Assembly (NCBI GenBank): GCA_001664505.1
Contig: CP011806.1
Location: 3,260,170 to 3,324,169 of the forward strand
Direction: 5' to 3'
Source of the DNA: Acidobacteria bacterium Mor1
Lineage (GTDB): Bacteria > Acidobacteriota > Polarisedimenticolia > Polarisedimenticolales > Polarisedimenticolaceae
DNA length: 64,000 nt
In this document: piece by piece, positions 1-64,000 of the stretch
Layout: every line of letters starts with the position of its first letter
Numbering within the stretch: position 1 is the stretch's first letter
The notes under the pieces: model-generated
Databases searched by the model: none
What the model was told of the DNA's origin: nothing
Seen by the model: the letters and a program-made list of their open reading frames with translations, nothing else
Program-made: the position numbers and the translations under genes

Positions 1-456
1 GCCGATCCAGAGCGAGCCGTCCGGCCCGGTAGCGATGGCCCGGACTACATCGTTGGAAAGGGAGTTGGCGTCTGCGGGGTCGTGGCGCCAGTTCTCGAAG
101 TTCTGTTCGAGGGGACGGAAACGGCTGAGCCCACCGTCGCCGCCGATCCAGAGCCGGCCGCGGGGATCTTCATGGATCGCCCAGACGAAGTCCTTGGGGA
201 GCGAGCCCGCCTCGCGGGCGTCATGGTTGAACACCTTGAACTCGAAGCCGTCGTAACGGTTGAGCCCATCCTCGGTGCCGACCCATAGGATCCCCGAACG
301 TTCCTGATGAATGCAGGTCACGGCGCTCTGAGAGAGGCCTTCGACCACCGACAGGCGTTCGAATCCGTACGAGCGCACCCCGGCGGACCATGCCAGGCCG
401 GGCATGCACAGAATCGCCCAGAGGGCGATCGCTTTCAGGATTCGCGCGGGCATCAT
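1..456 (-). CDS. Two-component regulator propeller sensor protein, N-terminal part (runs off left edge)
   Basis: The minus strand opens at an ATG pair (456/453) and stays open for 152 codons to the window edge, so the 3' end is missing. The first 25 residues are a signal peptide (hydrophobic ALWAILCMPGLAW, then SA). Three propeller blades follow, with the recurring pattern (I/L)LW(V/I)G..(D)GL.R(Y/F): SGILWVGTEDGLNRYDG, then RGRLWIGGDGGLSRF, then DGSLWIG. This is the Reg_prop family, whose periplasmic propeller normally precedes a Y_Y_Y domain, a membrane helix and a histidine-kinase or GGDEF output. The output domain lies outside the window. The gene is divergent from the first S8 peptidase across a 298-bp shared upstream region. 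A TATATT -10-like box lies at 484-489 on this strand without a convincing -35. Confidence 0.8.
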   Translation of the reverse strand, partial: MMPARILKAIALWAILCMPGLAWSAGVRSYGFERLSVVEGLSQSAVTCIHQERSGILWVGTEDGLNRYDGFEFKVFNHDAREAGSLPKDFVWAIHEDPRGRLWIGGDGGLSRFRPLEQNFENWRHDPADANSLSNDVVRAIATGPDGSLWIG

Positions 457-553
457 TTCTTTCAAATGTCTCCCCTGACCCCGAATATAGGCGCCGACTC
501 CCGTTTGGCACGTCCTGCGGCAAGGTTGTCCGCGTCGGGTCGGTGTCGCGACG

Positions 554-570
554 TGTCGGATCACGCGACA
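554..570. promoter_or_regulatory. Candidate enhancer-binding-protein site TGTCG-N7-CGACA
   Basis: Perfect 5-bp inverted arms TGTCG (554-558) and CGACA (566-570) flank a 7-bp spacer, centred about 143 bp upstream of the -24 GG of the sigma-54 promoter at 704-719. A second perfect inverted pair, GTGTCGCG (543-550) and CGCGACAC (564-571), overlaps it. The same TGTCG-N7-CGAC(A/G) arrangement occurs twice upstream of the paralogous peptidase gene. Position and symmetry fit an upstream activating sequence; the bound protein is unknown. Confidence 0.45.
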
Positions 571-703
571 CATTCGCCAAATACCTACAACTAAAAGCTT
601 TAACCCTTCGGCCGGCGGGATACGGCCCGGTCGCCTGCCGGAGAATCCGACAGCGGTCGGACCGGGACGCCCGAAAACAGGCGATTTCAGGGCCACCTCC
701 ACG

Positions 704-719
704 TGGCACCCGGCTTGCA
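704..719 (+). promoter_or_regulatory. Sigma-54 (-24/-12) promoter of first S8 peptidase
   Basis: TGGCACC-CGGC-TTGCA matches the RpoN consensus TGGCACG-N4-TTGCW, with the invariant GG and GC at exact spacing. The predicted transcription start is about 729-730. That leaves a leader of about 25 nt containing a GGAG ribosome-binding site (744-747) before the ATG at 755. The paralogous gene downstream has an equivalent element. Confidence 0.8.
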
Positions 720-754
720 GTTACCGGGGCGACCACGAATCCCGGAGACCGGAT

Positions 755-2569
755 ATGAAAACGCAATCCAAGCTCTTACTCGTCCTGCTCGCCGCGGCGC
801 TCTCGATCGTGCCGGCGGTAGCCGCCGAGATGCGCGGCTTCCAGCGCAACCTCGACGCGACGCCCGATTCCCCGCGAGCGGGCATGAGCGACAGCCTCGT
901 CGAGATGCTCGATCGGGCGCGAGACTTCGACCGTCCGGCGCCCGGCCGTGACGCGGTGGCCCCGGCTCCCGCGGCACCCGGTGACCGGAACGCGCGAGTC
1001 GACGTCGTCGTGGTCTATCACCGCATGGACGTGATGCGCAGCGTTCAAAAGTTCACCCGCGACCGGGATCGCGGCGAGTTCCGGCACTTCCCCTTCCGGG
1101 CCACCAGCGTCACGGCTCGCGAGCTCGATGCCCTAGCCCGCAACCCCCACGTCAAGTACGTGGCCCGGGACTCGGAAATCAGCCTCGCCTCGGTCAACGC
1201 CTACAAGTCGGCCAACGCGCCGCACTCCAACGGCAACGCCAAGGAGACCGGAGCCGGCGTGACCGTTGCGGTCATCGACACCGGCCTCGAGTCGGACTCC
1301 GCCGACGTGCTGAACCGCAGCCAGTTCGGCCTGCGCACGCACTACGGCCAGGAGAACCTCTGGTCCGAAGCGGACTACGACCCCAACGGTCACGGCACTC
1401 ACGTGGCTTCGATCATCGCCAGCGACGGCTGGGGCTCGAAGGGCAAGTACCGCGGCGTTGCCCCGGACGCCAACATCATCTCCCTGCGTGTCCTCGATCA
1501 GGACGGCCGGGCGCAGATGTCCGACGTGCTGTACACCCTCGAGCGTGTGCTGCAGGCCCATCAGGCGCGCAACATCCGGGTCGTGAACCTCTCGATGGGT
1601 AAGGCCGTCGAGGACCCGGTCGATCAGGACCCCCTGGTCCAGGCGGTCGAGGCGCTGTGGGATGCCGGCATCGTCGTGGTCTGCTCGGTGGGCAACTACG
1701 GTGAAGACGGAAACTTCACGGTGACCAGCCCGGGCAACTCCCCGAAGGTGATCACCGTCGGCGCCGCCGACGACAAGGGCACCCCCAACAAGAACGACGA
1801 CACCGTCGCCGCCTACTCCTCCCAGGGCCCGACGATGTACGACCACTTCATCAAGCCGGACCTTCTGGCGCCGGGATCGCAGATCGTCTCCTCGGCGTCC
1901 CGCAACGGCAAGCTCAACAGCATGGCGCCGACGGACAAGTACTTCGAGTGCCAGAACGGCAGCACCCAGTGTGACGGCTTCGGCGAGTACCTGGTGCTCT
2001 CCGGCAGCAGCATGGCCGCGGCGATGGTCACCGGCGCGGTCGCCCTGATGCTCGAGGACGACCCGACTCTGACCCCCGACAACATCAAGGGCCGGCTGAT
2101 GCTGAGCGCCCGCAAGATCGACGGGGATCCGACCGCGGTCGGAGCCGGCATCCTCGACATCAAGGAAGCCCTGAAGGACACGAGCCTGGTGGCCAACGCC
2201 CGCTCGCCGAAGATGGCCCGCTCCGCCGAGGGCCCGGCGATCATGATCGAAAACCCCAGCCTGATCTGGGGCGCCGAGCACACCGCCAGCAAGATCTGGG
2301 GCGACGCCTACCTGTGGCAGGACGGTTACCTCTGGGCCGACGGTTACCTGTGGGCTGACGGCTACCTCTGGGCCGACGGTTATCTCTGGGCTGACGGCTA
2401 CCTGTGGGCCGACGGTTACCTCTGGGCCGACGGCTACCTGTGGGCCGACGCGGCAACCTGGTCCCAGGCGGTGACGAACCCGGATCCGACGATTCAGTCC
2501 CAGTCGGCCAGCCACCCGACGCCTGGAGACGCTCCGGCGCCGCCGGCGGAGACCGGTCCCGAGTTCTAG
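755..2569 (+). CDS. Secreted S8 (subtilisin-like) serine peptidase with C-terminal YLWADG repeats, paralogue 1
   Basis: 604 residues. A signal peptide covers about 1-24 (LLLVLLAAALSIVPAVAA). A pro-region follows (about 25-145) with an I9-like inhibitor segment ending FPFRATSVTARELDALARN and YVARDSEIS. The catalytic domain runs about 165-475: Asp175 in VAVIDTG, His213 in NGHGTHVAS, oxyanion Asn314 in SVGNYG, and Ser419 in SGSSMAAAM (the usual GTSMAAP lacks its proline here). After a linker about 500-515, one YLWQDG, six YLWADG and one YLWADA unit lie in tandem, followed by an acidic Pro-rich tail. The family hydrolyses peptide bonds outside the cell; the substrate is unknown. The gene is transcribed alone: sigma-54 promoter upstream, hairpin terminator at 2600. 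A close paralogue follows in tandem. Confidence 0.93.
   Translation: MKTQSKLLLVLLAAALSIVPAVAAEMRGFQRNLDATPDSPRAGMSDSLVEMLDRARDFDRPAPGRDAVAPAPAAPGDRNARVDVVVVYHRMDVMRSVQKFTRDRDRGEFRHFPFRATSVTARELDALARNPHVKYVARDSEISLASVNAYKSANAPHSNGNAKETGAGVTVAVIDTGLESDSADVLNRSQFGLRTHYGQENLWSEADYDPNGHGTHVASIIASDGWGSKGKYRGVAPDANIISLRVLDQDGRAQMSDVLYTLERVLQAHQARNIRVVNLSMGKAVEDPVDQDPLVQAVEALWDAGIVVVCSVGNYGEDGNFTVTSPGNSPKVITVGAADDKGTPNKNDDTVAAYSSQGPTMYDHFIKPDLLAPGSQIVSSASRNGKLNSMAPTDKYFECQNGSTQCDGFGEYLVLSGSSMAAAMVTGAVALMLEDDPTLTPDNIKGRLMLSARKIDGDPTAVGAGILDIKEALKDTSLVANARSPKMARSAEGPAIMIENPSLIWGAEHTASKIWGDAYLWQDGYLWADGYLWADGYLWADGYLWADGYLWADGYLWADGYLWADAATWSQAVTNPDPTIQSQSASHPTPGDAPAPPAETGPEF
2321..2446 (+). repeat. 18-bp coding repeats (7 units) encoding YLWADG
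   Basis: Seven consecutive 18-bp units of the form gacgg(t/c)ta(c/t)ct(c/g)tgggc(c/t) encode D-G-Y-L-W-A. Nearly all differences between units are at synonymous third positions (ggt/ggc, tac/tat, ctc/ctg, gcc/gct). The peptide is therefore held constant while the DNA drifts, which argues for selection on the protein repeat rather than recent slippage. Confidence 0.9.
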
Positions 2570-2599
2570 GCGCACACACTCAAGACCCCCCTGACTCCT

Positions 2600-2640
2600 C
2601 CGGGGTGCCGGCCGTAACGGTCGGCACCCCGGTTTGCTTT
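2600..2640 (+). terminator. Rho-independent terminator after S8 paralogue 1
   Basis: A 14-bp stem (CCGGGGTGCCGGCC at 2600-2613 against GGTCGGCACCCCGG at 2619-2632, one G-U pair) with a 5-nt loop is followed by TTTGCTTTT. It lies 31 bp after the stop codon. Confidence 0.85.
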
Positions 2641-2784
2641 TGGGCACCTCGTCGGCAGCTTCCGCTCTCGCCACCTGCCCCTTCGCACCTTCCCCAGCTC
2701 TCGCCGGAACGGCGCCGCTCTCCCTCCCGGGCCCCTGTGTTGCGCTGCGCCCCCTCGTGATGTGCGTGTCGGAGCCGCTGTACA

Positions 2785-2801
2785 TGTCGCGATCGACGAC
2801 A
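2785..2801. promoter_or_regulatory. Candidate enhancer-binding-protein site TGTCG-N7-CGACA (distal, paralogue 2)
   Basis: Perfect TGTCG (2785-2789) and CGACA (2797-2801) arms with a 7-bp spacer, about 155 bp upstream of the -24 element at 2947. Its centre is 82 bp, close to eight helical turns, from the second site at 2867-2883. Confidence 0.4.
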
Positions 2802-2866
2802 CCCCCGGCAACCCCCTCAACATCAAACACTTAGGACCCGGCGCGCCCGTTTTCGACGTGAAGGCG

Positions 2867-2883
2867 TGTCGGCATACGCGACG
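2867..2883. promoter_or_regulatory. Candidate enhancer-binding-protein site TGTCG-N7-CGACG (proximal, paralogue 2)
   Basis: TGTCG and CGACG arms with a 7-bp spacer; one arm base departs from the perfect inverted repeat. The wider sequence CGTGTCGG-N3-ACGCGAC is shared with the site upstream of paralogue 1. Its centre is about 73 bp upstream of the -24 element, a usual distance for sigma-54 activator sites. Confidence 0.4.
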
Positions 2884-2946
2884 ACGCGGCAACCGCACAC
2901 CCGCCAAGAAGCCCCGTTTCCGTAGGGTTTCTTCATTCCCTACCGC

Positions 2947-2962
2947 TGGCACACCCGTTGCA
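2947..2962 (+). promoter_or_regulatory. Sigma-54 (-24/-12) promoter of second S8 peptidase
   Basis: TGGCACA-CCCG-TTGCA fits the RpoN consensus with exact GG-to-GC spacing. It resembles the element of paralogue 1 beyond the core (GCAGTTA follows both). The predicted start is about 2972-2973, only about 10 nt before the first in-frame ATG (2983). This favours initiation at the second ATG (2995), which has GGAG at 2985-2988. A GTAGGG/CCCTAC inverted repeat lies just upstream (2922-2943). Confidence 0.8.
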
Positions 2963-2994
2963 GTTAAGGGGGCCGAACCTAGATGGAGTCCCGA

Positions 2995-4887
2995 ATGAGC
3001 CCGAACAGAAAGACCCTGATCTTCATCGCGCTGGCGGCCCTGCTGGTGTCGTCGGTTGCCGCGGACACGCCCCGCGGCTTCGAGCGCGCCCTCGATCCGG
3101 TCGAGTCCTCGCAGCACGTTCGCATGAGCGACAGCCTGCGGGAGATGCTCGACGATCTCGATCGCGGGCAATCTCCCGATCGGCCCATCGCGCCGGGCGA
3201 CCGCCCCGAGCGGCCGCGCCTGGACGATCCCGACGGTGGGATCTCGATCGCACCCCGCGACAGCGACGATCCCGATGCGCCCTCGGCCAACGAGGTCGAT
3301 GTGATCGTGGTCTACAAGAACATGCGTAGTGCGCTTCGGATGCAGAAGTTCGCCCGCGGCATCAACCGCCACGACTTCGCGCACTTCCCCTTCCGGGCCA
3401 CCCGGATGCACGTCCAGGACATCCCGGGCCTGCTCCAGGACCCGCGCGTCGAGTACGTCGCCCGGGATTCCGAGATCAGCATCGCCTCTTACAAGGCGAT
3501 GTTCTCGGCCAAGGCGCCGCACCTCAACCTCTTCAGCAACAACAAGGGGCTCACGGGCGCCGGTGTGAAAGTCGCGGTGGTGGATACGGGGCTCGATTCC
3601 CACTCCGACGACGTGCTGAATCAGATGACCTTCGGGATTCACTCTGCCCGCCTCAAACGGGAAAGCGGATACGACGCCAATGGGCACGGGACCCACGTCT
3701 CGAGCATCATCGGCAGCGACGGCTACGGCTCCGAGGGCAGGTTCCGCGGCGTGGCCGAGGCGGCGCGGGTTCGCTCCTTCCGGGTGCTCAACAGCGACGG
3801 CTCGGCCCGGGTCTCCGACGTAATCTTCGTCCTCGATCAGATCCTGCGAAAGAACCACCGCCGCAACATCAAGGTCGTGAACCTCTCGATGGGCAAGGCG
3901 GTCGAGGATCCGGTGGCCCAGGACCCGCTGGTTCAGGCGGTCGAGGCGCTGTGGGATGCCGGCATCGTGGTGGTCTGCTCGGCGGGCAACTACGGTGAGG
4001 ACGGCAACTTCACCATCACGAGCCCGGGCAACTCCCCCAAGGTGATCACCGTCGGCGCTGCCGATGACAACGGCACCTGGTGGAGGAGCGACGACCGGGT
4101 CGCCAGCTTCTCCTCCCAGGGCCCGACGATGTACGACCACATCGTCAAGCCGGACCTGCTGGCGCCGGGCACCGACATCATCGCCTCGTCGCCGGGCTAC
4201 GGCTGGCTCCGCAGCAAGGCGCAACGCCTGGCCTGTAACGCCGGCGACACCTCGGCCGCCGACTCCGACGCCGGATGCAAGGGCTTCGGTGAGTACATGG
4301 CGCTCTCCGGCACCAGCATGGCCGCGGCCATGGTCAGCGGCACCGTCGCGCTGATGCTGGAGAAAGATCCGAGCCTGACTCCGGACAACGTCAAGGGCCG
4401 CCTGATGCTGAGCGCCCGGCGGATCCAGGGTGACCTGACCGCGGTCGGCGCGGGTGTCCTCGACATCGAGGGCGCCCTGGAAGAGACCCGCCTGGTGCAG
4501 AACGCCCGCTCGCCGAAGCTGGCCCGCTCCGCCGAAGGCCCGGTCATCCTGGTCGAGGACCCGCGCCTGATCTGGGGTGACGGCTACTCGGCTTCCGAGC
4601 TGTGGGGCGACGGTTACCTGTGGGCTGACGGCTACCTGTGGGCTGACGGCTACTTGTGGGCCGACGGCTACCTCTGGGCTGACGGCTACCTGTGGGCCGA
4701 CGGCTACCTCTGGGCCGATGGTTACCTGTGGGCTGACGGCTACCTGTGGATGGACAACGCCATGTGGCAGGACGCGGTCGAGAATCTCGACCCGATCTAC
4801 GGCCAGATGCAGTCTCAGTCCAACGACGGCGGCGGCGCGGCCGCCGATCTACCGGCCGACCCGGTGGACGAAGGCGAGGAGTACTAG
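2995..4887 (+). CDS. Secreted S8 (subtilisin-like) serine peptidase with C-terminal YLWADG repeats, paralogue 2
   Basis: 630 residues from ATG 2995; a frame-compatible ATG lies at 2983, but the ribosome-binding site and promoter spacing favour 2995. A signal peptide (TLIFIALAALLVSSVAA) is followed by a pro-region sharing RGFxRxLD and MSDSLxEMLD blocks with paralogue 1. The catalytic triad, numbered from 2983, is Asp201 (VVDTG), His235 (NGHGTH) and Ser445 (SGTSMAAAM), with oxyanion Asn336. The C-terminus carries seven YLWADG units plus YLWMDN, then a Gly/Ala/Asp-rich tail. Pro-region, catalytic core and repeat tail all align with paralogue 1, indicating tandem duplication. It has its own sigma-54 promoter and a strong terminator. 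No transmembrane anchor is visible after the signal peptide. Confidence 0.92.
   Translation: MSPNRKTLIFIALAALLVSSVAADTPRGFERALDPVESSQHVRMSDSLREMLDDLDRGQSPDRPIAPGDRPERPRLDDPDGGISIAPRDSDDPDAPSANEVDVIVVYKNMRSALRMQKFARGINRHDFAHFPFRATRMHVQDIPGLLQDPRVEYVARDSEISIASYKAMFSAKAPHLNLFSNNKGLTGAGVKVAVVDTGLDSHSDDVLNQMTFGIHSARLKRESGYDANGHGTHVSSIIGSDGYGSEGRFRGVAEAARVRSFRVLNSDGSARVSDVIFVLDQILRKNHRRNIKVVNLSMGKAVEDPVAQDPLVQAVEALWDAGIVVVCSAGNYGEDGNFTITSPGNSPKVITVGAADDNGTWWRSDDRVASFSSQGPTMYDHIVKPDLLAPGTDIIASSPGYGWLRSKAQRLACNAGDTSAADSDAGCKGFGEYMALSGTSMAAAMVSGTVALMLEKDPSLTPDNVKGRLMLSARRIQGDLTAVGAGVLDIEGALEETRLVQNARSPKLARSAEGPVILVEDPRLIWGDGYSASELWGDGYLWADGYLWADGYLWADGYLWADGYLWADGYLWADGYLWADGYLWMDNAMWQDAVENLDPIYGQMQSQSNDGGGAAADLPADPVDEGEEY
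4609..4752 (+). repeat. 18-bp coding repeats (8 units) encoding YLWADG
   Basis: Eight 18-bp units; seven give D-G-Y-L-W-A and the last gives D-G-Y-L-W-M. As in paralogue 1, differences are almost all synonymous (gac/gat, ggc/ggt, ctg/ctc/ttg, gct/gcc). The copy number differs from paralogue 1, so the arrays have evolved separately or by partial conversion. Confidence 0.9.
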
Positions 4888-4930
4888 CCTCTCGAAACGA
4901 AATCAACGGATACCCCCCTCCCACTTGCGT

Positions 4931-4975
4931 ACGGGGTGGAGCCGCGGGCAACCGGCTCCACCCCGTTTTTTTTTT
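4931..4975 (+). terminator. Strong rho-independent terminator after S8 paralogue 2
   Basis: A perfect 14-bp stem (4931-4944 with 4953-4966) and an 8-nt loop run into an uninterrupted T tract of about ten bases. It is 43 bp beyond the stop codon. Confidence 0.95.
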
Positions 4976-5050
4976 GTTTCGAGAGCAAGCGAGGTCGCGG
5001 CGCACCCGGAAGCGGCTGCGTAATCCTCGGGAGCCCGGGTTCGATCGGGG

Positions 5051-6256
5051 TCAGTCGAAGAGGCGGGAGAACCCGACGCCCAGGGACCAGCTGTCCCGGT
5101 TGCCGGTAGCGAACTCCTGGGAGCGGGCGCCGACCCGGGCGCGGACGATCCAGGCGCGGCCGAGGGTCTGCTGCCAGGCCAGGCCGACTCGCCATTCATC
5201 GGAGCGCTCGAGTTCGGGGGTCACGAGATCGGCGTCGGGAGTCGAGCCGGCGCCGATGGACGCGGTCCAGTGAGACTCCACATCCTTGCCGAACAGGCGG
5301 GCCGAGAGGGTCGCCGAGGTCTCGTCGCCGGAATCACGATCGGCGTAGAACGGCCGCAGCCAGATGAACCAGTTCCCCCGGTACATCCCGATCGTTCCGG
5401 TGTAGAGCGTCACGGTGTCGACCCGGAAATCCAGGTGCCGCACGCCGACCGACGCCTCGAAGTCCCGGGAGAACGGGAAGAAGTACTCGGCACCGTAGCG
5501 CTGCTCGGGGAACAGGGTCGAGTCGGAGTAGCCGGCGTTGAAGTAGAAGTATCCCGGGCCGGCCCGGTGATAGACATCGACCTCGTACTGCTCGGCATTG
5601 GTCGAGAACCGGTCGGCCAGGGTCACGCGGCCGGTGATGAAGCCACCCCGGTAGCGCCCCTGTAGTTGAAGCACCAGGTCGTACCAGTCGTCGATGTCGT
5701 CGAAGCTCTCGAAGAGGATGTCGGCGGAGAACTTATAACGCGGGTAGCGCAGGAACAGCCGCTGCTGGAGGTCCTGGGCCTGCTCCCAGTCGGGCCGTTC
5801 GATCAACACCAGCCGGATGTCTTCCAGCGCCTCCCGGCCGTAGCCCAGGTCTTCCAGTGCCAGCGCCCGGCGGAACAGCAGCTCGGGATATCGCGGGTGA
5901 CGCTTGAGCGCCTTGTCCGCCTGCAGCACCGCCTCGAACCAGGCGTGGGCCTGGAGCTCGACATCGACGCGCCCCATCAGTGCATCGAGACGGTACGGGT
6001 CGTCCTTCAGCACCCGCTCGAACTGAGTGCGGGCATCGGCGAGCTGGCGATCCCAGAGGTGAAGCCGCGCCAGGTAGAGCCGCACGTCGACGTAGCCGGG
6101 GGCCTCGGCCAGGATCTCCTTGCAGATCTTGCGCGCCTCGCCGTGACGGCCGGCGCGGCCGGCCTCCCGGGCCTCCTCGAACATCACGTCCACGTCGGCG
6201 ACTGCCGCACCGAAGGCGGCCATCAGACAGATCCAACTGAGGAGTAGCCGTTTCAT
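5051..6256 (-). CDS. YaiO-family TPR / outer-membrane beta-barrel protein
   Basis: 401 residues with a signal peptide (about 1-20). A TPR-like alpha-helical region (about 22-180) follows, with repeated A-x-G/A-R...A...L...P units such as GRHGEARKICKEILAEAPG and ADARTQFERVLKDDPYRL. The C-terminal half (about 185-401) alternates short amphipathic strands rich in Tyr/Phe/Trp (for example GPGYFYFNAGYSDSTLF) and ends in FSRLFD with an aromatic near the terminus, as outer-membrane barrels do. The layout matches YaiO proteins and resembles PgaA, where TPRs sit before an export barrel. Its ATG overlaps the stop of the glycosyltransferase gene by 4 nt (ATGA), so the two are translationally coupled. 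A role as outer-membrane exit port for the polymer is inferred from context. Confidence 0.82.
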   Translation of the reverse strand: MKRLLLSWICLMAAFGAAVADVDVMFEEAREAGRAGRHGEARKICKEILAEAPGYVDVRLYLARLHLWDRQLADARTQFERVLKDDPYRLDALMGRVDVELQAHAWFEAVLQADKALKRHPRYPELLFRRALALEDLGYGREALEDIRLVLIERPDWEQAQDLQQRLFLRYPRYKFSADILFESFDDIDDWYDLVLQLQGRYRGGFITGRVTLADRFSTNAEQYEVDVYHRAGPGYFYFNAGYSDSTLFPEQRYGAEYFFPFSRDFEASVGVRHLDFRVDTVTLYTGTIGMYRGNWFIWLRPFYADRDSGDETSATLSARLFGKDVESHWTASIGAGSTPDADLVTPELERSDEWRVGLAWQQTLGRAWIVRARVGARSQEFATGNRDSWSLGVGFSRLFD

Positions 6257-7704
6257 GGCGTCGGCTCCGCGGCTTCGGCGCTGCCGTCGGACTGCTTGAA
6301 GCCCGAACGCTGCATTTCGCCCCAACCGCCCCGGGCCCAGAGGATATCGAAGAAGGCCTTGACCTTGAACAGGGCCAGCAGCTGCCGGTAGCCGAAGTTC
6401 TCGAGGATGCTGAATACCACCAGCTTCGTCAGGTCGAGCCAACTCGGATAGCGGCGGAAGGACAGTTCCTCGAGCAGCACGGCGGCGATCGAGAGGAAGG
6501 TGCCGTACAGCACCGACACCGCCAGGAACAGCAGGAAGAACTCGGTATTGAGGAGCCCCAGCAGATACGAGACCACCACCGAGATGTAGCCCAGCACCTC
6601 GATGATCGGGCCCAAAAGCTCGAAGATCACGAAGTAGGGGAAGCTGAAGAGCCCCAATACCCGGTAGCGCGGGTTGAACATCAACCCCCGGTTGTGCCAC
6701 AGCGCGTGGACCATGCCCCGGTGCCAGCGGCTTCGCTGGCGCATCAGGTCGCGCAACCGCTCCGGGGCCTCGGTCCAGCAAACCGGATCGGGCACGAACA
6801 CGACCCGGTACTTGCGCTTGTTCTGGCGCATGTGGCGATGCAGGCGCACCACCAGGTCCAGATCCTCGGTGACCGTCTCCCGGGAGTAGCCCCCGATCTC
6901 GATCACCTCCTGCTTGCGGTAGATGCCGAAGGCGCCGGAGATGATCAGAAGCGCGCGCAGCACACTCCAGCCCACACGTCCGGTAAGGAAGGCCCGCAGA
7001 TATTCGACCACCTGCAGGATCGGCAGCATCTTGTCGGGCAGCTCGATGTGCACCACCCGGCCGTCCTGCACCCGGCAACCGTTGGCGATACGCACGATGC
7101 CGCCGGCGGCGACCGTTTCCTGGGGCGCCTCCATGAACGGCTTGACCACCCGCAGGAGGGCGTTGTCCTCGATCACCGAGTCGGCGTCGAAGGAACAGAA
7201 CAGCGGGTAGCGGCTGAGGTTGATGCCGGCGTTGAGGGCGTCGGACTTGCCTCCGCGCTCCTTGTCGACCACCACCAGCATCGGGTTCTGGAGCGAGCCG
7301 TAGATCCCCCGCACGTCCTCGGTCTCGAGGACGCGGCGATAGACCTTGTCGGTCTTCCGCAGATCGAAGGCCTCCGTCAGCTTCTCGAGGGTCTCATCGT
7401 CGGACCCGTCGTTGACCACGATGATCTCGAACTCGCCGTAGTTGATCATCATCAACGAGCGCACCGTCTCGACGATGGTGCGTTCCTCGTTGTAGGCGGG
7501 TACGACGATCGAGACCGGCCAGGTCATCTCCGACTGCATGATTTGCCGGTAGTCGGAGAAGAACGTGCGCTTGACGAAGCGCAATACTTCGCCCATCGAG
7601 ACGAAGAACAGCAGCAGGTAGATCGAGTTCAGCGCCGTGAAGTAGAACACGACGAACAGGTTGAACAGGTTGATGCCCTGCGCGGCGTAGCCGACCCAGC
7701 TCAT
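6253..7704 (-). CDS. Processive family-2 glycosyltransferase (PgaC/cellulose-synthase-like), membrane-embedded
   Basis: 483 residues. An N-terminal membrane helix (about 10-38) is followed by a cytoplasmic GT-A domain with all signature residues of processive beta-glycosyltransferases: Asp99 (VNDG), the DAD motif Asp173/Asp175, the acceptor-site TED (Asp281) and QxxRW at Gln323-Arg326-Trp327. Hydrophobic segments between about 345 and 445 would form the translocation channel. Such enzymes build and secrete a beta-linked polysaccharide from a nucleotide sugar; the sugar cannot be read from sequence. It starts inside the stop of the HEAT gene (ATGA) and ends inside the YaiO start. No separate deacetylase or PilZ domain is present in the operon. 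Confidence 0.88.
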   Translation of the reverse strand: MSWVGYAAQGINLFNLFVVFYFTALNSIYLLLFFVSMGEVLRFVKRTFFSDYRQIMQSEMTWPVSIVVPAYNEERTIVETVRSLMMINYGEFEIIVVNDGSDDETLEKLTEAFDLRKTDKVYRRVLETEDVRGIYGSLQNPMLVVVDKERGGKSDALNAGINLSRYPLFCSFDADSVIEDNALLRVVKPFMEAPQETVAAGGIVRIANGCRVQDGRVVHIELPDKMLPILQVVEYLRAFLTGRVGWSVLRALLIISGAFGIYRKQEVIEIGGYSRETVTEDLDLVVRLHRHMRQNKRKYRVVFVPDPVCWTEAPERLRDLMRQRSRWHRGMVHALWHNRGLMFNPRYRVLGLFSFPYFVIFELLGPIIEVLGYISVVVSYLLGLLNTEFFLLFLAVSVLYGTFLSIAAVLLEELSFRRYPSWLDLTKLVVFSILENFGYRQLLALFKVKAFFDILWARGGWGEMQRSGFKQSDGSAEAAEPTP

Positions 7705-8930
7705 GAGGAAACCTCCGAACCGGGAGTATCCAGGATCCCCGCGAGAATCTGGCGCACCCGGCTGTCGGGGTGCCGCTCCAACAACTCGGCCAGCCGGTCG
7801 GCGGGGCCGGCGTGAGCCATCCGCCGCAACATCTCTTCGGCCGCAGCCGCTTCGGGGCCGGCGTGGGCCAGGCGGTCGACCTGTTCGTCGACGATGCCGA
7901 CCTGTTGCAGCATCAGCACCGCCTGATGCCGTGCGTAGCGATCTTCGTCGTCGAGCATGCGGTCCAGGGCGGTCACTCCCTTGCGCCCCATCGAGCGCAG
8001 TGCTTCGGCCGCATTGCTGCGGGTCCACCAGGCGGCATCGCGCAGGGACTCGCAAAGGGCCGGGATCGCCGTGTCGTAGCGCATCCGCCCCAGAGCCTTG
8101 GCCGCCATGGCGCGAACCGGCCACTCGGGATCTTGCAGCAGATCGGCTACCCGGTCGCCTGAGTTGGGATCGCCGATGGCGCCGAGGGCATGGCAGGCCC
8201 GGGCGCGGATGTCCGCGTCCTCATCGGCGAGCCGATCGTACAGCCAGGGCTGGGCGCGCAGCGGGCGGATCCTGCCGATCACGTCCAGGGCCGCGAGGCG
8301 TCCGCGGCGGGTCAGGTCCGGCCACAGGTCGATCAACTGATCGACCACCTGCCGGCCCATCGAGGTCAGGATGTCCGCGATCCGGATCGTCGACCAACGG
8401 CTGGGCTCGTTGAGCGCGAGGATCAGGGGGCGCAGCGAGGCCTCACCTCCGAGCTGCGCCAACGACTGGGCCGCGCGAATGCGCACCTCCGAGGATTCGT
8501 CTTCGAGAGCTCGAACCAACGAGTCGACGGAACGCCGCGACATGGCCAGGCCGAGTTGCTCCGCGGCGCGGGCGCGGACCCACCAACTGCGGGAGCCCAG
8601 TCGTTCGAGGTAGTCGTCGACGTAGCCCATCTCGTCGAGGGAGGCGGAGATGCGCTCCAGTTCCTCGCCGCGCACACGTTGAGCCAGGTCGAGCAACACC
8701 GATTCGATCACCGCGCCGTCGTCGGCAGCGGTCTCGCCGGAGAGTGCCTGAGAGAGCGAGCCTTCGCCGTGATGAACCCAGCGCAGGATCTGGGGCTCGA
8801 GGACGGTGCGCCGGGAACGAAATCGCCGTTGGCGGGTTTCACGCCACGCCTTGTTCACCACGATCACGCCGGTCAGGAGCAGGAAGACCGCCCCGATGAC
8901 GACGATGACGACGGTGAGCACATGAAGCAT
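7701..8930 (-). CDS. Membrane-anchored HEAT-repeat protein in polysaccharide operon
   Basis: 409 residues. One N-terminal transmembrane helix (about 3-27) precedes a soluble region with at least six HEAT-like repeats (about 110-345), each with the pattern D...VR.(R)AA..LG.(M)...A...L...L.D, for example EWPVRAMAAKALGRM and WTRSNAAEALRSMG. HEAT arrays usually act as protein-binding scaffolds. It lies between the response regulator (28-nt gap) and the glycosyltransferase (ATGA overlap), suggesting that it couples regulation to the synthase at the inner membrane. No enzymatic motif is visible. Confidence 0.8.
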   Translation of the reverse strand: MLHVLTVVIVVIGAVFLLLTGVIVVNKAWRETRQRRFRSRRTVLEPQILRWVHHGEGSLSQALSGETAADDGAVIESVLLDLAQRVRGEELERISASLDEMGYVDDYLERLGSRSWWVRARAAEQLGLAMSRRSVDSLVRALEDESSEVRIRAAQSLAQLGGEASLRPLILALNEPSRWSTIRIADILTSMGRQVVDQLIDLWPDLTRRGRLAALDVIGRIRPLRAQPWLYDRLADEDADIRARACHALGAIGDPNSGDRVADLLQDPEWPVRAMAAKALGRMRYDTAIPALCESLRDAAWWTRSNAAEALRSMGRKGVTALDRMLDDEDRYARHQAVLMLQQVGIVDEQVDRLAHAGPEAAAAEEMLRRMAHAGPADRLAELLERHPDSRVRQILAGILDTPGSEVSS

Positions 8931-8958
8931 CGGGCGATCGGACTCCGGCCGAAACGAA

Positions 8959-9423
8959 CTATCGCGTCAGAGCGTGGCGGATCCGCGCCAGCAACTCCCG
9001 CGAATGAAATGGCTTGACGATGTAGTCGTCGGCGCCTTCATCGAATCCGCGCACGATATCGGCCTCCCGGTCGCGTACGGACAGAATAATCAGGGGAATG
9101 CCGGCCAGTTTTTCATCTTGGCGAATCTCACGCAAGAGTCCATAGCCATCCCGATAGGGCATGGTCAGGTCGCTGAGAATCAGATGGGGACGGCTGAGCC
9201 GGGTCAACTCGAGAGCCCGCTCGCCATCCTCGGCGAGCGTGACCTCGTATCCCTCCCGCTCCAGCAGCGACTTGAGGAAACGAGCGGTGACCGGGTCTTC
9301 GTCGGCGACGAGAATGCGTTTGTTTCCCACGACACCCAACCTAGGAGCGGCCATCTGCGGCTGCGGGCCGGTCGTCGACGACTTCCCGGCCGGATGATGG
9401 CGAAAATCACCGTGCTTGCTCAT
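8959..9423 (-). CDS. Single-domain response regulator (CheY-like), first gene of exopolysaccharide operon
   Basis: 154 residues from ATG 9423; an upstream in-frame extension to 9561 crosses the promoter and is less likely. After about 35 unstructured residues a REC domain contains the acidic pocket Asp41-Glu42-Asp43, phospho-acceptor Asp85 (LILSD), Ser105 (LIILS) and Lys127 (YIVKPF). There is no output domain, so signalling must pass by protein contact, perhaps to the HEAT protein encoded 28 nt downstream. A clear sigma-70-type promoter lies just upstream. The cognate kinase is not in the window. Confidence 0.88.
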   Translation of the reverse strand: MSKHGDFRHHPAGKSSTTGPQPQMAAPRLGVVGNKRILVADEDPVTARFLKSLLEREGYEVTLAEDGERALELTRLSRPHLILSDLTMPYRDGYGLLREIRQDEKLAGIPLIILSVRDREADIVRGFDEGADDYIVKPFHSRELLARIRHALTR

Positions 9424-9472
9424 GAGTACCTGTCTTCCATTGCTCTTGATAGATCTGGAGACTACCGGGAGG

Positions 9473-9500
9473 AATATAGGCGGCGAGTTTATAGGATCAA
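9473..9500 (-). promoter_or_regulatory. Sigma-70-type promoter of the RR-HEAT-GT2-YaiO operon
   Basis: On the minus strand, TTGATC (9500-9495), a 16-bp spacer and TATATT (9478-9473) precede a predicted start near 9466, 43 nt upstream of the ATG at 9423. Confidence 0.6.
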
Positions 9501-9576
9501 CAGTCGTTTCGTGGGCACAACCCTGTCCCTTCCTCTCGCCGCGCCCGGCTCCCATCTTCATCCCCGGGGTGAAAAC

Positions 9577-10704
9577 ATGGACCGGAGCGGGATCATCGAC
9601 TGGTTGATGCTGGCGCTGCTGCCCGGTCTGGGGGCAGCAGCGAAGCGCCGCCTGCTGAACGCCGGGGGCGATCCCGGGGAACTGGCGCAGGAGCGCCCGC
9701 TGGAGCAGATGGGGTTCCGCGGGGAGCGATCCCTGGAAGTCGCCCGACGGGCCCGGCCGGGCCTCCGGCGTCTGGCCCGGTCCGAGCTCGCCGCCGCCCG
9801 GCGGCTGGGCGTCCGCATCCTGCCCCGCTCCTCCAGGGAGTACCCCGCCGAGTTGGAGCAGCTCCCCGACCCGCCGGTCGTTCTATATAAGTGGGGCACC
9901 TTCGAAGGCGGGGTCACCCGGGCGGCCCTGATCGGCTCCCGCCGCTGCACCGCCTATGGCCGCCGGATCGCCGCAGGGCTCTCCGCCAGCCTGACCCGGC
10001 AGGGGCTCGAGGTGGTCTCGGGAGGTGCCCGGGGCATCGATACCGCCGCCCACAAGGGCGCCCTCGAGGCAGGCGGTTCGACGATCGCGGTCCTCGGCGC
10101 CGGCCTCGGCAGGCTCTATCCCCCGGAAAACAGGGATCTGTTCCGCGAGATCGCCGGTAGCGGCGCGGTGCTGTCGGAGCTGCCGATGGACGCGCCCGCC
10201 CGGCCGGAGCAGTTCCCCAGGCGCAACCGGCTGATCGCCGCTCTGTCGGCTGCGGTGGTGGTCGTCGAGGCCGCGGGGCGTTCGGGGGCGCTGATCACCG
10301 CCCGGCAGGCCCTCGACCTGGGCCGGGAGGTGATGGCCGTACCCGGGCCGATCCACTCGCCGGTGGCCGAGGGCTGCCACCGCCTGATCCAGCAGGGGGC
10401 CCGGCTGGTCCACACCAGCGCCGACATCCTCGACGAGCTGTCGCCGATGTACACCTCGGGGCTCCGCTCCCCCTCGCCAGGGGCTGGTCCGGGCGCGGAA
10501 ACCTCCGAAAAAGAGACGATTGACGAGCGGGCGGTGGTGGCTGTGTTAGATGTAGTGGAGCCCCGGCACATCGATGAACTGGCGGAACGGACCCCTCTTG
10601 GAACCGCGAGGTTGCAGGCGGCACTGTTCAGTCTGGTGCTCCGGGGCTCGGTTGAAGAATTGACAGGCAGGTACTATGTTCTGCGCCCGAAAACGGAAGT
10701 GTAA
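9577..10704 (+). CDS. dprA: DNA-processing protein DprA
   Basis: 375 residues from ATG 9577, preceded by GGGGTG. The N-terminus has a helix-hairpin-helix-like segment (LPGLGAAAKRRLL). The Rossmann-like DprA core carries GSRRCTAYG, SGGARGIDTAAHKGAL and GAGLGRLYPPENRDLF. A C-terminal winged-helix domain (about 315-370) is present. DprA loads RecA on incoming single-stranded DNA during natural transformation. It is followed 84-90 nt later by topA, a pairing common in bacteria. Confidence 0.95.
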   Translation: MDRSGIIDWLMLALLPGLGAAAKRRLLNAGGDPGELAQERPLEQMGFRGERSLEVARRARPGLRRLARSELAAARRLGVRILPRSSREYPAELEQLPDPPVVLYKWGTFEGGVTRAALIGSRRCTAYGRRIAAGLSASLTRQGLEVVSGGARGIDTAAHKGALEAGGSTIAVLGAGLGRLYPPENRDLFREIAGSGAVLSELPMDAPARPEQFPRRNRLIAALSAAVVVVEAAGRSGALITARQALDLGREVMAVPGPIHSPVAEGCHRLIQQGARLVHTSADILDELSPMYTSGLRSPSPGAGPGAETSEKETIDERAVVAVLDVVEPRHIDELAERTPLGTARLQAALFSLVLRGSVEELTGRYYVLRPKTEV

Positions 10705-10794
10705 GACCGGATGCGGTCGAGCCCAGCTCAGAAACCGTTGCATTTAAAGGGCTTAGCGAACGAAACCAACCTGTTTCTCAGTGAGTGAATGGGC

Positions 10795-13371
10795 ATGAAT
10801 CTCGTCATCGTCGAATCGCCGGCCAAGGGCAAGACCATCGAGAAGTACCTGGGGAAGGACTTCAAGGTGCTCGCCTCCTACGGCCATGTCCGTGACCTGG
10901 TCCCCAAGGAGGGGGCGGTCGACCCCGAGAATGACTTCGCGATGAGATACGAGGTGATCTCTCGCAACGAGAAGCATGTCTCCGCCATCGCCAAGGCCCT
11001 GAAGAAAGCCGACGCCCTCTACCTCGCGACGGACCCTGACCGCGAAGGCGAGGCGATTTCCTGGCACCTGTACGAGTTGCTGCGCGAACGCGGCGACCTC
11101 GAGGGCAAGGAAGTCTTCCGCGTCGTGTTCCACGAGATCACCAAGAAGGCGATCCAGGAAGCGATCGCCGAACCCCGGGGCCTCTCCGAGGATCTGGTCA
11201 ACGCCCAACAGGCCCGCCGCGCCCTGGACTACCTCGTCGGCTTCAACCTCTCGCCGCTCCTGTGGCGCAAGGTCCGGCCGCAACTCTCCGCCGGCCGGGT
11301 CCAGAGCCCCGCGCTGCGGATGATCGTCGAGCGCGAACTCGAGATCGAGGCGTTCGAGAAGCAGGAGTACTGGAGCATCGAGGCGGATCTGGCGAGCGAA
11401 GGCAAGGCCTTCGCCGGACGCCTCGCCGAGTACCAGGGCAAGAAGACCGAGCAGTTCTCCTTCGTCAACGAAGAGCAGGCGACGGCGGCACGGAACGCGT
11501 TGCTCGCCGCCACCGGCGGTTCCCCCGACGGAGACGGCGGCAAGCTGAAGGTCCACGCCATCGAACGCAAGAAGCGGCGCCGCAACCCGGCCGCGCCCTT
11601 CACCACGTCGACGATGCAGCAGGAGGCCTCGCGCAAGCTGGGCTTCAGCGCCCAACGAACGATGATGACCGCCCAGCGCCTCTACGAAGGCATCGACCTG
11701 GGCGAAGAGGGCGCCACCGGTCTCATCACCTACATGCGTACCGACTCGGTGACCCTCGCCGCGGAAGCCCTCGGTGAGATTCGCGAGTTCATCGGCCAGC
11801 GCTACGGCGCCGACAAGCTTCCCGAGGAAGCGCGGGTCTACAAGACCAAGGCCAAGAACGCCCAGGAAGCCCACGAAGCGATCCGGCCGACCAGCATCAT
11901 GCGCACGCCGGAAGAGCTCAAGGCGCACCTCAACGAAGACCAGTACAAGCTCTACAGCCTGATCTGGAAGCGCACCGTGGCCTGTCAGATGGTCCACGCG
12001 CTGTTTGACATGGTCGCCCTGGATCTGCATCCGGTGGTCGACGCGTCCACCGGCCGCTTCCGGGCCACCGGCTCGACCCTGGTCCAGCCCGGCTTCATCG
12101 CCGTCTACCAGGAGGGCAAGGACGACGTCAAAGACGAGGAGGCGGACAAGGCGCTGCCCCCGGTCGAGGAAGGGGACGTGCTGCAGGTCGCCGGTATCCG
12201 GGCGGATCAGCACTTCACCGAGCCGCCCCCGCGCTACACCGACGCCAGCCTGGTCAAGGCCCTGGAAGAGCACGGCATCGGCCGGCCGTCGACCTACGCC
12301 AGCATCATCTCGACCCTGCGCAACCGCGAGTACGTGGAATCGGAGTCCAAGCGCTTCATTCCCACCGACGTGGGGCGCATCGTCAATCACTTCCTGACCG
12401 AACACTTCACCCAGTACGTCGACTACGGGTTCACCGCGAACCTGGAAGACGAGCTGGATGAGATCTCCCGCGGCGAACGGGAGTGGGTCCCGCTGCTTGG
12501 CGCGTTCTGGCACCCGTTCATCGAACTGGTGAAGCACAAGGACGAGACGGTCACCCGGGAGCAAGCCGCCCAGGCACGGGAGCTCGGAATTCATCCCAAG
12601 CTCCAGAAGCCGGTGATCGTGCGCATGGGCCGCTACGGTCCGTTCGTCCAGGTCGGCAGCAAGGACGACGAGGAGAAGCCGCTCTTCGCCGGACTGCGCC
12701 CCGGCCAACGGATGAACGAGATCACCCTGGAAGACGCGCTGGAGCTGTTCAAGCTGCCGCGCAAACTGGGTGAGACCCCCGAAGGGGAACCGGTCTCCGC
12801 CTCGGTCGGCCGCTTCGGCCCCTACGTGCGCTACGGCGACAAGTTCGTCTCGATCCCCCGGGACACCGACGACGATCCCTACACCATCGAATTGCCTCGG
12901 GCGCTGGAACTGATCGCCGCCAAGAAAGAGGCGGACAAGAACCGCATCATCCAGGACTTCGAAGAGCACGGCATCCAGGTGCTGAACGGCCGCTACGGCC
13001 CGTACATCACCAACAAGGAAAAGAACGCCCGGGTGCCCAAGGACACCGATCCCAAGAGCCTGACCCTGGAACAGTGTCAGGAACTGCTGGAGAAGGCGCC
13101 GGTTCGCCGCGGCCGCGGCAAGAAGAAGGCCATCGCCAAGAAGGCGGCCAAGAAGAAGACGACCAAGAAGAAGGTCGCCAAGAAGAAGTCGGCCGCAAAG
13201 AAAAAGACCACCAAGAAGAAGGTGGCCAAGAAGGCCGGCAGCAAGAAGACCGCAGCCAAGAAGAAGACCGCGACCCGCAAGACCTCGGTCGCCTCGCCGG
13301 CGGCGGAGAGCGAGTCTTCGAGCGGCGGCGAAGCGGCCAAGCCGGAACCGGTAACCGCCTCGGCGGACTGA
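10795..13371 (+). CDS. topA: DNA topoisomerase I with lysine-rich tail and no zinc fingers
   Basis: 858 residues from ATG 10795; ATG 10789 is also in frame, but MNLVIVESPAK is the usual N-terminus. The TOPRIM domain starts at VIVESPAKGKTIEKYLG and includes TDPDREGEAISWH. The catalytic Tyr (about 313) is in LITYMRTDS. The C-terminal region has glycine/tyrosine topoisomerase repeats (GRYGPFVQVG, GRFGPYVRYG, GRYGPYITN). It then ends in a tail of about 60 residues made of KKK/AKK/TKK blocks instead of the four-cysteine zinc fingers of E. coli TopA. The enzyme relaxes negative supercoils. The basic tail probably increases DNA residence, as proposed for Lys-tailed actinobacterial TopA. Confidence 0.95.
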   Translation: MNLVIVESPAKGKTIEKYLGKDFKVLASYGHVRDLVPKEGAVDPENDFAMRYEVISRNEKHVSAIAKALKKADALYLATDPDREGEAISWHLYELLRERGDLEGKEVFRVVFHEITKKAIQEAIAEPRGLSEDLVNAQQARRALDYLVGFNLSPLLWRKVRPQLSAGRVQSPALRMIVERELEIEAFEKQEYWSIEADLASEGKAFAGRLAEYQGKKTEQFSFVNEEQATAARNALLAATGGSPDGDGGKLKVHAIERKKRRRNPAAPFTTSTMQQEASRKLGFSAQRTMMTAQRLYEGIDLGEEGATGLITYMRTDSVTLAAEALGEIREFIGQRYGADKLPEEARVYKTKAKNAQEAHEAIRPTSIMRTPEELKAHLNEDQYKLYSLIWKRTVACQMVHALFDMVALDLHPVVDASTGRFRATGSTLVQPGFIAVYQEGKDDVKDEEADKALPPVEEGDVLQVAGIRADQHFTEPPPRYTDASLVKALEEHGIGRPSTYASIISTLRNREYVESESKRFIPTDVGRIVNHFLTEHFTQYVDYGFTANLEDELDEISRGEREWVPLLGAFWHPFIELVKHKDETVTREQAAQARELGIHPKLQKPVIVRMGRYGPFVQVGSKDDEEKPLFAGLRPGQRMNEITLEDALELFKLPRKLGETPEGEPVSASVGRFGPYVRYGDKFVSIPRDTDDDPYTIELPRALELIAAKKEADKNRIIQDFEEHGIQVLNGRYGPYITNKEKNARVPKDTDPKSLTLEQCQELLEKAPVRRGRGKKKAIAKKAAKKKTTKKKVAKKKSAAKKKTTKKKVAKKAGSKKTAAKKKTATRKTSVASPAAESESSSGGEAAKPEPVTASAD

Positions 13372-13456
13372 GGCCTCGTCCCTTCGCCCCCATGGCCAGG
13401 GCTACGGGGCAGGCGGGCTTCGCGCTCCGGCGGGCAGGCGCGCTAGAATCTCGGCG

Positions 13457-13774
13457 ATGAGTTCGCCGCGCACCCAGGCCCAGCACTACCTTGCCCTGCC
13501 CAACGGCGAGATCGCCGTGAAGTGGGCGGACGGGCATGAGTCCTTCTACCCGGCCCACTACCTGCGCTGTTCCTGCGCCTGCGCCCACTGTGTCGACGAG
13601 ATGAGCGGCCGCAAGACCCTGCGGGACGAGAGCGTCCCCGCCGACGTGCGCCCGGTGGAACTGCACCCGGTCGGCCGCTACGCCATCTCGATCAAGTGGT
13701 CCGACGGCCACGACACCGGGATCTACAGCTTCGACCAACTACGGCGGCTCTGCCCCGGCAAGGCGGAATCCTGA
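13457..13774 (+). CDS. DUF971 (GBBH-like N-terminal domain) protein
   Basis: 105 residues forming a stand-alone DUF971 domain: repeated W-(A/S)-DGH motifs (VKWADGHESFYPAHYLR and IKWSDGHDTGIYSFDQLR) and a cysteine cluster CSCACAHC. The same fold forms the N-terminal zinc-binding domain of gamma-butyrobetaine hydroxylases and occurs fused to or near Mrp/ApbC Fe-S carriers. The stand-alone role is unknown. Its stop overlaps the start of the next gene (TGATG). Confidence 0.85.
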   Translation: MSSPRTQAQHYLALPNGEIAVKWADGHESFYPAHYLRCSCACAHCVDEMSGRKTLRDESVPADVRPVELHPVGRYAISIKWSDGHDTGIYSFDQLRRLCPGKAES

Positions 13775-14193
13775 TGGCCCGCCGCGCCCTGCTCACCCGC
13801 AAGACGATCGGGATGATGATCGCCGCCGCCGTGGTCGGCGTCGGCGCGCTCTGGTTCCTGGCGCCGGAGCAGGAGCTCTCCCCGGATCCGATTCCCGACC
13901 CGCTGGAGCCCGAGCTGCTGGTCAAGCAGGCGGACGTGGTGTTCCGCTGGACGATTCCCTCGGACCGTACGCCGGTCTACGTCGAGATCCTGCAGGCCAT
14001 CGAAGATGTCCGTTCGCCCGGCGAGCCCGCGCTGCGCCGGGTCTGGGCCTCGGAACCGCTGCGACGCGGTCTGCTGCGCCTTCCCGTCGACGTGCGCCTC
14101 CCGGCGGGTCCGCTCTACTGGCGTCCGGTCGGCGTGAGCGAGACCGGCGAATACCGGCAGGGAGACACCATGACCTTCGAGATCTACTGGTAG
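13774..14193 (+). CDS. Small membrane-anchored protein of unknown function
   Basis: 139 residues. A basic start (MARRALLTRK) and one hydrophobic helix (about 12-30, MMIAAAVVGVGALWFL) are followed by a periplasmic region of about 100 residues. That region has a beta-rich pattern (VVFRWTIPSDRTPVYVEIL ... LYWRPVGVSETGEYRQGDTM) reminiscent of a fibronectin/Ig-like fold. It is translationally coupled to the DUF971 gene by TGATG. No family recognised. Confidence 0.7.
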   Translation: MARRALLTRKTIGMMIAAAVVGVGALWFLAPEQELSPDPIPDPLEPELLVKQADVVFRWTIPSDRTPVYVEILQAIEDVRSPGEPALRRVWASEPLRRGLLRLPVDVRLPAGPLYWRPVGVSETGEYRQGDTMTFEIYW

Positions 14194-14241
14194 CGCTCCG
14201 CTGTCGGTGCGGCCGGCCCGGCCGTCGGATCCTTGACGCCG

Positions 14242-14270
14242 GCAGCGTCGGCAGAGCGGCGCCACGCTGC
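14242..14270. promoter_or_regulatory. Inverted repeat upstream of sigma-54 promoter
   Basis: GCAGCGT (14242-14248) and ACGCTGC (14264-14270) are perfect 7-bp arms with a 15-bp spacer, centred about 45 bp upstream of the -24 element. It could be an activator site or a hairpin ending the preceding transcript. It does not match the TGTCG-N7-CGACA sites of the peptidase genes. Confidence 0.3.
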
Positions 14271-14299
14271 AAAAGCCGCTGAATTCGTGGCCTTTTCCG

Positions 14300-14315
14300 T
14301 GGCACACCCCTTGCT
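14300..14315 (+). promoter_or_regulatory. Sigma-54 (-24/-12) promoter of glycan-modification operon
   Basis: TGGCACA-CCCC-TTGCT fits TGGCACG-N4-TTGCW with exact spacing. It lies 27 bp before the GTG start at 14342, and AAAGGAG at 14331-14337 falls in the short predicted leader. Confidence 0.75.
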
Positions 14316-14341
14316 GTTCATGCCTCTCCGAAAGGAGATGC

Positions 14342-15490
14342 GTGCGCGGAATGAGTGCCGAGACCAGCCAGCCCCTCGATTTCATCGAGAACAAGGCGCC
14401 CGACTTCGAGCGGGTGCGGGAGCTGCTCGAGCCCTCCCGTGAGGCCAACCACTGGGCCAACGGCGGACCGCTGAGTGCGCGGCTGGAACGGACCATCGAG
14501 ACCCTGCTGGCCCCGCGCGGTACCCGGGCGGTGGTTTGCAGCAGCGGCACCGCCGCGCTGATGGCGTTGACCGGCCTGCACGAATATCGCGCCGGCCGGC
14601 CGCTACGGTGGGCCGGCTCCGCCTTCGCATTCCTCTCGAGCTTCGCCGGCAAACTCGCCGACGGCCTGCTGGTCGATTGCGACGAGCGCGGCCTGCTCGA
14701 CCTGGAGGCGCTGGCCTGCATCCCCGAAGACCGGTACGACGGCGTGCTCGTGACCAACGCTTTCGGCCTCTACACCGGCTGGACCAAGTACGACGCCTTC
14801 TGCCGGGCCCGCGGCAAGGAGCTGATCGTCGACAACGCAGCCTGCTTCCCCCGGGCCGGAAGCCCGGTGCTCGACGGGGTTCCCCACTTCCTTTCGTTCC
14901 ACCAGACAAAACCCTGGGGCGCCGGCGAAGGGGGGTGCGTTCTCGTCGCCGAGGAGCACGAAGATACGGTTCGCCGCCTGCTCAACTTCGGTGCCGGCCT
15001 CGAGCCTGCTGCACGGCCCAGCGCTTTCAACGGGAAGATCTCCGATCTCTCCTGCGCGTACATCCTCGACCGGCTGGAACGCTTTGCCGACTGGGCCTGC
15101 TTTTACGAGGCCCAACGCGCGCGGGTGATCAAGCTGGTCGAAGAGGCGGGCCTCCCACTGCGGCCGCTGACCGACCCCGAAGGCTGCGGTCCCATCGGGC
15201 ACATGCCGCTTCTGGCGAGCCTGCCCGTATCGATGACCGATCTTCAGAACGAGGTCGTGGTGCTGCGCAAGTACTACGTTCCCGGCGCCGACGGCTTCCC
15301 CCGCGCCCAGCAACTCTACGACCGGATGATCAACGTGCCCTGCCATCCCGACATGGCGATTCTGACCGACCGGCAGATCGTCAACGCCCTCGCCTCGGTG
15401 GTGCACAACGCCAGCCGGCGCAGCGGGATCCCGCTGCCGGCGCAGGTCGATGCCGACCCGGCTCTCCGCGCCGGCGGGAGCGGTGGATGA
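14342..15490 (+). CDS. DegT/DnrJ/EryC1-type PLP aminotransferase
   Basis: 382 residues from GTG 14342 (AAAGGAG four bases upstream); ATG 14351 is an alternative. Fold-type I features: SSGTAALMAL binding the cofactor phosphate, VDNAACF with the ring-binding Asp, and the PLP lysine Lys190 in SFHQTKPWGAGEGG. This arrangement is typical of the DegT/StrS sugar aminotransferases, which make amino sugars from nucleotide-linked ketosugars for O-antigens or glycoconjugates. It heads an operon with overlapping junctions to the sulfotransferase, methyltransferase and WbqC genes. The substrate is not determinable. Confidence 0.85.
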   Translation: MRGMSAETSQPLDFIENKAPDFERVRELLEPSREANHWANGGPLSARLERTIETLLAPRGTRAVVCSSGTAALMALTGLHEYRAGRPLRWAGSAFAFLSSFAGKLADGLLVDCDERGLLDLEALACIPEDRYDGVLVTNAFGLYTGWTKYDAFCRARGKELIVDNAACFPRAGSPVLDGVPHFLSFHQTKPWGAGEGGCVLVAEEHEDTVRRLLNFGAGLEPAARPSAFNGKISDLSCAYILDRLERFADWACFYEAQRARVIKLVEEAGLPLRPLTDPEGCGPIGHMPLLASLPVSMTDLQNEVVVLRKYYVPGADGFPRAQQLYDRMINVPCHPDMAILTDRQIVNALASVVHNASRRSGIPLPAQVDADPALRAGGSGG

Positions 15491-16542
15491 TGGCCCGCAG
15501 CTCGCGGCGTTGCGTCGTTCACATCGGTGCACCGAAGACCGGTTCCACGGCGCTTCAACGGTTCTGTCACGCCCAGCGGGATCGACTCCGGATGCAGGGT
15601 GTGGATTACCCGCTGGTCAACCTGCGCGGTGGAGGCCACCACGACCTGGCCTTTCTGCTCGACGGCGGCTATCCCGAATGGGCCACTCCGCAGCCGAAGA
15701 GCCTGGCGGAGCTGCAGCTCGAGCTGATTCGCTCGCTGGGGGACGAACCGACGCTGCTGCTGAGTAGCGAAAACTTCTTCCTGCTGCCCCATCCGGAACG
15801 CCTGGCGCAGCTACTTCGTGACTGCGATCTGTACGACGACAACGAACTGAGCATCGTGGTCTACCTGCGGCGGCAGGACATGGCCCACGCCTCCTGGTAC
15901 AACCAGACGATCAAGGCTCAAGGCGCGGTGCACACCCTCGAGGACTGCCTGGAACACTGGGACACCCTTTGGGACTACCGGGCCCAGCTCGAACGCTGGA
16001 GCGCGGTCTTCGGCGAGGACGCCCTCTGCGTGCGGCGCTACACGGAAGACGGTCCGCCCGGTTGGCTGTTCGAAGATTTTCTGCAGGTGCTGGGCGTCGA
16101 CCCGGCAACTTTCGATATCCCGGCGACGACGGTCAACGGCGGACTGAATCGCAGCCTGCTGGAGTTCCAGCGCACGATCAACCGGCTGCCCCTCGAGACC
16201 CAGGACAAACGCCGCTATCACCGGGAGCTGATCGAGCTTTCGGCGCGCAGCGCCGGTAGCGGCCTGTTCGACGAACGGCCGCTGCTCGACGATGCAGCCC
16301 GCCGGCGGATCCTCGAGCGCTACGCCGAGGGGAACGCCGAGGTCGCCCGCCGCTACTTCGGTGGTGAGCCGCTGTTCCCGTCGACGGTTGCAGCCGGCCC
16401 GCGTCCCGGCGGGACCGCTTCGTCCCCGGGCGAGGAAGCGCCGCTCTCCGAGGCGCGCATGGCCGCGATCCTCGGCTGGCTGCTGACTCGAAGCGCCGAG
16501 GCGGCCGACCCCGGCACGATTGCGGAGGGCACGCCGCGATGA
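15487..16542 (+). CDS. Sulfotransferase-like protein (PAPS-dependent)
   Basis: 351 residues. The N-terminal VHIGAPKTGSTALQRF (residues 11-26) is the 5'-phosphosulfate-binding loop of sulfotransferases. LSIVVYLRRQDMAHASWYNQ (about residue 118 on) provides the 3'-phosphate-binding Arg/Ser element. These enzymes transfer sulfate from PAPS, here probably to a surface carbohydrate given the neighbours. The start overlaps the previous stop by 4 nt (ATGA). The last 60 residues or so are low complexity. The acceptor is unknown. Confidence 0.75.
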   Translation: MMARSSRRCVVHIGAPKTGSTALQRFCHAQRDRLRMQGVDYPLVNLRGGGHHDLAFLLDGGYPEWATPQPKSLAELQLELIRSLGDEPTLLLSSENFFLLPHPERLAQLLRDCDLYDDNELSIVVYLRRQDMAHASWYNQTIKAQGAVHTLEDCLEHWDTLWDYRAQLERWSAVFGEDALCVRRYTEDGPPGWLFEDFLQVLGVDPATFDIPATTVNGGLNRSLLEFQRTINRLPLETQDKRRYHRELIELSARSAGSGLFDERPLLDDAARRRILERYAEGNAEVARRYFGGEPLFPSTVAAGPRPGGTASSPGEEAPLSEARMAAILGWLLTRSAEAADPGTIAEGTPR

Positions 16543-17234
16543 CCCGCTACTCGATGGACTTCTACGACGAACACCCCAAGACCTGTGCCCGAACGGACTT
16601 CTGGGGACAGGTCCGGCGCACGGTCAACGGCCGGCCGGTCGACGAACAGCAGATCGAGATGATCGTCGACGCCGTTTGTCACGGTCTCGAACTGAATCCC
16701 CGGGACCGCCTGCTCGACCTGTGTTGCGGCAACGGCGCCCTGACGACCCGGTTTCTGTCGCGCTGCGCAGGAGGCCTGGGAGTCGACCGTTCGCCGGCGT
16801 TGATCTCGGTGGCCCATGAGTTCTTCCAGCGAGACCCCCACGAGACCTACCACCTGGACGACGTGCTCGACTTCGCCGGCAGCATGACGGCGCCTGCGGC
16901 CTTCGACAAGGCGGTCTGCTACGGGTCGTTCCAGTACCTGCCCGCCGACAAGGCCGGGGCGCTGCTGGCAACTCTGCGGCGACGCTTCGGACAGGTGCAG
17001 CGGCTTTACCTGGGCAACCTTCCCGACCGGGAACTCCTGGGCGAGTTCTATCGCGAACGGGATTACGAGCCGGGCATCGAAGACGACCCCGGCTCGGCGA
17101 TCGGGATCTGGCGCACCCGCGATGAACTGACCGAACTGGCCGCCCTCAGCGGCTGGGAGGTCGAGTTCCGCAAGATGCCCGAACCCTTCTACGCGGCCCA
17201 CTACCGCTACGAGGCGATCCTGTGTCCTCGCTAG
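16539..17234 (+). CDS. SAM-dependent class I methyltransferase
   Basis: 231 residues. The SAM-binding motif I is LLDLCCGNGALTTRF (about 58-72), with acidic motif II VDRS and a hydrophobic post-motif (FDKAVCYGSFQYLP). ATGA overlap with the sulfotransferase upstream and a 13-nt overlap with wbqC downstream place it in the same transcript. It probably methylates a sugar or glycan group; the acceptor cannot be inferred. Confidence 0.85.
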   Translation: MTRYSMDFYDEHPKTCARTDFWGQVRRTVNGRPVDEQQIEMIVDAVCHGLELNPRDRLLDLCCGNGALTTRFLSRCAGGLGVDRSPALISVAHEFFQRDPHETYHLDDVLDFAGSMTAPAAFDKAVCYGSFQYLPADKAGALLATLRRRFGQVQRLYLGNLPDRELLGEFYRERDYEPGIEDDPGSAIGIWRTRDELTELAALSGWEVEFRKMPEPFYAAHYRYEAILCPR

Positions 17235-17956
17235 CGCCCTCACGCCCGCCGGGTCAGCGGCTCTGCCTCGGCATCATGCAGCCCTACTTCTTCCCCTACC
17301 TGGGATACTTCGAACTGATCCATCGCACTGACCGCTGGGTCGTGTTCGACATCGTGGCCTATCGCCGCAAGAGCTGGATGAATCGCAACCGGATCCTGCA
17401 CCCCGAGGAGGGCTGGCAGTACGTCAGCATCCCGGTGGAACGCAGGGCGGGAGGGACGATCCGGGAAGCCCGGATCAAGGACCGCCAGGCGACCCGCGAC
17501 CGTGTGCTGGGGCAACTCGAGCACTACCGCCGGCATGCACCGTACTTCGGCGCGGTCCGGGAGCTGGTCGCCGATGCCTTCGACCGGTGCGGCGACGACT
17601 CCCTGGTCGGCCTGAACGTCTACACTCTTGCAACGGTCTGCCGGTACCTGGGCATCCACTTCGACTACGCGATCTGTTCGGAGCTCGATCTGGAGCTGCC
17701 GCCGATCGAACACCCCGGACAGTGGGCGGTGGAGATCTGCGATCGGCTGGGCGCCACCGACTACCTCAACCCGCCGGGTGGGCGTGAGATCTTCAGGCTG
17801 GAGGAGTTCGCATCCCGGGGCATCGAGCTACACATCCAGAACCCGCCGCCGTTCCGCTACTCCTGCGGCAAACGGCCGTTCATCGAGAACCTCTCGATCC
17901 TCGACGTGCTGATGTGGAACAGCCCTGAACGGGTGATGGAGCGGATCGAGGTCTAG
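17222..17956 (+). CDS. WbqC-family protein
   Basis: 244 residues from GTG 17222. The family hallmark IMQPYFFPYLGYFELI is near the N-terminus, followed by RKSWMNRNRIL, WQYVSIPV and a C-terminal FIENLSILDVLMWN block, a full-length WbqC match. Members occur in O-antigen and glycan clusters beside DegT aminotransferases; their reaction is not established, with acyl-transfer-type roles proposed. It is the last gene of the operon. Confidence 0.85.
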   Translation: MSSLAPSRPPGQRLCLGIMQPYFFPYLGYFELIHRTDRWVVFDIVAYRRKSWMNRNRILHPEEGWQYVSIPVERRAGGTIREARIKDRQATRDRVLGQLEHYRRHAPYFGAVRELVADAFDRCGDDSLVGLNVYTLATVCRYLGIHFDYAICSELDLELPPIEHPGQWAVEICDRLGATDYLNPPGGREIFRLEEFASRGIELHIQNPPPFRYSCGKRPFIENLSILDVLMWNSPERVMERIEV

Positions 17957-17959
17957 CGA

Positions 17960-17975
17960 CTCGATCGTGATCGAG
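17960..17975. terminator. Weak hairpin between convergent wbqC-like and UPF0158 genes
   Basis: CTCGATC (17960-17966) and GATCGAG (17969-17975) form a perfect palindrome in the 43-bp convergent gap. The minimal loop and lack of a T tract make termination uncertain. Confidence 0.3.
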
Positions 17976-17999
17976 ATCTGACGACTCGATTGCCCGGGT

Positions 18000-18455
18000 T
18001 TACTCCCAGGGCGCGGGTTCGATCGGCTGGATTTCGTGCTTGGCCAGCCAATCGCGAATCAACCCCTGGGTCCGGTCGGCGCGGAAGGCGTACCACAGAT
18101 CGCGCACCTCGGCGTCCTCGTTGAGCACGCTGCGGACACCGGGAACATCCTTCTGATCCAGGGCTGCGGTCAGGCGCTCGGCGGTTTCACCCTGTGCCTG
18201 GCCCTGACGCAAGAACTCCCGCATCCAGTCGACCAGGATGTCGGTGGTCGGCGGAGTCACCACCGCCCGGGTTCCGGCATCTCCCGACTGGTACTGAGGC
18301 TCACCGTCGTCGTCGAAGGCCTCTTCCTCACCTTCCCCGTCGATGTGCACGTGACCCGTGATCATGTCGAGGTAGTAGGTGATCTCCTCGTTGCGGTTGT
18401 TGAACGCCGCCTCGAGGTCGTCCCAGTCCACACGAATCTGCTTGCCCTTCATCGC
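18000..18455 (-). CDS. UPF0158-family protein
   Basis: 151 acidic residues from ATG 18455 (GAGAAGG upstream). It begins VDWDDLEAAFNNRNEEITYYLD, typical of UPF0158, and ends with DRTQGLIRDWLAKHEIQPI. No catalytic motif, signal peptide or membrane helix. It lies 62 nt downstream of alr and is probably its co-transcribed partner. Function unknown. Confidence 0.75.
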   Translation of the reverse strand, partial: AMKGKQIRVDWDDLEAAFNNRNEEITYYLDMITGHVHIDGEGEEEAFDDDGEPQYQSGDAGTRAVVTPPTTDILVDWMREFLRQGQAQGETAERLTAALDQKDVPGVRSVLNEDAEVRDLWYAFRADRTQGLIRDWLAKHEIQPIEPAPWE

Positions 18456-18517
18456 CTTCTCTTTGTAAGGGGTCCGTAGCGTTGAATTTAACGCCGCCAC
18501 GGGGATTAAATCAAGCG

Positions 18518-19696
18518 TCAGCTGGCCGCTTCCGAATCGGTCACGATTCGCCTCAATTCCGGGTTGATACGGGCCACGACCTCGTAGGAGATGGTGCCCA
18601 GCCAGGCCGCGATCTGGGCCGCGGCGATGTGCTCCCCTTCCTGGCTGCCGAGCAACACAACCTCGTCTTCGAGCCCTGCGCCAGGAATGTCGCTGACGTC
18701 GACCATGCACATGTTCATGCAGACCCGGCCACGGATCGGCGCCCGTTTACCCCGGATCAACACGTGGCCGACCCCGGAGAGACCCCGGTCGTAGCCCTCG
18801 TAGTAGCCGACCGGCAACACCGCGATGCGGCTTTCGCGCGTGGTGCGATAGGTGCAGCCGTATCCAATGAACGAACCCTCGGGCACGGTCTTGACCTGGG
18901 CGACACGGGTCTTCCAGCTGAGCGCCGGGCGCAGGTCGAGGGTCGGCGTACCCCGTTCGAGACAGGACAGGTAGGTCTCCTTGGAGGGCCAGATTCCGTA
19001 GAAGGAGATACCGATCCGCGCCAGATCGAGATGCATCCGGCCGAACAGCAGTGTCGCCGCCGAGCAAGCGGCGTGGCAGATCAACTCAGGGTGCCGCTCT
19101 CTGAGCGACGCCGACGCGGACTGGAAGCGCGCGATCTGCTCCTCGGCGAAACCGTGCTCGGTGGTGTCCTCGATGTTGGCGAAGTGGGTCGACAGGCCGT
19201 CGAGCCGGAGCTGCGGCGAACCGCCGAGCCGCGTGACGAAACTCGCCAACTCCTCGAGGGGGATGCCCTGGCGGTTCGTTCCGGTCTCGACCTTGAGATG
19301 CACCGCGACCTGTTTGCCCGCCTGCTCGCAGAGGGTCTCGAGGCGATCGAGGGTCTCGAGGTTGTAGACCACCGGCCGCAGATCGTGGGCCACCACCGCG
19401 TCCAGTTCCCCCAGCGGCACGTAGCCCATCACCAGGACCGGCTTGCGGAAACCGGCGCTGCGTAGCGCAACTCCCTCGGAGGCTTCATTGACGCAGAGCC
19501 AGTCACAGCCCTCGTCCACGGCGATCCGGGCGGTCTCGAGGATGCCGTGGCCGTAGGCGTTGGACTTGACCACCACGCCGAGGCGGGTCGACGCGGCCAG
19601 GCGGCGGCGGAACTCCCGGGCGTTGTGACGCAGAGCGGCCCCATCGATCTCGACCCAGTTGCGCAGCCCGGCTGCGACTTCGATCTTCGCGGTCAT
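18518..19696 (-). CDS. alr: Alanine racemase
   Basis: 392 residues, normal length. PLP lysine Lys44 lies in VVVKSNAYGHG at the mouth of the TIM barrel. The second catalytic base Tyr279 is in IGYGCTYRT. GRVCMNMCMVDV matches the conserved GRVCMDQ-like block, with Asn in place of the usual Asp. It interconverts L- and D-alanine for peptidoglycan in the cytoplasm. It lies between the VWA gene (27-nt gap) and the UPF0158 gene. Confidence 0.95.
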   Translation of the reverse strand: MTAKIEVAAGLRNWVEIDGAALRHNAREFRRRLAASTRLGVVVKSNAYGHGILETARIAVDEGCDWLCVNEASEGVALRSAGFRKPVLVMGYVPLGELDAVVAHDLRPVVYNLETLDRLETLCEQAGKQVAVHLKVETGTNRQGIPLEELASFVTRLGGSPQLRLDGLSTHFANIEDTTEHGFAEEQIARFQSASASLRERHPELICHAACSAATLLFGRMHLDLARIGISFYGIWPSKETYLSCLERGTPTLDLRPALSWKTRVAQVKTVPEGSFIGYGCTYRTTRESRIAVLPVGYYEGYDRGLSGVGHVLIRGKRAPIRGRVCMNMCMVDVSDIPGAGLEDEVVLLGSQEGEHIAAAQIAAWLGTISYEVVARINPELRRIVTDSEAAS

Positions 19697-19723
19697 GGGT
19701 CCATTCTAATGTCTATTGGGCGG

Positions 19724-22102
19724 TCAGTGTCTGTCGGCCGCGAGGGCGTCTCGATCTTCGGGTTCCTCGAAGGGATCGAAGAAGAAGCACCGAGGCTGTA
19801 GATCGCAGGCCAGCCCCAGCATCTCCGCCACCCACGGACCCCGGTTCCGCTCCAGCGGACGCGCCGTCAGGCAGAGGGGTCCCGCCTCGGGACCGTTCTC
19901 CACCGTCTGACCGTAGCCCGGATAGTAGGCGGTGAGCCGCACCGTCGGAGCCGGGCTCCCGGCCGGCCCGACGTCCGCCTGCAGCACCCGCAGCTTGCGC
20001 CAGGGGGTATCCGCATCGCTCCCCTTCTCGAGCGCCCGGCGCACCCGACGGCGATCGCGCCAGAGGAGCGGCTCGTAGGCCAGGTCGTGGACCTCGACGT
20101 CCCCGCCGGCCTGCCCGGCCCGTTGGCGCAACCAGCGGAAGAACTCCAGACCCAACGGCTCCGGCGGCACGCCGTCCAGGGGCGCCCGCTCGGCTTCGGC
20201 CCGGGGCAGGACGAATCGATAGAAGCCCACTGCTTCCCTGCCGGCGTCGATAGCCGGCACCAACGGTGTGATGATCCGTACATGGGTCGGAGCCGGGAAC
20301 CAGCGCTCCAGATCCTGCCAACGCTCTTCGACGGTGCGCAGGGCTCGCGGGCCGGAACCGACCGGATGCCCCAGGGTGTGGTTCACGGCACGGCGTTCCA
20401 GCTCCCGCACCAGATCGAAGGCGGTGACATCCCCCAACCACTCACCGAGGTAGCGCTGCGGGTCCGCAGCCGAGGGCTCGTACTCCACCTCGGCCAGAGC
20501 ATCGGTCAACACCTGCATCTCGTCGGCGTTCAGTTCGTGGTTGCGGCGAATGTCGTCCAGGTGTTGTTTCAGGCCCTCGCGATAGTCGGCGTGGAGACGC
20601 TCGTAGGCCCACTGCCGGTAGGCCGGATAGTTGTAGAGGGTCACGCCGAAGAACGGACGCAACTGCAGGAAGGTCTGCCCGTGGACCCAGCCGGGGTTGA
20701 GGGTCACGTCCCACTCTCGATCCTCACCCTTGCGGAAGGGCTCCCGGCCCTGGTCCAGCAGATAGAGCAGGACCTCCAGGGGCTCTCGCAGCTCGCTGCG
20801 CAGTTGCGGGAAGTCCGGCACCTCCAGGTCGATGTCGCGCAGGGTGTAGGAGGGAGAGGGATCGGGCAGCAGCCGGTAGCCGCCCGAACGGCGCGCCCGC
20901 GGCGAGTAGAGCGTGCCGCGCTCGGAGGCGATGTCCGGGAGCCGCCCGGTTACGTGCCCGGCACCCAGTTCGAAGTAAGGCGCCGAGCCCGAGCGTTCAT
21001 CCATCGCCAGGGCGCGCAGCCACTTCTTCGACAGGCTGAACTCCAGCGGCACCTCTTGCGGCAGGTCGGTATCCCGGTCGAGGGCCGAGGCGACGCCGGC
21101 GTCCCTGGGCTTCTCGATCCGGTACTTGGACCCCGCCGACTCCACCTCGCAGGTCTTGTGAGTCGAGCGCACCCGGACCCGGCGGCGCCTGGTTCCGTCA
21201 TCCCGGGCGGCCACGCCCTGGTCGAAGGGGCGCGGGCGATAAACGACGAACCCCTCCCGGTCGAGCATGTCCCTGATCTCGTCGAAGATCTCGCCGACCC
21301 TGCTGGTCTCGTGGATCGGGAACATCTTGCCGCCGGAGTAGCGGCCGAGTTGATCCAGGGTGTTCTGGGGCCCGGTCGGGGGCCCGATCCGTGAGCCGAT
21401 CGCCCGGCAGTTGTTGGGCAGGTCGACACCGATCAGGAACAGCGACAGGTTCTCGGTGGACTCGACCAGATCCAGCACTTCGGGCAGGGTGTGAAGGTGC
21501 TGGCTGGCCGAGTCGCAGCCGTCGGTCAACAGCACCACCACCTTGCGTTCGGGCCGCGGTGACAGGTAGCGCACCACGTAGTGCAACGCGTCGTGGAGCG
21601 CGGTGTTGTGACCGACCTCGACTTCGTCGAGTGCGTCGAGCAACTCACTCCGGTCCCGGGTCAGCGGCGAATGCATCACCAGGTTGTCGCCGAAGGTCGC
21701 CAGCATCACCGGCTCTTCCGCCGGGAGGCGGGAGATGTAGCGCTCGGCCGCGTCGGTGGCCCGGGTCAGCCGGTCGATCATGCTGGCGCTGGTGTCGATC
21801 AACACCGCGTGAATCGTGTCCAGCCGGTTGCGCTCGAAGCCCTCGACCGGCAGCAGCACCCCGTCCTCGCGGATCTCGATGTGGGCCGTGGTCATGCTGT
21901 CGCAGCCGTCGGGGTGGGCCGGGTGGGGGGTGAAACGCACCGGCAGCCGGGCGCGCCGCACCAGCATCTCCTCGCGGACGTCGCTCTCGAGGGCGGTCTC
22001 CCGGGCGGAGGATTTCGCGGTCTCGGCAGAGGCAGGGAGCGGGACGGCGGCCACCGCAGCGGCCAGCAGCAAGGTCAGGTATCGCGAACCCAAACCCGGC
22101 AT
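19724..22102 (-). CDS. Secreted von Willebrand factor A domain protein
   Basis: 792 residues from ATG 22102. A signal peptide (LLLAAAVAAVPLPASA) leads to a VWA domain with MIDAS residues Asp103, Ser105 and Ser107 (LIDTSASM), a T/D loop (GHNTALHDAL) and VVLLTDGCDS. About 480 further residues show no recognised domain, though the protein ends in a Phe/Asp-rich segment. VWA domains bind metal and a protein ligand. VWFA-like secreted proteins with long unknown C-termini are frequent in Acidobacteriota. It heads a minus-strand run with alr and UPF0158. Confidence 0.8.
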   Translation of the reverse strand: MPGLGSRYLTLLLAAAVAAVPLPASAETAKSSARETALESDVREEMLVRRARLPVRFTPHPAHPDGCDSMTTAHIEIREDGVLLPVEGFERNRLDTIHAVLIDTSASMIDRLTRATDAAERYISRLPAEEPVMLATFGDNLVMHSPLTRDRSELLDALDEVEVGHNTALHDALHYVVRYLSPRPERKVVVLLTDGCDSASQHLHTLPEVLDLVESTENLSLFLIGVDLPNNCRAIGSRIGPPTGPQNTLDQLGRYSGGKMFPIHETSRVGEIFDEIRDMLDREGFVVYRPRPFDQGVAARDDGTRRRRVRVRSTHKTCEVESAGSKYRIEKPRDAGVASALDRDTDLPQEVPLEFSLSKKWLRALAMDERSGSAPYFELGAGHVTGRLPDIASERGTLYSPRARRSGGYRLLPDPSPSYTLRDIDLEVPDFPQLRSELREPLEVLLYLLDQGREPFRKGEDREWDVTLNPGWVHGQTFLQLRPFFGVTLYNYPAYRQWAYERLHADYREGLKQHLDDIRRNHELNADEMQVLTDALAEVEYEPSAADPQRYLGEWLGDVTAFDLVRELERRAVNHTLGHPVGSGPRALRTVEERWQDLERWFPAPTHVRIITPLVPAIDAGREAVGFYRFVLPRAEAERAPLDGVPPEPLGLEFFRWLRQRAGQAGGDVEVHDLAYEPLLWRDRRRVRRALEKGSDADTPWRKLRVLQADVGPAGSPAPTVRLTAYYPGYGQTVENGPEAGPLCLTARPLERNRGPWVAEMLGLACDLQPRCFFFDPFEEPEDRDALAADRH

Positions 22103-22215
22103 GTTTCGTCGTCCCCTGAGCCCGGAGGCCTGGTTCACTCCGCCCCGAGCTTCCCCTAAAGATTGCGTCGAGAGCAACCCTACGGCAATCCGGTGCGTTA
22201 GTCGGTGTGGAGCAC

Positions 22216-22248
22216 GCGCCGCAGGCGCACGGGGCCCCTCCGAGGGGC
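22216..22248 (+). other. Two small hairpins in DUF4097 leader
   Basis: GCGCC-gca-GGCGC (22216-22228) and GCCCCT-ccg-AGGGGC (22234-22248) lie directly upstream of the GGGAGG ribosome-binding site (22249-22254). They may affect translation; nothing shows that they do. Confidence 0.35.
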
Positions 22249-22259
22249 GGGAGGATCCA

Positions 22260-23360
22260 GTGAGACAGGCAAATCGGACCTTCGGGTCGTTCAGCACCGC
22301 TATCTTCATGGTTTTGCTGGTGGTTATCGCGCCGGCCGCCCTTGCCGGCGAGACCTTCACCATCGATTCGAGCCGCCTCGAGGTCAAGAACCTGATCGGC
22401 GCCATCGACGTCCAGGGCTCCTCGGGCGGTGATTTTGTCGTCGAGGTCCATGAGCGTGGCAGCGATGCCGGCGTACTGGATATCGACGTCCGCCGGGGTG
22501 GCGACGCCGCCGTCCTGGTCAAGTTTCCCGTCGACCGGGAACGCAACTACGTCTACCCGGAGATGGGTCGCGGCTCGCGCACCGAGATCAGCGTGGGCGA
22601 CCGGGACTCCGGCCTGGGCGGCCTGCTCTCGTCGCTGTTCGGCGGCAAGGGCCGGGTGCGGGTCAAGGGAAGCGGCAGCGGCCTCGAGGTCTGGGCGGAC
22701 ATGACCGTCAAGGTGCCCAAGGGCGCCGAAGCGGAGATTTTCCTCGGCGTCGGCTCGATCGTGGCCAAGAACGTCGACGGCGAACTGATGCTCGACACCA
22801 GCAGCGGTAGCGTCGAGGCCAGCGACATTCGCGGCAGCCTGATGGTCGACACCGGCTCCGGCCGGGTGATGGCCCACCACATCGACGCCGGCTCCGGCGG
22901 CGAGATCAACATCGATACCGGTTCGGGCCGGGTCGAACTGGAAAACATCATCGCCCGGGAAATCATGGTCGATACCGGCTCCGGCCGGGTCGAGATGGAA
23001 CAGATCGAGGCGCGGCTGCTCGAGGTGGACACCGGGAGCGGACGGGTCAGCGGCTTCCGCATCAGCACCGACGACGCGGTGATCGATACCGGCAGCGGCG
23101 GGATCGAACTGGTCTTCGACGAGATCGGCCAGGGCACCTACTCGATGGATACCGGCAGCGGAGGCATCCAGCTGGAGCTGCCCGGCAGCGCCTCGGCCCA
23201 CATCCGGGCCAGCACCGGCAGCGGCGGAGTGCGGATCGACGCTCCCGGCGCCAACGTGCGGCGGATGGACAAGGACGAGGCGGACGTGATCATCGGAGGC
23301 GGCGGCGCCCGCTTCGATCTGGATACCGGTAGCGGCGGCATCCGGGTCACCACTCGCTGA
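22260..23360 (+). CDS. Secreted DUF4097 beta-solenoid (adhesin-like fold) protein
   Basis: 366 residues from GTG 22260, with GGGAGG five bases upstream. A signal peptide (about 1-29, ending PAALA) precedes repeated short strands with the motif (D)TGSG(R/G)(V/I), at least eight copies between about 180 and 365. This is typical of DUF4097/DUF4098 domains, predicted right-handed beta-helices seen in bacterial envelope proteins and anti-sigma contexts. It is divergent from the VWA gene. Function unknown. Confidence 0.85.
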   Translation: MRQANRTFGSFSTAIFMVLLVVIAPAALAGETFTIDSSRLEVKNLIGAIDVQGSSGGDFVVEVHERGSDAGVLDIDVRRGGDAAVLVKFPVDRERNYVYPEMGRGSRTEISVGDRDSGLGGLLSSLFGGKGRVRVKGSGSGLEVWADMTVKVPKGAEAEIFLGVGSIVAKNVDGELMLDTSSGSVEASDIRGSLMVDTGSGRVMAHHIDAGSGGEINIDTGSGRVELENIIAREIMVDTGSGRVEMEQIEARLLEVDTGSGRVSGFRISTDDAVIDTGSGGIELVFDEIGQGTYSMDTGSGGIQLELPGSASAHIRASTGSGGVRIDAPGANVRRMDKDEADVIIGGGGARFDLDTGSGGIRVTTR

Positions 23361-23390
23361 CGCGGCCGGCCTCCGAGCCTATACTTCCCT

Positions 23391-23419
23391 TTCCCGGGAG
23401 TCCGTCGGGCTCCCGGGAA
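23391..23419 (+). terminator. Hairpin after DUF4097 gene
   Basis: A perfect 10-bp stem TTCCCGGGAG/CTCCCGGGAA with a 9-nt loop, 31 bp past the stop. No T tract follows, so termination may be partial. A TATACT box just upstream could instead be a -10 for rfbB. Confidence 0.5.
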
Positions 23420-23499
23420 CCCTGAGGCTCTCGAAGGGCCCCCGCGCATGGGGAGTACCCTCGAGCGAATTCCTCGGGTCCAAGGAGGGGAACGGCTCG

Positions 23500-24582
23500 A
23501 TGGGCACCATGTGGATCACCGGCGGCGCGGGCTTCATCGGCTCGAACTTCGTCCGCCATGCGTTGAGCGAAAGCGACGACCGGCTGCTGGTCCTGGACAA
23601 GCTGACCTACGCCGGTAGCCTCGAGAGCCTCCGCGGCGTCACCGACGACCCCCGGGTGACCTTCGTCGAGGGGGACATCGCCGACCCGGCCCTGCTGGCG
23701 CGGCTCATCGCCGAACACCCCCCGACCTCCATCGTCAACTTCGCAGCCGAGAGCCATGTCGATCGCTCGATCGACGGACCGCGCCCCTTCGTCGAGAGCA
23801 ACATCGTCGGCGCCTTCGAACTGCTGGAAGCGGCGCGCAAGCTGGTGGCCGACGACGCGGCGCTCAGAGAGCAGTTCCGCTTCCTGCATGTCTCGACTGA
23901 CGAGGTCTACGGCAGCCTGGGCGACGACGGGCTGTTCTCCGAAGAGACCCCCTACGCGCCCAACTCCCCCTACGCCGCCTCCAAAGCTGCGGCGGATCAC
24001 CTGGTGCGAGCCTACGGCAAGACCTACGGACTGCCGGTGGTCATCACCAACTGCTCCAACAACTACGGCCCCTACCAGTTCCCCGAGAAGCTGATCCCGC
24101 TGATGATCCTCAACGCCCTTGAGGGCAAACCCCTGCCGATCTACGGCGACGGCGGCAACGTGCGGGACTGGCTCTACGTCGAGGACCACTGCGCCGGCAT
24201 CCTCGCCGCGCTACGCCGCGGCCGGCCGGGCGAGAAATACAACATCGGCGGCCGCAACGAGCGCACCAACATCGAGGTGGTCGACCGGCTGTGCGACGCG
24301 GTCGAGCAGTTCCGCCCGGCGGCGGACAACGACGCGTTGAAGGCCCAGAACAAGAGCCGCTACCACGACCTCAAGACCTTCGTACAGGACCGGGCCGGCC
24401 ACGACAGGCGCTACGCCATCGACGCCGACAAGATCCGCGGCGAACTCGGCTGGGAGCCGAAACACGACTTCGAGTCCGGCATCGTCGAGACCGTGCGCTG
24501 GTACCTGGAACACGGCGACTGGTGCAAGGCGGTCCAGGCCAAGGCGGCCTACGGCCGGGAGCGGCTGGGAGTCGACGAGTAG
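23500..24582 (+). CDS. rfbB: dTDP-glucose 4,6-dehydratase
   Basis: 360 residues, full length; AAGGAGGGG precedes the ATG. NAD-binding GGAGFIGS (8-15), catalytic Thr133-Asp134-Glu135 (STDEVYGS) and Tyr158-xxx-Lys162, plus the NNYGPYQFPEKLIPLMI substrate block. Converts dTDP-glucose to dTDP-4-keto-6-deoxyglucose for rhamnose and other deoxysugars. Its pathway partner rfbA is 15.5 kb away (40105) and rfbC/rfbD are absent from the window, so the pathway is dispersed here. Confidence 0.96.
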   Translation: MGTMWITGGAGFIGSNFVRHALSESDDRLLVLDKLTYAGSLESLRGVTDDPRVTFVEGDIADPALLARLIAEHPPTSIVNFAAESHVDRSIDGPRPFVESNIVGAFELLEAARKLVADDAALREQFRFLHVSTDEVYGSLGDDGLFSEETPYAPNSPYAASKAAADHLVRAYGKTYGLPVVITNCSNNYGPYQFPEKLIPLMILNALEGKPLPIYGDGGNVRDWLYVEDHCAGILAALRRGRPGEKYNIGGRNERTNIEVVDRLCDAVEQFRPAADNDALKAQNKSRYHDLKTFVQDRAGHDRRYAIDADKIRGELGWEPKHDFESGIVETVRWYLEHGDWCKAVQAKAAYGRERLGVDE

Positions 24583-24601
24583 CCGCCATTGCCGCGTGGC
24601 A

Positions 24602-24630
24602 TTGACCTACCGGAGCTTTGGGCGTAGACA
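24602..24630 (+). promoter_or_regulatory. Sigma-70 promoter of small Cys-rich secreted protein
   Basis: TTGACC (24602-24607), 17-bp spacer, TAGACA (24625-24630); predicted start near 24637, 35 nt before the ATG at 24672. Confidence 0.65.
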
Positions 24631-24671
24631 GGTCGCAGAGCCTAGGATGAGCCGGCCCAACGGAGGTCCCC

Positions 24672-24890
24672 ATGTCCAGACGCTTTCGTTACGCGGCGCT
24701 CGTCGCCGTCGCGGCGCTCTTCCTCTCCGGTTCCTCGGCCCCGGTTTCGGCGATCGGCATTCCCCTACCGCCGCCCCCGGTTCTCTGCGGCTGTGCCTGC
24801 GATGACGGCTCGTTCGTCATCACCCACGCGGCGACGCCGGACGGATGTCCGCAAGCCTGCGACGCCGCCTGCGCAGCTACCGGATTCTGA
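24672..24890 (+). CDS. Small secreted cysteine-rich protein
   Basis: 72 residues with GGAGG upstream. A signal peptide of about 28 residues (ALVAVAALFLSGSSAPVSA) leaves a mature peptide of about 45 residues. It has a Pro run and six cysteines (CGCAC ... GCPQAC ... CAATGF), likely three disulfides or a metal site. It stands alone between a sigma-70 promoter and a bidirectional hairpin. Family not recognised. Confidence 0.7.
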   Translation: MSRRFRYAALVAVAALFLSGSSAPVSAIGIPLPPPPVLCGCACDDGSFVITHAATPDGCPQACDAACAATGF

Positions 24891-24908
24891 TTCGTAGTCA
24901 CCGAGGAG

Positions 24909-24947
24909 GAGTCCCGGTACCTGCGCGGTAAGCGGGCACCGGGGCTC
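24909..24947. terminator. Bidirectional terminator hairpin between convergent genes
   Basis: A 16-bp imperfect stem (24909-24924 with 24932-24947, three non-Watson-Crick positions) and a 7-nt loop fill the gap between the Cys-rich gene and the convergent HEAT gene. Confidence 0.6.
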
Positions 24948-24953
24948 CGTAAG

Positions 24954-26192
24954 CTAGGGCAGCTTGTCGAGAGCGTTCTCGGCGGCGAGACGCACCTGGG
25001 AGTGCGGGTCGTTGTCCCGCAGCCGCTCGAGATCCGGACGGGCCGAAGCGGCGCCGATCATGCCCAGCGCCTGTACCGCGTTGGCCCGGGCGGCCCACTC
25101 GGCATCGTCCAACATCGCGACCAGTGCGTTCTCTCCGCGCGGGTCGCGAATCTTCCCGAGGGCGTAGGCACTACGGCTGCGGACCTCTTCCTCCGGATCG
25201 CGGGTCGCGACGATCAAGGCGGGGACCGCCTCTTGCCGCGCCATGAGGGCCAGCGCGTCGGCCGCAATGGAACGGGTCTCCGAATCTTCGTGCTGCAGGA
25301 GCCGGGACACCCCTTCGACATGATCGGCGAACTCCGGCGACGCGAGTTTCGCCAGCGCAGTCCGGCGCACCGTGGGGTTTTCGTCATCCAATAGATCGAC
25401 GAATGCCTGCCCCCGTTCTTCGGCCTGGAGTTCGGAGAGCCCCTCGATGGCGTTGATCCGCACGTTCTCCACGTCGTCGGATTGCGCGGCCTGGATCAAC
25501 GGCTCGATCGCCTCGTCGCGTCCTGAACGGCCGAGGGCATAGGCCGCGTTCAGACGTTCCTCGGGGCTGCCCTCGGCCAGACGTTCGAGCATGAAAGCCA
25601 GCGACTCGTCGTCGCCGGTCTGGCCCACCGCGATCTCGCGCAACCGGGCGAGACTCTGCTCCGCTTCCCGCTCGCTCGACGAGATCTGGGCGAACAGTAC
25701 CGCGCACCCTGCGATAACGAACGCCGCGACGACGGGGAGCCAACGTTGGAAGCCTTCGATACGAAAGAAGGATCGCGCCTTGGGACCGTGGAGAAACAGA
25801 AGAGCGATGAAGCCCGCGACCACGAAGAAGGAGGCCGCGCCCAACGACAGGAACACCCCCAGCACTTTTTCTTCGTCAGCCGCTGCACCTTCCAGACCGG
25901 CCACCCCACGCGAGACGAGAAACACAGCGCCGATCATTCCACCGAAGGCGTAGAGGCAGACCAGCAACCAGGCCCACTTCTCGCCGGTGATCAACCCGCG
26001 AGCCGGCCAGGCCACGGCTAGCAACAGGAGCAGGACAACGCCCAGGATCCGGATGTCGATACCCAGGGCCAGGTTCCCGCTCAATGTCCCGACAAGTTGA
26101 GTCGCGCCCGCCAGGCCGATGGCGCCGACGGCGGACAAGACCATGCCCCATGCGACCATCGTCACGCCCGAGGGGCGAGGTTCACGTTCCAT
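24954..26192 (-). CDS. Polytopic membrane protein with HEAT-repeat tail
   Basis: 412 residues. Five probable transmembrane helices lie in the first 170 residues (for example VVLLLLLAVAWPA, WAWLLVCLYAFGGMIGAVFL). About 230 residues of HEAT repeats follow (SEERLNAAYALGRSG, NPTVRRTALAKLAS, EEEVRSRSAYALGKI, EWAARANAVQALGMIG) with the (V/A)R..A..ALG core. This is the reverse of the single-helix HEAT protein in the exopolysaccharide operon, though the repeats look alike. A TACAAT -10-like box lies at 26231-26236 on this strand. Function unknown; probably a scaffold. Confidence 0.78.
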   Translation of the reverse strand: MEREPRPSGVTMVAWGMVLSAVGAIGLAGATQLVGTLSGNLALGIDIRILGVVLLLLLAVAWPARGLITGEKWAWLLVCLYAFGGMIGAVFLVSRGVAGLEGAAADEEKVLGVFLSLGAASFFVVAGFIALLFLHGPKARSFFRIEGFQRWLPVVAAFVIAGCAVLFAQISSSEREAEQSLARLREIAVGQTGDDESLAFMLERLAEGSPEERLNAAYALGRSGRDEAIEPLIQAAQSDDVENVRINAIEGLSELQAEERGQAFVDLLDDENPTVRRTALAKLASPEFADHVEGVSRLLQHEDSETRSIAADALALMARQEAVPALIVATRDPEEEVRSRSAYALGKIRDPRGENALVAMLDDAEWAARANAVQALGMIGAASARPDLERLRDNDPHSQVRLAAENALDKLP

Positions 26193-26294
26193 CGAAGTCT
26201 CCGTCCAGCTGGAAGATGTTGTTGCCTCGCATTGTAGCGCGCCTTCAGCGATTTCCGACGCTGCGGCGGCGGCCTCTTCCAGCCGCGGAGGCCG

Positions 26295-27818
26295 TCAGAA
26301 CGGGGACGCGACGGAGAGCAGGTCCGGGAGCTCGGAACGGTCCCCCGCCTGGAGCCATCGCTGCAGGCGGCGATCGAACCCGGGCTCCTCGAAGGCCTCG
26401 ACCAGGGCGCCGTGGGACCCGCCGGCGACCCAGATCACGTGGCGGTCGGTGAACGACGGCAGGAGCTCCACGGCGTTGCTGATCGGCGTCGAGGTGTCAT
26501 GGTCCCCGTGGATCAGGAGCACCGGGATGTCGGTGCGGAAGTCACTGCGGAACCCATCGCCCAGGTCGGCGTTTCCCCACCACGCGCAGTCGTCGAGCAT
26601 GTCATGGGATCCGACCCAATCGATCGCAGGGTCGGCGAGAAGCTTCGCGCGCCGGCCGGCGGTGATCCCCGACCCGCAATCGAGCTGAAGCTCCGCCGGC
26701 CCGACGAGCCGTGGGTGAACCCAACGCCAAAGCAGCTCCTCGGCCTCGCCCTCGAGACGCCCATCGGCCACGTCCTCGAGCGCCGCATACCACCGCGGCC
26801 AGCGGAATGAAAAACTGGTGGAACGCAAGAACGGAAGGGAGGTCAGTTCCGCAGGTCCCAGCTCCAGGGTGACCTTCCGGGATTCACCCGGTTCAACGAT
26901 CTCCTCCCAGCCTTCCCCCGACAGCTCCAACTCCAGCCGGATCGGCTCCTCCCGGGAGCGCTCGACCATCTCGCGAAACGTGCGCAGCGGATTCTGCTCG
27001 GAGCGGCCGGCCTTCAGTTCGGCGGTGGAGACGATCCGCTCCATGGCGGCCCATTGACCGGAGCGAAGGTCGAAGGTGTGATCCGGCCCCTCCAGTGCGT
27101 TGAAGGTCGCCCGCTCGACGATGTCCGGGTACATGCGCATCAATGCCATACCCACGTGACTGCCGAAGCTGCTGGCCAGCAGTTGGATCCTCTCGTAGCC
27201 GAGCGCCCGCGCGACCTCGACGGTGTCCGCCGCCATCTCGGGCACCGAGTACCCCTCGAGCTCCACCCCCGCGGCCTCCTGCTGTGCGCGGCAGGCCTCG
27301 ATCGCCTGTTGCCTGGCGGCGTCACGCGCCGCGGCCGAGAGCGCCTGTTCCAGGCTCAACGGTTCCGGGTCCGGGCACTCCAGGGCTCCCGACACACCGA
27401 ACCCTCGCTGCCCCATGATCACCAGGTCGGCCGCTGCGATGAGAGGCAACACGTAGAACTCGGCCCAACCCTGGCGTTGAACCCGGTCGCCGGCGCCGGT
27501 CCATCCCGGCCCACCCATCATCCGCAGGATCGGCGGGCCGGCACCCTCTTCGGGACCGAAGAATCGAAAGAACTCCAGGGAGATCGGGGTGCTGTTCGGG
27601 ACGTGGCGGCGGGTCGGGACCGTGAGGATGCCGCGCTCGTAGCGAAGCTCCGACCCGTCGGTCAGCGTGACGGTGTGCTCGGTCAGTTCGAGAGATCGCT
27701 CGGCGATGGGAGGTGCGCGGAACGGCTCCGGCGCGGCCGACTCGGAGGGCGCTCCGCAACCGGGGAAACTCGCGGCGAACAGCAGACCGACGAGGAAGAG
27801 GAGACGTTTCGGTTTCAT
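26295..27818 (-). CDS. Exported alpha/beta hydrolase (S33/TAP-like), probable lipoprotein
   Basis: 507 residues from ATG 27818. The N-terminus LLFAASFPGC gives a possible lipobox with Cys21. Alpha/beta-hydrolase elements: oxyanion region MMGGPGWTG (the HGGPG-like motif of proline iminopeptidases), nucleophile Ser217 in ASSFGS (an Ala replaces the first Gly of GxSxG), acid in LLIHGDHDTSTP and His in GGSHGAL. S33 relatives act as aminopeptidases or esterases. Coupled to the MarR gene by TGATG, so probably under its control. Confidence 0.82.
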   Translation of the reverse strand: MKPKRLLFLVGLLFAASFPGCGAPSESAAPEPFRAPPIAERSLELTEHTVTLTDGSELRYERGILTVPTRRHVPNSTPISLEFFRFFGPEEGAGPPILRMMGGPGWTGAGDRVQRQGWAEFYVLPLIAAADLVIMGQRGFGVSGALECPDPEPLSLEQALSAAARDAARQQAIEACRAQQEAAGVELEGYSVPEMAADTVEVARALGYERIQLLASSFGSHVGMALMRMYPDIVERATFNALEGPDHTFDLRSGQWAAMERIVSTAELKAGRSEQNPLRTFREMVERSREEPIRLELELSGEGWEEIVEPGESRKVTLELGPAELTSLPFLRSTSFSFRWPRWYAALEDVADGRLEGEAEELLWRWVHPRLVGPAELQLDCGSGITAGRRAKLLADPAIDWVGSHDMLDDCAWWGNADLGDGFRSDFRTDIPVLLIHGDHDTSTPISNAVELLPSFTDRHVIWVAGGSHGALVEAFEEPGFDRRLQRWLQAGDRSELPDLLSVASPF

Positions 27819-28339
27819 CACTCGGCTCCTTCGCTTTCCTGGAGTCCCTGGAGCATGCGGCGCAACAGGGCGCCGAGTTCCCGGCGGTCGGACCTGGGTA
27901 GGGCCTCCAGGTTTCTGGATGCATCCTGGAAGCGGGCCTCGATCGCCCGGTCGATCAGCTCCAGCCCACCAGCGGTCAACTGAACCGAGCGGCTGCGCCG
28001 GTCCCCCGGAGTCTCGACGCGCTGGATCCACTCCCGCTTCTCGAGACGGTCCAGACACGCCGTCAGCGACCCGGACTGAATCAGCACGGTGCGCAGGAGA
28101 TCCGCAGGGCGCAGCCGGTAGGGCTCTCCCGACCGGCGCAGCGTGGCCAGGACGTCGAGGTCGGTGTAGCCCAGGCCGAACTCCTCGAGGGTCGATCCCA
28201 CGCTGCGATGCAGGGCCTCTGAAATGAGGATGATGCGGCCCACCACGTCCATCGCCGCCGTGTCCAGGTCCGGGCGTTCGGTGCGCCACTCGCGGCGCAG
28301 GTGATCGATGAGATCCGGAGCGGGATTCTTCGTCTTCAT
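27818..28339 (-). CDS. MarR-family transcriptional regulator
   Basis: 173 residues. A winged helix (about 55-130) contains YTDLDVLATLRRSG, the recognition region LIQSGSLTACLDRLEKREWIQR and the wing Asp-Arg-Arg (ETPGDRRSRSVQLT). MarR proteins are ligand-responsive dimeric repressors. Its own promoter carries an 18-bp palindrome at 28361-28378, so autorepression is likely. The predicted transcript begins at or next to the ATG, i.e. a leaderless mRNA. Confidence 0.9.
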   Translation of the reverse strand: MKTKNPAPDLIDHLRREWRTERPDLDTAAMDVVGRIILISEALHRSVGSTLEEFGLGYTDLDVLATLRRSGEPYRLRPADLLRTVLIQSGSLTACLDRLEKREWIQRVETPGDRRSRSVQLTAGGLELIDRAIEARFQDASRNLEALPRSDRRELGALLRRMLQGLQESEGAE

Positions 28340-28345
28340 GAGTTG

Positions 28346-28378
28346 AATCTAGATATCAAATATCTTGATGTCAAGATA
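28346..28378 (-). promoter_or_regulatory. MarR promoter with overlapping palindromic operator
   Basis: On the minus strand TTGACA (28374-28369), a 17-bp spacer and TAGATT (28351-28346) make a near-consensus sigma-70 promoter. The palindrome TATCTTGA-TG-TCAAGATA (28361-28378) covers the -35 box and part of the spacer, as expected for a steric repressor. A further ATCAA/TTGAT pair overlaps it. The predicted start (about 28339-28340) coincides with the MarR ATG. Confidence 0.8.
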
Positions 28379-28492
28379 CTTATTCATGGGACCTGCAACT
28401 CCCCCGGATTGCCGTGCGTTTAGCGGAGCATGCGAATGGCCGACCGGTTCGCGGCGCGCCCTTCGCAACACAAGAGAGAGGGGCTCCCACCG

Positions 28493-30208
28493 ATGACGAC
28501 TCGTGTCTTGTTGACCGCGCTGTGCGCCTGCGCCGTTCTGTGGGGCCCGGCCCTCGCTTCCGAGAAGGAAGACCGCTCTGTCGGCGAAAAGGTCCAGACG
28601 ATCATGGCGGAGTGGGACCGGGCGGACTCCCCCGGATGCGCCATCGCCGTCGTCCAGCGAGGCGAGACCGTTTTCAAGCGGGGCTACGGCCAGGCCAATC
28701 TGGACCACGGCGTCCCGATCACCTCACGCACGGTCTTCGATATCGGTTCGGTATCGAAGCAATTCACCGCCGCGGCCATCGCGCTGCTGGTCCAACAGGG
28801 GCGCCTCTCGCTGGACGACGACGTGCGCAAGCACATTCCGGAGATGCCGGAGTATGAAGCCCCGGTACTGGTCCGCCAGTTGATCCACCACACCAGCGGC
28901 GTGCGCGACTACCTCACGGTCATGGCCCTGGCCGGCCTCGAAGACCACGACGTGTACACCCTCGACGAGGTGGTGCAGATGATCGCGCGCCAGCGCAAGC
29001 TGAACTTCAAGCCCGGCGCCGAGTACCTCTACAGCAACTCCGGCTACATGCTGCTGGCCGAGATCGTCGAACGGGTCTCAGGCCGGACCTTCGCCGAATT
29101 CGTGGACGAGCAGATGTTCGGCCCGCTGGGAATGAGCGATTCGAGGGTCTATGTCGATTCGGAAGCGGTGATCCCACGGCGCTCGACCGGCTACAACCTC
29201 GACGACGAGCGCATCATCGTCGATCACTACTACAACTTCGCGGTACCCGGCGACGGCCAGGTCTACACCACCGTCGAAGACCTGGCCAGATGGGATCGCG
29301 CGTTCTACGACGGCGGCGTCGGCGCCGAGGGTTTCGCCGACAGCTTGCTCGAGCAGGGGGTGCTCAACGACGGCGCGAAGATCAACTACGCCTTCGGCCT
29401 GAGCCACGGCAACTACCGCGGTCTGGATGTTCTCGAGCACAACGGTGCCTGGGGCGGCTTCCGCGCCGACATGCTGCGGTTCCCCGGCGAGCAGACCTCG
29501 GTCTTCACCCTGTGCAACTACGGCGAGATCGACGCGACGCGCATCGGCAGGCAGGTCGCGGATCTCTTCCTGGACGATCGGTTCGAGGAGCCGGAGCAGG
29601 ACTCCGAAGAGGCCGGCGAAGAAACGGCGCTTCCTCCGGCCGTCGAGCTGACGGCGCAACAAATCGACGACGTTTCCGGCCGCTACTTCAATCCGGCATC
29701 CGGGAACATCCGCGACATCGCAGTGGTCGACGGCAACCTGTCCTACGTGCGCCGCGGAGGCCGCACCACCGAACTCCGGGCGGTCGCGCCGCGAGAGTTC
29801 CGTATGGTCGGCCTTTCGGTGGAGGTCGTCGTACGCTTCGAGCCCGGGCAAGGCCCCGCAACGAGAATGCGCGTCGATGTCGCCGGGAACGATCCCTTCA
29901 TGCACGAGGCGGTCGAACCCGCAAGCTATTCCGCTGCCGATCTGGCTCGCTTCGCCGGACGCTACTTCAGCGACGAACTCGATGTGGCGTACGTGCTCTC
30001 GGTTGAAGAGGGCCAGCTCTACCTGCAGATTCCCGGCGACCGCGACCGGCTCTCGGCAGGCTTCGCCGACTACTTCACCGGCACCGACGATCCCTCGGTG
30101 GCCCTGGAGTTCCAACGCAGCGGCGATGAGGTGCGTGGTTTCGTCGTGAATGCCGGACGGGTGCGGGGCGTGGTTTTCCGGCGGGCCGACTCCTCGCGAG
30201 GTGAATAG
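28493..30208 (+). CDS. Exported serine hydrolase (beta-lactamase/class C fold)
   Basis: 571 residues from ATG 28493; GAGAGGGG upstream and the signal peptide (LLTALCACAVLWGPALA) favour this over the upstream in-frame start at 28430. Active-site motifs: Ser86-x-x-Lys89 (SVSK), Tyr180-Ser-Asn182 (YSN) and His316-Asn-Gly318. A C-terminal extension (about 400-571) of lipocalin-like beta strands is common in this group. Relatives include D-aminopeptidases, esterases and carboxypeptidases. It is divergent from the marR-hydrolase pair; the MarR operator lies 115 bp upstream and might affect it. Confidence 0.85.
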   Translation: MTTRVLLTALCACAVLWGPALASEKEDRSVGEKVQTIMAEWDRADSPGCAIAVVQRGETVFKRGYGQANLDHGVPITSRTVFDIGSVSKQFTAAAIALLVQQGRLSLDDDVRKHIPEMPEYEAPVLVRQLIHHTSGVRDYLTVMALAGLEDHDVYTLDEVVQMIARQRKLNFKPGAEYLYSNSGYMLLAEIVERVSGRTFAEFVDEQMFGPLGMSDSRVYVDSEAVIPRRSTGYNLDDERIIVDHYYNFAVPGDGQVYTTVEDLARWDRAFYDGGVGAEGFADSLLEQGVLNDGAKINYAFGLSHGNYRGLDVLEHNGAWGGFRADMLRFPGEQTSVFTLCNYGEIDATRIGRQVADLFLDDRFEEPEQDSEEAGEETALPPAVELTAQQIDDVSGRYFNPASGNIRDIAVVDGNLSYVRRGGRTTELRAVAPREFRMVGLSVEVVVRFEPGQGPATRMRVDVAGNDPFMHEAVEPASYSAADLARFAGRYFSDELDVAYVLSVEEGQLYLQIPGDRDRLSAGFADYFTGTDDPSVALEFQRSGDEVRGFVVNAGRVRGVVFRRADSSRGE

Positions 30209-30247
30209 AACACGGGCTCGTGGGTAGACAACCTACGAGGAGTACCC

Positions 30248-30895
30248 ATGCGCAGAGTCCAGCCCTACAAGACCTTCAACGGAGCCGCCCGTGCACTCGA
30301 TAACGGCGGCCGCTTCTACAACCTGTTCACTCGAGCCGGCGACGAGACGGTCTCTACCGCCGAACTGCGGCGCGTCGCCGCGGCGAGCGGCGGGATTCGC
30401 GGCGCCCTGGTGTTCTTCGAGATGGCGCTCGGCGAGTTGTCGGCGGAAGAGCGCGACCGTCTGGTGTCGATGCTCGAGCCGAAGCTTCGCCGGGAGCTTC
30501 AGGCTGCCCCGGTAGAGGTCGTGGAGCCCGATGCGTTCGCAGGCAGGGCCCAGGCCGGCCGGCCCTACATCGTCGAGGGTTACGCCACCCAGGTCGACAC
30601 AACGTCGGCCATCACGTCGTTCATCATGATTCCGATCCAGGTGAACAACATCACCACCTTCAGCATGCTCCCGATCACCGAGGTCTACGACGTCTACCAC
30701 CTCTCGGGTTCGAAGGGTCGCGGATCATCTCCGCCCGATGACGCCGGCTGCACCCTCACGCTGACCAAGAGCAGCGGCGTCGACATGACCGGCCCCATCC
30801 GCTGGGGAGGCATCGCCAAGGAGCAGAGCGCGGGGACGGAGAAGGGCGCGCCGAAGACCCTCTACCTCGACCCCTGCTGCTACATGCCGCTCTAG
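30248..30895 (+). CDS. Conserved-looking protein of unknown function
   Basis: 215 residues, with GAGGAG seven bases before the ATG. No signal peptide or membrane helix. The first 90 residues are helical and charged (GELSAEERDRLVSMLEPKLRREL). The rest is beta-like with hydrophobic strands (ITSFIMIPIQVNNITTF) and a late CC pair. Ends 12 nt from a convergent membrane-protein gene. Family not recognised. Confidence 0.6.
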   Translation: MRRVQPYKTFNGAARALDNGGRFYNLFTRAGDETVSTAELRRVAAASGGIRGALVFFEMALGELSAEERDRLVSMLEPKLRRELQAAPVEVVEPDAFAGRAQAGRPYIVEGYATQVDTTSAITSFIMIPIQVNNITTFSMLPITEVYDVYHLSGSKGRGSSPPDDAGCTLTLTKSSGVDMTGPIRWGGIAKEQSAGTEKGAPKTLYLDPCCYMPL

Positions 30896-30907
30896 CAGCC
30901 CGGCGGC

Positions 30908-31261
30908 TCACTCGAACCAGATCATGTGCACCGCGACGCCGAGGAAAATTGCCACTCCCGCCGCTCGAACCAGGAACAGCAGCCGGTCCATCTTCTTGCG
31001 GTCCGCCGCCACCTGGCGCGCGCGCTCCTCGAGCTGGTGTTCGGACATCGGCTCCGCCGGTGGATCGAGTCTCTTGTCGAGCGGCCCGCCCCAGTAGACG
31101 TTGACGCCCAACATCCCGGTGATCGCGGCGATCAGCCACACCAGACCGACCCACGGAACCGGCACACTGAAGATCTTGTAGCCATCCCCCCAGATCACCG
31201 CCGCCGCGGCGGCAAGGCCGACGAACAGGGTCAGGGCGATTCGCTGCTGGTCGCGACTCAT
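30908..31261 (-). CDS. Small membrane protein of unknown function
   Basis: 117 residues with two N-terminal helices (about 8-24, 36-55), a cytoplasmic charged loop (LEERARQVAADRKKMDR) and a third helix near the C-terminus (about 93-113). A 15-bp palindrome lies 24-38 bp before its start. Function not recognisable. Confidence 0.6.
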   Translation of the reverse strand: MSRDQQRIALTLFVGLAAAAAVIWGDGYKIFSVPVPWVGLVWLIAAITGMLGVNVYWGGPLDKRLDPPAEPMSEHQLEERARQVAADRKKMDRLLFLVRAAGVAIFLGVAVHMIWFE

Positions 31262-31284
31262 GGGTCCCCTCCGCAGGGCGTGCA

Positions 31285-31299
31285 GTGGATCCGATCCAC
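31285..31299. promoter_or_regulatory. Palindrome GTGGATC-C-GATCCAC
   Basis: Perfect 7-bp arms around a single C, 24-38 bp upstream of the membrane-protein start at 31261 and about 210 bp before the XRE-TPR regulator gene. The position would suit an operator for the minus-strand gene; no protein can be assigned. Confidence 0.35.
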
Positions 31300-31505
31300 G
31301 CCGATTCTCGAGTGAATACCTCGGAAGGGCCGGTTTTGGGCTCGATTCTTGCGGAATCTACCCAGCCTGGGATCGGCTTCGCTCGATCGCCTAGCGTCGG
31401 CACGGCCGGGACCGTTCTTCAATTGAGCAAGAAAATAGGTGAATACAGGCTCAAAATGGCGAATCAGCATTGCCGATTTGGCTCTTCACCGTATGATCCC
31501 AGGCG

Positions 31506-32645
31506 ATGGGAAGTGCAGTCGTCAGTGCCTCGCCGGCGGTCGGCCGGCTCCTGCGGGAGAGCCGAAAACGCCGGGGGTGGACCCTCAAGCGGGTCGTCGA
31601 GCAGTGCAAGGAGCGCGGTCAGCCGATCCCGCTCTCGACCCTGGCGAAGATCGAGCAGGGCCGGGTCGATCCCGGCATCCGCCGCCTGAGAACCCTGCTC
31701 GAGCTCTACCGCATCCCCAGCGAGCTGGCCCATGACATGGTCGAGCTGGAACAACAGGCGGCGGTACCGCCGGAAGAGACGGATATCCGCCAGCTCTACG
31801 AGCGCGGCGTCGAGTACTGGAAGGCGGGAGACCTGTCTCAGGGCCTGGCCCACCTGATGGCCATCCGGCTCCTGGTTCCGGACGACGACGACTCCCGGGA
31901 ACTGCGGCAGGAGGCGACCCTGGCCTTCGCCGTACTCGCGCGCAACCTGGGCAAGTACAAACTGGCCAAGCAGCTGATCGACGAGATGCTCTGCGAACCC
32001 CCCGCCGAGCGTTTTCTGCTGCAGGTCCTGGTCGTCGCCTCGGGGCTCTGGCGGGGCAGCGGATCCCTCGAGGTCGCCCTGGCCCTGATCGATCGCGCCG
32101 AACGGCACATCGACCCGCAGGACGACCGCGGCGCTGCGTTCGTCTACCACCAGCAGGCCAAGCTCTACCACCAGAGCGGCCAACTGAAGACCGCGGCCCA
32201 GCGCATCGACCAGGTGCTCGGCCTCTACGAAAAGAACGACGATGTGCACAACGCCGCGCGGGCGCTGTTGCTCAAGGCAGAAATCCTGCGCGACCGGGGA
32301 GATCTGGGCGACGCCCTGGCGCTCTGCCGGGAGACCATCGACCGGGGCACGGCGCTGAGCCAGGAACGCCTGGTCGCAAGCGCATCCCTGGAGCTCGGAC
32401 GGGTGCAGCTGAGCCTGGGCGACGTCGATGAAGGTCTGGCGTCACTTCGGGAAGGGCTTGCCACCGCCGTTCGTCTTGACGACAAGACCACCCAGTTCTA
32501 CGCCCATTACTACCTGTGGAAAGCTCACGAAGATCAGGGGGACCGGGAACGGGCCGCATTCGAGCGACAGGCGGCTCGCTATTTCGTGGCTTCGGTGGAC
32601 GAACTGAGCGACGCCGTCACCGAAGTGCAGATGCTCGTCGACTAA
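31506..32645 (+). CDS. XRE-family HTH regulator with TPR domain
   Basis: 379 residues. The N-terminal Cro/C1-type HTH (about 10-65) includes LLRESRKRRGWTLKRV and LSTLAKIEQGR. About 280 residues of TPR-like helices follow (for example FVYHQQAKLYHQSGQLKTAAQ, split as AKLYHQSGQLKTAAQRI). The HTH-TPR layout resembles the peptide-sensing RRNPP regulators (PlcR, Rgg). A secreted protein starts 13 nt after its stop, the expected place for a cognate output or signal. Ligand and targets are unknown. Confidence 0.8.
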   Translation: MGSAVVSASPAVGRLLRESRKRRGWTLKRVVEQCKERGQPIPLSTLAKIEQGRVDPGIRRLRTLLELYRIPSELAHDMVELEQQAAVPPEETDIRQLYERGVEYWKAGDLSQGLAHLMAIRLLVPDDDDSRELRQEATLAFAVLARNLGKYKLAKQLIDEMLCEPPAERFLLQVLVVASGLWRGSGSLEVALALIDRAERHIDPQDDRGAAFVYHQQAKLYHQSGQLKTAAQRIDQVLGLYEKNDDVHNAARALLLKAEILRDRGDLGDALALCRETIDRGTALSQERLVASASLELGRVQLSLGDVDEGLASLREGLATAVRLDDKTTQFYAHYYLWKAHEDQGDRERAAFERQAARYFVASVDELSDAVTEVQMLVD

Positions 32646-32658
32646 GGGGGGGACAACC

Positions 32659-33447
32659 ATGCTTCGTACGATGCCCATGACCCTGGGGATCCTGGCCTGT
32701 CTTGTGACTTCAGCGGCATCGGCCCAGGTATGCACGCCGGATACTTGCCTGCCCCAGGACACTGCGATCAATCCGGTGACGCTCCACATCGAATCGGTCT
32801 ACACCGTGGAGGGCGCCGAGAGCGCCGACATCGCCCACGTGGAACAGGTCAGCGATCACGAGCACGTGGTGAGCGTCTTGTCCTCGGATGCCACCGAGGA
32901 ATTCGAACCGAGGATCGCCATCGACGACAGCGGCCGCACCTGGATTGCCTGGACCCTCAGCGACCCGGTCAAGGGGGACTCCCTGCGCGTCGCCACCCGG
33001 GAAGCCACCGGCGAGCCCTTCGAAGTCCATGATCTCTCCACCTTCTTCGACGACATCGCCGCCCGGCGGCCGGAGCTGACGGTGTTCGGCGACGCGGGCT
33101 GGATCGCCTACGAGGCGGACCGCACCGACGGCACCTACGTCGCCGCGGGAGTACTCGAGTCGATCCAGGACAAACCGGACCCGATCTTCTTCGTCGGCCA
33201 CTTCGAGGAATGGACCGGCAGCGACGCGCCGGACGTGTTGATCCAGCAGGACGGCGAGTCCATGTGGGTCTCCTGGGTCGAGAACCATATCTCGGTGAAG
33301 TGGAGCACCTGGGAACCACCGACTCCTGATGATGGCGGCGCCTGGTCCGCGCCTCACTACCTGCTTTACGGCATCATGCAGCTGAGCGTCCCCGAGGCCC
33401 GTGACTGCGTGCTCCAGCTCGTTCAGGGTTCGCCCGACTGCGACTAG
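32659..33447 (+). CDS. Secreted protein downstream of XRE-TPR regulator
   Basis: 262 residues with GGGGGGA upstream. A signal peptide of about 22 residues (LGILACLVTSAASA) is followed by QVCTPDTCLPQDT and repeated beta-strand phrases (RIAIDDSGRTWIAWTL, LTVFGDAGWIAYEADRTDG, VLIQQDGESMWVSWVE) like a partial propeller. Probably co-transcribed with the regulator upstream and closed by a hairpin. Function unknown. Confidence 0.7.
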   Translation: MLRTMPMTLGILACLVTSAASAQVCTPDTCLPQDTAINPVTLHIESVYTVEGAESADIAHVEQVSDHEHVVSVLSSDATEEFEPRIAIDDSGRTWIAWTLSDPVKGDSLRVATREATGEPFEVHDLSTFFDDIAARRPELTVFGDAGWIAYEADRTDGTYVAAGVLESIQDKPDPIFFVGHFEEWTGSDAPDVLIQQDGESMWVSWVENHISVKWSTWEPPTPDDGGAWSAPHYLLYGIMQLSVPEARDCVLQLVQGSPDCD

Positions 33448-33461
33448 CCGCGGCGTAGGAA

Positions 33462-33501
33462 ACCGAGCGCCGACGGCCTGAAGCGGCCGCCGACGCTCGG
33501 T
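33462..33501. terminator. Bidirectional terminator hairpin
   Basis: A 17-bp stem (33462-33478 with 33485-33501; two wobble positions), 6-nt loop, in the gap between convergent genes ending at 33447 and 33517. Confidence 0.7.
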
Positions 33502-33516
33502 CCCGCTACACGGGCA

Positions 33517-35193
33517 TCAGAACGATCCGCAGACGTGCTCCTGGGCGATCACCAACACCTCGATGGTGTGGCCGTGCAGGATCTGGTGGATGACCTCGTG
33601 GGAGACGACACCCACTGCGATCTCTCCGAGGAGCGCGGCCACGGTCGCGGCCGACAGGGCGATGTGGGCCACCGCTGCGCCTCCGATATACCAGGTCAGG
33701 CGAGTCACGAGCCTCGGCTCCTCACGCACCGCTCCGAAGACGTTTCCGCTCGCCGTGGCATTGGCGCAGAACGCTTCGCCGTTGGTGATTTCGGTGATGA
33801 TCTCGATGTCGTGGTAGTAGGAGTTGACCCCGGCGGCTCCGAACTGGCCGATGCTGCCTGAATCCCCCTTGCGGATGTTGAGGAACTGCAGCGTAGCCTT
33901 GACGTCGCAGCTATCGGTGCCCTCACAGGTGACGAACGGCGTGGCGGCGATCCAGTGCGACCCCGAGATGTGCCACTGGGGCGGCTGGCCCGGGCCTACG
34001 TCCAGTTCAAACTGCACGTGCCCTTTGGTACCCCGCCGGACCTCTTCCGGATAGGTGTACTCCAGCTCGTAGGCCTGGCAGTCGGTGCAGGAGGTCGACG
34101 GGGCGACACACTCGCACATGCCGTCGATCGGGGTGCAGGTCAACGATGGATCCTCGCACTCCATCTGACAGGCCGGTGCCGGCACGTCGGGCTGTCCCGG
34201 AAGCCACGGCACCGCCTCGCCGCCGCAGTAGACGATGGTGTGCCCGCCGCTGGTCGGCGGATCCCCCTTGCCGCCCACGGCTTCGCCGCCGCAGCAGTCA
34301 CATTGCTCGTCGGCGATCTTCTTGCACTCCTTGCCCTCGTTGGCGCCCCAGCACTCGCCGGTGCACTCGCCGTTGTCCAGGCGGGAGCACGCGACTGCGG
34401 TTCCCCCGGCCAGGAATACCGGATCATCGTGTTCCGGAGCCGGACGGCCATCATCCATGGCGTATTCCATCTCGACCAATGGGAAGCCGTCCCGGGGGAT
34501 CAACGAAGTGCACGTCCGGTCGTAGAGGCAGCTTCGACGCACGACCTCCTGGATCGTGTCCTCGGACAATCCCTGGAAGTAGCGCACCGCCGCTCCGAAA
34601 GTCGGATCGAGAAAGCTCTGGATCAGGTTGCTCTCACCGTTGATGGTGACCTTGGCCGTGAGCACCAGCGCCGTGAACGCGTCCAGCTGCTCCGTACCGG
34701 TCACCTTGAAGTTGAGGCGCTCGACGGTGCTGAGCTCGATCTCCACATCGTGCTCGTCGCTCTTCAGCCGGTTGCCGTCGATGGTCTCGGCCAGCGTGGC
34801 GGCGTAGGCCCGTTCGGTATCCAGTTCCGGCGCCTGGTCGATCCAGTGCATGTCGAACAGCACGTAGTTCTTGTTTCCGACCAGCGGTTCCATGGCGTGC
34901 AGGTCCGCTCGTTTGCCGCCGGGCGAGCCGATCAGGTCGTGAATCGAGGCGTCTGCCGCCTCCCGGGGCGACAGGCTCTGCTTCGAGTCCAGCTCGATCT
35001 CGATCTGCCGGCCGTCGAGGACGGCCAGGGCGGGAATCGTCTCGGTGTAGAGCTTGATCGCGTCGGTGCTGAAAGCCAGCAGTGATTCTTCGTGAGGTGT
35101 GTCGCCGGCGAGCAGCGTGGTTGCCCCCGGGAAGGTCAGGACCAGCATCAGGGCGAGCATGCCGGCCAGGGTCTTTCTCAGCTTTGGGTTCAT
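33517..35193 (-). CDS. Large secreted protein with Cys-rich centre and C-terminal HEVIH motif
   Basis: 558 residues with a signal peptide of about 29 residues. The first 210 residues are mixed alpha/beta without recognised motifs. The middle (about 265-375) is strongly Cys-rich (for example CTGECWGANEGKECKK, CDCCGG, CECVAPSTSCTDC), resembling EGF-like or knottin segments. The C-terminus turns hydrophobic (about 500-530) and contains His532-Glu-Val-Ile-His536 followed by another His-rich stretch. HExxH is the gluzincin/metzincin zinc signature, but five residues alone do not prove a peptidase. Transcribed from a good promoter 128 nt upstream. Family unknown. Confidence 0.68.
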   Translation of the reverse strand: MNPKLRKTLAGMLALMLVLTFPGATTLLAGDTPHEESLLAFSTDAIKLYTETIPALAVLDGRQIEIELDSKQSLSPREAADASIHDLIGSPGGKRADLHAMEPLVGNKNYVLFDMHWIDQAPELDTERAYAATLAETIDGNRLKSDEHDVEIELSTVERLNFKVTGTEQLDAFTALVLTAKVTINGESNLIQSFLDPTFGAAVRYFQGLSEDTIQEVVRRSCLYDRTCTSLIPRDGFPLVEMEYAMDDGRPAPEHDDPVFLAGGTAVACSRLDNGECTGECWGANEGKECKKIADEQCDCCGGEAVGGKGDPPTSGGHTIVYCGGEAVPWLPGQPDVPAPACQMECEDPSLTCTPIDGMCECVAPSTSCTDCQAYELEYTYPEEVRRGTKGHVQFELDVGPGQPPQWHISGSHWIAATPFVTCEGTDSCDVKATLQFLNIRKGDSGSIGQFGAAGVNSYYHDIEIITEITNGEAFCANATASGNVFGAVREEPRLVTRLTWYIGGAAVAHIALSAATVAALLGEIAVGVVSHEVIHQILHGHTIEVLVIAQEHVCGSF

Positions 35194-35327
35194 GGGCAGT
35201 CCTCCTGACGAGAGGCCTTCGCGACCCCTCGTTCGGCATCGGCGAAGCCGCCCCCCGCGGCTCCGCTCTGAGGCCCGAACGCCCTCGGCTCATGTCGACC
35301 TGAGCCCCTCGCGTCCCGGCCGCCCGG

Positions 35328-35356
35328 AATATCCGTTGATTCTCTTTTTCGGTCAA
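35328..35356 (-). promoter_or_regulatory. Sigma-70-type promoter of Cys-rich secreted protein
   Basis: Minus strand TTGACC (35356-35351), 17-bp spacer, GATATT (35333-35328). The predicted start near 35321 leaves a leader of about 128 nt. The region 35341-35400 is markedly AT-rich for this genome and contains the palindrome GAGAATTCTC. Confidence 0.55.
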
Positions 35357-35429
35357 GCATTTTTCTCTATTTCGAGAATATGAGAATTCTCACGGTATTT
35401 CGGGCCGAATCGAGAGGCCAAGGCGGCCA

Positions 35430-36788
35430 GTGCGAACAGCCCCGCCATGCCCTAAGCTTCAATCGGTGAGTAGCGACAGCACACTAGAGGGTTGGGGCCG
35501 GCGGCCCGTTCCCGGTGAGGAAGTTCGCGGCGAAGACCTCGAGCGGCTCACCGAAGGCGCCGTGCTGACCCGGGGTCTCGGCCGCTCCTACGGCGACTCC
35601 TCGCTCCCTCCGCCGTCGGTACGCCGGATGCCGGCGACTCCCCTGGCCGACCGGGTGCTGGCCTTCGACGCCGAGACCGGTGCGCTACGCGCCGAGGCGG
35701 GACTTTCGCTGCGGGAGATCAGCCGGGTGTTCCACCCGCGCAACTGGAGCTCGCCGGTCATGCCGGGTACGAGCCACATCACCCTCGGCGGCATGGTCGC
35801 CGCCGACGTTCACGGCAAGGAGCACCACGCCCACGGCTGTTTCGGTGAACACGTTCGGTCGCTGAAGCTGCGGCTGGCCGACGATCGGATCGTCGAGTGC
35901 TCCCGGGAACGGCACGCCGACCTGTTCAGAGCAACCCTCGGCGGCATGGGACTGACCGGGCACATCCTCGAAGTGGAGTTTTCGATGTGCCCCATCGACT
36001 CGCCGTGGGTCTGGGGGCAAACCCGCAAGATCGCCGACATCGGCGAGTTTCTCGAGCGGCTCGCCGAGGCCAACGACCGCTGGCCCTACATCGTCGGCTG
36101 GATCGACTGCCTGACCACCGGAACGAACATGGGCCGGGGCGTGCTGCACTGCGGACGCTGGGCCACCGCCGAGGAGGCACCGGCCGGCACGCCGCCGGAG
36201 AAGCGCAAGTTCACGGTGCCCTTCGAGTTCCCGCAGTTCGCCCTCAACCGGCCGTTCGTGCGGATGTTCAACTGGGGGCTCTACACCAAGCAGCGCAAGT
36301 TGAGCGAGGGCATCCTGCATCCGGATCCGTTTTTCCATCCGCTGGATGCGATCTCCGAGTGGAACCGGATCTACGGCCCCGCAGGGTTCACCCAGTACCA
36401 GTGCGTCCTTCCGACGGCGGCCGGGCCTGACGCACCGCGACGGTTCCTCGAGCTCTTGACCCGGCTCGGCGGGGCCTCGTTCCTCTGCGTGATCAAGAGC
36501 TGCGGCCCCGAGGGCACCGGCATGCTCTCGTTCCCGACCCAGGGCACCACCCTGGCGCTGGATATCGCCGTGCGCCCCGACACCCAGAAGATCGTCGACC
36601 GGCTCAACGAGGCGCTGATCGAGATGGGCGGACGGATCTATCTGGCCAAGGACATGTTTACCCGGGCGGAACACTTCCGCCGGATGGAGCCTCGGCTCGA
36701 CGCCTTCCTTGAAGTACGATCCCGCTGGGACCCCGAACGGCGCCTGCGCAGCGCCCAGTCGGTGCGCCTGATGGGAGATCCGGAGTGA
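35430..36788 (+). CDS. FAD-linked oxidoreductase, DprE1-like
   Basis: 452 residues from GTG 35430; GTG 35466 is an equally plausible start. The FAD_binding_4 domain shows TRGLGRSYGDSSLPP for the pyrophosphate and SHITLGGMVAADVHGKEHH, closely resembling the VGGAIACDIHGKNHH block of mycobacterial DprE1. The C-terminal ALO-like domain contains LCVIKSCGPEG and GGRIYLAKDMF, equivalent to the DprE1 active-site Lys. The position of the benzothiazinone-targeted Cys387 appears to hold Leu/Ala (TLALDIAV). DprE1 oxidises decaprenyl-phosphoryl ribose. Coupled by GTGA to the DprE2-like gene. Confidence 0.82.
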   Translation: MRTAPPCPKLQSVSSDSTLEGWGRRPVPGEEVRGEDLERLTEGAVLTRGLGRSYGDSSLPPPSVRRMPATPLADRVLAFDAETGALRAEAGLSLREISRVFHPRNWSSPVMPGTSHITLGGMVAADVHGKEHHAHGCFGEHVRSLKLRLADDRIVECSRERHADLFRATLGGMGLTGHILEVEFSMCPIDSPWVWGQTRKIADIGEFLERLAEANDRWPYIVGWIDCLTTGTNMGRGVLHCGRWATAEEAPAGTPPEKRKFTVPFEFPQFALNRPFVRMFNWGLYTKQRKLSEGILHPDPFFHPLDAISEWNRIYGPAGFTQYQCVLPTAAGPDAPRRFLELLTRLGGASFLCVIKSCGPEGTGMLSFPTQGTTLALDIAVRPDTQKIVDRLNEALIEMGGRIYLAKDMFTRAEHFRRMEPRLDAFLEVRSRWDPERRLRSAQSVRLMGDPE

Positions 36789-37519
36789 AGGTTGCGCTGC
36801 TGGGCGGGACGCGAGGCATGGGACGATCGCTGGCCCGCCTGTTCGCCGAACGGGGGGATGCGGTCTGTCTTCTGGGACGTGATCCCGCAGAACTCGAACG
36901 CAGTGCCGAGGACCTGCGGGCCCGGGGTGGCAAGCAGGTCGGAACGGTGCCCTGCGACCTGCTGAAGCCCGAAGGCTTCGGACCGGCGCTCGACGCGGCG
37001 AGCGGGCAGCTCGGCGGGCTCAATACGGTGGTGATCACCGCGGGCATGTTCGCCGGCCAGGAGGAGTTGGAGAACGACGGCGCCCTCGCCGAGAGGTTGC
37101 TACGCGCCAACTTCACCAACACCGTGGTCTTCTGCGAGGAGGCGCGGCGCCGGCTGTTGGCCGGCGGCGGCGGAACCCTCTGCGCCTTCAGCTCCGTCGC
37201 CGGTGAACGCGGGCGCAAGCCGGTAGTGATCTACGGCGCGACCAAGGCGGGGCTCTCGGCCTATCTCGAAGGGCTCGATCACAAGTTTCGCGCCGCGGGT
37301 CTACGCACCGTTTGCGTCAAACCGGGTTTCGTCAAGACCGGCATGACCGCCGGGCTCAAGCCCCCGCCGTTCGCCGGGGAACCGGATGCGGTCGCTCGCA
37401 GGGTCCTGGGTGCCATCGATCGCGGCAAGCCGGTGGTCTACGCGCCTGGGATCTGGGCGCTGATCATGCTGGTGATCCGCAGCCTGCCGCGCACGGTGAT
37501 GCGCAAGATCGGTTTCTAG
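36785..37519 (+). CDS. Short-chain dehydrogenase/reductase, DprE2-like
   Basis: 244 residues from GTG 36785, overlapping the upstream stop. Nucleotide-binding GGTRGMGRSLA, ITAGMF (NNAG-like), catalytic Ser in FSSVAGERG and Tyr-xxx-Lys in YGATKAGL. A C-terminal hydrophobic segment (WALIMLVIRSLP) suggests membrane association, as in DprE2. The DprE1-DprE2 order and coupling match the mycobacterial epimerase that makes polyprenyl-phosphoryl arabinose. The product in this organism is unproven. Confidence 0.78.
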   Translation: MKVALLGGTRGMGRSLARLFAERGDAVCLLGRDPAELERSAEDLRARGGKQVGTVPCDLLKPEGFGPALDAASGQLGGLNTVVITAGMFAGQEELENDGALAERLLRANFTNTVVFCEEARRRLLAGGGGTLCAFSSVAGERGRKPVVIYGATKAGLSAYLEGLDHKFRAAGLRTVCVKPGFVKTGMTAGLKPPPFAGEPDAVARRVLGAIDRGKPVVYAPGIWALIMLVIRSLPRTVMRKIGF

Positions 37520-37525
37520 AGCGCC

Positions 37526-38656
37526 CTAGGGCTCGGCCAAGAGCTCCATCAGTTCGGCAACAAAGCGGCGGGTCGGTGGCTTGCGCCCTCGATCCTCGTT
37601 GACGTGGGACGCAGCGGCGACGATGATCCCTCGTTCGGTCAGCACCTGCAGGATGCCGTTCTCCCCGCTCTGGTCGGTGCCCCTGGCCCATACGCTGGGC
37701 CCTGCCGGCGTTGCCTGTTGAAACCAACCGTAGCCACAGCTCAGGTCGTCGCGGATCTCCGCCTGGGGAGCCAGCATCCGCTCGAGACTCTCGGCAGAGA
37801 GCACCTTTCCCGCCTGGAGTGCCAGCCACCAGCGGTGCAGATCCTCCACCGTCGTCGCGATGCCCGACCCGCCCCTGCGGCCCCAGTCGGACCTGCCGAT
37901 GTAGTCCTTCATGCTGGGCAGATCCGCGAGGTCGCCGGTCGGCGGTCGTGACAGGAAGCCGCTGTTGGTCATGCCAGCTGGCTCGAACAACTCCTCCTGC
38001 AGGTAGTTTTCATAGCTGCGGCCGGATACCACCTCGATCAGCATCGCCGCGACCGAGAAGGCATCGTTGGAGTAGTGCCAGCCCTCCCCCGGCGCGTCTG
38101 CCAGCGGCGCATCGACGATGGCGGCCAGAGCCGCTTCACGGTCGTCGTGTTCGTCCGCCGCGTAGTTCTGGGCGATGCCCGAGGTGTGAGACAACAGGTG
38201 ATGGATCGTGATGCCGTTCCAGGATGGGGGAATCCCGTCGAGGTGCTTCGCAACCGGGTCCTCGAGACGGACCCGGCCTGCGTCGACCAGATGCAGTACC
38301 GCCGCCGCAGTGAAGTTCTTGGCGATGGAGGCGGTGAAGAAGGCGGTCGACGGCGTGATCTCGCGGGTGCCTTCGCGGTCAGAGTGACCGTAGCCCCTGG
38401 CCAGGACCACCGTTCCCCCCTGTGCGATGAGGAACGCACCGTTGTAGCCCGCGGCTTCGAGCCTGCGGTCGAACTCGGCGACGACCTCGGCAAGCCCGGG
38501 GTCGACACCGGCGGGCACCTCGAGCTTCGGTTCCGATCGGTTTTCGCTCGCCGGCTCGGAAGACGGGGCGCTGCCCGCCGGGGAGCAGGCGCAGCCCAGG
38601 ATCGCCGCGGCAAACAGCGCAACCCACGTCACTTTCGGCGGCTGGACCTTGAACAT
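37526..38656 (-). CDS. Serine hydrolase lipoprotein (beta-lactamase/class C fold)
   Basis: 376 residues. The signal peptide ends in AAILGC, a lipobox with Cys22. Ser110-x-x-Lys113 (SIAK) and Tyr195-Ser-Asn197 (YSN) are the first two active-site motifs. The third region reads ARGTDQSGENG, where the usual HxG/KTG is not clear. It starts 10 nt after an AraC-type regulator gene and is likely its target. Substrate unknown. Confidence 0.83.
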   Translation of the reverse strand: MFKVQPPKVTWVALFAAAILGCACSPAGSAPSSEPASENRSEPKLEVPAGVDPGLAEVVAEFDRRLEAAGYNGAFLIAQGGTVVLARGYGHSDREGTREITPSTAFFTASIAKNFTAAAVLHLVDAGRVRLEDPVAKHLDGIPPSWNGITIHHLLSHTSGIAQNYAADEHDDREAALAAIVDAPLADAPGEGWHYSNDAFSVAAMLIEVVSGRSYENYLQEELFEPAGMTNSGFLSRPPTGDLADLPSMKDYIGRSDWGRRGGSGIATTVEDLHRWWLALQAGKVLSAESLERMLAPQAEIRDDLSCGYGWFQQATPAGPSVWARGTDQSGENGILQVLTERGIIVAAASHVNEDRGRKPPTRRFVAELMELLAEP

Positions 38657-38666
38657 CCCTTCGAGA

Positions 38667-39455
38667 CTACGCCGAATCCCTCGGGCGTTCTTGTACGGAT
38701 CTTGCGCGGCGGCGATAGCGGGCCGGCGTGGTCGAGAGAAAACGCCGGAAAGCCCGGGTCAGATGGCTCTGATCGTGGAAGCCCGCGTCGGCCGCGGCAA
38801 CCGCCGGCTCAACGTCGCGAGCAAGTTGCCGGCGGGCGTGCTCGACCCGCAACTCGACGACGTACTCCTTCATGGTCCGCCCGTAGCGACGGCGAAACGA
38901 ACGGGCCAGGTGGGAAGGGTGCACGCCCACCTGCCCCGCCACCTCTGCGATCTTCGGTCCGGCTTGCAGGTATTCGCGATCCAGGAGAGCGCGGGCGCGT
39001 TCCTCGGGGTGCTGCGCCCCGAGTCGCGATGCAGCGAGACTCTCGACCAGGGAGCCCACGAACCGTTCGACATTCCGTTCGCGGCCCGGGCCGGACACCG
39101 CATCCAGCATCCGCAGCCCGGAATCGCGGGGAAGGGACTGACGTCCCCTTGCGGCCAGCGGCCCCATCCAGGCAGCTCCCAGCCGGACCATCAGGCAGAG
39201 CGCTCCTCGATCTCCGTAGGCCACCGCGTGGAGCGCACCCGGCGGACGGAAGAAGCCGTCGCCTGCAATGACCGGCTCCCGGTCCGGACCGGCTACGTCG
39301 AGGAGGCTCCCCTCCAACACGAAACAGAAATAGGGATCGAAGTGGGCGTGGGGAGCGCAAAGGCTCCGGGGCTCGTAGACCGTCTCCACGATCTGCAGCC
39401 CCGCCGAACTGTGATCCCGTTGATGCCGGCCGAGAAACTGTTTGTGATGCTGCAC
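38667..39455 (-). CDS. AraC-family transcriptional regulator
   Basis: 262 residues from GTG 39455. An N-terminal cupin-like sensor (HAHFDPYFCFVLEG ... GDGFFRPPGALHAVA) precedes two HTH motifs (KIAEVAGQVGVHPSHLARSF and AVAAADAGFHDQSHLTRAF) ending TPARYR. Usual AraC role as activator; the serine-hydrolase lipoprotein gene follows 10 nt later. Confidence 0.9.
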   Translation of the reverse strand: MQHHKQFLGRHQRDHSSAGLQIVETVYEPRSLCAPHAHFDPYFCFVLEGSLLDVAGPDREPVIAGDGFFRPPGALHAVAYGDRGALCLMVRLGAAWMGPLAARGRQSLPRDSGLRMLDAVSGPGRERNVERFVGSLVESLAASRLGAQHPEERARALLDREYLQAGPKIAEVAGQVGVHPSHLARSFRRRYGRTMKEYVVELRVEHARRQLARDVEPAVAAADAGFHDQSHLTRAFRRFLSTTPARYRRRARSVQERPRDSA

Positions 39456-39522
39456 GTGCCCTGTCCCTCACTGGAACATACGCGCGCCGACGAATGAGGT
39501 TAACCCCGCTCCCTGCTCGCCC

Positions 39523-39948
39523 TCACTCGCAGACAGGACCCGGCTGTCCGTACAACTCCACTTCGACCCGCGAGCCGGGCCGATAGTTCACCGTGGTGCA
39601 GGTCTCGTAGCCCCCTGAGGTGAGGAAGATCGTCTCGTTGGCTGTGAAGCAACCCTTGGGAATCATCAGGGAAAAGGACCCGTCTTTCTCGGACTTCACC
39701 TGAGTGCAAAAGCGGCCGCGGGTCTTCTCGGCCCAGGCTCCGACGAACACGGCACGTAACATCGGCTTGTCCGCCCCCAGGACCCCCGCGACATACCCGG
39801 CGTGTCCCTCGACCAGCATGATGGAGGGATCGCGGGCATCCACCTTTTGCACGGTGTCACCCCGAACCACGGTCTGTCCCCGGGCGCAATGAACCGTGCA
39901 TGCCAGAAGCAGCAAGGCGGCGAGGGCCGGACCAAGTCTGGTACTCAT
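39523..39948 (-). CDS. Small secreted protein of unknown function
   Basis: 141 residues with GAGAGGAAC upstream. A signal peptide of about 24 residues (LAALLLLACTVHCARG) is followed by a beta-rich domain (LRAVFVGAWAEKTRGRFC, GSFSLMIPKGCF, GSRVEVELYG) with four cysteines, resembling a carboxypeptidase-regulatory-like (transthyretin) fold. That assignment is weak. Divergent from rfbA. Confidence 0.62.
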   Translation of the reverse strand: MSTRLGPALAALLLLACTVHCARGQTVVRGDTVQKVDARDPSIMLVEGHAGYVAGVLGADKPMLRAVFVGAWAEKTRGRFCTQVKSEKDGSFSLMIPKGCFTANETIFLTSGGYETCTTVNYRPGSRVEVELYGQPGPVCE

Positions 39949-40104
39949 CTGTTCCTCTCCCGGGGGTTCTCGGCAGTATCGACGACCGACGGAGACTGAT
40001 CCCAGCGTAACACGCAGACCGAGTCTCGCTTTCGTTCCAGCGCCCTGATACGCTCGCCCAGGTAGCGAATTGCCGCCCGCTCAGCGGCACCTGACGGAGA
40101 CACG

Positions 40105-40974
40105 ATGAAGGGAATCATCCTCGCCGGCGGGGCCGGCACCCGGCTGCATCCGCTGACCCTGGGGGTCAGCAAGCAGTTGATGCCGGTCTACAACAAGCCG
40201 ATGATCTACTACCCGCTGTCGATGCTGATGCTGGCGGGGATTCGCGAGATCCTGGTGATCACTACTCCCGAGGATCAGAGCGCCTTCCAGCGGGTGCTCG
40301 GCGACGGCTCACAGGCAGGACTCAAGCTGCAGTACGCGGCGCAGCCCAAACCCGAGGGGCTGGCCCAGGCCTTCATCATCGGCCGCGACTTCGTGGGCAC
40401 CGACCGGGTCGCCCTGGCCCTGGGCGACAACGTCTTCTACGGCCACACCCTGCCGGAGAAACTGCTCCGCGCCGCCTCGCGCGAAGAGGGCGCCACGGTA
40501 TTCGGCTATCACGTGGCCGACCCCGAACGTTACGGCGTGGTGGACTTCGACGGCGACGGCAAGGCGATCGGCCTCGAAGAAAAGCCTGCCCGCCCCCGCT
40601 CCAACTGGGCGGTCACCGGGCTCTACTTCTACGACAACCAGGTGCTGGACATCGCGGCGGATCTCAAACCGTCAGCTCGGGGCGAGCTGGAGATCACCGA
40701 CGTCAACCGCGCCTACCTCGATCGCCAGCAGCTTCACGTCGAACTGCTGGGCCGCGGGATCGCCTGGCTCGACACCGGCACTCATGCATCTCTGATGCAG
40801 GCGTCGAGCTACATCCAGGCGATCGAGGAACGGCAGGGCATGCTGATCTCCTCGCCGGAAGAGATCGCCTACGAGCGAGGCTGGATCGACGCAGACCAGG
40901 TTCGAAAAGTCGCAGAGGGGATGAAGAACAACGCCTACGGCCAGGCGTTGCTCAAGATGCTCGAACACGCGTGA
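40105..40974 (+). CDS. rfbA: Glucose-1-phosphate thymidylyltransferase
   Basis: 289 residues, full length. Nucleotide-binding [40 protein letters not shown] and the allosteric-site region [12 protein letters not shown]. First enzyme of dTDP-sugar synthesis (dTTP plus glucose-1-phosphate to dTDP-glucose). The next enzyme, rfbB, is at 23500. Coupled by GTGA to an EamA transporter rather than to rfbC/D. Confidence 0.96.
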
Positions 40975-41840
40975 GGATCCCCCTCACCTTCGTGCTGCTT
41001 TGCCTGATCTGGGGTTCCACCTGGTCGGTCATCGCCATCGGCCTGAAGGGCATTCCGCCCTTCACCGGAGTGGCCATCCGCTTCGCCATCGCCGCGGCGA
41101 TCCTGTTCCTGCTGGCCCGAATAAGAGGCGTGCGCTTCGGCCGGGGCCGCCACGAGGTGGGCCTGTGGTGGATCAACGCCCTGCTCGCCTTCGCCGGCTC
41201 CTACGGCATCGTCTACTGGGTCGAACAGTACGTGCCCAGCGGGCTGACGGCGATCCTGTTCGCCACCTACCCCCTGTTCGTGGCGCTGCTCTCTCATTTC
41301 GTATTGCCCGGCGAGCGGCTCCAATGGGTCTCGACCTTCGGCACCGTGGTCGGCTTCGCCGGGGTGGCGGTGATCTTCTCGTCGGACTTCAGTGAGTTGG
41401 GCGGCCCCCAGGTCGCGGTCGCGGCGCTGGTGATGATGATCTCCCCGTTCATCTCGGCGATCTCCAGCGTCGCGGTGAAGAAGTACGGCTCGGGCGTGCA
41501 CCCGTTCTCGCTGACCAGCGTGCCGATGGCGATGACCGCCGGCATCATGGGGGCGCTGGCGCTTGGCTACGAGCGGGAGCGGGAGATCGTGTTCGATTCG
41601 GTCTCGGTCAGCGCTTTGCTCTACCTGGCGATCGTCGGCTCGGCGGTCTCGTTCAGCCTGTACTACTGGCTCCTGGCCCGGATTCCGGCGACCAAGGCGG
41701 CGTTGATCGCCTACGTGGTGCCGGTGATCGCGGTGATCGTCGGAATGGTATTCCTCGACGAACCGGTCACCCCCCAGAGCGTGATCGGATCGCTGCTGGT
41801 GGTCGGCGGCGTGATGCTGACGGTCAAGCAGCGGCGCTAG
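40971..41840 (+). CDS. EamA/DMT-superfamily membrane transporter
   Basis: 289 residues from GTG 40971, overlapping the rfbA stop. Ten predicted helices in two EamA halves; [12 protein letters not shown] opens the first and [19 protein letters not shown] and [17 protein letters not shown] mark the second. Exporters of this family move amino acids, metabolites or nucleotide sugars. Coupling to rfbA hints at a sugar-related cargo, but this is only context. Confidence 0.88.
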
Positions 41841-41966
41841 TACGCCGGGCCGAACCGGGAAAAAGAGCTTCGAGCCACGAAAATGTCACTCGCCGACGAG
41901 ATCTCCTCGGGTAGCATGGCTGCATACGTTCTGTAGCACCTCAGCATCGACACTACCGAGGGAACC

Positions 41967-42431
41967 ATGAAGAGAGCGCCGCTCGTCTTTGCCACCCTTG
42001 CCGCGATCACGGCCTTGAGCCTGGCGATGGCAAATCCAACCGAGATCACCATCAGGTACGAGGTCGAGGGATTCGATCTCGACGTCGCGGAGACCCACCC
42101 GGTCGCTTCCCGCTCGGCACGGGATGTCCCGGCTGGCTGGGACGTGCGGCTGGCGTTCAACCCGCGCCGGGACAACCCTGCCGTGGTGGTGCCCAACGGC
42201 CTCAACGGCGTCGAGATCTCGATCCTCGAACAGGCGGCCTTTGCCGATGTCGGCGGCGACGACCGAAACGACGAGTCGTTCATCCGTGGCCCCCGCGACA
42301 TCCCCTTCGATCAGGACACGGTGCTGTTGGTCAAGACCGATACCGGCGCACTTTTCAAGATCGGCAACCCCGCCCCGGCCGAGGGAGGCCTGCGCTTCCA
42401 GTTCGAGCGAATCGGAGGGGACGATGAGTAA
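41967..42431 (+). CDS. Small secreted protein coupled to FG-GAP protein
   Basis: 154 residues. A signal peptide (LVFATLAAITALSLAMA) precedes a beta-rich domain without recognised motif (ITIRYEVEGFDLDVAE ... TVLLVKTDTGALFKIG). Its last 8 nt overlap the start of the large FG-GAP gene, suggesting the two products act together. Confidence 0.65.
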   Translation: MKRAPLVFATLAAITALSLAMANPTEITIRYEVEGFDLDVAETHPVASRSARDVPAGWDVRLAFNPRRDNPAVVVPNGLNGVEISILEQAAFADVGGDDRNDESFIRGPRDIPFDQDTVLLVKTDTGALFKIGNPAPAEGGLRFQFERIGGDDE

Positions 42432-45400
42432 CTTCCTCCCCTCCTCCCGGCTACTCATCCCTGCAGCCCTCGCCGGTCTGCTGGCCCTTTGCGTCGGCAT
42501 GCCGGCCCAGGCCCAGCAGCCGGACTTCCAGGCCAACATCAAGCTCCAGGAGTTCGGACCTGACGGCCTCCAGACCCTTGGAGTGGACATCGACATCCAC
42601 GGTGACCTCATGGTCGCCGGCGCCTTTCGCAGCGACTTCCTCGGCACCAACTCCGGCGCCGCCGCGTTCTACCGGCGAGACGACGGCGACCCACGTGGCT
42701 GGGTCTTCGAGGAGTTGATCTACCCCGACGATCTCGGAGACTTCTCCAACTTCGGCAGCTCGGTATCGCTCTGGGGGGATACCGCGGTGATCAGCGCACC
42801 GATTCACGACGAGGTCGGCCCCAACTCCGGTTCGGTCTACGTCTACCAGCACGGCGCTTCGGGCTGGACCTTGGCGCAGAAACTGGCTCCGTCGAATCAC
42901 CGCGAGGGAGACCTGTTCGGAATCGACGTTCAGATCGAAGGCGACCGCATCGTGGTCGGCGCATCGCGGCTGTTCAACGTCACCGACCGGGCCGGCGCCG
43001 TGCACGTCTTCGAACGCGAGGGCGGCAGCTTTGCCGAGGTCGCGGTGCTCAGCGGTTCGGACTCGTTGCCCCTGGACTCGTTCGGCAGCAGCGTGCTGTT
43101 GATGGGGGATCAACTGGTCGTCGGCGCCGCGCGGGCGGATCAGCTCGGCACCAACGCCGGCGCGGCCTACGTGTTCCGCCGCGACGGCGCCACGTGGAAC
43201 GAAGAGGATATTCTGCTGCCCTTCGACGCGCCGATCCCGGCGGTGATGGAGTTCGGCAGCGATCTGGAGAGCGACGGCGAAACCCTCGTGGTCGGTGCGC
43301 CCTGGGAATACGCCGACGGCACCTTTGATTTCGCAGGCGCAGCCTACACCTTCGTTCGCGACGGAGGCCGCTGGGTCGCCGAACAACGACTGCAGGCGGA
43401 CAATGCCAGGTTCCCCGATTTCTTCGGCGAGAACGTCGCCATCCAGGGCGACCTGCTGCTGGCCGGGGCCGAGAACGGAGACGCAGCGGATTTCGACAGC
43501 GGCTCGCTATACGTGTTCGAACGTCAGGCCGGCGCCTGGGTGCAGCGGCAAGAGATCGGGGCTCCTGACGGTGGGCGCAGCCGGGTCTTCGGGGTCGGCA
43601 TCGAATTCGATGGAGATCGCGCCTGGGTCGCGGATCCCCTTGCACCGCCGGACTCGGTCGGAGCCATCTACGGCGTCGAACGGACCGACTTCGTCAACGT
43701 GCCGCCGGTGGCCGACGCCGGCCCGAGCAGCACGGTGGAGTGCGATCTCCCCGGCGGCGCCCGGGTCACCCTGGACGGGTCGGCCTCGAGTGACGCCAAC
43801 TCCACGCCCGGCACCAACGACGACATCACCGGTTTCCGCTGGCGAGCCCAGCTCGGGTCGGACCTCGAGTTCGTCGGCGATGCGGAACTGCTGAGCGATG
43901 TCCTGTTGCCCGCCGGCGTCGAGACCTTCGTCAGCCTGACGGCCGTGGACCGGCTGGGACTGATCGACTTCGGCGGCACGTTCGTCACGGTAGTCGACAC
44001 CGCTCCACCCTCGGGCGAGATTCTCGCGCCTCGATCCGGAGGCTGTGCCGGGGCGGATCAGCTACCGCTCCGGATCGAGACCAGTTTCGCCGACGCTTGC
44101 GATCCGGAACTCGGCCTGGGGTACCGGCCGGACCTGCGGCAGACGCGCACGACGGCAGAAGAACCCGGCTTCCTCGAAACCTTCGGCACCTCGCTGGATC
44201 AAAGCGGCGACTGGATGGTGGTCGGCGCTCCGAGCTTCGGCGCCTTCTTCGGCGTGTTCGGTTCGGTCCATGTGTTCCAGTGGGACGGCCAGACCTGGCA
44301 GCCGTTCCAGGAACTGAGCGATCCGGACCCGGCGCAGGACGGCCTCTACGGCCGGACCGTTGCGATCAACGACCGCTGGCTGGTGGTCGGCGCTCCGAAC
44401 CGGGACGAAGGTGGCTTCAACACCGGATCGATCTTCATCTACGAACTGACCGGCGATTCCTGGGAGCTCGTTGCCGACTTCAGAGGCTCGTTCCGTAGCG
44501 AACTCGGCACGTCGCTGGTTCTGGACGGCGACACCATTCTCGCCGGTGAACCCAACCAGACCCGTGTGACGGAGTACCGCTGGGACGGAACCATCTGGCG
44601 AGCGGTCAACTCGATCACCAACCGCCGAGGCACTTTTGGCGAAAACATGGACCTCGATGGTGACCTGCTGGCGGTGGGAGCCCCCGAGCGGGATGCGATC
44701 GGGTCGGTCCAACTCTACCGGCGCGACGGGATCTTCTGGCGCTCGGCCGGGAGTATCCGTTCCGGCAACGGTATTCAGTTCCTCGGCGGCCCGGTTTCCT
44801 TGCAGGGGGACACGCTGGTCGTCGGAGACGAGGACTACTCCGGCGAGGCCGACTCCTCGGGCGCGGCCTACGTCTTCCAGCGCTTCCCGGGAACCAACGT
44901 CTGGCTGCTGAAGCAGATTCTGACCCCCGGGGATCCGATCGAGTTCAATCGCTTCGGCGCCTCGGTTCTGGTGGCGGGCGGCCAGATCTTCGTCGGCTCC
45001 TCCAGAGACGATTCGGCGGGGACCGGCCAGGGCGCCGTGTTCGTCTATGAGCAGGAGAACGGTGCCTGGTCGATCAAGCAGCAACTACTCCCCGGAATCA
45101 CCGCGGCGGACTTCAGCGGCTACGGCTCGGCGATTGCCCGCGAGGGGGACCGACTGGTCGTCGGCGCACGCTTCGAAACCTTCGACGGCGTCGACGTGGC
45201 CGGCTCGGTCTACACCCTGGATCTATCGGGCGAAGCCGGCCTCTATTCCGAGCATGGCGATCAGTCGGTCTCGGTCTTCGGCTTCGACGGAGCCGGTTTC
45301 CGCGTCACCGACACCACCGAGTTCACCATCGACCGTATCCCCCCGGCCGTCGAGGTTCTCGGGCTTCCCGACGGGCCGAACACACTGCCGCTCAGCCTTG

Positions 45401-45699
45401 CATTGGGTGATGTTTTCACCGCCTCGGATGACGACGGCGCCAGCGGCGATGTCACTCATGAACAACTGCTGTGGAACGGCTGTGTCATCGTCGACGGAAA
45501 CGACTTCGGCAACGGCGACGGCCGCCTGCTTGACGAGACGATCCTGCTTACCAACGAACAGCTATGCGACCTGGCTCCGGCCTGTCCCCGGACGGGCGAC
45601 GGGTCGGCGCTGAGCCTTCGTGGATTCGACTGCGGAGGAAACAGTGGCCTGGCGCAGATTGCCCTTCCGGGAAGCGTCGAGCCCACTTGCGACAACTGA
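42424..45699 (+). CDS. Secreted FG-GAP repeat protein with internal PKD/Ig-like segment
   Basis: 1091 residues. A signal peptide (about 1-30, ending MPAQAQ) is followed by two sets of FG-GAP-type blades (about 45-415 and 585-935), each with (F)G..V.(L)..(D).LVVGA and GAAYVF phrases such as FGSSVLLMGDQLVVGAARAD. Between them, PPVADAGPSSTVECDLPGG and VTLDGSASSDANS form a PKD/Ig-like domain. The C-terminal 150 residues are Cys-containing. FG-GAP propellers mediate extracellular binding. Translationally coupled to a small secreted protein; a hairpin terminator follows. Confidence 0.85.
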   Translation: MSNFLPSSRLLIPAALAGLLALCVGMPAQAQQPDFQANIKLQEFGPDGLQTLGVDIDIHGDLMVAGAFRSDFLGTNSGAAAFYRRDDGDPRGWVFEELIYPDDLGDFSNFGSSVSLWGDTAVISAPIHDEVGPNSGSVYVYQHGASGWTLAQKLAPSNHREGDLFGIDVQIEGDRIVVGASRLFNVTDRAGAVHVFEREGGSFAEVAVLSGSDSLPLDSFGSSVLLMGDQLVVGAARADQLGTNAGAAYVFRRDGATWNEEDILLPFDAPIPAVMEFGSDLESDGETLVVGAPWEYADGTFDFAGAAYTFVRDGGRWVAEQRLQADNARFPDFFGENVAIQGDLLLAGAENGDAADFDSGSLYVFERQAGAWVQRQEIGAPDGGRSRVFGVGIEFDGDRAWVADPLAPPDSVGAIYGVERTDFVNVPPVADAGPSSTVECDLPGGARVTLDGSASSDANSTPGTNDDITGFRWRAQLGSDLEFVGDAELLSDVLLPAGVETFVSLTAVDRLGLIDFGGTFVTVVDTAPPSGEILAPRSGGCAGADQLPLRIETSFADACDPELGLGYRPDLRQTRTTAEEPGFLETFGTSLDQSGDWMVVGAPSFGAFFGVFGSVHVFQWDGQTWQPFQELSDPDPAQDGLYGRTVAINDRWLVVGAPNRDEGGFNTGSIFIYELTGDSWELVADFRGSFRSELGTSLVLDGDTILAGEPNQTRVTEYRWDGTIWRAVNSITNRRGTFGENMDLDGDLLAVGAPERDAIGSVQLYRRDGIFWRSAGSIRSGNGIQFLGGPVSLQGDTLVVGDEDYSGEADSSGAAYVFQRFPGTNVWLLKQILTPGDPIEFNRFGASVLVAGGQIFVGSSRDDSAGTGQGAVFVYEQENGAWSIKQQLLPGITAADFSGYGSAIAREGDRLVVGARFETFDGVDVAGSVYTLDLSGEAGLYSEHGDQSVSVFGFDGAGFRVTDTTEFTIDRIPPAVEVLGLPDGPNTLPLSLALGDVFTASDDDGASGDVTHEQLLWNGCVIVDGNDFGNGDGRLLDETILLTNEQLCDLAPACPRTGDGSALSLRGFDCGGNSGLAQIALPGSVEPTCDN

Positions 45700-45708
45700 C
45701 CGAGGCAT

Positions 45709-45739
45709 ACGCCCGGCTCCCATTCCGGGGGCCGGGCGT
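45709..45739. terminator. Bidirectional terminator hairpin
   Basis: A 13-bp stem (45709-45721 with 45727-45739, one wobble) and a 5-nt loop between convergent genes ending at 45699 and 45760. Confidence 0.7.
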
Positions 45740-45759
45740 GACGCGGCTCGGAAAGAAAC

Positions 45760-46356
45760 TCAGCGGGTCATTCGATCGAAGGCCATCACCCGGCCGACCC
45801 AACCTTCGATGGTCTCGAACTCCGGCGGGAACGGGAACAACCCGGCGAGCTTGACCCGATGCATCACCGCGCCGGCGTGGATATCGGCCGCGGTCATGGA
45901 ATCTCCGACCAGCCACTCGCGTCCCTGCAGCGCCTCGATCAACGTCGAGGTCGCCTGAGCGAAGCCGGCAGCGCAGCGTTGCCTCATCGCGTCGTCGACG
46001 GCGCCGCCGGTCTTCTGGGTATGCACCAACTCCATCAGCGGCGCCGCCAGGGTGTGGCGAGCGAACAACTCCCAGTCCTCGATCTCCCATTGCTCCGCTA
46101 CCGAGCCGCCGAACAAGCGGGGCGTCTCCAGGAAGTTGGCGTCGAGGTAGCGCAGGATCGCCGCCGAATCGAACAGGGTGCGCTCGCCGTGAACCATCAC
46201 CGGCGTGAGGAACTGCCCGGTCAACCGGAGCAACTCGGCGCGATCGCCGGGATCGACCTCGGTATAGGCGTAGTCGATGCCCTTGTAGCCCAGCGCGATG
46301 CGGACTTTCATGTTGTTGGAGGTCTCGAAGCCGTAGACGGAAATCGTTGCGCTCAA
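45760..46356 (-). CDS. Glutathione S-transferase-like protein
   Basis: 198 residues from TTG 46356 (GGAGG eight bases upstream). A thioredoxin-like N-terminal half (ISVYGFETSNNMKVRIAL, TPVMVHGERTLFDSAAILRYL with the cis-Pro and Ser of the glutathione site) and an all-helical C-terminal half (LVGDSMTAADIHAGAVMHRV, the family N-capping box). The catalytic Ser/Tyr/Cys is not evident; SNNMK occupies that loop. Cytosolic; substrate unknown. Confidence 0.85.
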   Translation of the reverse strand: MSATISVYGFETSNNMKVRIALGYKGIDYAYTEVDPGDRAELLRLTGQFLTPVMVHGERTLFDSAAILRYLDANFLETPRLFGGSVAEQWEIEDWELFARHTLAAPLMELVHTQKTGGAVDDAMRQRCAAGFAQATSTLIEALQGREWLVGDSMTAADIHAGAVMHRVKLAGLFPFPPEFETIEGWVGRVMAFDRMTR

Positions 46357-46418
46357 AATGAGTTCCTCCCGGGGGCAAACAGATCTAGGGTGGACTCCTC
46401 AAACCCGAGGAGGTTTTC

Positions 46419-46829
46419 ATGCGCAAGCTTATCCTGACTGCCACCGTGGTGTGTGTGGGTCTGTTGGTCTTCGGCCTGACCTTTGCCGCCGAATTGAATG
46501 AGCGAGCGACCGACACGCCCCGGACCACCCTGCCCATCCCCATCGCCGAGCACTCGGAGTCGGCACCGAAACCGGAGAATCGTGAAGTGCCGTCGACCTG
46601 CGCCGACGGGGCGGTCAACTGCGGAAGTCAGCAGTGCAGCTACCGAGCCGTGCACATGGACACCGGCAAGAGCCAGTACCACACCGAGTCATGCCAGGGT
46701 AGCGGCCCCGGGGCGTGCGCTTGCCCGCCGTGGGAGCCGGGCGACGGCTGGGTCGTGGAGTTCCAGAGCGATTGCGCCTATCCCAATCCCCCCGAGCCGG
46801 ACGAAGGCCCGATCCCGCTCCCGGGCTAG
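46419..46829 (+). CDS. Small secreted cysteine-rich protein
   Basis: 136 residues with GAGGAGG just upstream. A signal peptide (TATVVCVGLLVFGLTFAA) is followed by a Pro/Glu-rich linker and seven cysteines (CADGAVNCGSQQC ... SCQGSGPGACACPPWEPG). Divergent from the GST gene by 62 bp. Not recognised. Confidence 0.65.
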   Translation: MRKLILTATVVCVGLLVFGLTFAAELNERATDTPRTTLPIPIAEHSESAPKPENREVPSTCADGAVNCGSQQCSYRAVHMDTGKSQYHTESCQGSGPGACACPPWEPGDGWVVEFQSDCAYPNPPEPDEGPIPLPG

Positions 46830-46850
46830 CCGGCGCAGCTCTGGCCGGGT

Positions 46851-46891
46851 TTGCCCCCGTGTACAATCGGCGCATCGATTCACGGGGGCAA
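46851..46891 (+). promoter_or_regulatory. Long hairpin covering ribosome-binding region of Tat aminotransferase gene
   Basis: TTGCCCCCGTG (46851-46861) and CACGGGGGCAA (46881-46891) are perfect 11-bp arms around a 19-nt loop. The right arm contains the only purine-rich Shine-Dalgarno-like stretch (GGGGG) and ends 2 nt before the ATG at 46894. In RNA it would sequester the ribosome-binding site or end the upstream transcript. Confidence 0.5.
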
Positions 46892-46893
46892 CC

Positions 46894-48174
46894 ATGAGCC
46901 AGTCGACGAGCCGTCGAGTATTCCTCAGAAGTCTGGCGGGCGTGTCCGTAGCCTGGCTCGCGCCGGGTGCCGCGGAACGGGGCGCACTCGCCGACGTGAA
47001 ACGGGCCGTCGAAACCCTCCCCCCCGACCCGGCCGATGCCGCCCGGGACGAACTGTTCTGGTCGCAGATCCGCGCCGCCTACCGCCAGTCGCCGCTGTTC
47101 TCCAACATGGAGAGCGGGTTCTACAGTCCCACGCCGGAACCGGTGCTCGAGACCATGTGCGACGGAGCCCGGCGGATCAACGAAACTCCCTCGTTCTACA
47201 TGCGCCGCCGCCAGGATGAGGAGCGGGCGGCGGTGCGACGGGAGTTGGCGCGGTTCGTCGGTGTCGGCCACGACGAGATCGTCGTCACCCGCAACACCAC
47301 CGAGTCCCTCAACACGGTGATCCACGGCCTCGAACTCGGTCCTGACGACGGCGTGCTCTACTGCGGACGGGAGTACTCCAGCATGCGCGAAGCGCTGGAG
47401 CAGCGCGCCGAGCGCTACGGCCTGAACCTGCAGAAGATCGACCTGCCCTACCTGCCCGGTGATCCCGACGCAATCGTCAAGGCCTACGCCGATGCGATCA
47501 CACCGGCGACGAAGGTGATTCTGGTCTCCCACGTGATCTACCTGACCGGGCAGATCCTGCCGGTGCGGGCGATCTGCGACATGGCCCACGCCCGGGGGAT
47601 CGAGGTGATCTGTGACGCCGCCCACTCCATCGGTCACCTGGAGTTCAAGATCCCCGATCTGGACTGTGACTACCTGGGAAGCAGCCTGCACAAGTGGCTG
47701 GGCGCCCCACTGGGCAACGGATTGCTCTACGTACGCAAGAACAAGATCCCCAAGGTCTGGCCGCTCCTTGGCGACAGCGCTCTACCCAAGGACGACATCC
47801 GCAAGTTGGAGCACCTGGGAACGCTGCCGGTCCACAACCAGCTGGCTATCGCCCACGCGATTCGCTTCCACGAATCGATCGGCTCGGCGCGCAAGGAGGC
47901 CCGGCTGCGGCATCTCAAGGATTCCTGGACGCAACGGGTGATCGAGCATCCACGGGTCGGGCTGGCCACGCCCACCGAACCCGAGCGCTCTTGCGCCATT
48001 GCAACGGTCACCGTCGACGGCATCGACTCCCACGAAGTCGCCCGGCGACTCTACGACGAACATCGCGTGTTCACCGTAGCCGTGCCCCAGGGGGTGCGCA
48101 TCGCCCCGAACCTGCACGCGACGAAGAGCGACGTCGATCGACTGGTCGAGGGCCTGCTGGCGATCGCCGGCTAG
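46894..48174 (+). CDS. Tat-exported aminotransferase class V-like PLP enzyme
   Basis: 426 residues. The N-terminus SRRVFLRSLAGVSVAWLAPG is a twin-arginine signal (RR, then FLR and a hydrophobic core). The rest is a fold-type I class V enzyme (cysteine-desulfurase/isopenicillin-N-epimerase-like): TRNTTESLN for the phosphate, Asp241 and His244 in CDAAHSIGH for the ring, PLP lysine Lys267 in GSSLHKWLG. Folding with cofactor in the cytoplasm and export by Tat would explain the signal. The reaction is unknown. Converges on the PQQ-propeller gene, sharing a CTAG stop palindrome. Confidence 0.85.
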   Translation: MSQSTSRRVFLRSLAGVSVAWLAPGAAERGALADVKRAVETLPPDPADAARDELFWSQIRAAYRQSPLFSNMESGFYSPTPEPVLETMCDGARRINETPSFYMRRRQDEERAAVRRELARFVGVGHDEIVVTRNTTESLNTVIHGLELGPDDGVLYCGREYSSMREALEQRAERYGLNLQKIDLPYLPGDPDAIVKAYADAITPATKVILVSHVIYLTGQILPVRAICDMAHARGIEVICDAAHSIGHLEFKIPDLDCDYLGSSLHKWLGAPLGNGLLYVRKNKIPKVWPLLGDSALPKDDIRKLEHLGTLPVHNQLAIAHAIRFHESIGSARKEARLRHLKDSWTQRVIEHPRVGLATPTEPERSCAIATVTVDGIDSHEVARRLYDEHRVFTVAVPQGVRIAPNLHATKSDVDRLVEGLLAIAG

Positions 48175-49508
48175 CGGGCGGTCAAGGCGTACAGGTGATC
48201 CCGGGTGCGCACGTACATCGTGTCACCGACGATCGCCGGGGTCGCGTCGATGACCCCATCGAGCTCGTTGCGGGCCAGCACCTCCAGCTCCGGCCCCGCC
48301 TTCAACACCACCGCCTTGCCGGTTCGATCGAACACGTAGATCCGGCCCGCGGCCGCCACCGGCGAGGCCCAGATCGAGCCGAGCCCCTCGAGGCGTTCCA
48401 CCGGGCGGCGCGGCTGTCCGCTCTCGGCGTCGAGCACCGACAGAATGCTCTTGAAGTGCTTGAAGAAGTAGAGCGAACCGTCGAGCAGCAACAACGACGG
48501 CACGTAAGGGGTGTCCCGGTCGTGGACCCAGGCCAGGGCATCGCTATCCTCCAGCTTGCCCCGGGCCTTGCCCAGATCGACCGCCTGCAGCATGGTCCCG
48601 CGATACCCGCTGGCAAGGTAGACCTTGCCGTCTCGATGAACCGGGGTGGGAATCGTGTTGACCGTCATTCCGGCGACGCTCCATAGCTCCTCTCCGGTCT
48701 TCAGGTCGTAGCCGCGGCTGCGCCCGGTAGCCGGGATCACCGCCTGGGCGCGCCCCCGGTGTTCGACCACCAGCGGCGTGGCCCAGGAGGTCACCTCGTC
48801 GGGGCGCGCCGCGCGCCAACGTTCCGCACCGCTGTCGGCATCCAGCGCGACGACGAAGGAATCCCCCTCGTGGTCCCAGTTGATCACCAGGGTGTCCGCG
48901 TAGAGCGCCGGGGAACTCCCCTCGCCGAAGTCGTTGCGGGTTTCCTGGTCGCCCAGGTCTACCGACCACAGGAGCTGGCCGTCCATGTCGTAGGCAAACG
49001 TTCCGTTGGATCCGAAGTGGGCGATCACCCGCTTGCCGTCGGTCACCGGAGACGCTGCGGACCAGGCGGAATCGATGAAATGTCCCTCGTGGGGCACCTG
49101 CTCCACCGCGGCACGCTGCCAGATCAGACTGCCGTCGACGGTCGAGAAACACATCACCAGGAAACGCTGCTGAACCGGATCGACCCGGGGCGGCCACTCC
49201 TGGCGCTCCTTGCGGTCGGCGGCGTTCTTCTGCGAGGCCGCGTAGGCCGCAGGGTCGACCGAGGCTGCGGTCATCACGAAGATTCGATCGCCCCAGACCA
49301 CCGGCGACGACAGGCCGCGGCCGGGGAGCGGAACCTTGAAGCGCACGTTCTCGGACTCGCTCCAGGTTGTCGGAGGATTGCCGTCGGGGCTGGCTCCGGA
49401 GTAGAGCGGCCCGCGCCAGTTGGGCCACGAGGTGGGCTCCTCGGCGAGGGCGGCGAAGGACGCGAGAGCGAGGAGCACGGAGCAGAGGACGAGAGAACGT
49501 GGCGACAT
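48171..49508 (-). CDS. Secreted PQQ-binding-like beta-propeller protein
   Basis: 445 residues from ATG 49508 (GGGAG upstream). A signal peptide (LVLCSVLLALASFAALA) is followed by WPNWRGP, the usual opening of this planctomycete/acidobacterial family. Blades follow with G.(I/L)....(G)...W phrases (LSSPVVWGDRIFVMTA, GQLLWSVDLGDQE, GEELWSVAG, GRIYVFDRTGKAVVL). These PQQ_2-type propellers seldom bind PQQ; the role is probably in binding or assembly. The stop overlaps that of the convergent Tat aminotransferase gene. Confidence 0.85.
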   Translation of the reverse strand: MSPRSLVLCSVLLALASFAALAEEPTSWPNWRGPLYSGASPDGNPPTTWSESENVRFKVPLPGRGLSSPVVWGDRIFVMTAASVDPAAYAASQKNAADRKERQEWPPRVDPVQQRFLVMCFSTVDGSLIWQRAAVEQVPHEGHFIDSAWSAASPVTDGKRVIAHFGSNGTFAYDMDGQLLWSVDLGDQETRNDFGEGSSPALYADTLVINWDHEGDSFVVALDADSGAERWRAARPDEVTSWATPLVVEHRGRAQAVIPATGRSRGYDLKTGEELWSVAGMTVNTIPTPVHRDGKVYLASGYRGTMLQAVDLGKARGKLEDSDALAWVHDRDTPYVPSLLLLDGSLYFFKHFKSILSVLDAESGQPRRPVERLEGLGSIWASPVAAAGRIYVFDRTGKAVVLKAGPELEVLARNELDGVIDATPAIVGDTMYVRTRDHLYALTAR

Positions 49509-49555
49509 GGGTTCACTCCCGGGGGCTACGTTCATCAGCGAACGCAGCCGAGGGA

Positions 49556-50290
49556 TCATAGCCTGTAGCGTACGCGGTTACCCGGCGTCAGGCAGCCCCC
49601 GGGCTCCGCGACCAAGCCCTGCACCCAGTCGGGACGGGTGTAGTGCCGCTCGAGGAGTCGGAGCCCCGCCTGCTCCATCTCGCGATCGAGCCCCGAGCGC
49701 TGCAGGTCCAGCGATGTGACCGCCTCGGGGTTCCCCGGCAACCAGTAGAGCCACCAGAGCCACTGCCCGGCACGGGCGAGACGTCCGGAGGCGCGGTTGT
49801 GTTCGATGGCGATGACTTTCCCCGATGGACGGCACAGCCGCGCCGCCTCGCGCAGCACACGCAACCGCAGGTCTCGAGGCATCTCGTGAAGGCAGAGGCC
49901 GACCAGCACCCGGTCGTAGCCGGCCGCGGGGAGCCCGGTCGCCGCGGCGTCTCCCACCTCGAATCGCGGTGGAACCGGTGTCCGAAGACGCTCCGCCTTC
50001 CGGCGAGCTCGCGCAATCTGGCCGGGACCCAGATCGAAGGCGACCAACTCGACGTCCGGGGTGCGATCCAGGATCGCCCGTTCGGTGTTGCCGGTTCCGC
50101 AGCAGAGCGAGACGACCTGTTGCCCCGGCCGCGCGTCGCACCAGGCGGCGAAGTCGCGACGACATCTGCGATCGCCCCCCAGCGGAAACATCCCCCAGCC
50201 GACGACCAGGTCATACCAAGGACCGGCGCTGCCGTAGAGCCGCTCGTAGATGCGGCTCGGATACCCCGAGGGTCGCAGCGCCAGGGGCAA
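49556..50290 (-). CDS. SAM-dependent methyltransferase (UbiE-like)
   Basis: 244 residues from TTG 50290 (GGAG seven bases upstream, inside the preceding gene). Motif I VVSLCCGTGNTERAIL, motif II VAFDLGPGQ, and HEMPRDLRLRVLREAARLCRPSGKVIAIE as motifs post-I to III. Three nt downstream of the second TPM gene, so last in the LemA-TPM operon. Acceptor unknown. Confidence 0.85.
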   Translation of the reverse strand: MPLALRPSGYPSRIYERLYGSAGPWYDLVVGWGMFPLGGDRRCRRDFAAWCDARPGQQVVSLCCGTGNTERAILDRTPDVELVAFDLGPGQIARARRKAERLRTPVPPRFEVGDAAATGLPAAGYDRVLVGLCLHEMPRDLRLRVLREAARLCRPSGKVIAIEHNRASGRLARAGQWLWWLYWLPGNPEAVTSLDLQRSGLDREMEQAGLRLLERHYTRPDWVQGLVAEPGGCLTPGNRVRYRL

Positions 50291-50293
50291 CGG

Positions 50294-51067
50294 CTACTCC
50301 GAGCGGATGATCACCCGGTCGGGGACCTCGTTGCGGTCGCCGGGCTTCCAGGGGAACGGTTGCTCGACCAACTCGGCGACGCGCTGGATCCCGCCGATCA
50401 GGCCGTCGCGAATCGAGCCGGCGCGGATTCCCTCGAGCACCTTGTCGTCCACATCCCGCCAGAAGGTGTCGTCGACCACCGAATCGATACCCTCGTCGGC
50501 GAAGACCACCACCCGGCGCTCCAGCAAGCTGATGAAGAGCAGCACGCCGGTCGCCGCCTCGGTGCGGTGCAGGCCGTTGCGATAGAACTCCTGAAAGGCC
50601 TGCTCCTCGACCACTGCGGTGGCGCGTTTCTCCCCGATGAACAGGCGCTGAAAGTACGGGAGCGTTCCGGCCAGGAGGTAGCCCGCGGCACCGGCCAGGA
50701 ACTGCCCGGCGAAGACCACCGCCGGCCATTCCCACGGCAGCCACGCTGCAAAGCACATCGAGAAGACCACTGCGGTCAGCACGCCCGCGAGCCAGCGGGC
50801 GGCCGGGTGTGGATCCGAACGTTCGACCACCACCGGCAGGATCTCCGCCACGGTGCGCTTCTCGGCTTCGACCAGCGCCGTACGCACGGCCTCCCTGTCG
50901 GCATCACCGAACACCCCGACGACCCGGTAGCGTTCCCGGCGCACCAGCGACAGCAGCAGCACCACGCCGGCCAGGATCGCGAACAGCACCGGGCCCAGGA
51001 TGGCCACGTCGAACCAGGGAAGGACCGCTTGATCACCGGTCCATGCGATCAGGGTCGAGGGATCCAT
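50294..51067 (-). CDS. TPM-domain membrane protein
   Basis: 257 residues from ATG 51067, whose A is shared with the upstream stop (TGATG). Hydrophobic segment near the N-terminus (VAILGPVLFAILAGVVLLLSL), two more around 115-160, then a TPM-like domain (about 165-245: EFYRNGLHRTEAATGVLLFISLLERRVVVFADEGI). This matches the shorter TPM partner that commonly follows a YgcG-type gene in lemA operons. Envelope role suspected in the family. Confidence 0.8.
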   Translation of the reverse strand: MDPSTLIAWTGDQAVLPWFDVAILGPVLFAILAGVVLLLSLVRRERYRVVGVFGDADREAVRTALVEAEKRTVAEILPVVVERSDPHPAARWLAGVLTAVVFSMCFAAWLPWEWPAVVFAGQFLAGAAGYLLAGTLPYFQRLFIGEKRATAVVEEQAFQEFYRNGLHRTEAATGVLLFISLLERRVVVFADEGIDSVVDDTFWRDVDDKVLEGIRAGSIRDGLIGGIQRVAELVEQPFPWKPGDRNEVPDRVIIRSE

Positions 51068-51834
51068 CACCAACCTCCCGAGGCGCCGCCGCCGGAGAAC
51101 CCGCCGCCGCCGCCGAAACCGCCGAATCCACCACCACCGCCGCCGCCGCCCGACGAGCCACCCCCACGTCCCCATCCATAGTAGGTGCCACGATGCCAGT
51201 AACGGTCACCACGTCCACCTCCCCTGGCCCCACGGAAGATCGCGGGCAAGACGATGAAGAACAGGATGAACAACAGCAGGGGTGCATCCCAGCCCCTCTT
51301 GCTGCGCCGCTTGGATCGACGCTGCGGCAACGCCGCGTAGTCTCCACCGGCAGCCGCGTGCAGCGCCTCGACGCCCCGCCGGATGCCCTTGTGGAAACTC
51401 TCCCGCTTGAACTCGGGCGAGATCACCTCGCGGATGATCCGGCCGGCGATCGAGTCGGGAATGTTCCCCTCGAGCCCTCGCGCGACTTCGATACGGATCT
51501 TGCGTTCCCGCTTCGAGATCAACAGCAACGCGGCGGCGTTGTCCTCCTTGCCGATGCCCCACCCCCGCCCGACCTCGAGGGCGTAGCGTTCGATCGTCTT
51601 GCCGCCGAGGTCCGGGACGGTGAGCACGGCGATTTCGTGGCCGCTGCCCTCCTCGTAGGACTCCATCAGCGCTTCCAGCGCCCGCTCCTGGGAGGGTTTG
51701 AGGAAACCGGCAAGATCGGTGACCCAGCCGTCGTTCTCGGGTAGTTCCTGAGCCGAGACCGGGAAAGCGAGGACACAGCCCAGCAGCAGCGCTCCGAGCA
51801 TGGCCAGTGGCCTGTTGCCGAAGCCCCGCGTCAC
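51067..51834 (-). CDS. TPM-domain (YgcG-like) protein with glycine-rich tail
   Basis: 255 residues from GTG 51834, coupled to lemA by GTGA. Signal peptide, TPM domain (VTDLAGFLKPSQERALEALM ... KIRIEVARGLEGNIPDSIA), one transmembrane helix (LLLFILFFIVLPAIF), then a Gly-rich tail with GGGGFSGGGASGGW, the typical YgcG ending. The family is thought to act at membranes with LemA; TPM stands for TLP18.3, Psb32 and MOLO-1. Confidence 0.9.
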   Translation of the reverse strand: MTRGFGNRPLAMLGALLLGCVLAFPVSAQELPENDGWVTDLAGFLKPSQERALEALMESYEEGSGHEIAVLTVPDLGGKTIERYALEVGRGWGIGKEDNAAALLLISKRERKIRIEVARGLEGNIPDSIAGRIIREVISPEFKRESFHKGIRRGVEALHAAAGGDYAALPQRRSKRRSKRGWDAPLLLFILFFIVLPAIFRGARGGGRGDRYWHRGTYYGWGRGGGSSGGGGGGGGFGGFGGGGGFSGGGASGGW

Positions 51835-52466
51835 TCGTCGGATCCGAAGTTCACTTCCGGCCGCTGGCGCTCTTCCTCGGTTGCCGCTTCGATCTGGGCG
51901 GCGCGTTCGAACCCGAACATTTCCGCGACCAGGTTGCCGGGGAACTTGCGAATCGAGGTGTTGTAGTTCTTGACGGTGTCGATGTAGTCCCGGCGCGCCA
52001 CGGCGATGCGGTTCTCGGTGCCTTCCAGCTGATCCTGGAGCGACAGGAAACTCTGATTGGCCTTGAGTTCGGGATAGCGCTCGACCACCACCATCAAACG
52101 GCCGAGAGCACCGCCGAGCGAATTCTGGGCGTTCATGAACTCGTTGAGCTGGGCCGGATCGGTGGGAAGGTTCGAGGGAAGCTGCATCTTGCCCACCGAC
52201 GCACGGGCCTCGGTGACCTCCCGGAGGGTCGACTTCTCGAAGTCGGCGGCCCCCTTGACCGTCTCGACCAGCGACGGGATCAGATCGAAACGACGCTTGT
52301 ACTGGTTATCGATCTCGCTCCAGGCGGCTTCAATCCCTTCCTGACCCGAGACGAAGCGGTTGTAGTTCCCGGAGAACAGCACGCCGATGATGACCGCCAG
52401 GGCCACCACGACGGCGAGAGCAATGAGACAGCCTTTGCCGACCGCACCGCGACTGTTTCGCAACAT
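51831..52466 (-). CDS. lemA: LemA family protein
   Basis: 211 residues from ATG 52466 (GGAGG upstream). An N-terminal membrane helix (CLIALAVVVALAVIIGVLF) precedes the LemA signature: NRFVSGQEGIEAAWSEIDNQ, KRRFDLIPSLVETVKG, VVVERYPELKANQSFLSLQ and GTENRIAVARRDYIDTVK. Membrane-anchored helical coil protein of unclear function. First gene of the lemA-TPM-TPM-methyltransferase operon. Confidence 0.93.
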   Translation of the reverse strand: MLRNSRGAVGKGCLIALAVVVALAVIIGVLFSGNYNRFVSGQEGIEAAWSEIDNQYKRRFDLIPSLVETVKGAADFEKSTLREVTEARASVGKMQLPSNLPTDPAQLNEFMNAQNSLGGALGRLMVVVERYPELKANQSFLSLQDQLEGTENRIAVARRDYIDTVKNYNTSIRKFPGNLVAEMFGFERAAQIEAATEEERQRPEVNFGSDE

Positions 52467-52638
52467 GGTTCCTCCGCGCATTGTGTGGTTTGGGGGCGCG
52501 GGCACGATACTACGGCCCGGCGTCCTGTATCACTACCCCCGGGCGGTTCCCTTATTCACGAAACCTCGTATAGTGCATCTCACTGGAGTCAACCGGGCGC
52601 TGCCGAACCGGCGCCACGATAGACTCGGTGGAGGCCCC

Positions 52639-53613
52639 TTGTCGGTCGACCCACACCAGAACCCCGGGCAAGAGAGCCTGCAGCACGGCCACACCTTCGG
52701 CCAGGACAAGCGGAAGCCCGGCGAACGCCGCACCCTGTTCGTCGTGGGGATGACCGCGGTCATGATGGTCGTCGAAATCGCGGCCGGCTTGGCCTACGGG
52801 TCGATGGCGCTCCTCGCCGACGGCCTGCACATGGCCTCCCACACCGTGGCGCTTACCATCAGCGTGGCCGCCTACGTGGCCGCGCGACGCTTCGCCCGGG
52901 ACACGCGCTTCTCTTTCGGCACCGGCAAGATCAACGCCCTCGCCGGCTATACCAGCGCCGTGTTGCTGGCCCTCTTCTCCTTCGGTATGGCCTACGAGAG
53001 CATCGAACGCCTGCTGCATCCGGTGGCGATATCCTTCGACCAGGCGATCATCGTCGCCGTCATCGGCCTGCTGGTGAACGGTCTGAGTGCGGTGATTCTC
53101 GGAGGTCACGGGCACGGCCATGGTCACGGCGACGACCACGACCATCACCATGGGCACCAACACGATCACAATCTGCGGGGCGCCTACCTTCACGTGATGG
53201 CCGACGCGGTCACCTCGTTGACCGCGATCTTCGCGCTCCTCGCCGGCCGGTTCTACGGATTGAACTGGCTCGACCCCGTCATGGGCATCGCGGGATCGCT
53301 GCTGGTCGGAAGCTGGTCGATCTCGCTCTTGCGTCAGAGCGGGCGGGTGCTGCTCGACCGCCAGATGCGCCCCGACCGACTGAGCAAGATTCGCCAGTCG
53401 CTCGAGGGAGACGACGGCGCCCGGGTCGTCGACCTCCACGCCTGGTCAATCGGTCCCGGAATCTTCTCGGTACTGGCTGTGATCGTCGCCGATGCGCCCC
53501 TATCACCGGAGACCTACCGCAAACGGCTGGCCGGCGAAAAGGACCTGGTGCACATCACGGTCGAGGTTCATCCGTCCACGAAACCGGCGCGACCTGCGGC
53601 GCCGTCCGACTGA
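52639..53613 (+). CDS. dmeF: DmeF-type cation diffusion facilitator (CDF) transporter
   Basis: 324 residues if translation starts at TTG 52639 (GGAGG four bases upstream); the frame is open further upstream to 52387 but without a convincing signal. The N-terminal HGHTFGQDKRKPGERRT is typical of DmeF. Six helices include MALLADGLHMASH and YLHVMADAVTSLTAI, carrying the metal-site HxxxD/HxxxD pairs. The loop GHGHGHGDDHDHHHGHQHDH is a His-rich metal sensor. DmeF exports Co and other divalent metals by proton antiport. A TATAGT box at 52569-52574 may be its -10. Its 3' end overlaps the convergent gene by 59 bp. Confidence 0.88.
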   Translation: MSVDPHQNPGQESLQHGHTFGQDKRKPGERRTLFVVGMTAVMMVVEIAAGLAYGSMALLADGLHMASHTVALTISVAAYVAARRFARDTRFSFGTGKINALAGYTSAVLLALFSFGMAYESIERLLHPVAISFDQAIIVAVIGLLVNGLSAVILGGHGHGHGHGDDHDHHHGHQHDHNLRGAYLHVMADAVTSLTAIFALLAGRFYGLNWLDPVMGIAGSLLVGSWSISLLRQSGRVLLDRQMRPDRLSKIRQSLEGDDGARVVDLHAWSIGPGIFSVLAVIVADAPLSPETYRKRLAGEKDLVHITVEVHPSTKPARPAAPSD

Positions 53614-54526
53614 TTCGGGAACGCAACCAGGTGACGATTCCGAAGGGCGCGTCGGGAACGCTGCGCAGGTCGTCGAATCGGGAGCTGGTCCAGAGCAAGA
53701 CCGCGGCGTGAAGCCGCCAGGCCCAGACGACCGACGCCACCGCAAGCATCAGGAGCCAGGCCGCCAGCCAGCGATCGGTCGGTAGCGCCGACTGGCGCCA
53801 CGCCACGATCAGCCAGGCGTCGGCCAGGGTCAGCAGCAGCCCGAGGAACAGGTGCGCGGCGAACCCGCGCAGTGGCGCCCGCCAACTCAACGACAGCACC
53901 AGTCCGATGACCCGCCTGACGTAGCGGCGCTTGTCGGCCACGATCACCACCCGGCACCAGAACGCGAAGACACCGACCAGATGCATGGCGAACAGGGTCA
54001 CCCCGATCCGCATCCAGAAGAGATCGCGACTCAGCGTCTTGCCGCTCCAGCCTGCGAGGTAGCCGTGATCGACCAGCCGCTCGAAGACCATCGCCGTCCC
54101 GCCGGCCAACGAGCCGTGGAACGCCAGGCCCAGAAGCGCGACGCGCAGGAACGGCAAGAAGCCCAGCGACCCGGCGGCGCCGACCTGGCGGGAAAGCGGC
54201 TCGCCATCCCGGCGGCCGCGGGCCAGCAGGTCGACCAGGCCCGCCGCAAGGAACCAGCCGATCAACAGGCTGAACAGCGCCGCGGCCATGGCCATGCCCA
54301 CACCCTGGCGGGGCACCTGGCTCGACATCGACAAGAACTGCTGCAGCGGCAGCGGGTCCGGCGCGTCGGCGAACCAGGGGCTGCGGCCGATGTTGTGGGT
54401 CAGACCGCCGCGCAGCATCATCACGCCGGGGATCGCCGCCATGGCGAACAGCAGGAAACGCCCGGCGACCAACCACCACGCCGCTCGCGGCAGCGCCAGA
54501 CCTCGACGCCAGACGTTTACAGCCAT
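53555..54526 (-). CDS. Polytopic membrane protein downstream of M1-type peptidase
   Basis: 323 residues, about six hydrophobic segments (for example WWLVAGRFLLFAMAAIPGVMML, LFSLLIGWFLAAGLVDLLA, LWMRIGVTLFAMHLVGVFAFW read in parts). No conserved catalytic motif seen. Its start overlaps the peptidase stop by 10 nt, indicating coupling. Its last 59 bp overlap the end of the convergent dmeF gene. Family not recognised. Confidence 0.72.
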   Translation of the reverse strand: MAVNVWRRGLALPRAAWWLVAGRFLLFAMAAIPGVMMLRGGLTHNIGRSPWFADAPDPLPLQQFLSMSSQVPRQGVGMAMAAALFSLLIGWFLAAGLVDLLARGRRDGEPLSRQVGAAGSLGFLPFLRVALLGLAFHGSLAGGTAMVFERLVDHGYLAGWSGKTLSRDLFWMRIGVTLFAMHLVGVFAFWCRVVIVADKRRYVRRVIGLVLSLSWRAPLRGFAAHLFLGLLLTLADAWLIVAWRQSALPTDRWLAAWLLMLAVASVVWAWRLHAAVLLWTSSRFDDLRSVPDAPFGIVTWLRSRISRTAPQVAPVSWTDEPRP

Positions 54527-56694
54527 CGGGACGCCCCTCCGGCCAACGCCTGGAACATGGCGCCGATCCACCAGGCCCAATCCCGGGCCTGCTCCTTCTC
54601 GGCGGTCAGGCGAATGCCGTTGTCGCTCACGTCGGGATCGAGGGCCACCCGGCCGGCGGGATCGATCAGCACCTCGCGCAGCGGCGCCGGCCGCTGGAAG
54701 CGGTACTCCCGATAGGGTGCCCGGCCGTCCCAGGAATCGGAAACCACTGCGCCGTCGCGAAAGACGAAGCGCACCTCGACGGGAAGATGATCCCAACCCG
54801 GCCCCTCGACCCGGGCGCGGGAGGTGAAGTACTCGCCGTCTTCCCGCTCCCAGCCTTCGTCCGGCTCCACGGTGCCGGGCTGGATGCCGACCCGGCGGAT
54901 CGCACCGTCGATGCGCCTTCCATCCCGCACGTATCCGGGATCCACCACGGTGACCGTGACCCGCCCGTCCCCTTCCCGGGCGGCGGGATCGAGACCGTCG
55001 GGTTCGACCTCCGACGCATCGGGCGCCAGCAGCTGCCCCTCGACCGTGCGGAAGCGGCGGGAATCCACCCAGTCCACCCGGTAGTCCGGCAACCCCGGCT
55101 GGGCGAAACATTCGGCAAGCAACGCGCGGAAGCCCTGCCCTCCGGTTTCAGCGGCAACATCCAGCAGGTCGTCCCAGGTCGGATGGGCGAAGGCGTAGCG
55201 CCTGACGAACTCCCGGGTCCAGCGATCGACGGTCTCGGCGCCGAAATAGCCCTGGGCGGTGCGCAGCGAGAACGATGGCCGGGTGTAGAAGTGCGGCCCC
55301 CGAGAGCTCCCCCGCAAGAGGAAGGAGGGGCCGAAGCGAATCGCCGGCGCGTTACGCAAGCCGGTCAACCGTCGACGCTCCCGATCGACCAGGTGCATCG
55401 GGCGCCCGAACATCCTCCCGGCGCCGGCTTCCAGCCCGTGGAGCTCCAGCATGATCTCGTCTTCCCAGAAGCTGGTCAGACCCTCGTCGAGGAAAGCCTC
55501 CTGCATCTCGTGGGTCGCGACGATGCCGTAGAAGTACTGATGCACGTATTCGTGGACGATCACGCTCTCGAGAGCGTGGGTCGACCCGCGCGGCTGTACG
55601 TCATCCCGCACATCTCCGGTGCCGCCGGCGAAGAGGGTCGGATACTCCATTCCACCGGTCTCGCTTGCGTTCCAGGGAACGGTCACCACGCTCAGGGTCT
55701 CGTAGGGGTAGTTGGCCACCCGGCGGTCCATCACATCGATGGAGCCGGTGATCGCCGCCCGCAGCCGCGGCCGCTGATGTTCGGTGCCGTGGGGCACCAT
55801 CAGGTGAATCTCGATCTCCCGATCCCGGGGAGTGCGATGGGTGGTCGTCTCGACCGAGACCCGGGAGCCGGTGACCCATGCGAAGTCGTGGACCGCGCGC
55901 TGGCCGAAGCGGTGCCAGTCGAGATCCGGCGCGTGCGCCTCGGAATCGAAGGGGAGCAGGCCGTCGTCCACCACCTCCCCCTCCTTGCCGGTGGCGATCA
56001 ACGCCCACCCCGAGGGCACGCCGATCCGCACGTCGAAGTCGGCGAAGTCGGCGAAGAACTCGGTCTGCCCGTGGAACTGGTGCCGGCTGAACCGCTCCGG
56101 CTCACCCTCGGCGCCGGGATGCAACCCGGCGATCTTGGGGAACCACTGAGCCACGAAGAAGAAGCCGTCGTAGCCGCCGGTGCGGGCGATGGGAATCGGC
56201 AGCCGGCTCTGCCAGTCGAGACGCAGCACCAGGGTCTCTCCCGGCGCCACCGGCCGGGGCAGCGTCAGTTCGATCAGGCTGCGGTCGTAGGGGTTGCCGT
56301 CATCGGGAGAAATCGGCTTCCACGGAACCGTCTGCCACCCGCCATCGAGCTGCTGCTCGATCCGGGTCGGCTCGCTCCAGCCGTAGGCCTCGTCGGAGCG
56401 CGGATCGCTGAGGGCGCTCACCCCCTGGCTGCTGCTGCGAATCCAGCTGGTGTCCTCGTGGGCGAATCCGTTGAGATAGAGGTGCATCGGGACCGCCTCG
56501 ACCGCCTGGTCGAGGGGGTTGGTCCAGGCGATACGCTCCCGGCCGCTCAAACCCCGGGAGTCCGGGTCGAGGGAGACCTCGATGTCGTAGCGCAGGTAAG
56601 TGTCCGGAAGCTCGAGTTCGACCGGCTCGGCAAACACCGCGCCGCAGACGCACAGAGACACCGCCGCCAGCCACAGGCCGATCCTGAATTGCAA
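54517..56694 (-). CDS. Exported M1-family (gluzincin) metallopeptidase-like protein
   Basis: 725 residues from TTG 56694 (GGGGGG five bases upstream); GTG 56718 and TTG 56739 are in-frame alternatives. Signal peptide (IGLWLAAVSLCVCGAVFA), M1-like beta domain, then the zinc site. With this start His381-Glu382-xx-His385 is in VIVHEYVHQYFYG and Glu404 in FLDEGLT, preceded by GGMEYP (the GxMEN exopeptidase motif with Tyr for Asn). Conserved catalytic residues imply an active peptidase, secreted or periplasmic. Coupled to the membrane protein downstream. Confidence 0.85.
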   Translation of the reverse strand: MQFRIGLWLAAVSLCVCGAVFAEPVELELPDTYLRYDIEVSLDPDSRGLSGRERIAWTNPLDQAVEAVPMHLYLNGFAHEDTSWIRSSSQGVSALSDPRSDEAYGWSEPTRIEQQLDGGWQTVPWKPISPDDGNPYDRSLIELTLPRPVAPGETLVLRLDWQSRLPIPIARTGGYDGFFFVAQWFPKIAGLHPGAEGEPERFSRHQFHGQTEFFADFADFDVRIGVPSGWALIATGKEGEVVDDGLLPFDSEAHAPDLDWHRFGQRAVHDFAWVTGSRVSVETTTHRTPRDREIEIHLMVPHGTEHQRPRLRAAITGSIDVMDRRVANYPYETLSVVTVPWNASETGGMEYPTLFAGGTGDVRDDVQPRGSTHALESVIVHEYVHQYFYGIVATHEMQEAFLDEGLTSFWEDEIMLELHGLEAGAGRMFGRPMHLVDRERRRLTGLRNAPAIRFGPSFLLRGSSRGPHFYTRPSFSLRTAQGYFGAETVDRWTREFVRRYAFAHPTWDDLLDVAAETGGQGFRALLAECFAQPGLPDYRVDWVDSRRFRTVEGQLLAPDASEVEPDGLDPAAREGDGRVTVTVVDPGYVRDGRRIDGAIRRVGIQPGTVEPDEGWEREDGEYFTSRARVEGPGWDHLPVEVRFVFRDGAVVSDSWDGRAPYREYRFQRPAPLREVLIDPAGRVALDPDVSDNGIRLTAEKEQARDWAWWIGAMFQALAGGASRWL

Positions 56695-56811
56695 AAGCCG
56701 CCCCCCGCACGAGCCCACTATCCCGTGAAGGGCAAGCAAACCACTTTGCCCGCGACGCCGTCAAGCATCTCGGCGGCCGGGTCTCTACTCCCGGAGGGCA
56801 ACCGCCCGGTT

Positions 56812-59800
56812 CTAGACCGCCCGGGCTGCCGCCTGCTCCCTCACGATGCGCTTGACCTCTCCCCGGCGCCAGAGCATGTAGATCGCCGGCAGAATCAAGA
56901 GCGTCAACACCGTGGCGCTGATCAAACCGCCGACCATCGGCGCGGCGATCCGCTGCATCACCTGGGAACCGGATTCGAAGGCGTTGCCGGCCATGATCGG
57001 CAGCAGCCCGAACAGGGTGGTGAACACGGTCATCAACTTGGGGCGCACCCGCATCACCGCGCCCTCGATGATCGCGTCGTACAGATCGCTGAGGCTCCGC
57101 AGCCGCCCGTCGGCCTGTCTCTGACGGTAGGCGCTGTCGAGATAGGCCAGCATCACGATGCCGGTTTCCACCGCCAGACCCGCCAGGGCGATGAAGCCCA
57201 CCGCCGAGGCGACGCTCAGGTTGTAGTCCAGCAGATCCATCAACCACACGCCGCCGACCAACGAGAAGGGCAGGGTCAGCAGCACGATCGCCACCTCGGC
57301 GACGTTGCGGAAGTGGAGATAGAGCAAGACCACGATGATCAGGAGAGTCAGCGGCAGGATCCAGAGCAACCGTTCCCGGGCCCGCTCCAGATGCTCGAAC
57401 CGTCCGCTCCAGCGCAGGCTGTAACCCTCGGGTAGGGCAACCGCCGAGGCGACCGCCTCCCTGGCCCCGTTGACGTAGCGGCCGAGGTCGACCTCGGACT
57501 CGTCGAGACTGACCTGAACCCAGGCGTTGGGCCGGCCGTTCTCGCTCTTGATCGCCGCGGGGCCCCGCCGCAGGTGCAGCGACGCCACCTGGGAAAGCGG
57601 AATCTGCTCCCCTCTTGGAGTGGCTACCAAGACCCGCCCCAGCTCCGCGGGATCGTCCCGCAACTCCGACGGGTAGCGCAGGTTGACCGGGTAGCGTTCA
57701 CTCCCCTCGATGGTGCGTGTCACGTTGCGGCCGCCGATGGCGCTGAGGATCACATCCTGGATGTCGCCGACGGTCAGTCCGTAGCGTGCCGCCTCGAAGC
57801 GATCGATCTCGAAATCGAGATAGCTGCCACCGTAGCTGCGGTCGGGATAGGCCGAGCGGGTCCCGGGTAACTCGGTCAGCACCGCAGCGACTTCGCCGGC
57901 CAGTCGCTCCAACACCTCCAGATCGGGGCCGGCGATCTTGACACCTACCGGCGCCCGCATCCCGGTGGAGAGCATGTCCAGCCGGATCTTGATCGGCCCC
58001 TCCATCCCCGCCGAGGTCAATCCGGGAAAGTCGATGGCGTCGTTGATCGCGCGATCCAGTTCCTCGGGAGTGCGGGTCGGCAGCGACTCGGGCCAGAAGG
58101 CGTTGAGCCAGCCGCGCAGACGGTCGGGTAGCGGCCAGTCGCTGTAGAAGCGATCGACGTCACGCTGAGGCCACTCCGAGGGCGGACGCAGCAGGATGGT
58201 CGTCTCGATCATCGAAAGCGGCGCCGGATCGGTAGCGGTCTCCGCCCGGCCGATCTTGCCGAAGGTGTGCTGCACCTCGGGAAACTCGCGAATGATCTTG
58301 TTGGTCTGCTGCAGGATCTCCTTGGAGCGCCCGATGGAGATCCCCGGGTCGGTGGTCGGCATCCAGAGGAAATCCCCCTCGTAGAGCGGCGGCAGGAACT
58401 CGCTGCCCAACCGCTGGAACGGCGCCAGGGTCACCACGGTGACCACCAGCGCCGCCAGCACGACGCTCCGCGGGAAGCGCAGCACGAACTGGATGAACGG
58501 CCGGTAGAGGGCAATGAAGATGCGGCTGAGTGGATTGCGCTCTTCCCGCACGATGCGGCCGCGCACGAACGCGACCATCAGCACCGGGATCGTGGTGATC
58601 GCCAGGAATGCGGCGGCAGCCATGGCGAAGGTCTTGGTCAGCGCCAGCGGCCGGAACAACCGCCCCTCCTGCTGCTGCAGGGTGAACACCGGCAGGAACG
58701 ACAGCGTCACGATCAACAGACTGAAGAAGAGCGCCGGCCCGACCTCCCGGGCTGCGGCGATCAACACCTCGCGGCGTTCGAAGGGCGCCCCCGACGCCCG
58801 GGCGCGGTCCAGGTGTTTGTGGGCGTTCTCGACCATCACCACGCTGGCGTCGACCATCACGCCGATGGCGATGGCGATGCCCCCCAGGGACATGATGTTG
58901 GCGCTGATCCCCAGTTGATGGGTGATGACGAAGCTGGCCAGGATACCCACGGGCAGGGTCACGATGGCGACCAGCGCGCTCCGCAGGTGCAGGAGGAACA
59001 GCGCGCAGACCAGCGCCACCACCAGGATCTCCAGCAGCAGTTTCTTGCTCAGGACCTCGACCGCCCGCTCGATCAGCGTCGATCGGTCGTAGACCGGCAC
59101 GATCTTCACACCCTCGGGAAGACCGCTCTGGAGCGACTCGAGCCGCTCCCGCACCCGCTCGACGGTTTCGAGGGCGTTCTCGCCGAGGCGCATCACCACG
59201 ATGCCGCCGACCGCCTCGCCGCGGCCGTCCAGTTCGGCCAGGCCGCGGCGTAGTTCAGGGCCGATGCCGACATCGGCCACGTCCCGCAGCAACACCGGGG
59301 TGCCTTCGGGGCCCACGCCCACCGGCACCTGTTCGATATCCGCAATGCCCTGGAAGGTGCCCAGGCCGCGGACCATGAACTCTGTCTCGGACAGCTCGAG
59401 CAGGCGCCCGCCCACGTCGTTGTTGCTGCGCTGGATCGCCCGGGAGATCGCCGTGATCGACAGCCCGTAGCTGCGCAGCTCCCGGGGGTCGACGGTGACC
59501 TGGTACTGCTTGACGTACCCGCCGACGCTGGCGACCTCGGCCACCCCCTCGACGCTCGACAGCTCGTAGCGCAGGTACCAGTCCTGGAGGCTGCGCAGCT
59601 CGGACAGCGAGTGCGCGTCGGACTCCAGCACGTACTCGTAGACCCAACCGACGCCGGTGGCGTCGGGCCCCAACTCCACCTCGACGTCGGCGGGCAGCGA
59701 GCCCTGCATCGTCGAGAGCACCTCGAGCACCCGGCTGCGGGCCCAGTAGAGATCGGTGCCCTCCTCGAAGATCACGTAGACGAAGGACAGGCCGAAGAAG

Positions 59801-60057
59801 GAGAAGCCCCGCACGGTACGGGCGTGGGGCACTGCCAGCATCTTGCTGGTCAGCGGATAGGTGACCTGGTCTTCCACCACCTGGGGCGCCTGCCCCGGAT
59901 AGTCCGCCAGCAGGATCACCTGGACGTCGGACAGATCCGGAATCGCGTCCAGCGGGGTTTGCTGGAGCGACCACACGCCGGCCGCCGCCAGGGCGACGGT
60001 CAGCAGCCCGACCAGGAACGGGTTGCGCACGCTCCACTCGATCACCGAGCCGATCAT
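56812..60057 (-). CDS. cusA: Heavy-metal efflux RND pump, CusA/CzcA type
   Basis: 1081 residues, normal length. Family phrases: MIGSVIEWSVRNPFLVGLL start, DLSDVQVI, SFFGLSFVYVIFEEGTD, helix 4 AIAIGVMVDASVVMVENAHK (the Cu/Ag CusA-like version with one Asp and Glu), and STGMRAPVGVKI in the porter domain near the CusA methionine site. Inner-membrane proton-driven pump expelling probably Cu(I)/Ag(I). Coupled by ATGA to the adaptor gene. The exact metal is inferred. Confidence 0.92.
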   Translation of the reverse strand: MIGSVIEWSVRNPFLVGLLTVALAAAGVWSLQQTPLDAIPDLSDVQVILLADYPGQAPQVVEDQVTYPLTSKMLAVPHARTVRGFSFFGLSFVYVIFEEGTDLYWARSRVLEVLSTMQGSLPADVEVELGPDATGVGWVYEYVLESDAHSLSELRSLQDWYLRYELSSVEGVAEVASVGGYVKQYQVTVDPRELRSYGLSITAISRAIQRSNNDVGGRLLELSETEFMVRGLGTFQGIADIEQVPVGVGPEGTPVLLRDVADVGIGPELRRGLAELDGRGEAVGGIVVMRLGENALETVERVRERLESLQSGLPEGVKIVPVYDRSTLIERAVEVLSKKLLLEILVVALVCALFLLHLRSALVAIVTLPVGILASFVITHQLGISANIMSLGGIAIAIGVMVDASVVMVENAHKHLDRARASGAPFERREVLIAAAREVGPALFFSLLIVTLSFLPVFTLQQQEGRLFRPLALTKTFAMAAAAFLAITTIPVLMVAFVRGRIVREERNPLSRIFIALYRPFIQFVLRFPRSVVLAALVVTVVTLAPFQRLGSEFLPPLYEGDFLWMPTTDPGISIGRSKEILQQTNKIIREFPEVQHTFGKIGRAETATDPAPLSMIETTILLRPPSEWPQRDVDRFYSDWPLPDRLRGWLNAFWPESLPTRTPEELDRAINDAIDFPGLTSAGMEGPIKIRLDMLSTGMRAPVGVKIAGPDLEVLERLAGEVAAVLTELPGTRSAYPDRSYGGSYLDFEIDRFEAARYGLTVGDIQDVILSAIGGRNVTRTIEGSERYPVNLRYPSELRDDPAELGRVLVATPRGEQIPLSQVASLHLRRGPAAIKSENGRPNAWVQVSLDESEVDLGRYVNGAREAVASAVALPEGYSLRWSGRFEHLERARERLLWILPLTLLIIVVLLYLHFRNVAEVAIVLLTLPFSLVGGVWLMDLLDYNLSVASAVGFIALAGLAVETGIVMLAYLDSAYRQRQADGRLRSLSDLYDAIIEGAVMRVRPKLMTVFTTLFGLLPIMAGNAFESGSQVMQRIAAPMVGGLISATVLTLLILPAIYMLWRRGEVKRIVREQAAARAV

Positions 60058-61595
60058 GGCCTGCCTCCCGAGCCCTGCTCCGCGGTTCCGGCGGCGGCGC
60101 GTTCGCGGAAGGCGGCGATCGCCTGCTGGAGCCGGCTCTCGGAGTCGAGCATGAACTGCGCCCGGGTCACCACCCGTTCGCCGGCATCGACACCGCGGCG
60201 CACCTGCACCTGGTCGTCGTCGCCACGAATCCCCAGCTCCACCTCACGCGGATCGAAGCGGCCCTCGCCGAGATCGACGAAGACCAGGCTGCGCTCACCG
60301 GATCGGATCACCGCCGACTCGGGAACCGCCACCGCGTCGCGCACCGTCGGCCCGCTGAGCACCACGTCGGCGTACATGCCCGGACGCAAGCGGCGGGCCG
60401 GGTTGCGCACCTCCACGCAGATCTTGAGGGTCCGGGTCTGGGAGCTGACCTCGGGATACAAGAACAGGACCTTGCCCCGGTAGCGCCGCTCAGGCTCGGC
60501 CTGGAAGGTCACCTCCGCCGTCTGCCCGGGACGGACCCAACTCATGTCCGCCTCGTAGACGTCGACGTGGACCCAGACGCTGCTGAGATCGACCAGCTTG
60601 TAGAGGTTCATCCCCGGTTTGACGAACATGCCTTCCAGGGTGTCGCTCATGACCTCGGCGACGACACCGTCCACCGGCGCCTGCACGACCAGCCGGCGCT
60701 GCGGCTCACCCGATGCCTCGAGGGCATCGATCTGATCGCTGCTGATATCCCAGTAGGCCAGGCGAGAGCGAGTCGCGCTGAGCAAGCTCTCGGCCCGCCG
60801 GAGGCTGATCGGATCGTTGCTCTCCCGCATCGAATCCCGATAGGCCAGGGCCCGCAGGTACTCCTGCTGGGTCGTGACCAGTTCGGGGCTGTAGATCTCG
60901 AACAGCGCTTCTCCCCGGCGTACGTCCTGGCCCAGGTAGGTCACGTGGACCTTCTCGATCCAGCCCTCGTACTTGACGTTGATCCAGGTCACCGCCTCGG
61001 CGTCGTAGTCCAGCATGCCGACGGTGCGGCTCGTGCGGGGAATATCCGCCTGGATGGCGGCGACGCTGACCACGCCGGTGTTCTGTACCCGGACCGGATC
61101 GATGCGGATCACATCGTCGTCGTCGTCGGCCGGCGCGGCGCTGGCCGTGCCTTGCAGCTCCAGATCCATGCCGCAGACCGGGCAGCTCCCCGGCTCAGCC
61201 TGCATCAGATCCGAGCAGTTCATCGGACAGGCGTAGACCCCATGGCTCTCGACCTCACCGTGATCATGAGAGCGGGAAGCCGCGCTCTCCGGACCGGCGC
61301 TCTGGAGTTCCAGGTCCATGCCGCAGATCGGGCAGCTCCCGGGCTCGTTCTGCACGACCTCCGGATGCATCGGGCACATGTAGATCGTCTCGGCAGCCGC
61401 CTCCTCAAAGCCGGGCATGGACGACACATCCACCGGGTTTAGCAAGACCAGGGCCGTCAGCCCCACGCCGAGAGCGAAGAACAGCAGCATCGAAAACAGC
61501 TGCATCCCCCGGGACATCGGCGGCAACCTGAGGGCCTCGGCACTTTCCGCGTCGCGCTTGCGCAGACGATCCCACCAACCTCTTTTGTTACTCAT
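60054..61595 (-). CDS. cusB: Periplasmic adaptor (CusB type) with two heavy-metal-binding domains
   Basis: 513 residues. N-terminal membrane helix (about 30-52). Two tandem heavy-metal-binding (HMBD) modules follow, YMCPMHPEVVQNEPGSCP-ICGMDLE and YACPMNCSDLMQAEPGSCP-VCGMDLE, joined by a His-rich linker. Then come lipoyl/barrel-sandwich and beta-barrel domains of a membrane-fusion protein (YEGWIEKVHVTYLGQDVRRG, VVQAPVDGVVAE, PGMYADVVLSG). The second module has CPMN for CPMH. Links pump and outer channel and probably passes metal to the pump. ATGA coupling downstream, 8-nt overlap upstream. Confidence 0.93.
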   Translation of the reverse strand: MSNKRGWWDRLRKRDAESAEALRLPPMSRGMQLFSMLLFFALGVGLTALVLLNPVDVSSMPGFEEAAAETIYMCPMHPEVVQNEPGSCPICGMDLELQSAGPESAASRSHDHGEVESHGVYACPMNCSDLMQAEPGSCPVCGMDLELQGTASAAPADDDDDVIRIDPVRVQNTGVVSVAAIQADIPRTSRTVGMLDYDAEAVTWINVKYEGWIEKVHVTYLGQDVRRGEALFEIYSPELVTTQQEYLRALAYRDSMRESNDPISLRRAESLLSATRSRLAYWDISSDQIDALEASGEPQRRLVVQAPVDGVVAEVMSDTLEGMFVKPGMNLYKLVDLSSVWVHVDVYEADMSWVRPGQTAEVTFQAEPERRYRGKVLFLYPEVSSQTRTLKICVEVRNPARRLRPGMYADVVLSGPTVRDAVAVPESAVIRSGERSLVFVDLGEGRFDPREVELGIRGDDDQVQVRRGVDAGERVVTRAQFMLDSESRLQQAIAAFRERAAAGTAEQGSGGRP

Positions 61596-62979
61596 GATTC
61601 TCTCCCCCGTCTGCGATTCTTCGTTCGTCGATCCACGGCCGGCCGAGAGCTTGCTCCAACTCGGCGGCGGCGATGCGGGCCTCGGCGCGCAGCTCGGCGT
61701 GGTTGAGACGCACCTCGTAGAGCACCCTTTCGGCGTCGAGCAGATCGAGGAATCCCTGCCGGTCGGTGCTGTAGGCGGCCTCGGCCGAGGCCAACGACTC
61801 CTCGGCCTGCGGCAAGATCACCCGGCGATAGAGCTCGGCCCGCTCGGTCAGCGACTCGATGCGGGTCGCCGCATCCCGAGCGCGCAGCCGCAATCCGTCG
61901 AGGGTGTCGCGGCGCATGCGCTCCAGGGAGCGCACCCGGGTGTCCGCCTCGGCGTGGCCGGCGCGGATCGGTTTCTTCCAGATCGGGAGATCGACGCCGA
62001 AGGTCAGGGCGACGATGTCCTTGCCGTTGTCGGTGGGAAGCGTGCTGCCGCCGGTCGCGAGGGTGCGCCCGTCGACCTGGGTCCAGCCGAGACCGACGCG
62101 GAAGTCGGGACGGCCGTCGAGTTCCCTGCGCTGCCGCACCTTGCGGGCACCGTCGATGCGGACGCCGTCGGCACAGCTCGCCGGGTGGGCTGCAAAGGTC
62201 CACTCACCCGGATCGGCTAGCCGGGGCAACGCCGGGAGCTCGATCCCATCGAGCACCAGCGCCGGCGCCTCACCGGCGAGCCGGGCGACGCTCAAGGTTT
62301 GGCTACGTAGTTCCTGACCGAGCTTGGTGCGCCGGTCATGCAGCCGGCTGATCGCCGTTTGCACCTTGAGCACGCTCTGCTGGATCCCCTGACCGGTGGC
62401 ATAGCGGGTCAGGGCGATCTCCTCGAAGCGTTCGAGCAACGCGATCTCCTCGGCGTTGAGTCGCAACGCCGACTGCAGGAAGGCCGCCCGGTAGTAGGCA
62501 CGCTTCAATAGCGCGACCAGTTCCAACCGCCGGGCCGCCGCGTCGTGCAGCAACGCGTCCCCCTTGCGGCTGATCGCCTCCCGCTCTAGATCCCGCTTGC
62601 CCCGCCAGGGAATCCCCTGGCTCAACTCAACACTCATCCGCTGGGGACCCACCCGGGTCTCCGGGGTCTGGGCGAAGTAGCGGTAGGTCAGGCGCGGGTC
62701 AGGAAGCGTGGCCACCCGCTCCGAGGCGTAGACCAGGGCGTCGGCCCGCTCGGTTGCTGCGGCCAGCCCCGAGTGATCGGCGTCCAGACCGGCGAGCAGC
62801 CCCTCGAGTTGAGGATCCCCGGCAGACCACCCCACCGGATCGAAGGGAACGACTCCACAGGCACCCTCGTCGGTTCCACCGAGCAGGGAACTGGAGGCTG
62901 TCAGGGCGATCGCTATCGCCGCCAGGACACGCAACAGACTCCCCGCCCCCCGGCGAGGAAAGAAAACAACAGATGGCAT
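61588..62979 (-). CDS. TolC-type outer-membrane efflux channel (CusC-like)
   Basis: 463 residues from ATG 62979; the frame extends upstream to 63090, but the signal peptide (VLAAIAIALTASSSLLGG) fits this start. Long coiled helices with OEP family phrases: PDPRLTYRYFAQ, VELSQGIPWRGKRDLE, RYATGQGIQQSVLKVQTAIS, FGVDLPIWKKP and AEAAYSTDRQGFLDLLDAERVLYE. Forms the trimeric outer-membrane conduit of the metal efflux system. Confidence 0.92.
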   Translation of the reverse strand: MPSVVFFPRRGAGSLLRVLAAIAIALTASSSLLGGTDEGACGVVPFDPVGWSAGDPQLEGLLAGLDADHSGLAAATERADALVYASERVATLPDPRLTYRYFAQTPETRVGPQRMSVELSQGIPWRGKRDLEREAISRKGDALLHDAAARRLELVALLKRAYYRAAFLQSALRLNAEEIALLERFEEIALTRYATGQGIQQSVLKVQTAISRLHDRRTKLGQELRSQTLSVARLAGEAPALVLDGIELPALPRLADPGEWTFAAHPASCADGVRIDGARKVRQRRELDGRPDFRVGLGWTQVDGRTLATGGSTLPTDNGKDIVALTFGVDLPIWKKPIRAGHAEADTRVRSLERMRRDTLDGLRLRARDAATRIESLTERAELYRRVILPQAEESLASAEAAYSTDRQGFLDLLDAERVLYEVRLNHAELRAEARIAAAELEQALGRPWIDERRIADGGENHE

Positions 62980-63108
62980 CGAACACTCCGCAACGCAGGA
63001 ACGCATTCGGGTCGCCGCGCTCCCCGAAGGAGATCGCAGGCGTCGAACGCAACGCAGGAAGCCCCGCGGCGAGTCGCCGCGCAGGCACACCGGTCCCTGG
63101 GTGCGGTG

Positions 63109-63483
63109 CTAGATCAGGTAGGCAGCGTTGAGGGAGAACAGCGGCGTCGGGCTCGCGCCGACGACCTGTCCCGACTCACGAGGAGCTGCGGGACGGACCG
63201 GGGCGAGGGACACCGGCCCGGCATCTTCCTCGAGACCGCTCGAAGTGGGAGCGTCCTGAAGGGAGATGTCCTGGCGGGGCGCCGCCGGGAGCGGCGCAGG
63301 AGCGGGGGCCCGTTCGGCGCAACAGCTCATGGCGCCGGCCCTGGCCATCTCGGCGGGACAGCCGGTGGGGCCGCAGCAGCAGGAAGCCGGCGGATCGTCG
63401 ACGCCACAGCGAGCCGCCATCACCGGCGACAGGGTCGCGGTGAGCAGAGCCAGCAGGGCGATAAGGGTGATCCAGCGCTTCAT
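63109..63483 (-). CDS. Small secreted Cys-rich protein heading metal-efflux operon
   Basis: 124 residues. A signal peptide (LIALLALLTATLSPVMA) is followed by a cysteine cluster RCGVDDPPASCCCGPTGCP and SCC (eight Cys within about 30 residues), then a Pro/Ala-rich tail. First gene in the cus-type run (129 nt before the channel gene) with its own promoter. A periplasmic copper-binding or sensing role is inferred from the cysteines and position; it does not look like CusF, which uses Met/His/Trp. Confidence 0.72.
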   Translation of the reverse strand: MKRWITLIALLALLTATLSPVMAARCGVDDPPASCCCGPTGCPAEMARAGAMSCCAERAPAPAPLPAAPRQDISLQDAPTSSGLEEDAGPVSLAPVRPAAPRESGQVVGASPTPLFSLNAAYLI

Positions 63484-63501
63484 CGGGCTACTCCATTGAG
63501 C

Positions 63502-63530
63502 AGTATAGGTTTACGCCCGGGCACCTGCAA
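63502..63530 (-). promoter_or_regulatory. Promoter of heavy-metal efflux operon
   Basis: Minus strand TTGCAG (63530-63525), 17-bp spacer, TATACT (63507-63502). The predicted start near 63495 gives a 12-nt leader with GGAG before the ATG at 63483. The spacer contains GCCCGGGC; no clear CueR/MerR-type dyad with a 19-bp spacer was seen. Confidence 0.5.
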
Positions 63531-63713
63531 TGGCCGATCTTCCCGCGGGTCGCGTCGCCGCTCCGGAGCCGCCGCGGCGCAATCCGGCTCTCTGTCACCG
63601 TATCGCCACCGCACTTTCGCCTACGAACAAGTCGATTCAGGCGACAATAAGAGCCTACCCGGCGGGAAGGCGAAAAGAATCCTTGACTTGCCTAACGCCC
63701 GCATAACACACTC

Positions 63714-63728
63714 TTAACATGATGTTAA
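63714..63728. promoter_or_regulatory. Palindrome TTAACAT-G-ATGTTAA at start of small membrane protein gene
   Basis: Perfect 7-bp arms around one base, overlapping the first two candidate start codons (63719, 63722). TTGACT at 63683-63688 upstream could be a -35 box. Fits an operator just downstream of a promoter. If so, translation more likely starts at ATG 63737. Confidence 0.45.
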
Positions 63729-63883
63729 CTTCACGAATGGAGCACCGTCTCGATCTGCTGTCCGTGGCCCTGATGCTCGGCGGCATGGGCCTGCTGGTCG
63801 CCAGTCTGGTCACCGTCGACATGCGGTTGGCGGTCGTCGGCGCTGCCGTGCTGCTGCCCAGCCTGGTCTACGGCCTGCGCTAG
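63719..63883 (+). CDS. 54-residue membrane protein
   Basis: A short frame too small for usual gene calls. It encodes a basic N-terminus (MTSRMEHRLD region) and two hydrophobic helices, LLSVALMLGGMGLLVASLV and AVVGAAVLLPSLVYGL, separated by TVDMR. Starting at ATG 63737 would give 48 residues. Divergent from the metal-efflux operon by 235 bp; the gap 63531-63718 holds no other gene. Ribosome-binding site is weak. Helical hairpin topology and codon use support it as real; function unknown. Confidence 0.55.
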   Translation: MMLTSRMEHRLDLLSVALMLGGMGLLVASLVTVDMRLAVVGAAVLLPSLVYGLR

Positions 63884-63941
63884 ATCGACAGCTCCGAACC
63901 CGGATTCCGGCCCGGCGATCCTGCGTCGCGGCTGAGCCGGT

Positions 63942-64000
63942 CTACCCGCGGACCGCGGAGGGGGTGACCCAGCAGGTCGCGCCCTGCCCTTCCAGGAACG
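63942..64000 (-). CDS. C-terminal end of an unidentified minus-strand gene
   Basis: The last 18 codons of a minus-strand frame (FLEGQGATCWVTPSAVRG, stop TAG at 63944-63942) enter from the right edge. Other frames here lack a comparable sensible end. Too short to assign to a family. Confidence 0.4.
   Translation of the reverse strand, partial: FLEGQGATCWVTPSAVRG

Follow-up and report, generated by a model that had tools for sequence, protein, structure and literature searches.

Regulons of the NtrC family combine sigma-54 promoters of the -24/-12 type and upstream dyads with an activator of REC-AAA+-Fis architecture, which carries a GAFTGA loop and is encoded beside kinase genes. In the PrsK/PrsR-RpoN system a response-regulator activator and sigma-54 serve a group of exported proteins with a common C-terminal feature; the link between PEP-CTERM proteins, PrsR and sigma-54 is the subject of PMC1569441. 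The locus described here, from a stretch of 64,000 nucleotides of Acidobacteria bacterium Mor1 (the window), resembles both systems, and its regulatory logic is of an already known kind. Unlike NtrC-family regulons, however, it has paralogous tailed S8 peptidases as targets, and the receiver of its own activator is degenerate; unlike the tail of PEP-CTERM proteins, the tail here is an array of W-x-D hexapeptides. The activator reaches the cut-off of none of the named equivalog models listed, and its membership in PrsR was rejected (335.1 bits versus the cut-off of 502.6 for TIGR02915, PEP_resp_reg). As to the peptidases, their closest solved relatives by both sequence and fold are archaeal Tk-SP, the best match, and other prosubtilisins (3afg, 9ues). 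A propeptide-like region and a subtilase domain are common to all of them; identity in the fold alignments is about 29-33%, and the match does not extend to the LWxDG tail. In literature searches with thin coverage of subscription journals we found no published description of the regulon or of the tailed family, and no occurrence of the string LWADG.

We consider it highly probable, judging by sequence evidence, that the twin peptidase genes of the window are part of a dispersed sigma-54 regulon for secreted S8 peptidases with LWxDG tails, run as an NtrC-type circuit by the candidate activator of Table 1. The activator would be an enhancer-binding protein of two-component type (degenerate receiver, AAA+ domain with GAFTGA, Fis-type HTH) encoded elsewhere, its gene being followed by genes for a MASE9 hybrid kinase and a receiver-kinase. 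We infer that it would bind TGTCG-N7-CGACA sites, often in tandem, about 60-160 bp upstream and, once bound, contact and remodel sigma-54 RNA polymerase at the -24/-12 element; every peptidase would be transcribed as a single-gene unit, then exported and matured. With a link to a sigma factor, to a defined operator and to a single activator plus its kinases, a family so far uncharacterised would become a regulon that can be tested; the link would also give a genomic handle on the timing of protease secretion in little-studied bacteria.

Both twins match Peptidase_S8 (PF00082; 163.1 and 159.5 bits), and the triad D175/H213/S419 of peptidase 1 is invariant across the nine paralogues found in the genome. 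The model for type VII secretion mycosins, TIGR03921, scored 164.2 and 153.9 bits on the twins, under its curated cut-off of 278.75 bits. The start of gene 2 is more likely ATG 2995 than ATG 2983, since GGAG is found at 2985-2988 and transcription is expected to start near 2972. Strong terminators follow both genes, as had been proposed in the initial annotation, and thus each gene is a separate unit.

Table 1. Coordinates of the twin peptidase genes, their control elements, the candidate activator and promoters of further paralogues
Feature	Sequence	Position	Strand	Remark
-24/-12 element, gene 1	TGGCACCCGGCTTGCA	704..719	+	exact pattern match
-24/-12 element, gene 2	TGGCACACCCGTTGCA	2947..2962	+	exact pattern match
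Perfect dyad TGTCG-N7-CGACA, gene 1	TGTCGGATCACGCGACA	554..570	+	putative activator site
Perfect dyad, gene 2	TGTCGCGATCGACGACA	2785..2801	+	putative distal site
Dyad, gene 2	TGTCGGCATACGCGACG	2867..2883	+	putative proximal site
S8 peptidase 1		755..2569	+	604 aa; signal-peptide-like N-terminus
S8 peptidase 2		2995..4887	+	about 630 aa; longest ORF from ATG 2983
W-x-D hexapeptide tail, peptidase 1		2291..2452	+	mostly YLWADG
W-x-D hexapeptide tail, peptidase 2		4597..4776	+	mostly YLWADG; ten hexads
Intrinsic terminator, gene 1		2600..2632	+	15-bp stem
Intrinsic terminator, gene 2		4931..4966	+	14-bp stem, nine T
Candidate activator, own genome		C1:1086148-1087572
-24/-12 element	TGGCCCGAGGCTTGCA	gene at C1:4584979	minus
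-24/-12 element	TGGCCTAGGTGTTGCA	gene at C1:2822210
-24/-12 element	CGGCACAGCCCTTGCT	gene at C1:5611555
Weakened -24/-12 element	TGGCACGCAACTTGAC	gene at C1:3935040
Weakened -24/-12 element	TGGCATGACTCTTGGA	gene at C1:2059386

The initial annotation had placed exact TGGCAC-N5-TTGCA promoters, with TGTCG-N7-CGAC(A/G) sites upstream, before both genes. We observed all these elements (Table 1); edge to edge, the dyads lie 63-145 bp from the -24 box, and the dyad of gene 1 is part of a cluster of half-sites at about 543-570. On both strands of the 5,985,000-base genome TGGCAC-N5-TTGCA has two exact matches, the two that precede the twins, while the reversed control pattern has one. The matches fit the sigma-54 consensus, which has GG at -24 and GC at -12 a fixed distance apart. 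The perfect dyad TGTCG-N7-CGACA occurs 19 times genome-wide versus four times for its reversed pattern. This excess alone carries little weight because some genomes from other families show the same (two are equally rich in raw counts), and the dyad evidence is the positions of the sites rather than their raw number. A composite pattern of dyad, gap and loose -24/-12 element, run on 16 genomes, was dropped, as chance matches dominate in GC-rich DNA.

With peptidase 1 as a query we found nine S8 genes with LWxDG-type tails in the genome. TGTCG dyads precede seven of them and are absent before the other two; among the seven, five have clear -24/-12 elements and two have weakened ones, and the -12 box is altered in two members (TTGAC, TTGGA). 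Eight of the 19 perfect dyads are situated within 400 bp upstream of six tailed S8 genes (6 of 17 if the two of the window are excluded), the seventh dyad-bearing paralogue having a CGACG variant. About six of the remaining 11 perfect dyads are inside likely genes and five are intergenic; none of the 11 has a -24/-12 element (≤2 mismatches) within 230 bp downstream. When the 250 bp upstream of each of the nine genes were compared with shuffled sequences, -24/-12 elements (≤2 mismatches) were seen in five of the nine versus a mean of 0.10, and half-sites numbered 33 versus 5.7. The search for further pairs of dyad and promoter in the genome, suggested along with the initial annotation, thus led again to genes of LWxDG-tailed S8 peptidases. 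The reading that the twins are under shared control was supported; that they alone make up the regulon was not, as such sites are carried by seven S8 paralogues, by the activator gene and, in relatives, by the kinase genes.

The twins are 63% identical and arranged in tandem, so one could suppose that their common upstream motifs are functionless leftovers of a recent gene duplication. We regard this as extremely improbable: the motifs also precede paralogues just 38-47% identical to gene 1, in which the spacing between dyad and promoter differs and the other upstream DNA shows little similarity, and they are found before the unrelated activator and kinase genes as well.

A different dyad, GTCTCAC-N1-GTGAGAC, occurs twice, about 90 bp apart, at C1:1337640-1337900 (L054:1640-1900) before the gene at C1:1337904, a tailed S8 paralogue with about 32 LWSDG-type repeats and the -24/-12 element CGGCCCCGGCCTTGCT. 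This suggests a second sigma-54 activator for the tailed S8 family.

High-scoring relatives of the peptidases, often as several paralogues, are present in most of the genomes of this acidobacterial class that were searched (41 of 60, i.e. 59 relatives and the own genome, with an alignment of the nine paralogues as a query). Conservation of the upstream elements among orthologues had been proposed as a check, and we saw -24/-12 elements retained in other genera: with ≤2 mismatches they precede 13 of 29 tailed genes of the relatives, against 0.31 (maximum 2) in shuffles. The clearest case is genome G003, from another genus of the same family, with an exact TGGCACCTCCATTGCA and two perfect dyads 80 bp apart. 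In named public genomes peptidase 1 alone as a query gave no matches, whereas the alignment search did; of the 17 tailed S8 genes considered there, mostly from outside the class, one had a -24/-12 element, versus 0.28 by chance. As there was no enrichment in this set, the sigma-54 wiring is a feature of the lineage and not general to the tailed family.

These counts bear on the possibility that the dyads bind an ordinary regulator, e.g. a repressor, that the -24/-12 matches are accidental and that another sigma factor transcribes the genes. The TGTCG-N7-CGACA palindrome could indeed be bound by regulators of other classes and is frequent in certain genomes from other families. Still, we hold this explanation to be very unlikely, given that the enrichment of -24/-12 elements in paralogues and relatives goes far beyond shuffles, that a search upstream of both twin genes revealed no sigma-70-like promoter and that the regulators neighbouring S8 genes in relatives are sigma-54 activators.

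The initial annotation had made its sigma-54 reading of the twins depend on the presence of rpoN and of enhancer-binding proteins. The genome has rpoN (PF04552, E-value 1.5e-62, C1:789031-789510) and about 25 strong genes for enhancer-binding proteins. Together with the dyad pairs, their conservation and an identifiable activator, these findings support control of the twins by sigma-54 and one activator. A scan for activator motifs in the flanks of S8 genes in relatives revealed one recurrent enhancer-binding protein, adjoining a tailed S8 gene in G003, G004, G005, G007 and G015; in three of these five relatives kinase genes adjoin the pair. The gene order is activator, S8, receiver-kinase and membrane hybrid kinase in G003 and G004 (with an extra receiver-kinase preceding the membrane hybrid kinase in G003), and activator, S8, hybrid kinase and receiver-kinase in G005. 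The locus in the genome under study (C1:1082749-1087572) contains the activator, the hybrid kinase and the receiver-kinase without an S8 gene, and for this reason the assignment of the activator depends on the relatives. Pfam domains of the activator are Sigma54_activat (PF00158, 214.5 bits), a Fis-type HTH (PF02954, 55.4 bits) and a weak receiver; the GAFTGA loop is invariant in six orthologues. The hybrid kinase has MASE9, HisKA, HATPase and receiver domains.

It is very likely that the regulon shares a single identifiable activator, the orthologue listed in Table 1. In a tree built from the own activators recovered by motif (several were missed) and activators near tailed S8 genes, the candidate forms a clade of 100/100 support with the proteins of G003, G004, G005 and G007; of the own activators included, it is the only one to fall in this S8-adjacent clade. 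The alternative, that sigma-54 and the shared dyad are used by another of the own enhancer-binding proteins, has in its favor the choice of about 25 genes and the fact that in some relatives activators of other types are also encoded close to tailed S8 genes. We consider it unlikely: even with several own activators missing from the tree, the candidate is the sole own member of the S8-adjacent clade; in a profile search of the whole genome it scored 805 bits versus 437 for the next own protein, a lead of 368 bits; its gene has a half-site cluster of its own; and the dyads track its presence across relatives. Half-sites before tailed S8 genes numbered 32 versus 14.5 in shuffles (maximum 25) in relatives with the activator orthologue, and 11 versus 8.5, i.e. 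not enriched, in those without it. In G001, from the genus of G005, the orthologue is absent and so are half-sites before both tailed S8 genes; in G002, a genome 81% complete, a perfect dyad precedes a tailed gene, yet the orthologue was not found.

We also saw a second tier of activator relatives at 620-650 bits (L252-L257, in G026, G012, G028, G022, G014 and G036). The recognition helix in this tier is changed (NRSSLYSK for HRSTLYAK), and in several genomes a membrane kinase gene adjoins the activator gene. This tier was set aside, as the flanks that were read contained no tailed S8 gene and the region upstream of the activator gene showed no clear cluster of half-sites. In several relatives, sigma-54 activators of further, unrelated types are encoded near tailed S8-like genes (L085, L086, L090, L096, L111, L187 and L198).

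Returning to the regulon headed by the candidate activator, we found sites of the same kind at regulatory genes. The activator locus of G003 holds five of the 25 perfect dyads of its genome: one before S8, two before the second receiver-kinase gene and two before the hybrid kinase gene, these two kinase genes being preceded by the -24/-12 elements CGGCACGGACCTTGCG and CGGCCCGCGGATTGCA. In G004 two dyads and the -24/-12 element GGGCGCGCGACTTGCA precede the hybrid kinase gene, while the activator gene of G005 has a half-site cluster upstream of TGGCTTCCTGATTGCA. Before nine activator and kinase genes there were 30 half-sites versus 7.3 in shuffles. As the activator gene and, in relatives, the kinase genes carry such sites, the circuit is probably self-regulating. 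Three half-sites of the own activator gene are located between GGGAACCGTTCTTGCA and the start codon, a placement that may indicate autorepression.

The acidic pair, the Asp and the Lys of receiver domains have established functional roles. Judged by alignment, the own activator has other residues in place of the acidic pair and the Lys (ILIASPVEE, LLEP) and retains the phospho-acceptor Asp. By the same alignment G007 has likewise lost the acidic pair and the Lys; in G005 the Asp is lost too, and in G003 and G004 all these residues are retained. With the acidic pair and the Lys missing, classical phosphorylation is doubtful here; either control in this lineage may have become independent of phosphorylation, or the input may enter elsewhere. 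Some NtrC-family members have no working receiver; thus, the degenerate receiver is a matter of signal input and not of membership in the family. One could speculate, as a very improbable option, that the peptidases release their LWxDG tails and that the MASE9/receiver-kinase pair encoded beside the activator senses them. If true, the sigma-54 circuit would receive its signal from the very tailed protease that it produces.

A propeller gene in divergent orientation, with its start about 250 bp away from the gene 1 promoter, had been named in the initial annotation as a candidate part of the signal path with its output domain out of sight. Its ORF (window 1-456) exceeds the window; the completed gene, L018:12336-15626, encodes Reg_prop repeats, Y_Y_Y and GGDEF (Pfam), so the protein is a predicted diguanylate cyclase. 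In spite of its location we find it highly improbable that this protein is the sensor switching on the twins: its output is GGDEF, neither kinase nor activator, the neighbours at the activator loci of relatives are histidine kinases, and we saw no evidence that ties the propeller to the regulon. It may act indirectly through cyclic di-GMP.

In the tail of each twin nine tryptophan spacings are exactly six residues, and the hexapeptide can be written as (Y/A/I)-L-W-(A/S/G)-D-(G/A/S). It is present in the class, and varied forms occur in further groups, among them Gammaproteobacteria and Chloroflexi. The full-length AlphaFold model suggests three-residue strands every six residues of the tail, but with pLDDT about 40, and the tail modelled alone has no strands (pLDDT 42); since confidence is low, we make no claim on its fold. 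A role in surface attachment or oligomerisation is only a guess. Some tailed S8-like proteins (L123, L132, L198, L202, L203) close with a short, conserved-looking motif, NVWVxQE/NxWVxQE, after the repeats. Adjoining the twins, on the minus strand at window 5051-8930, are genes which by eye encode a TPR-type outer-membrane-like protein, a membrane glycosyltransferase and a HEAT-repeat-like protein, and which resemble a polysaccharide export cluster.
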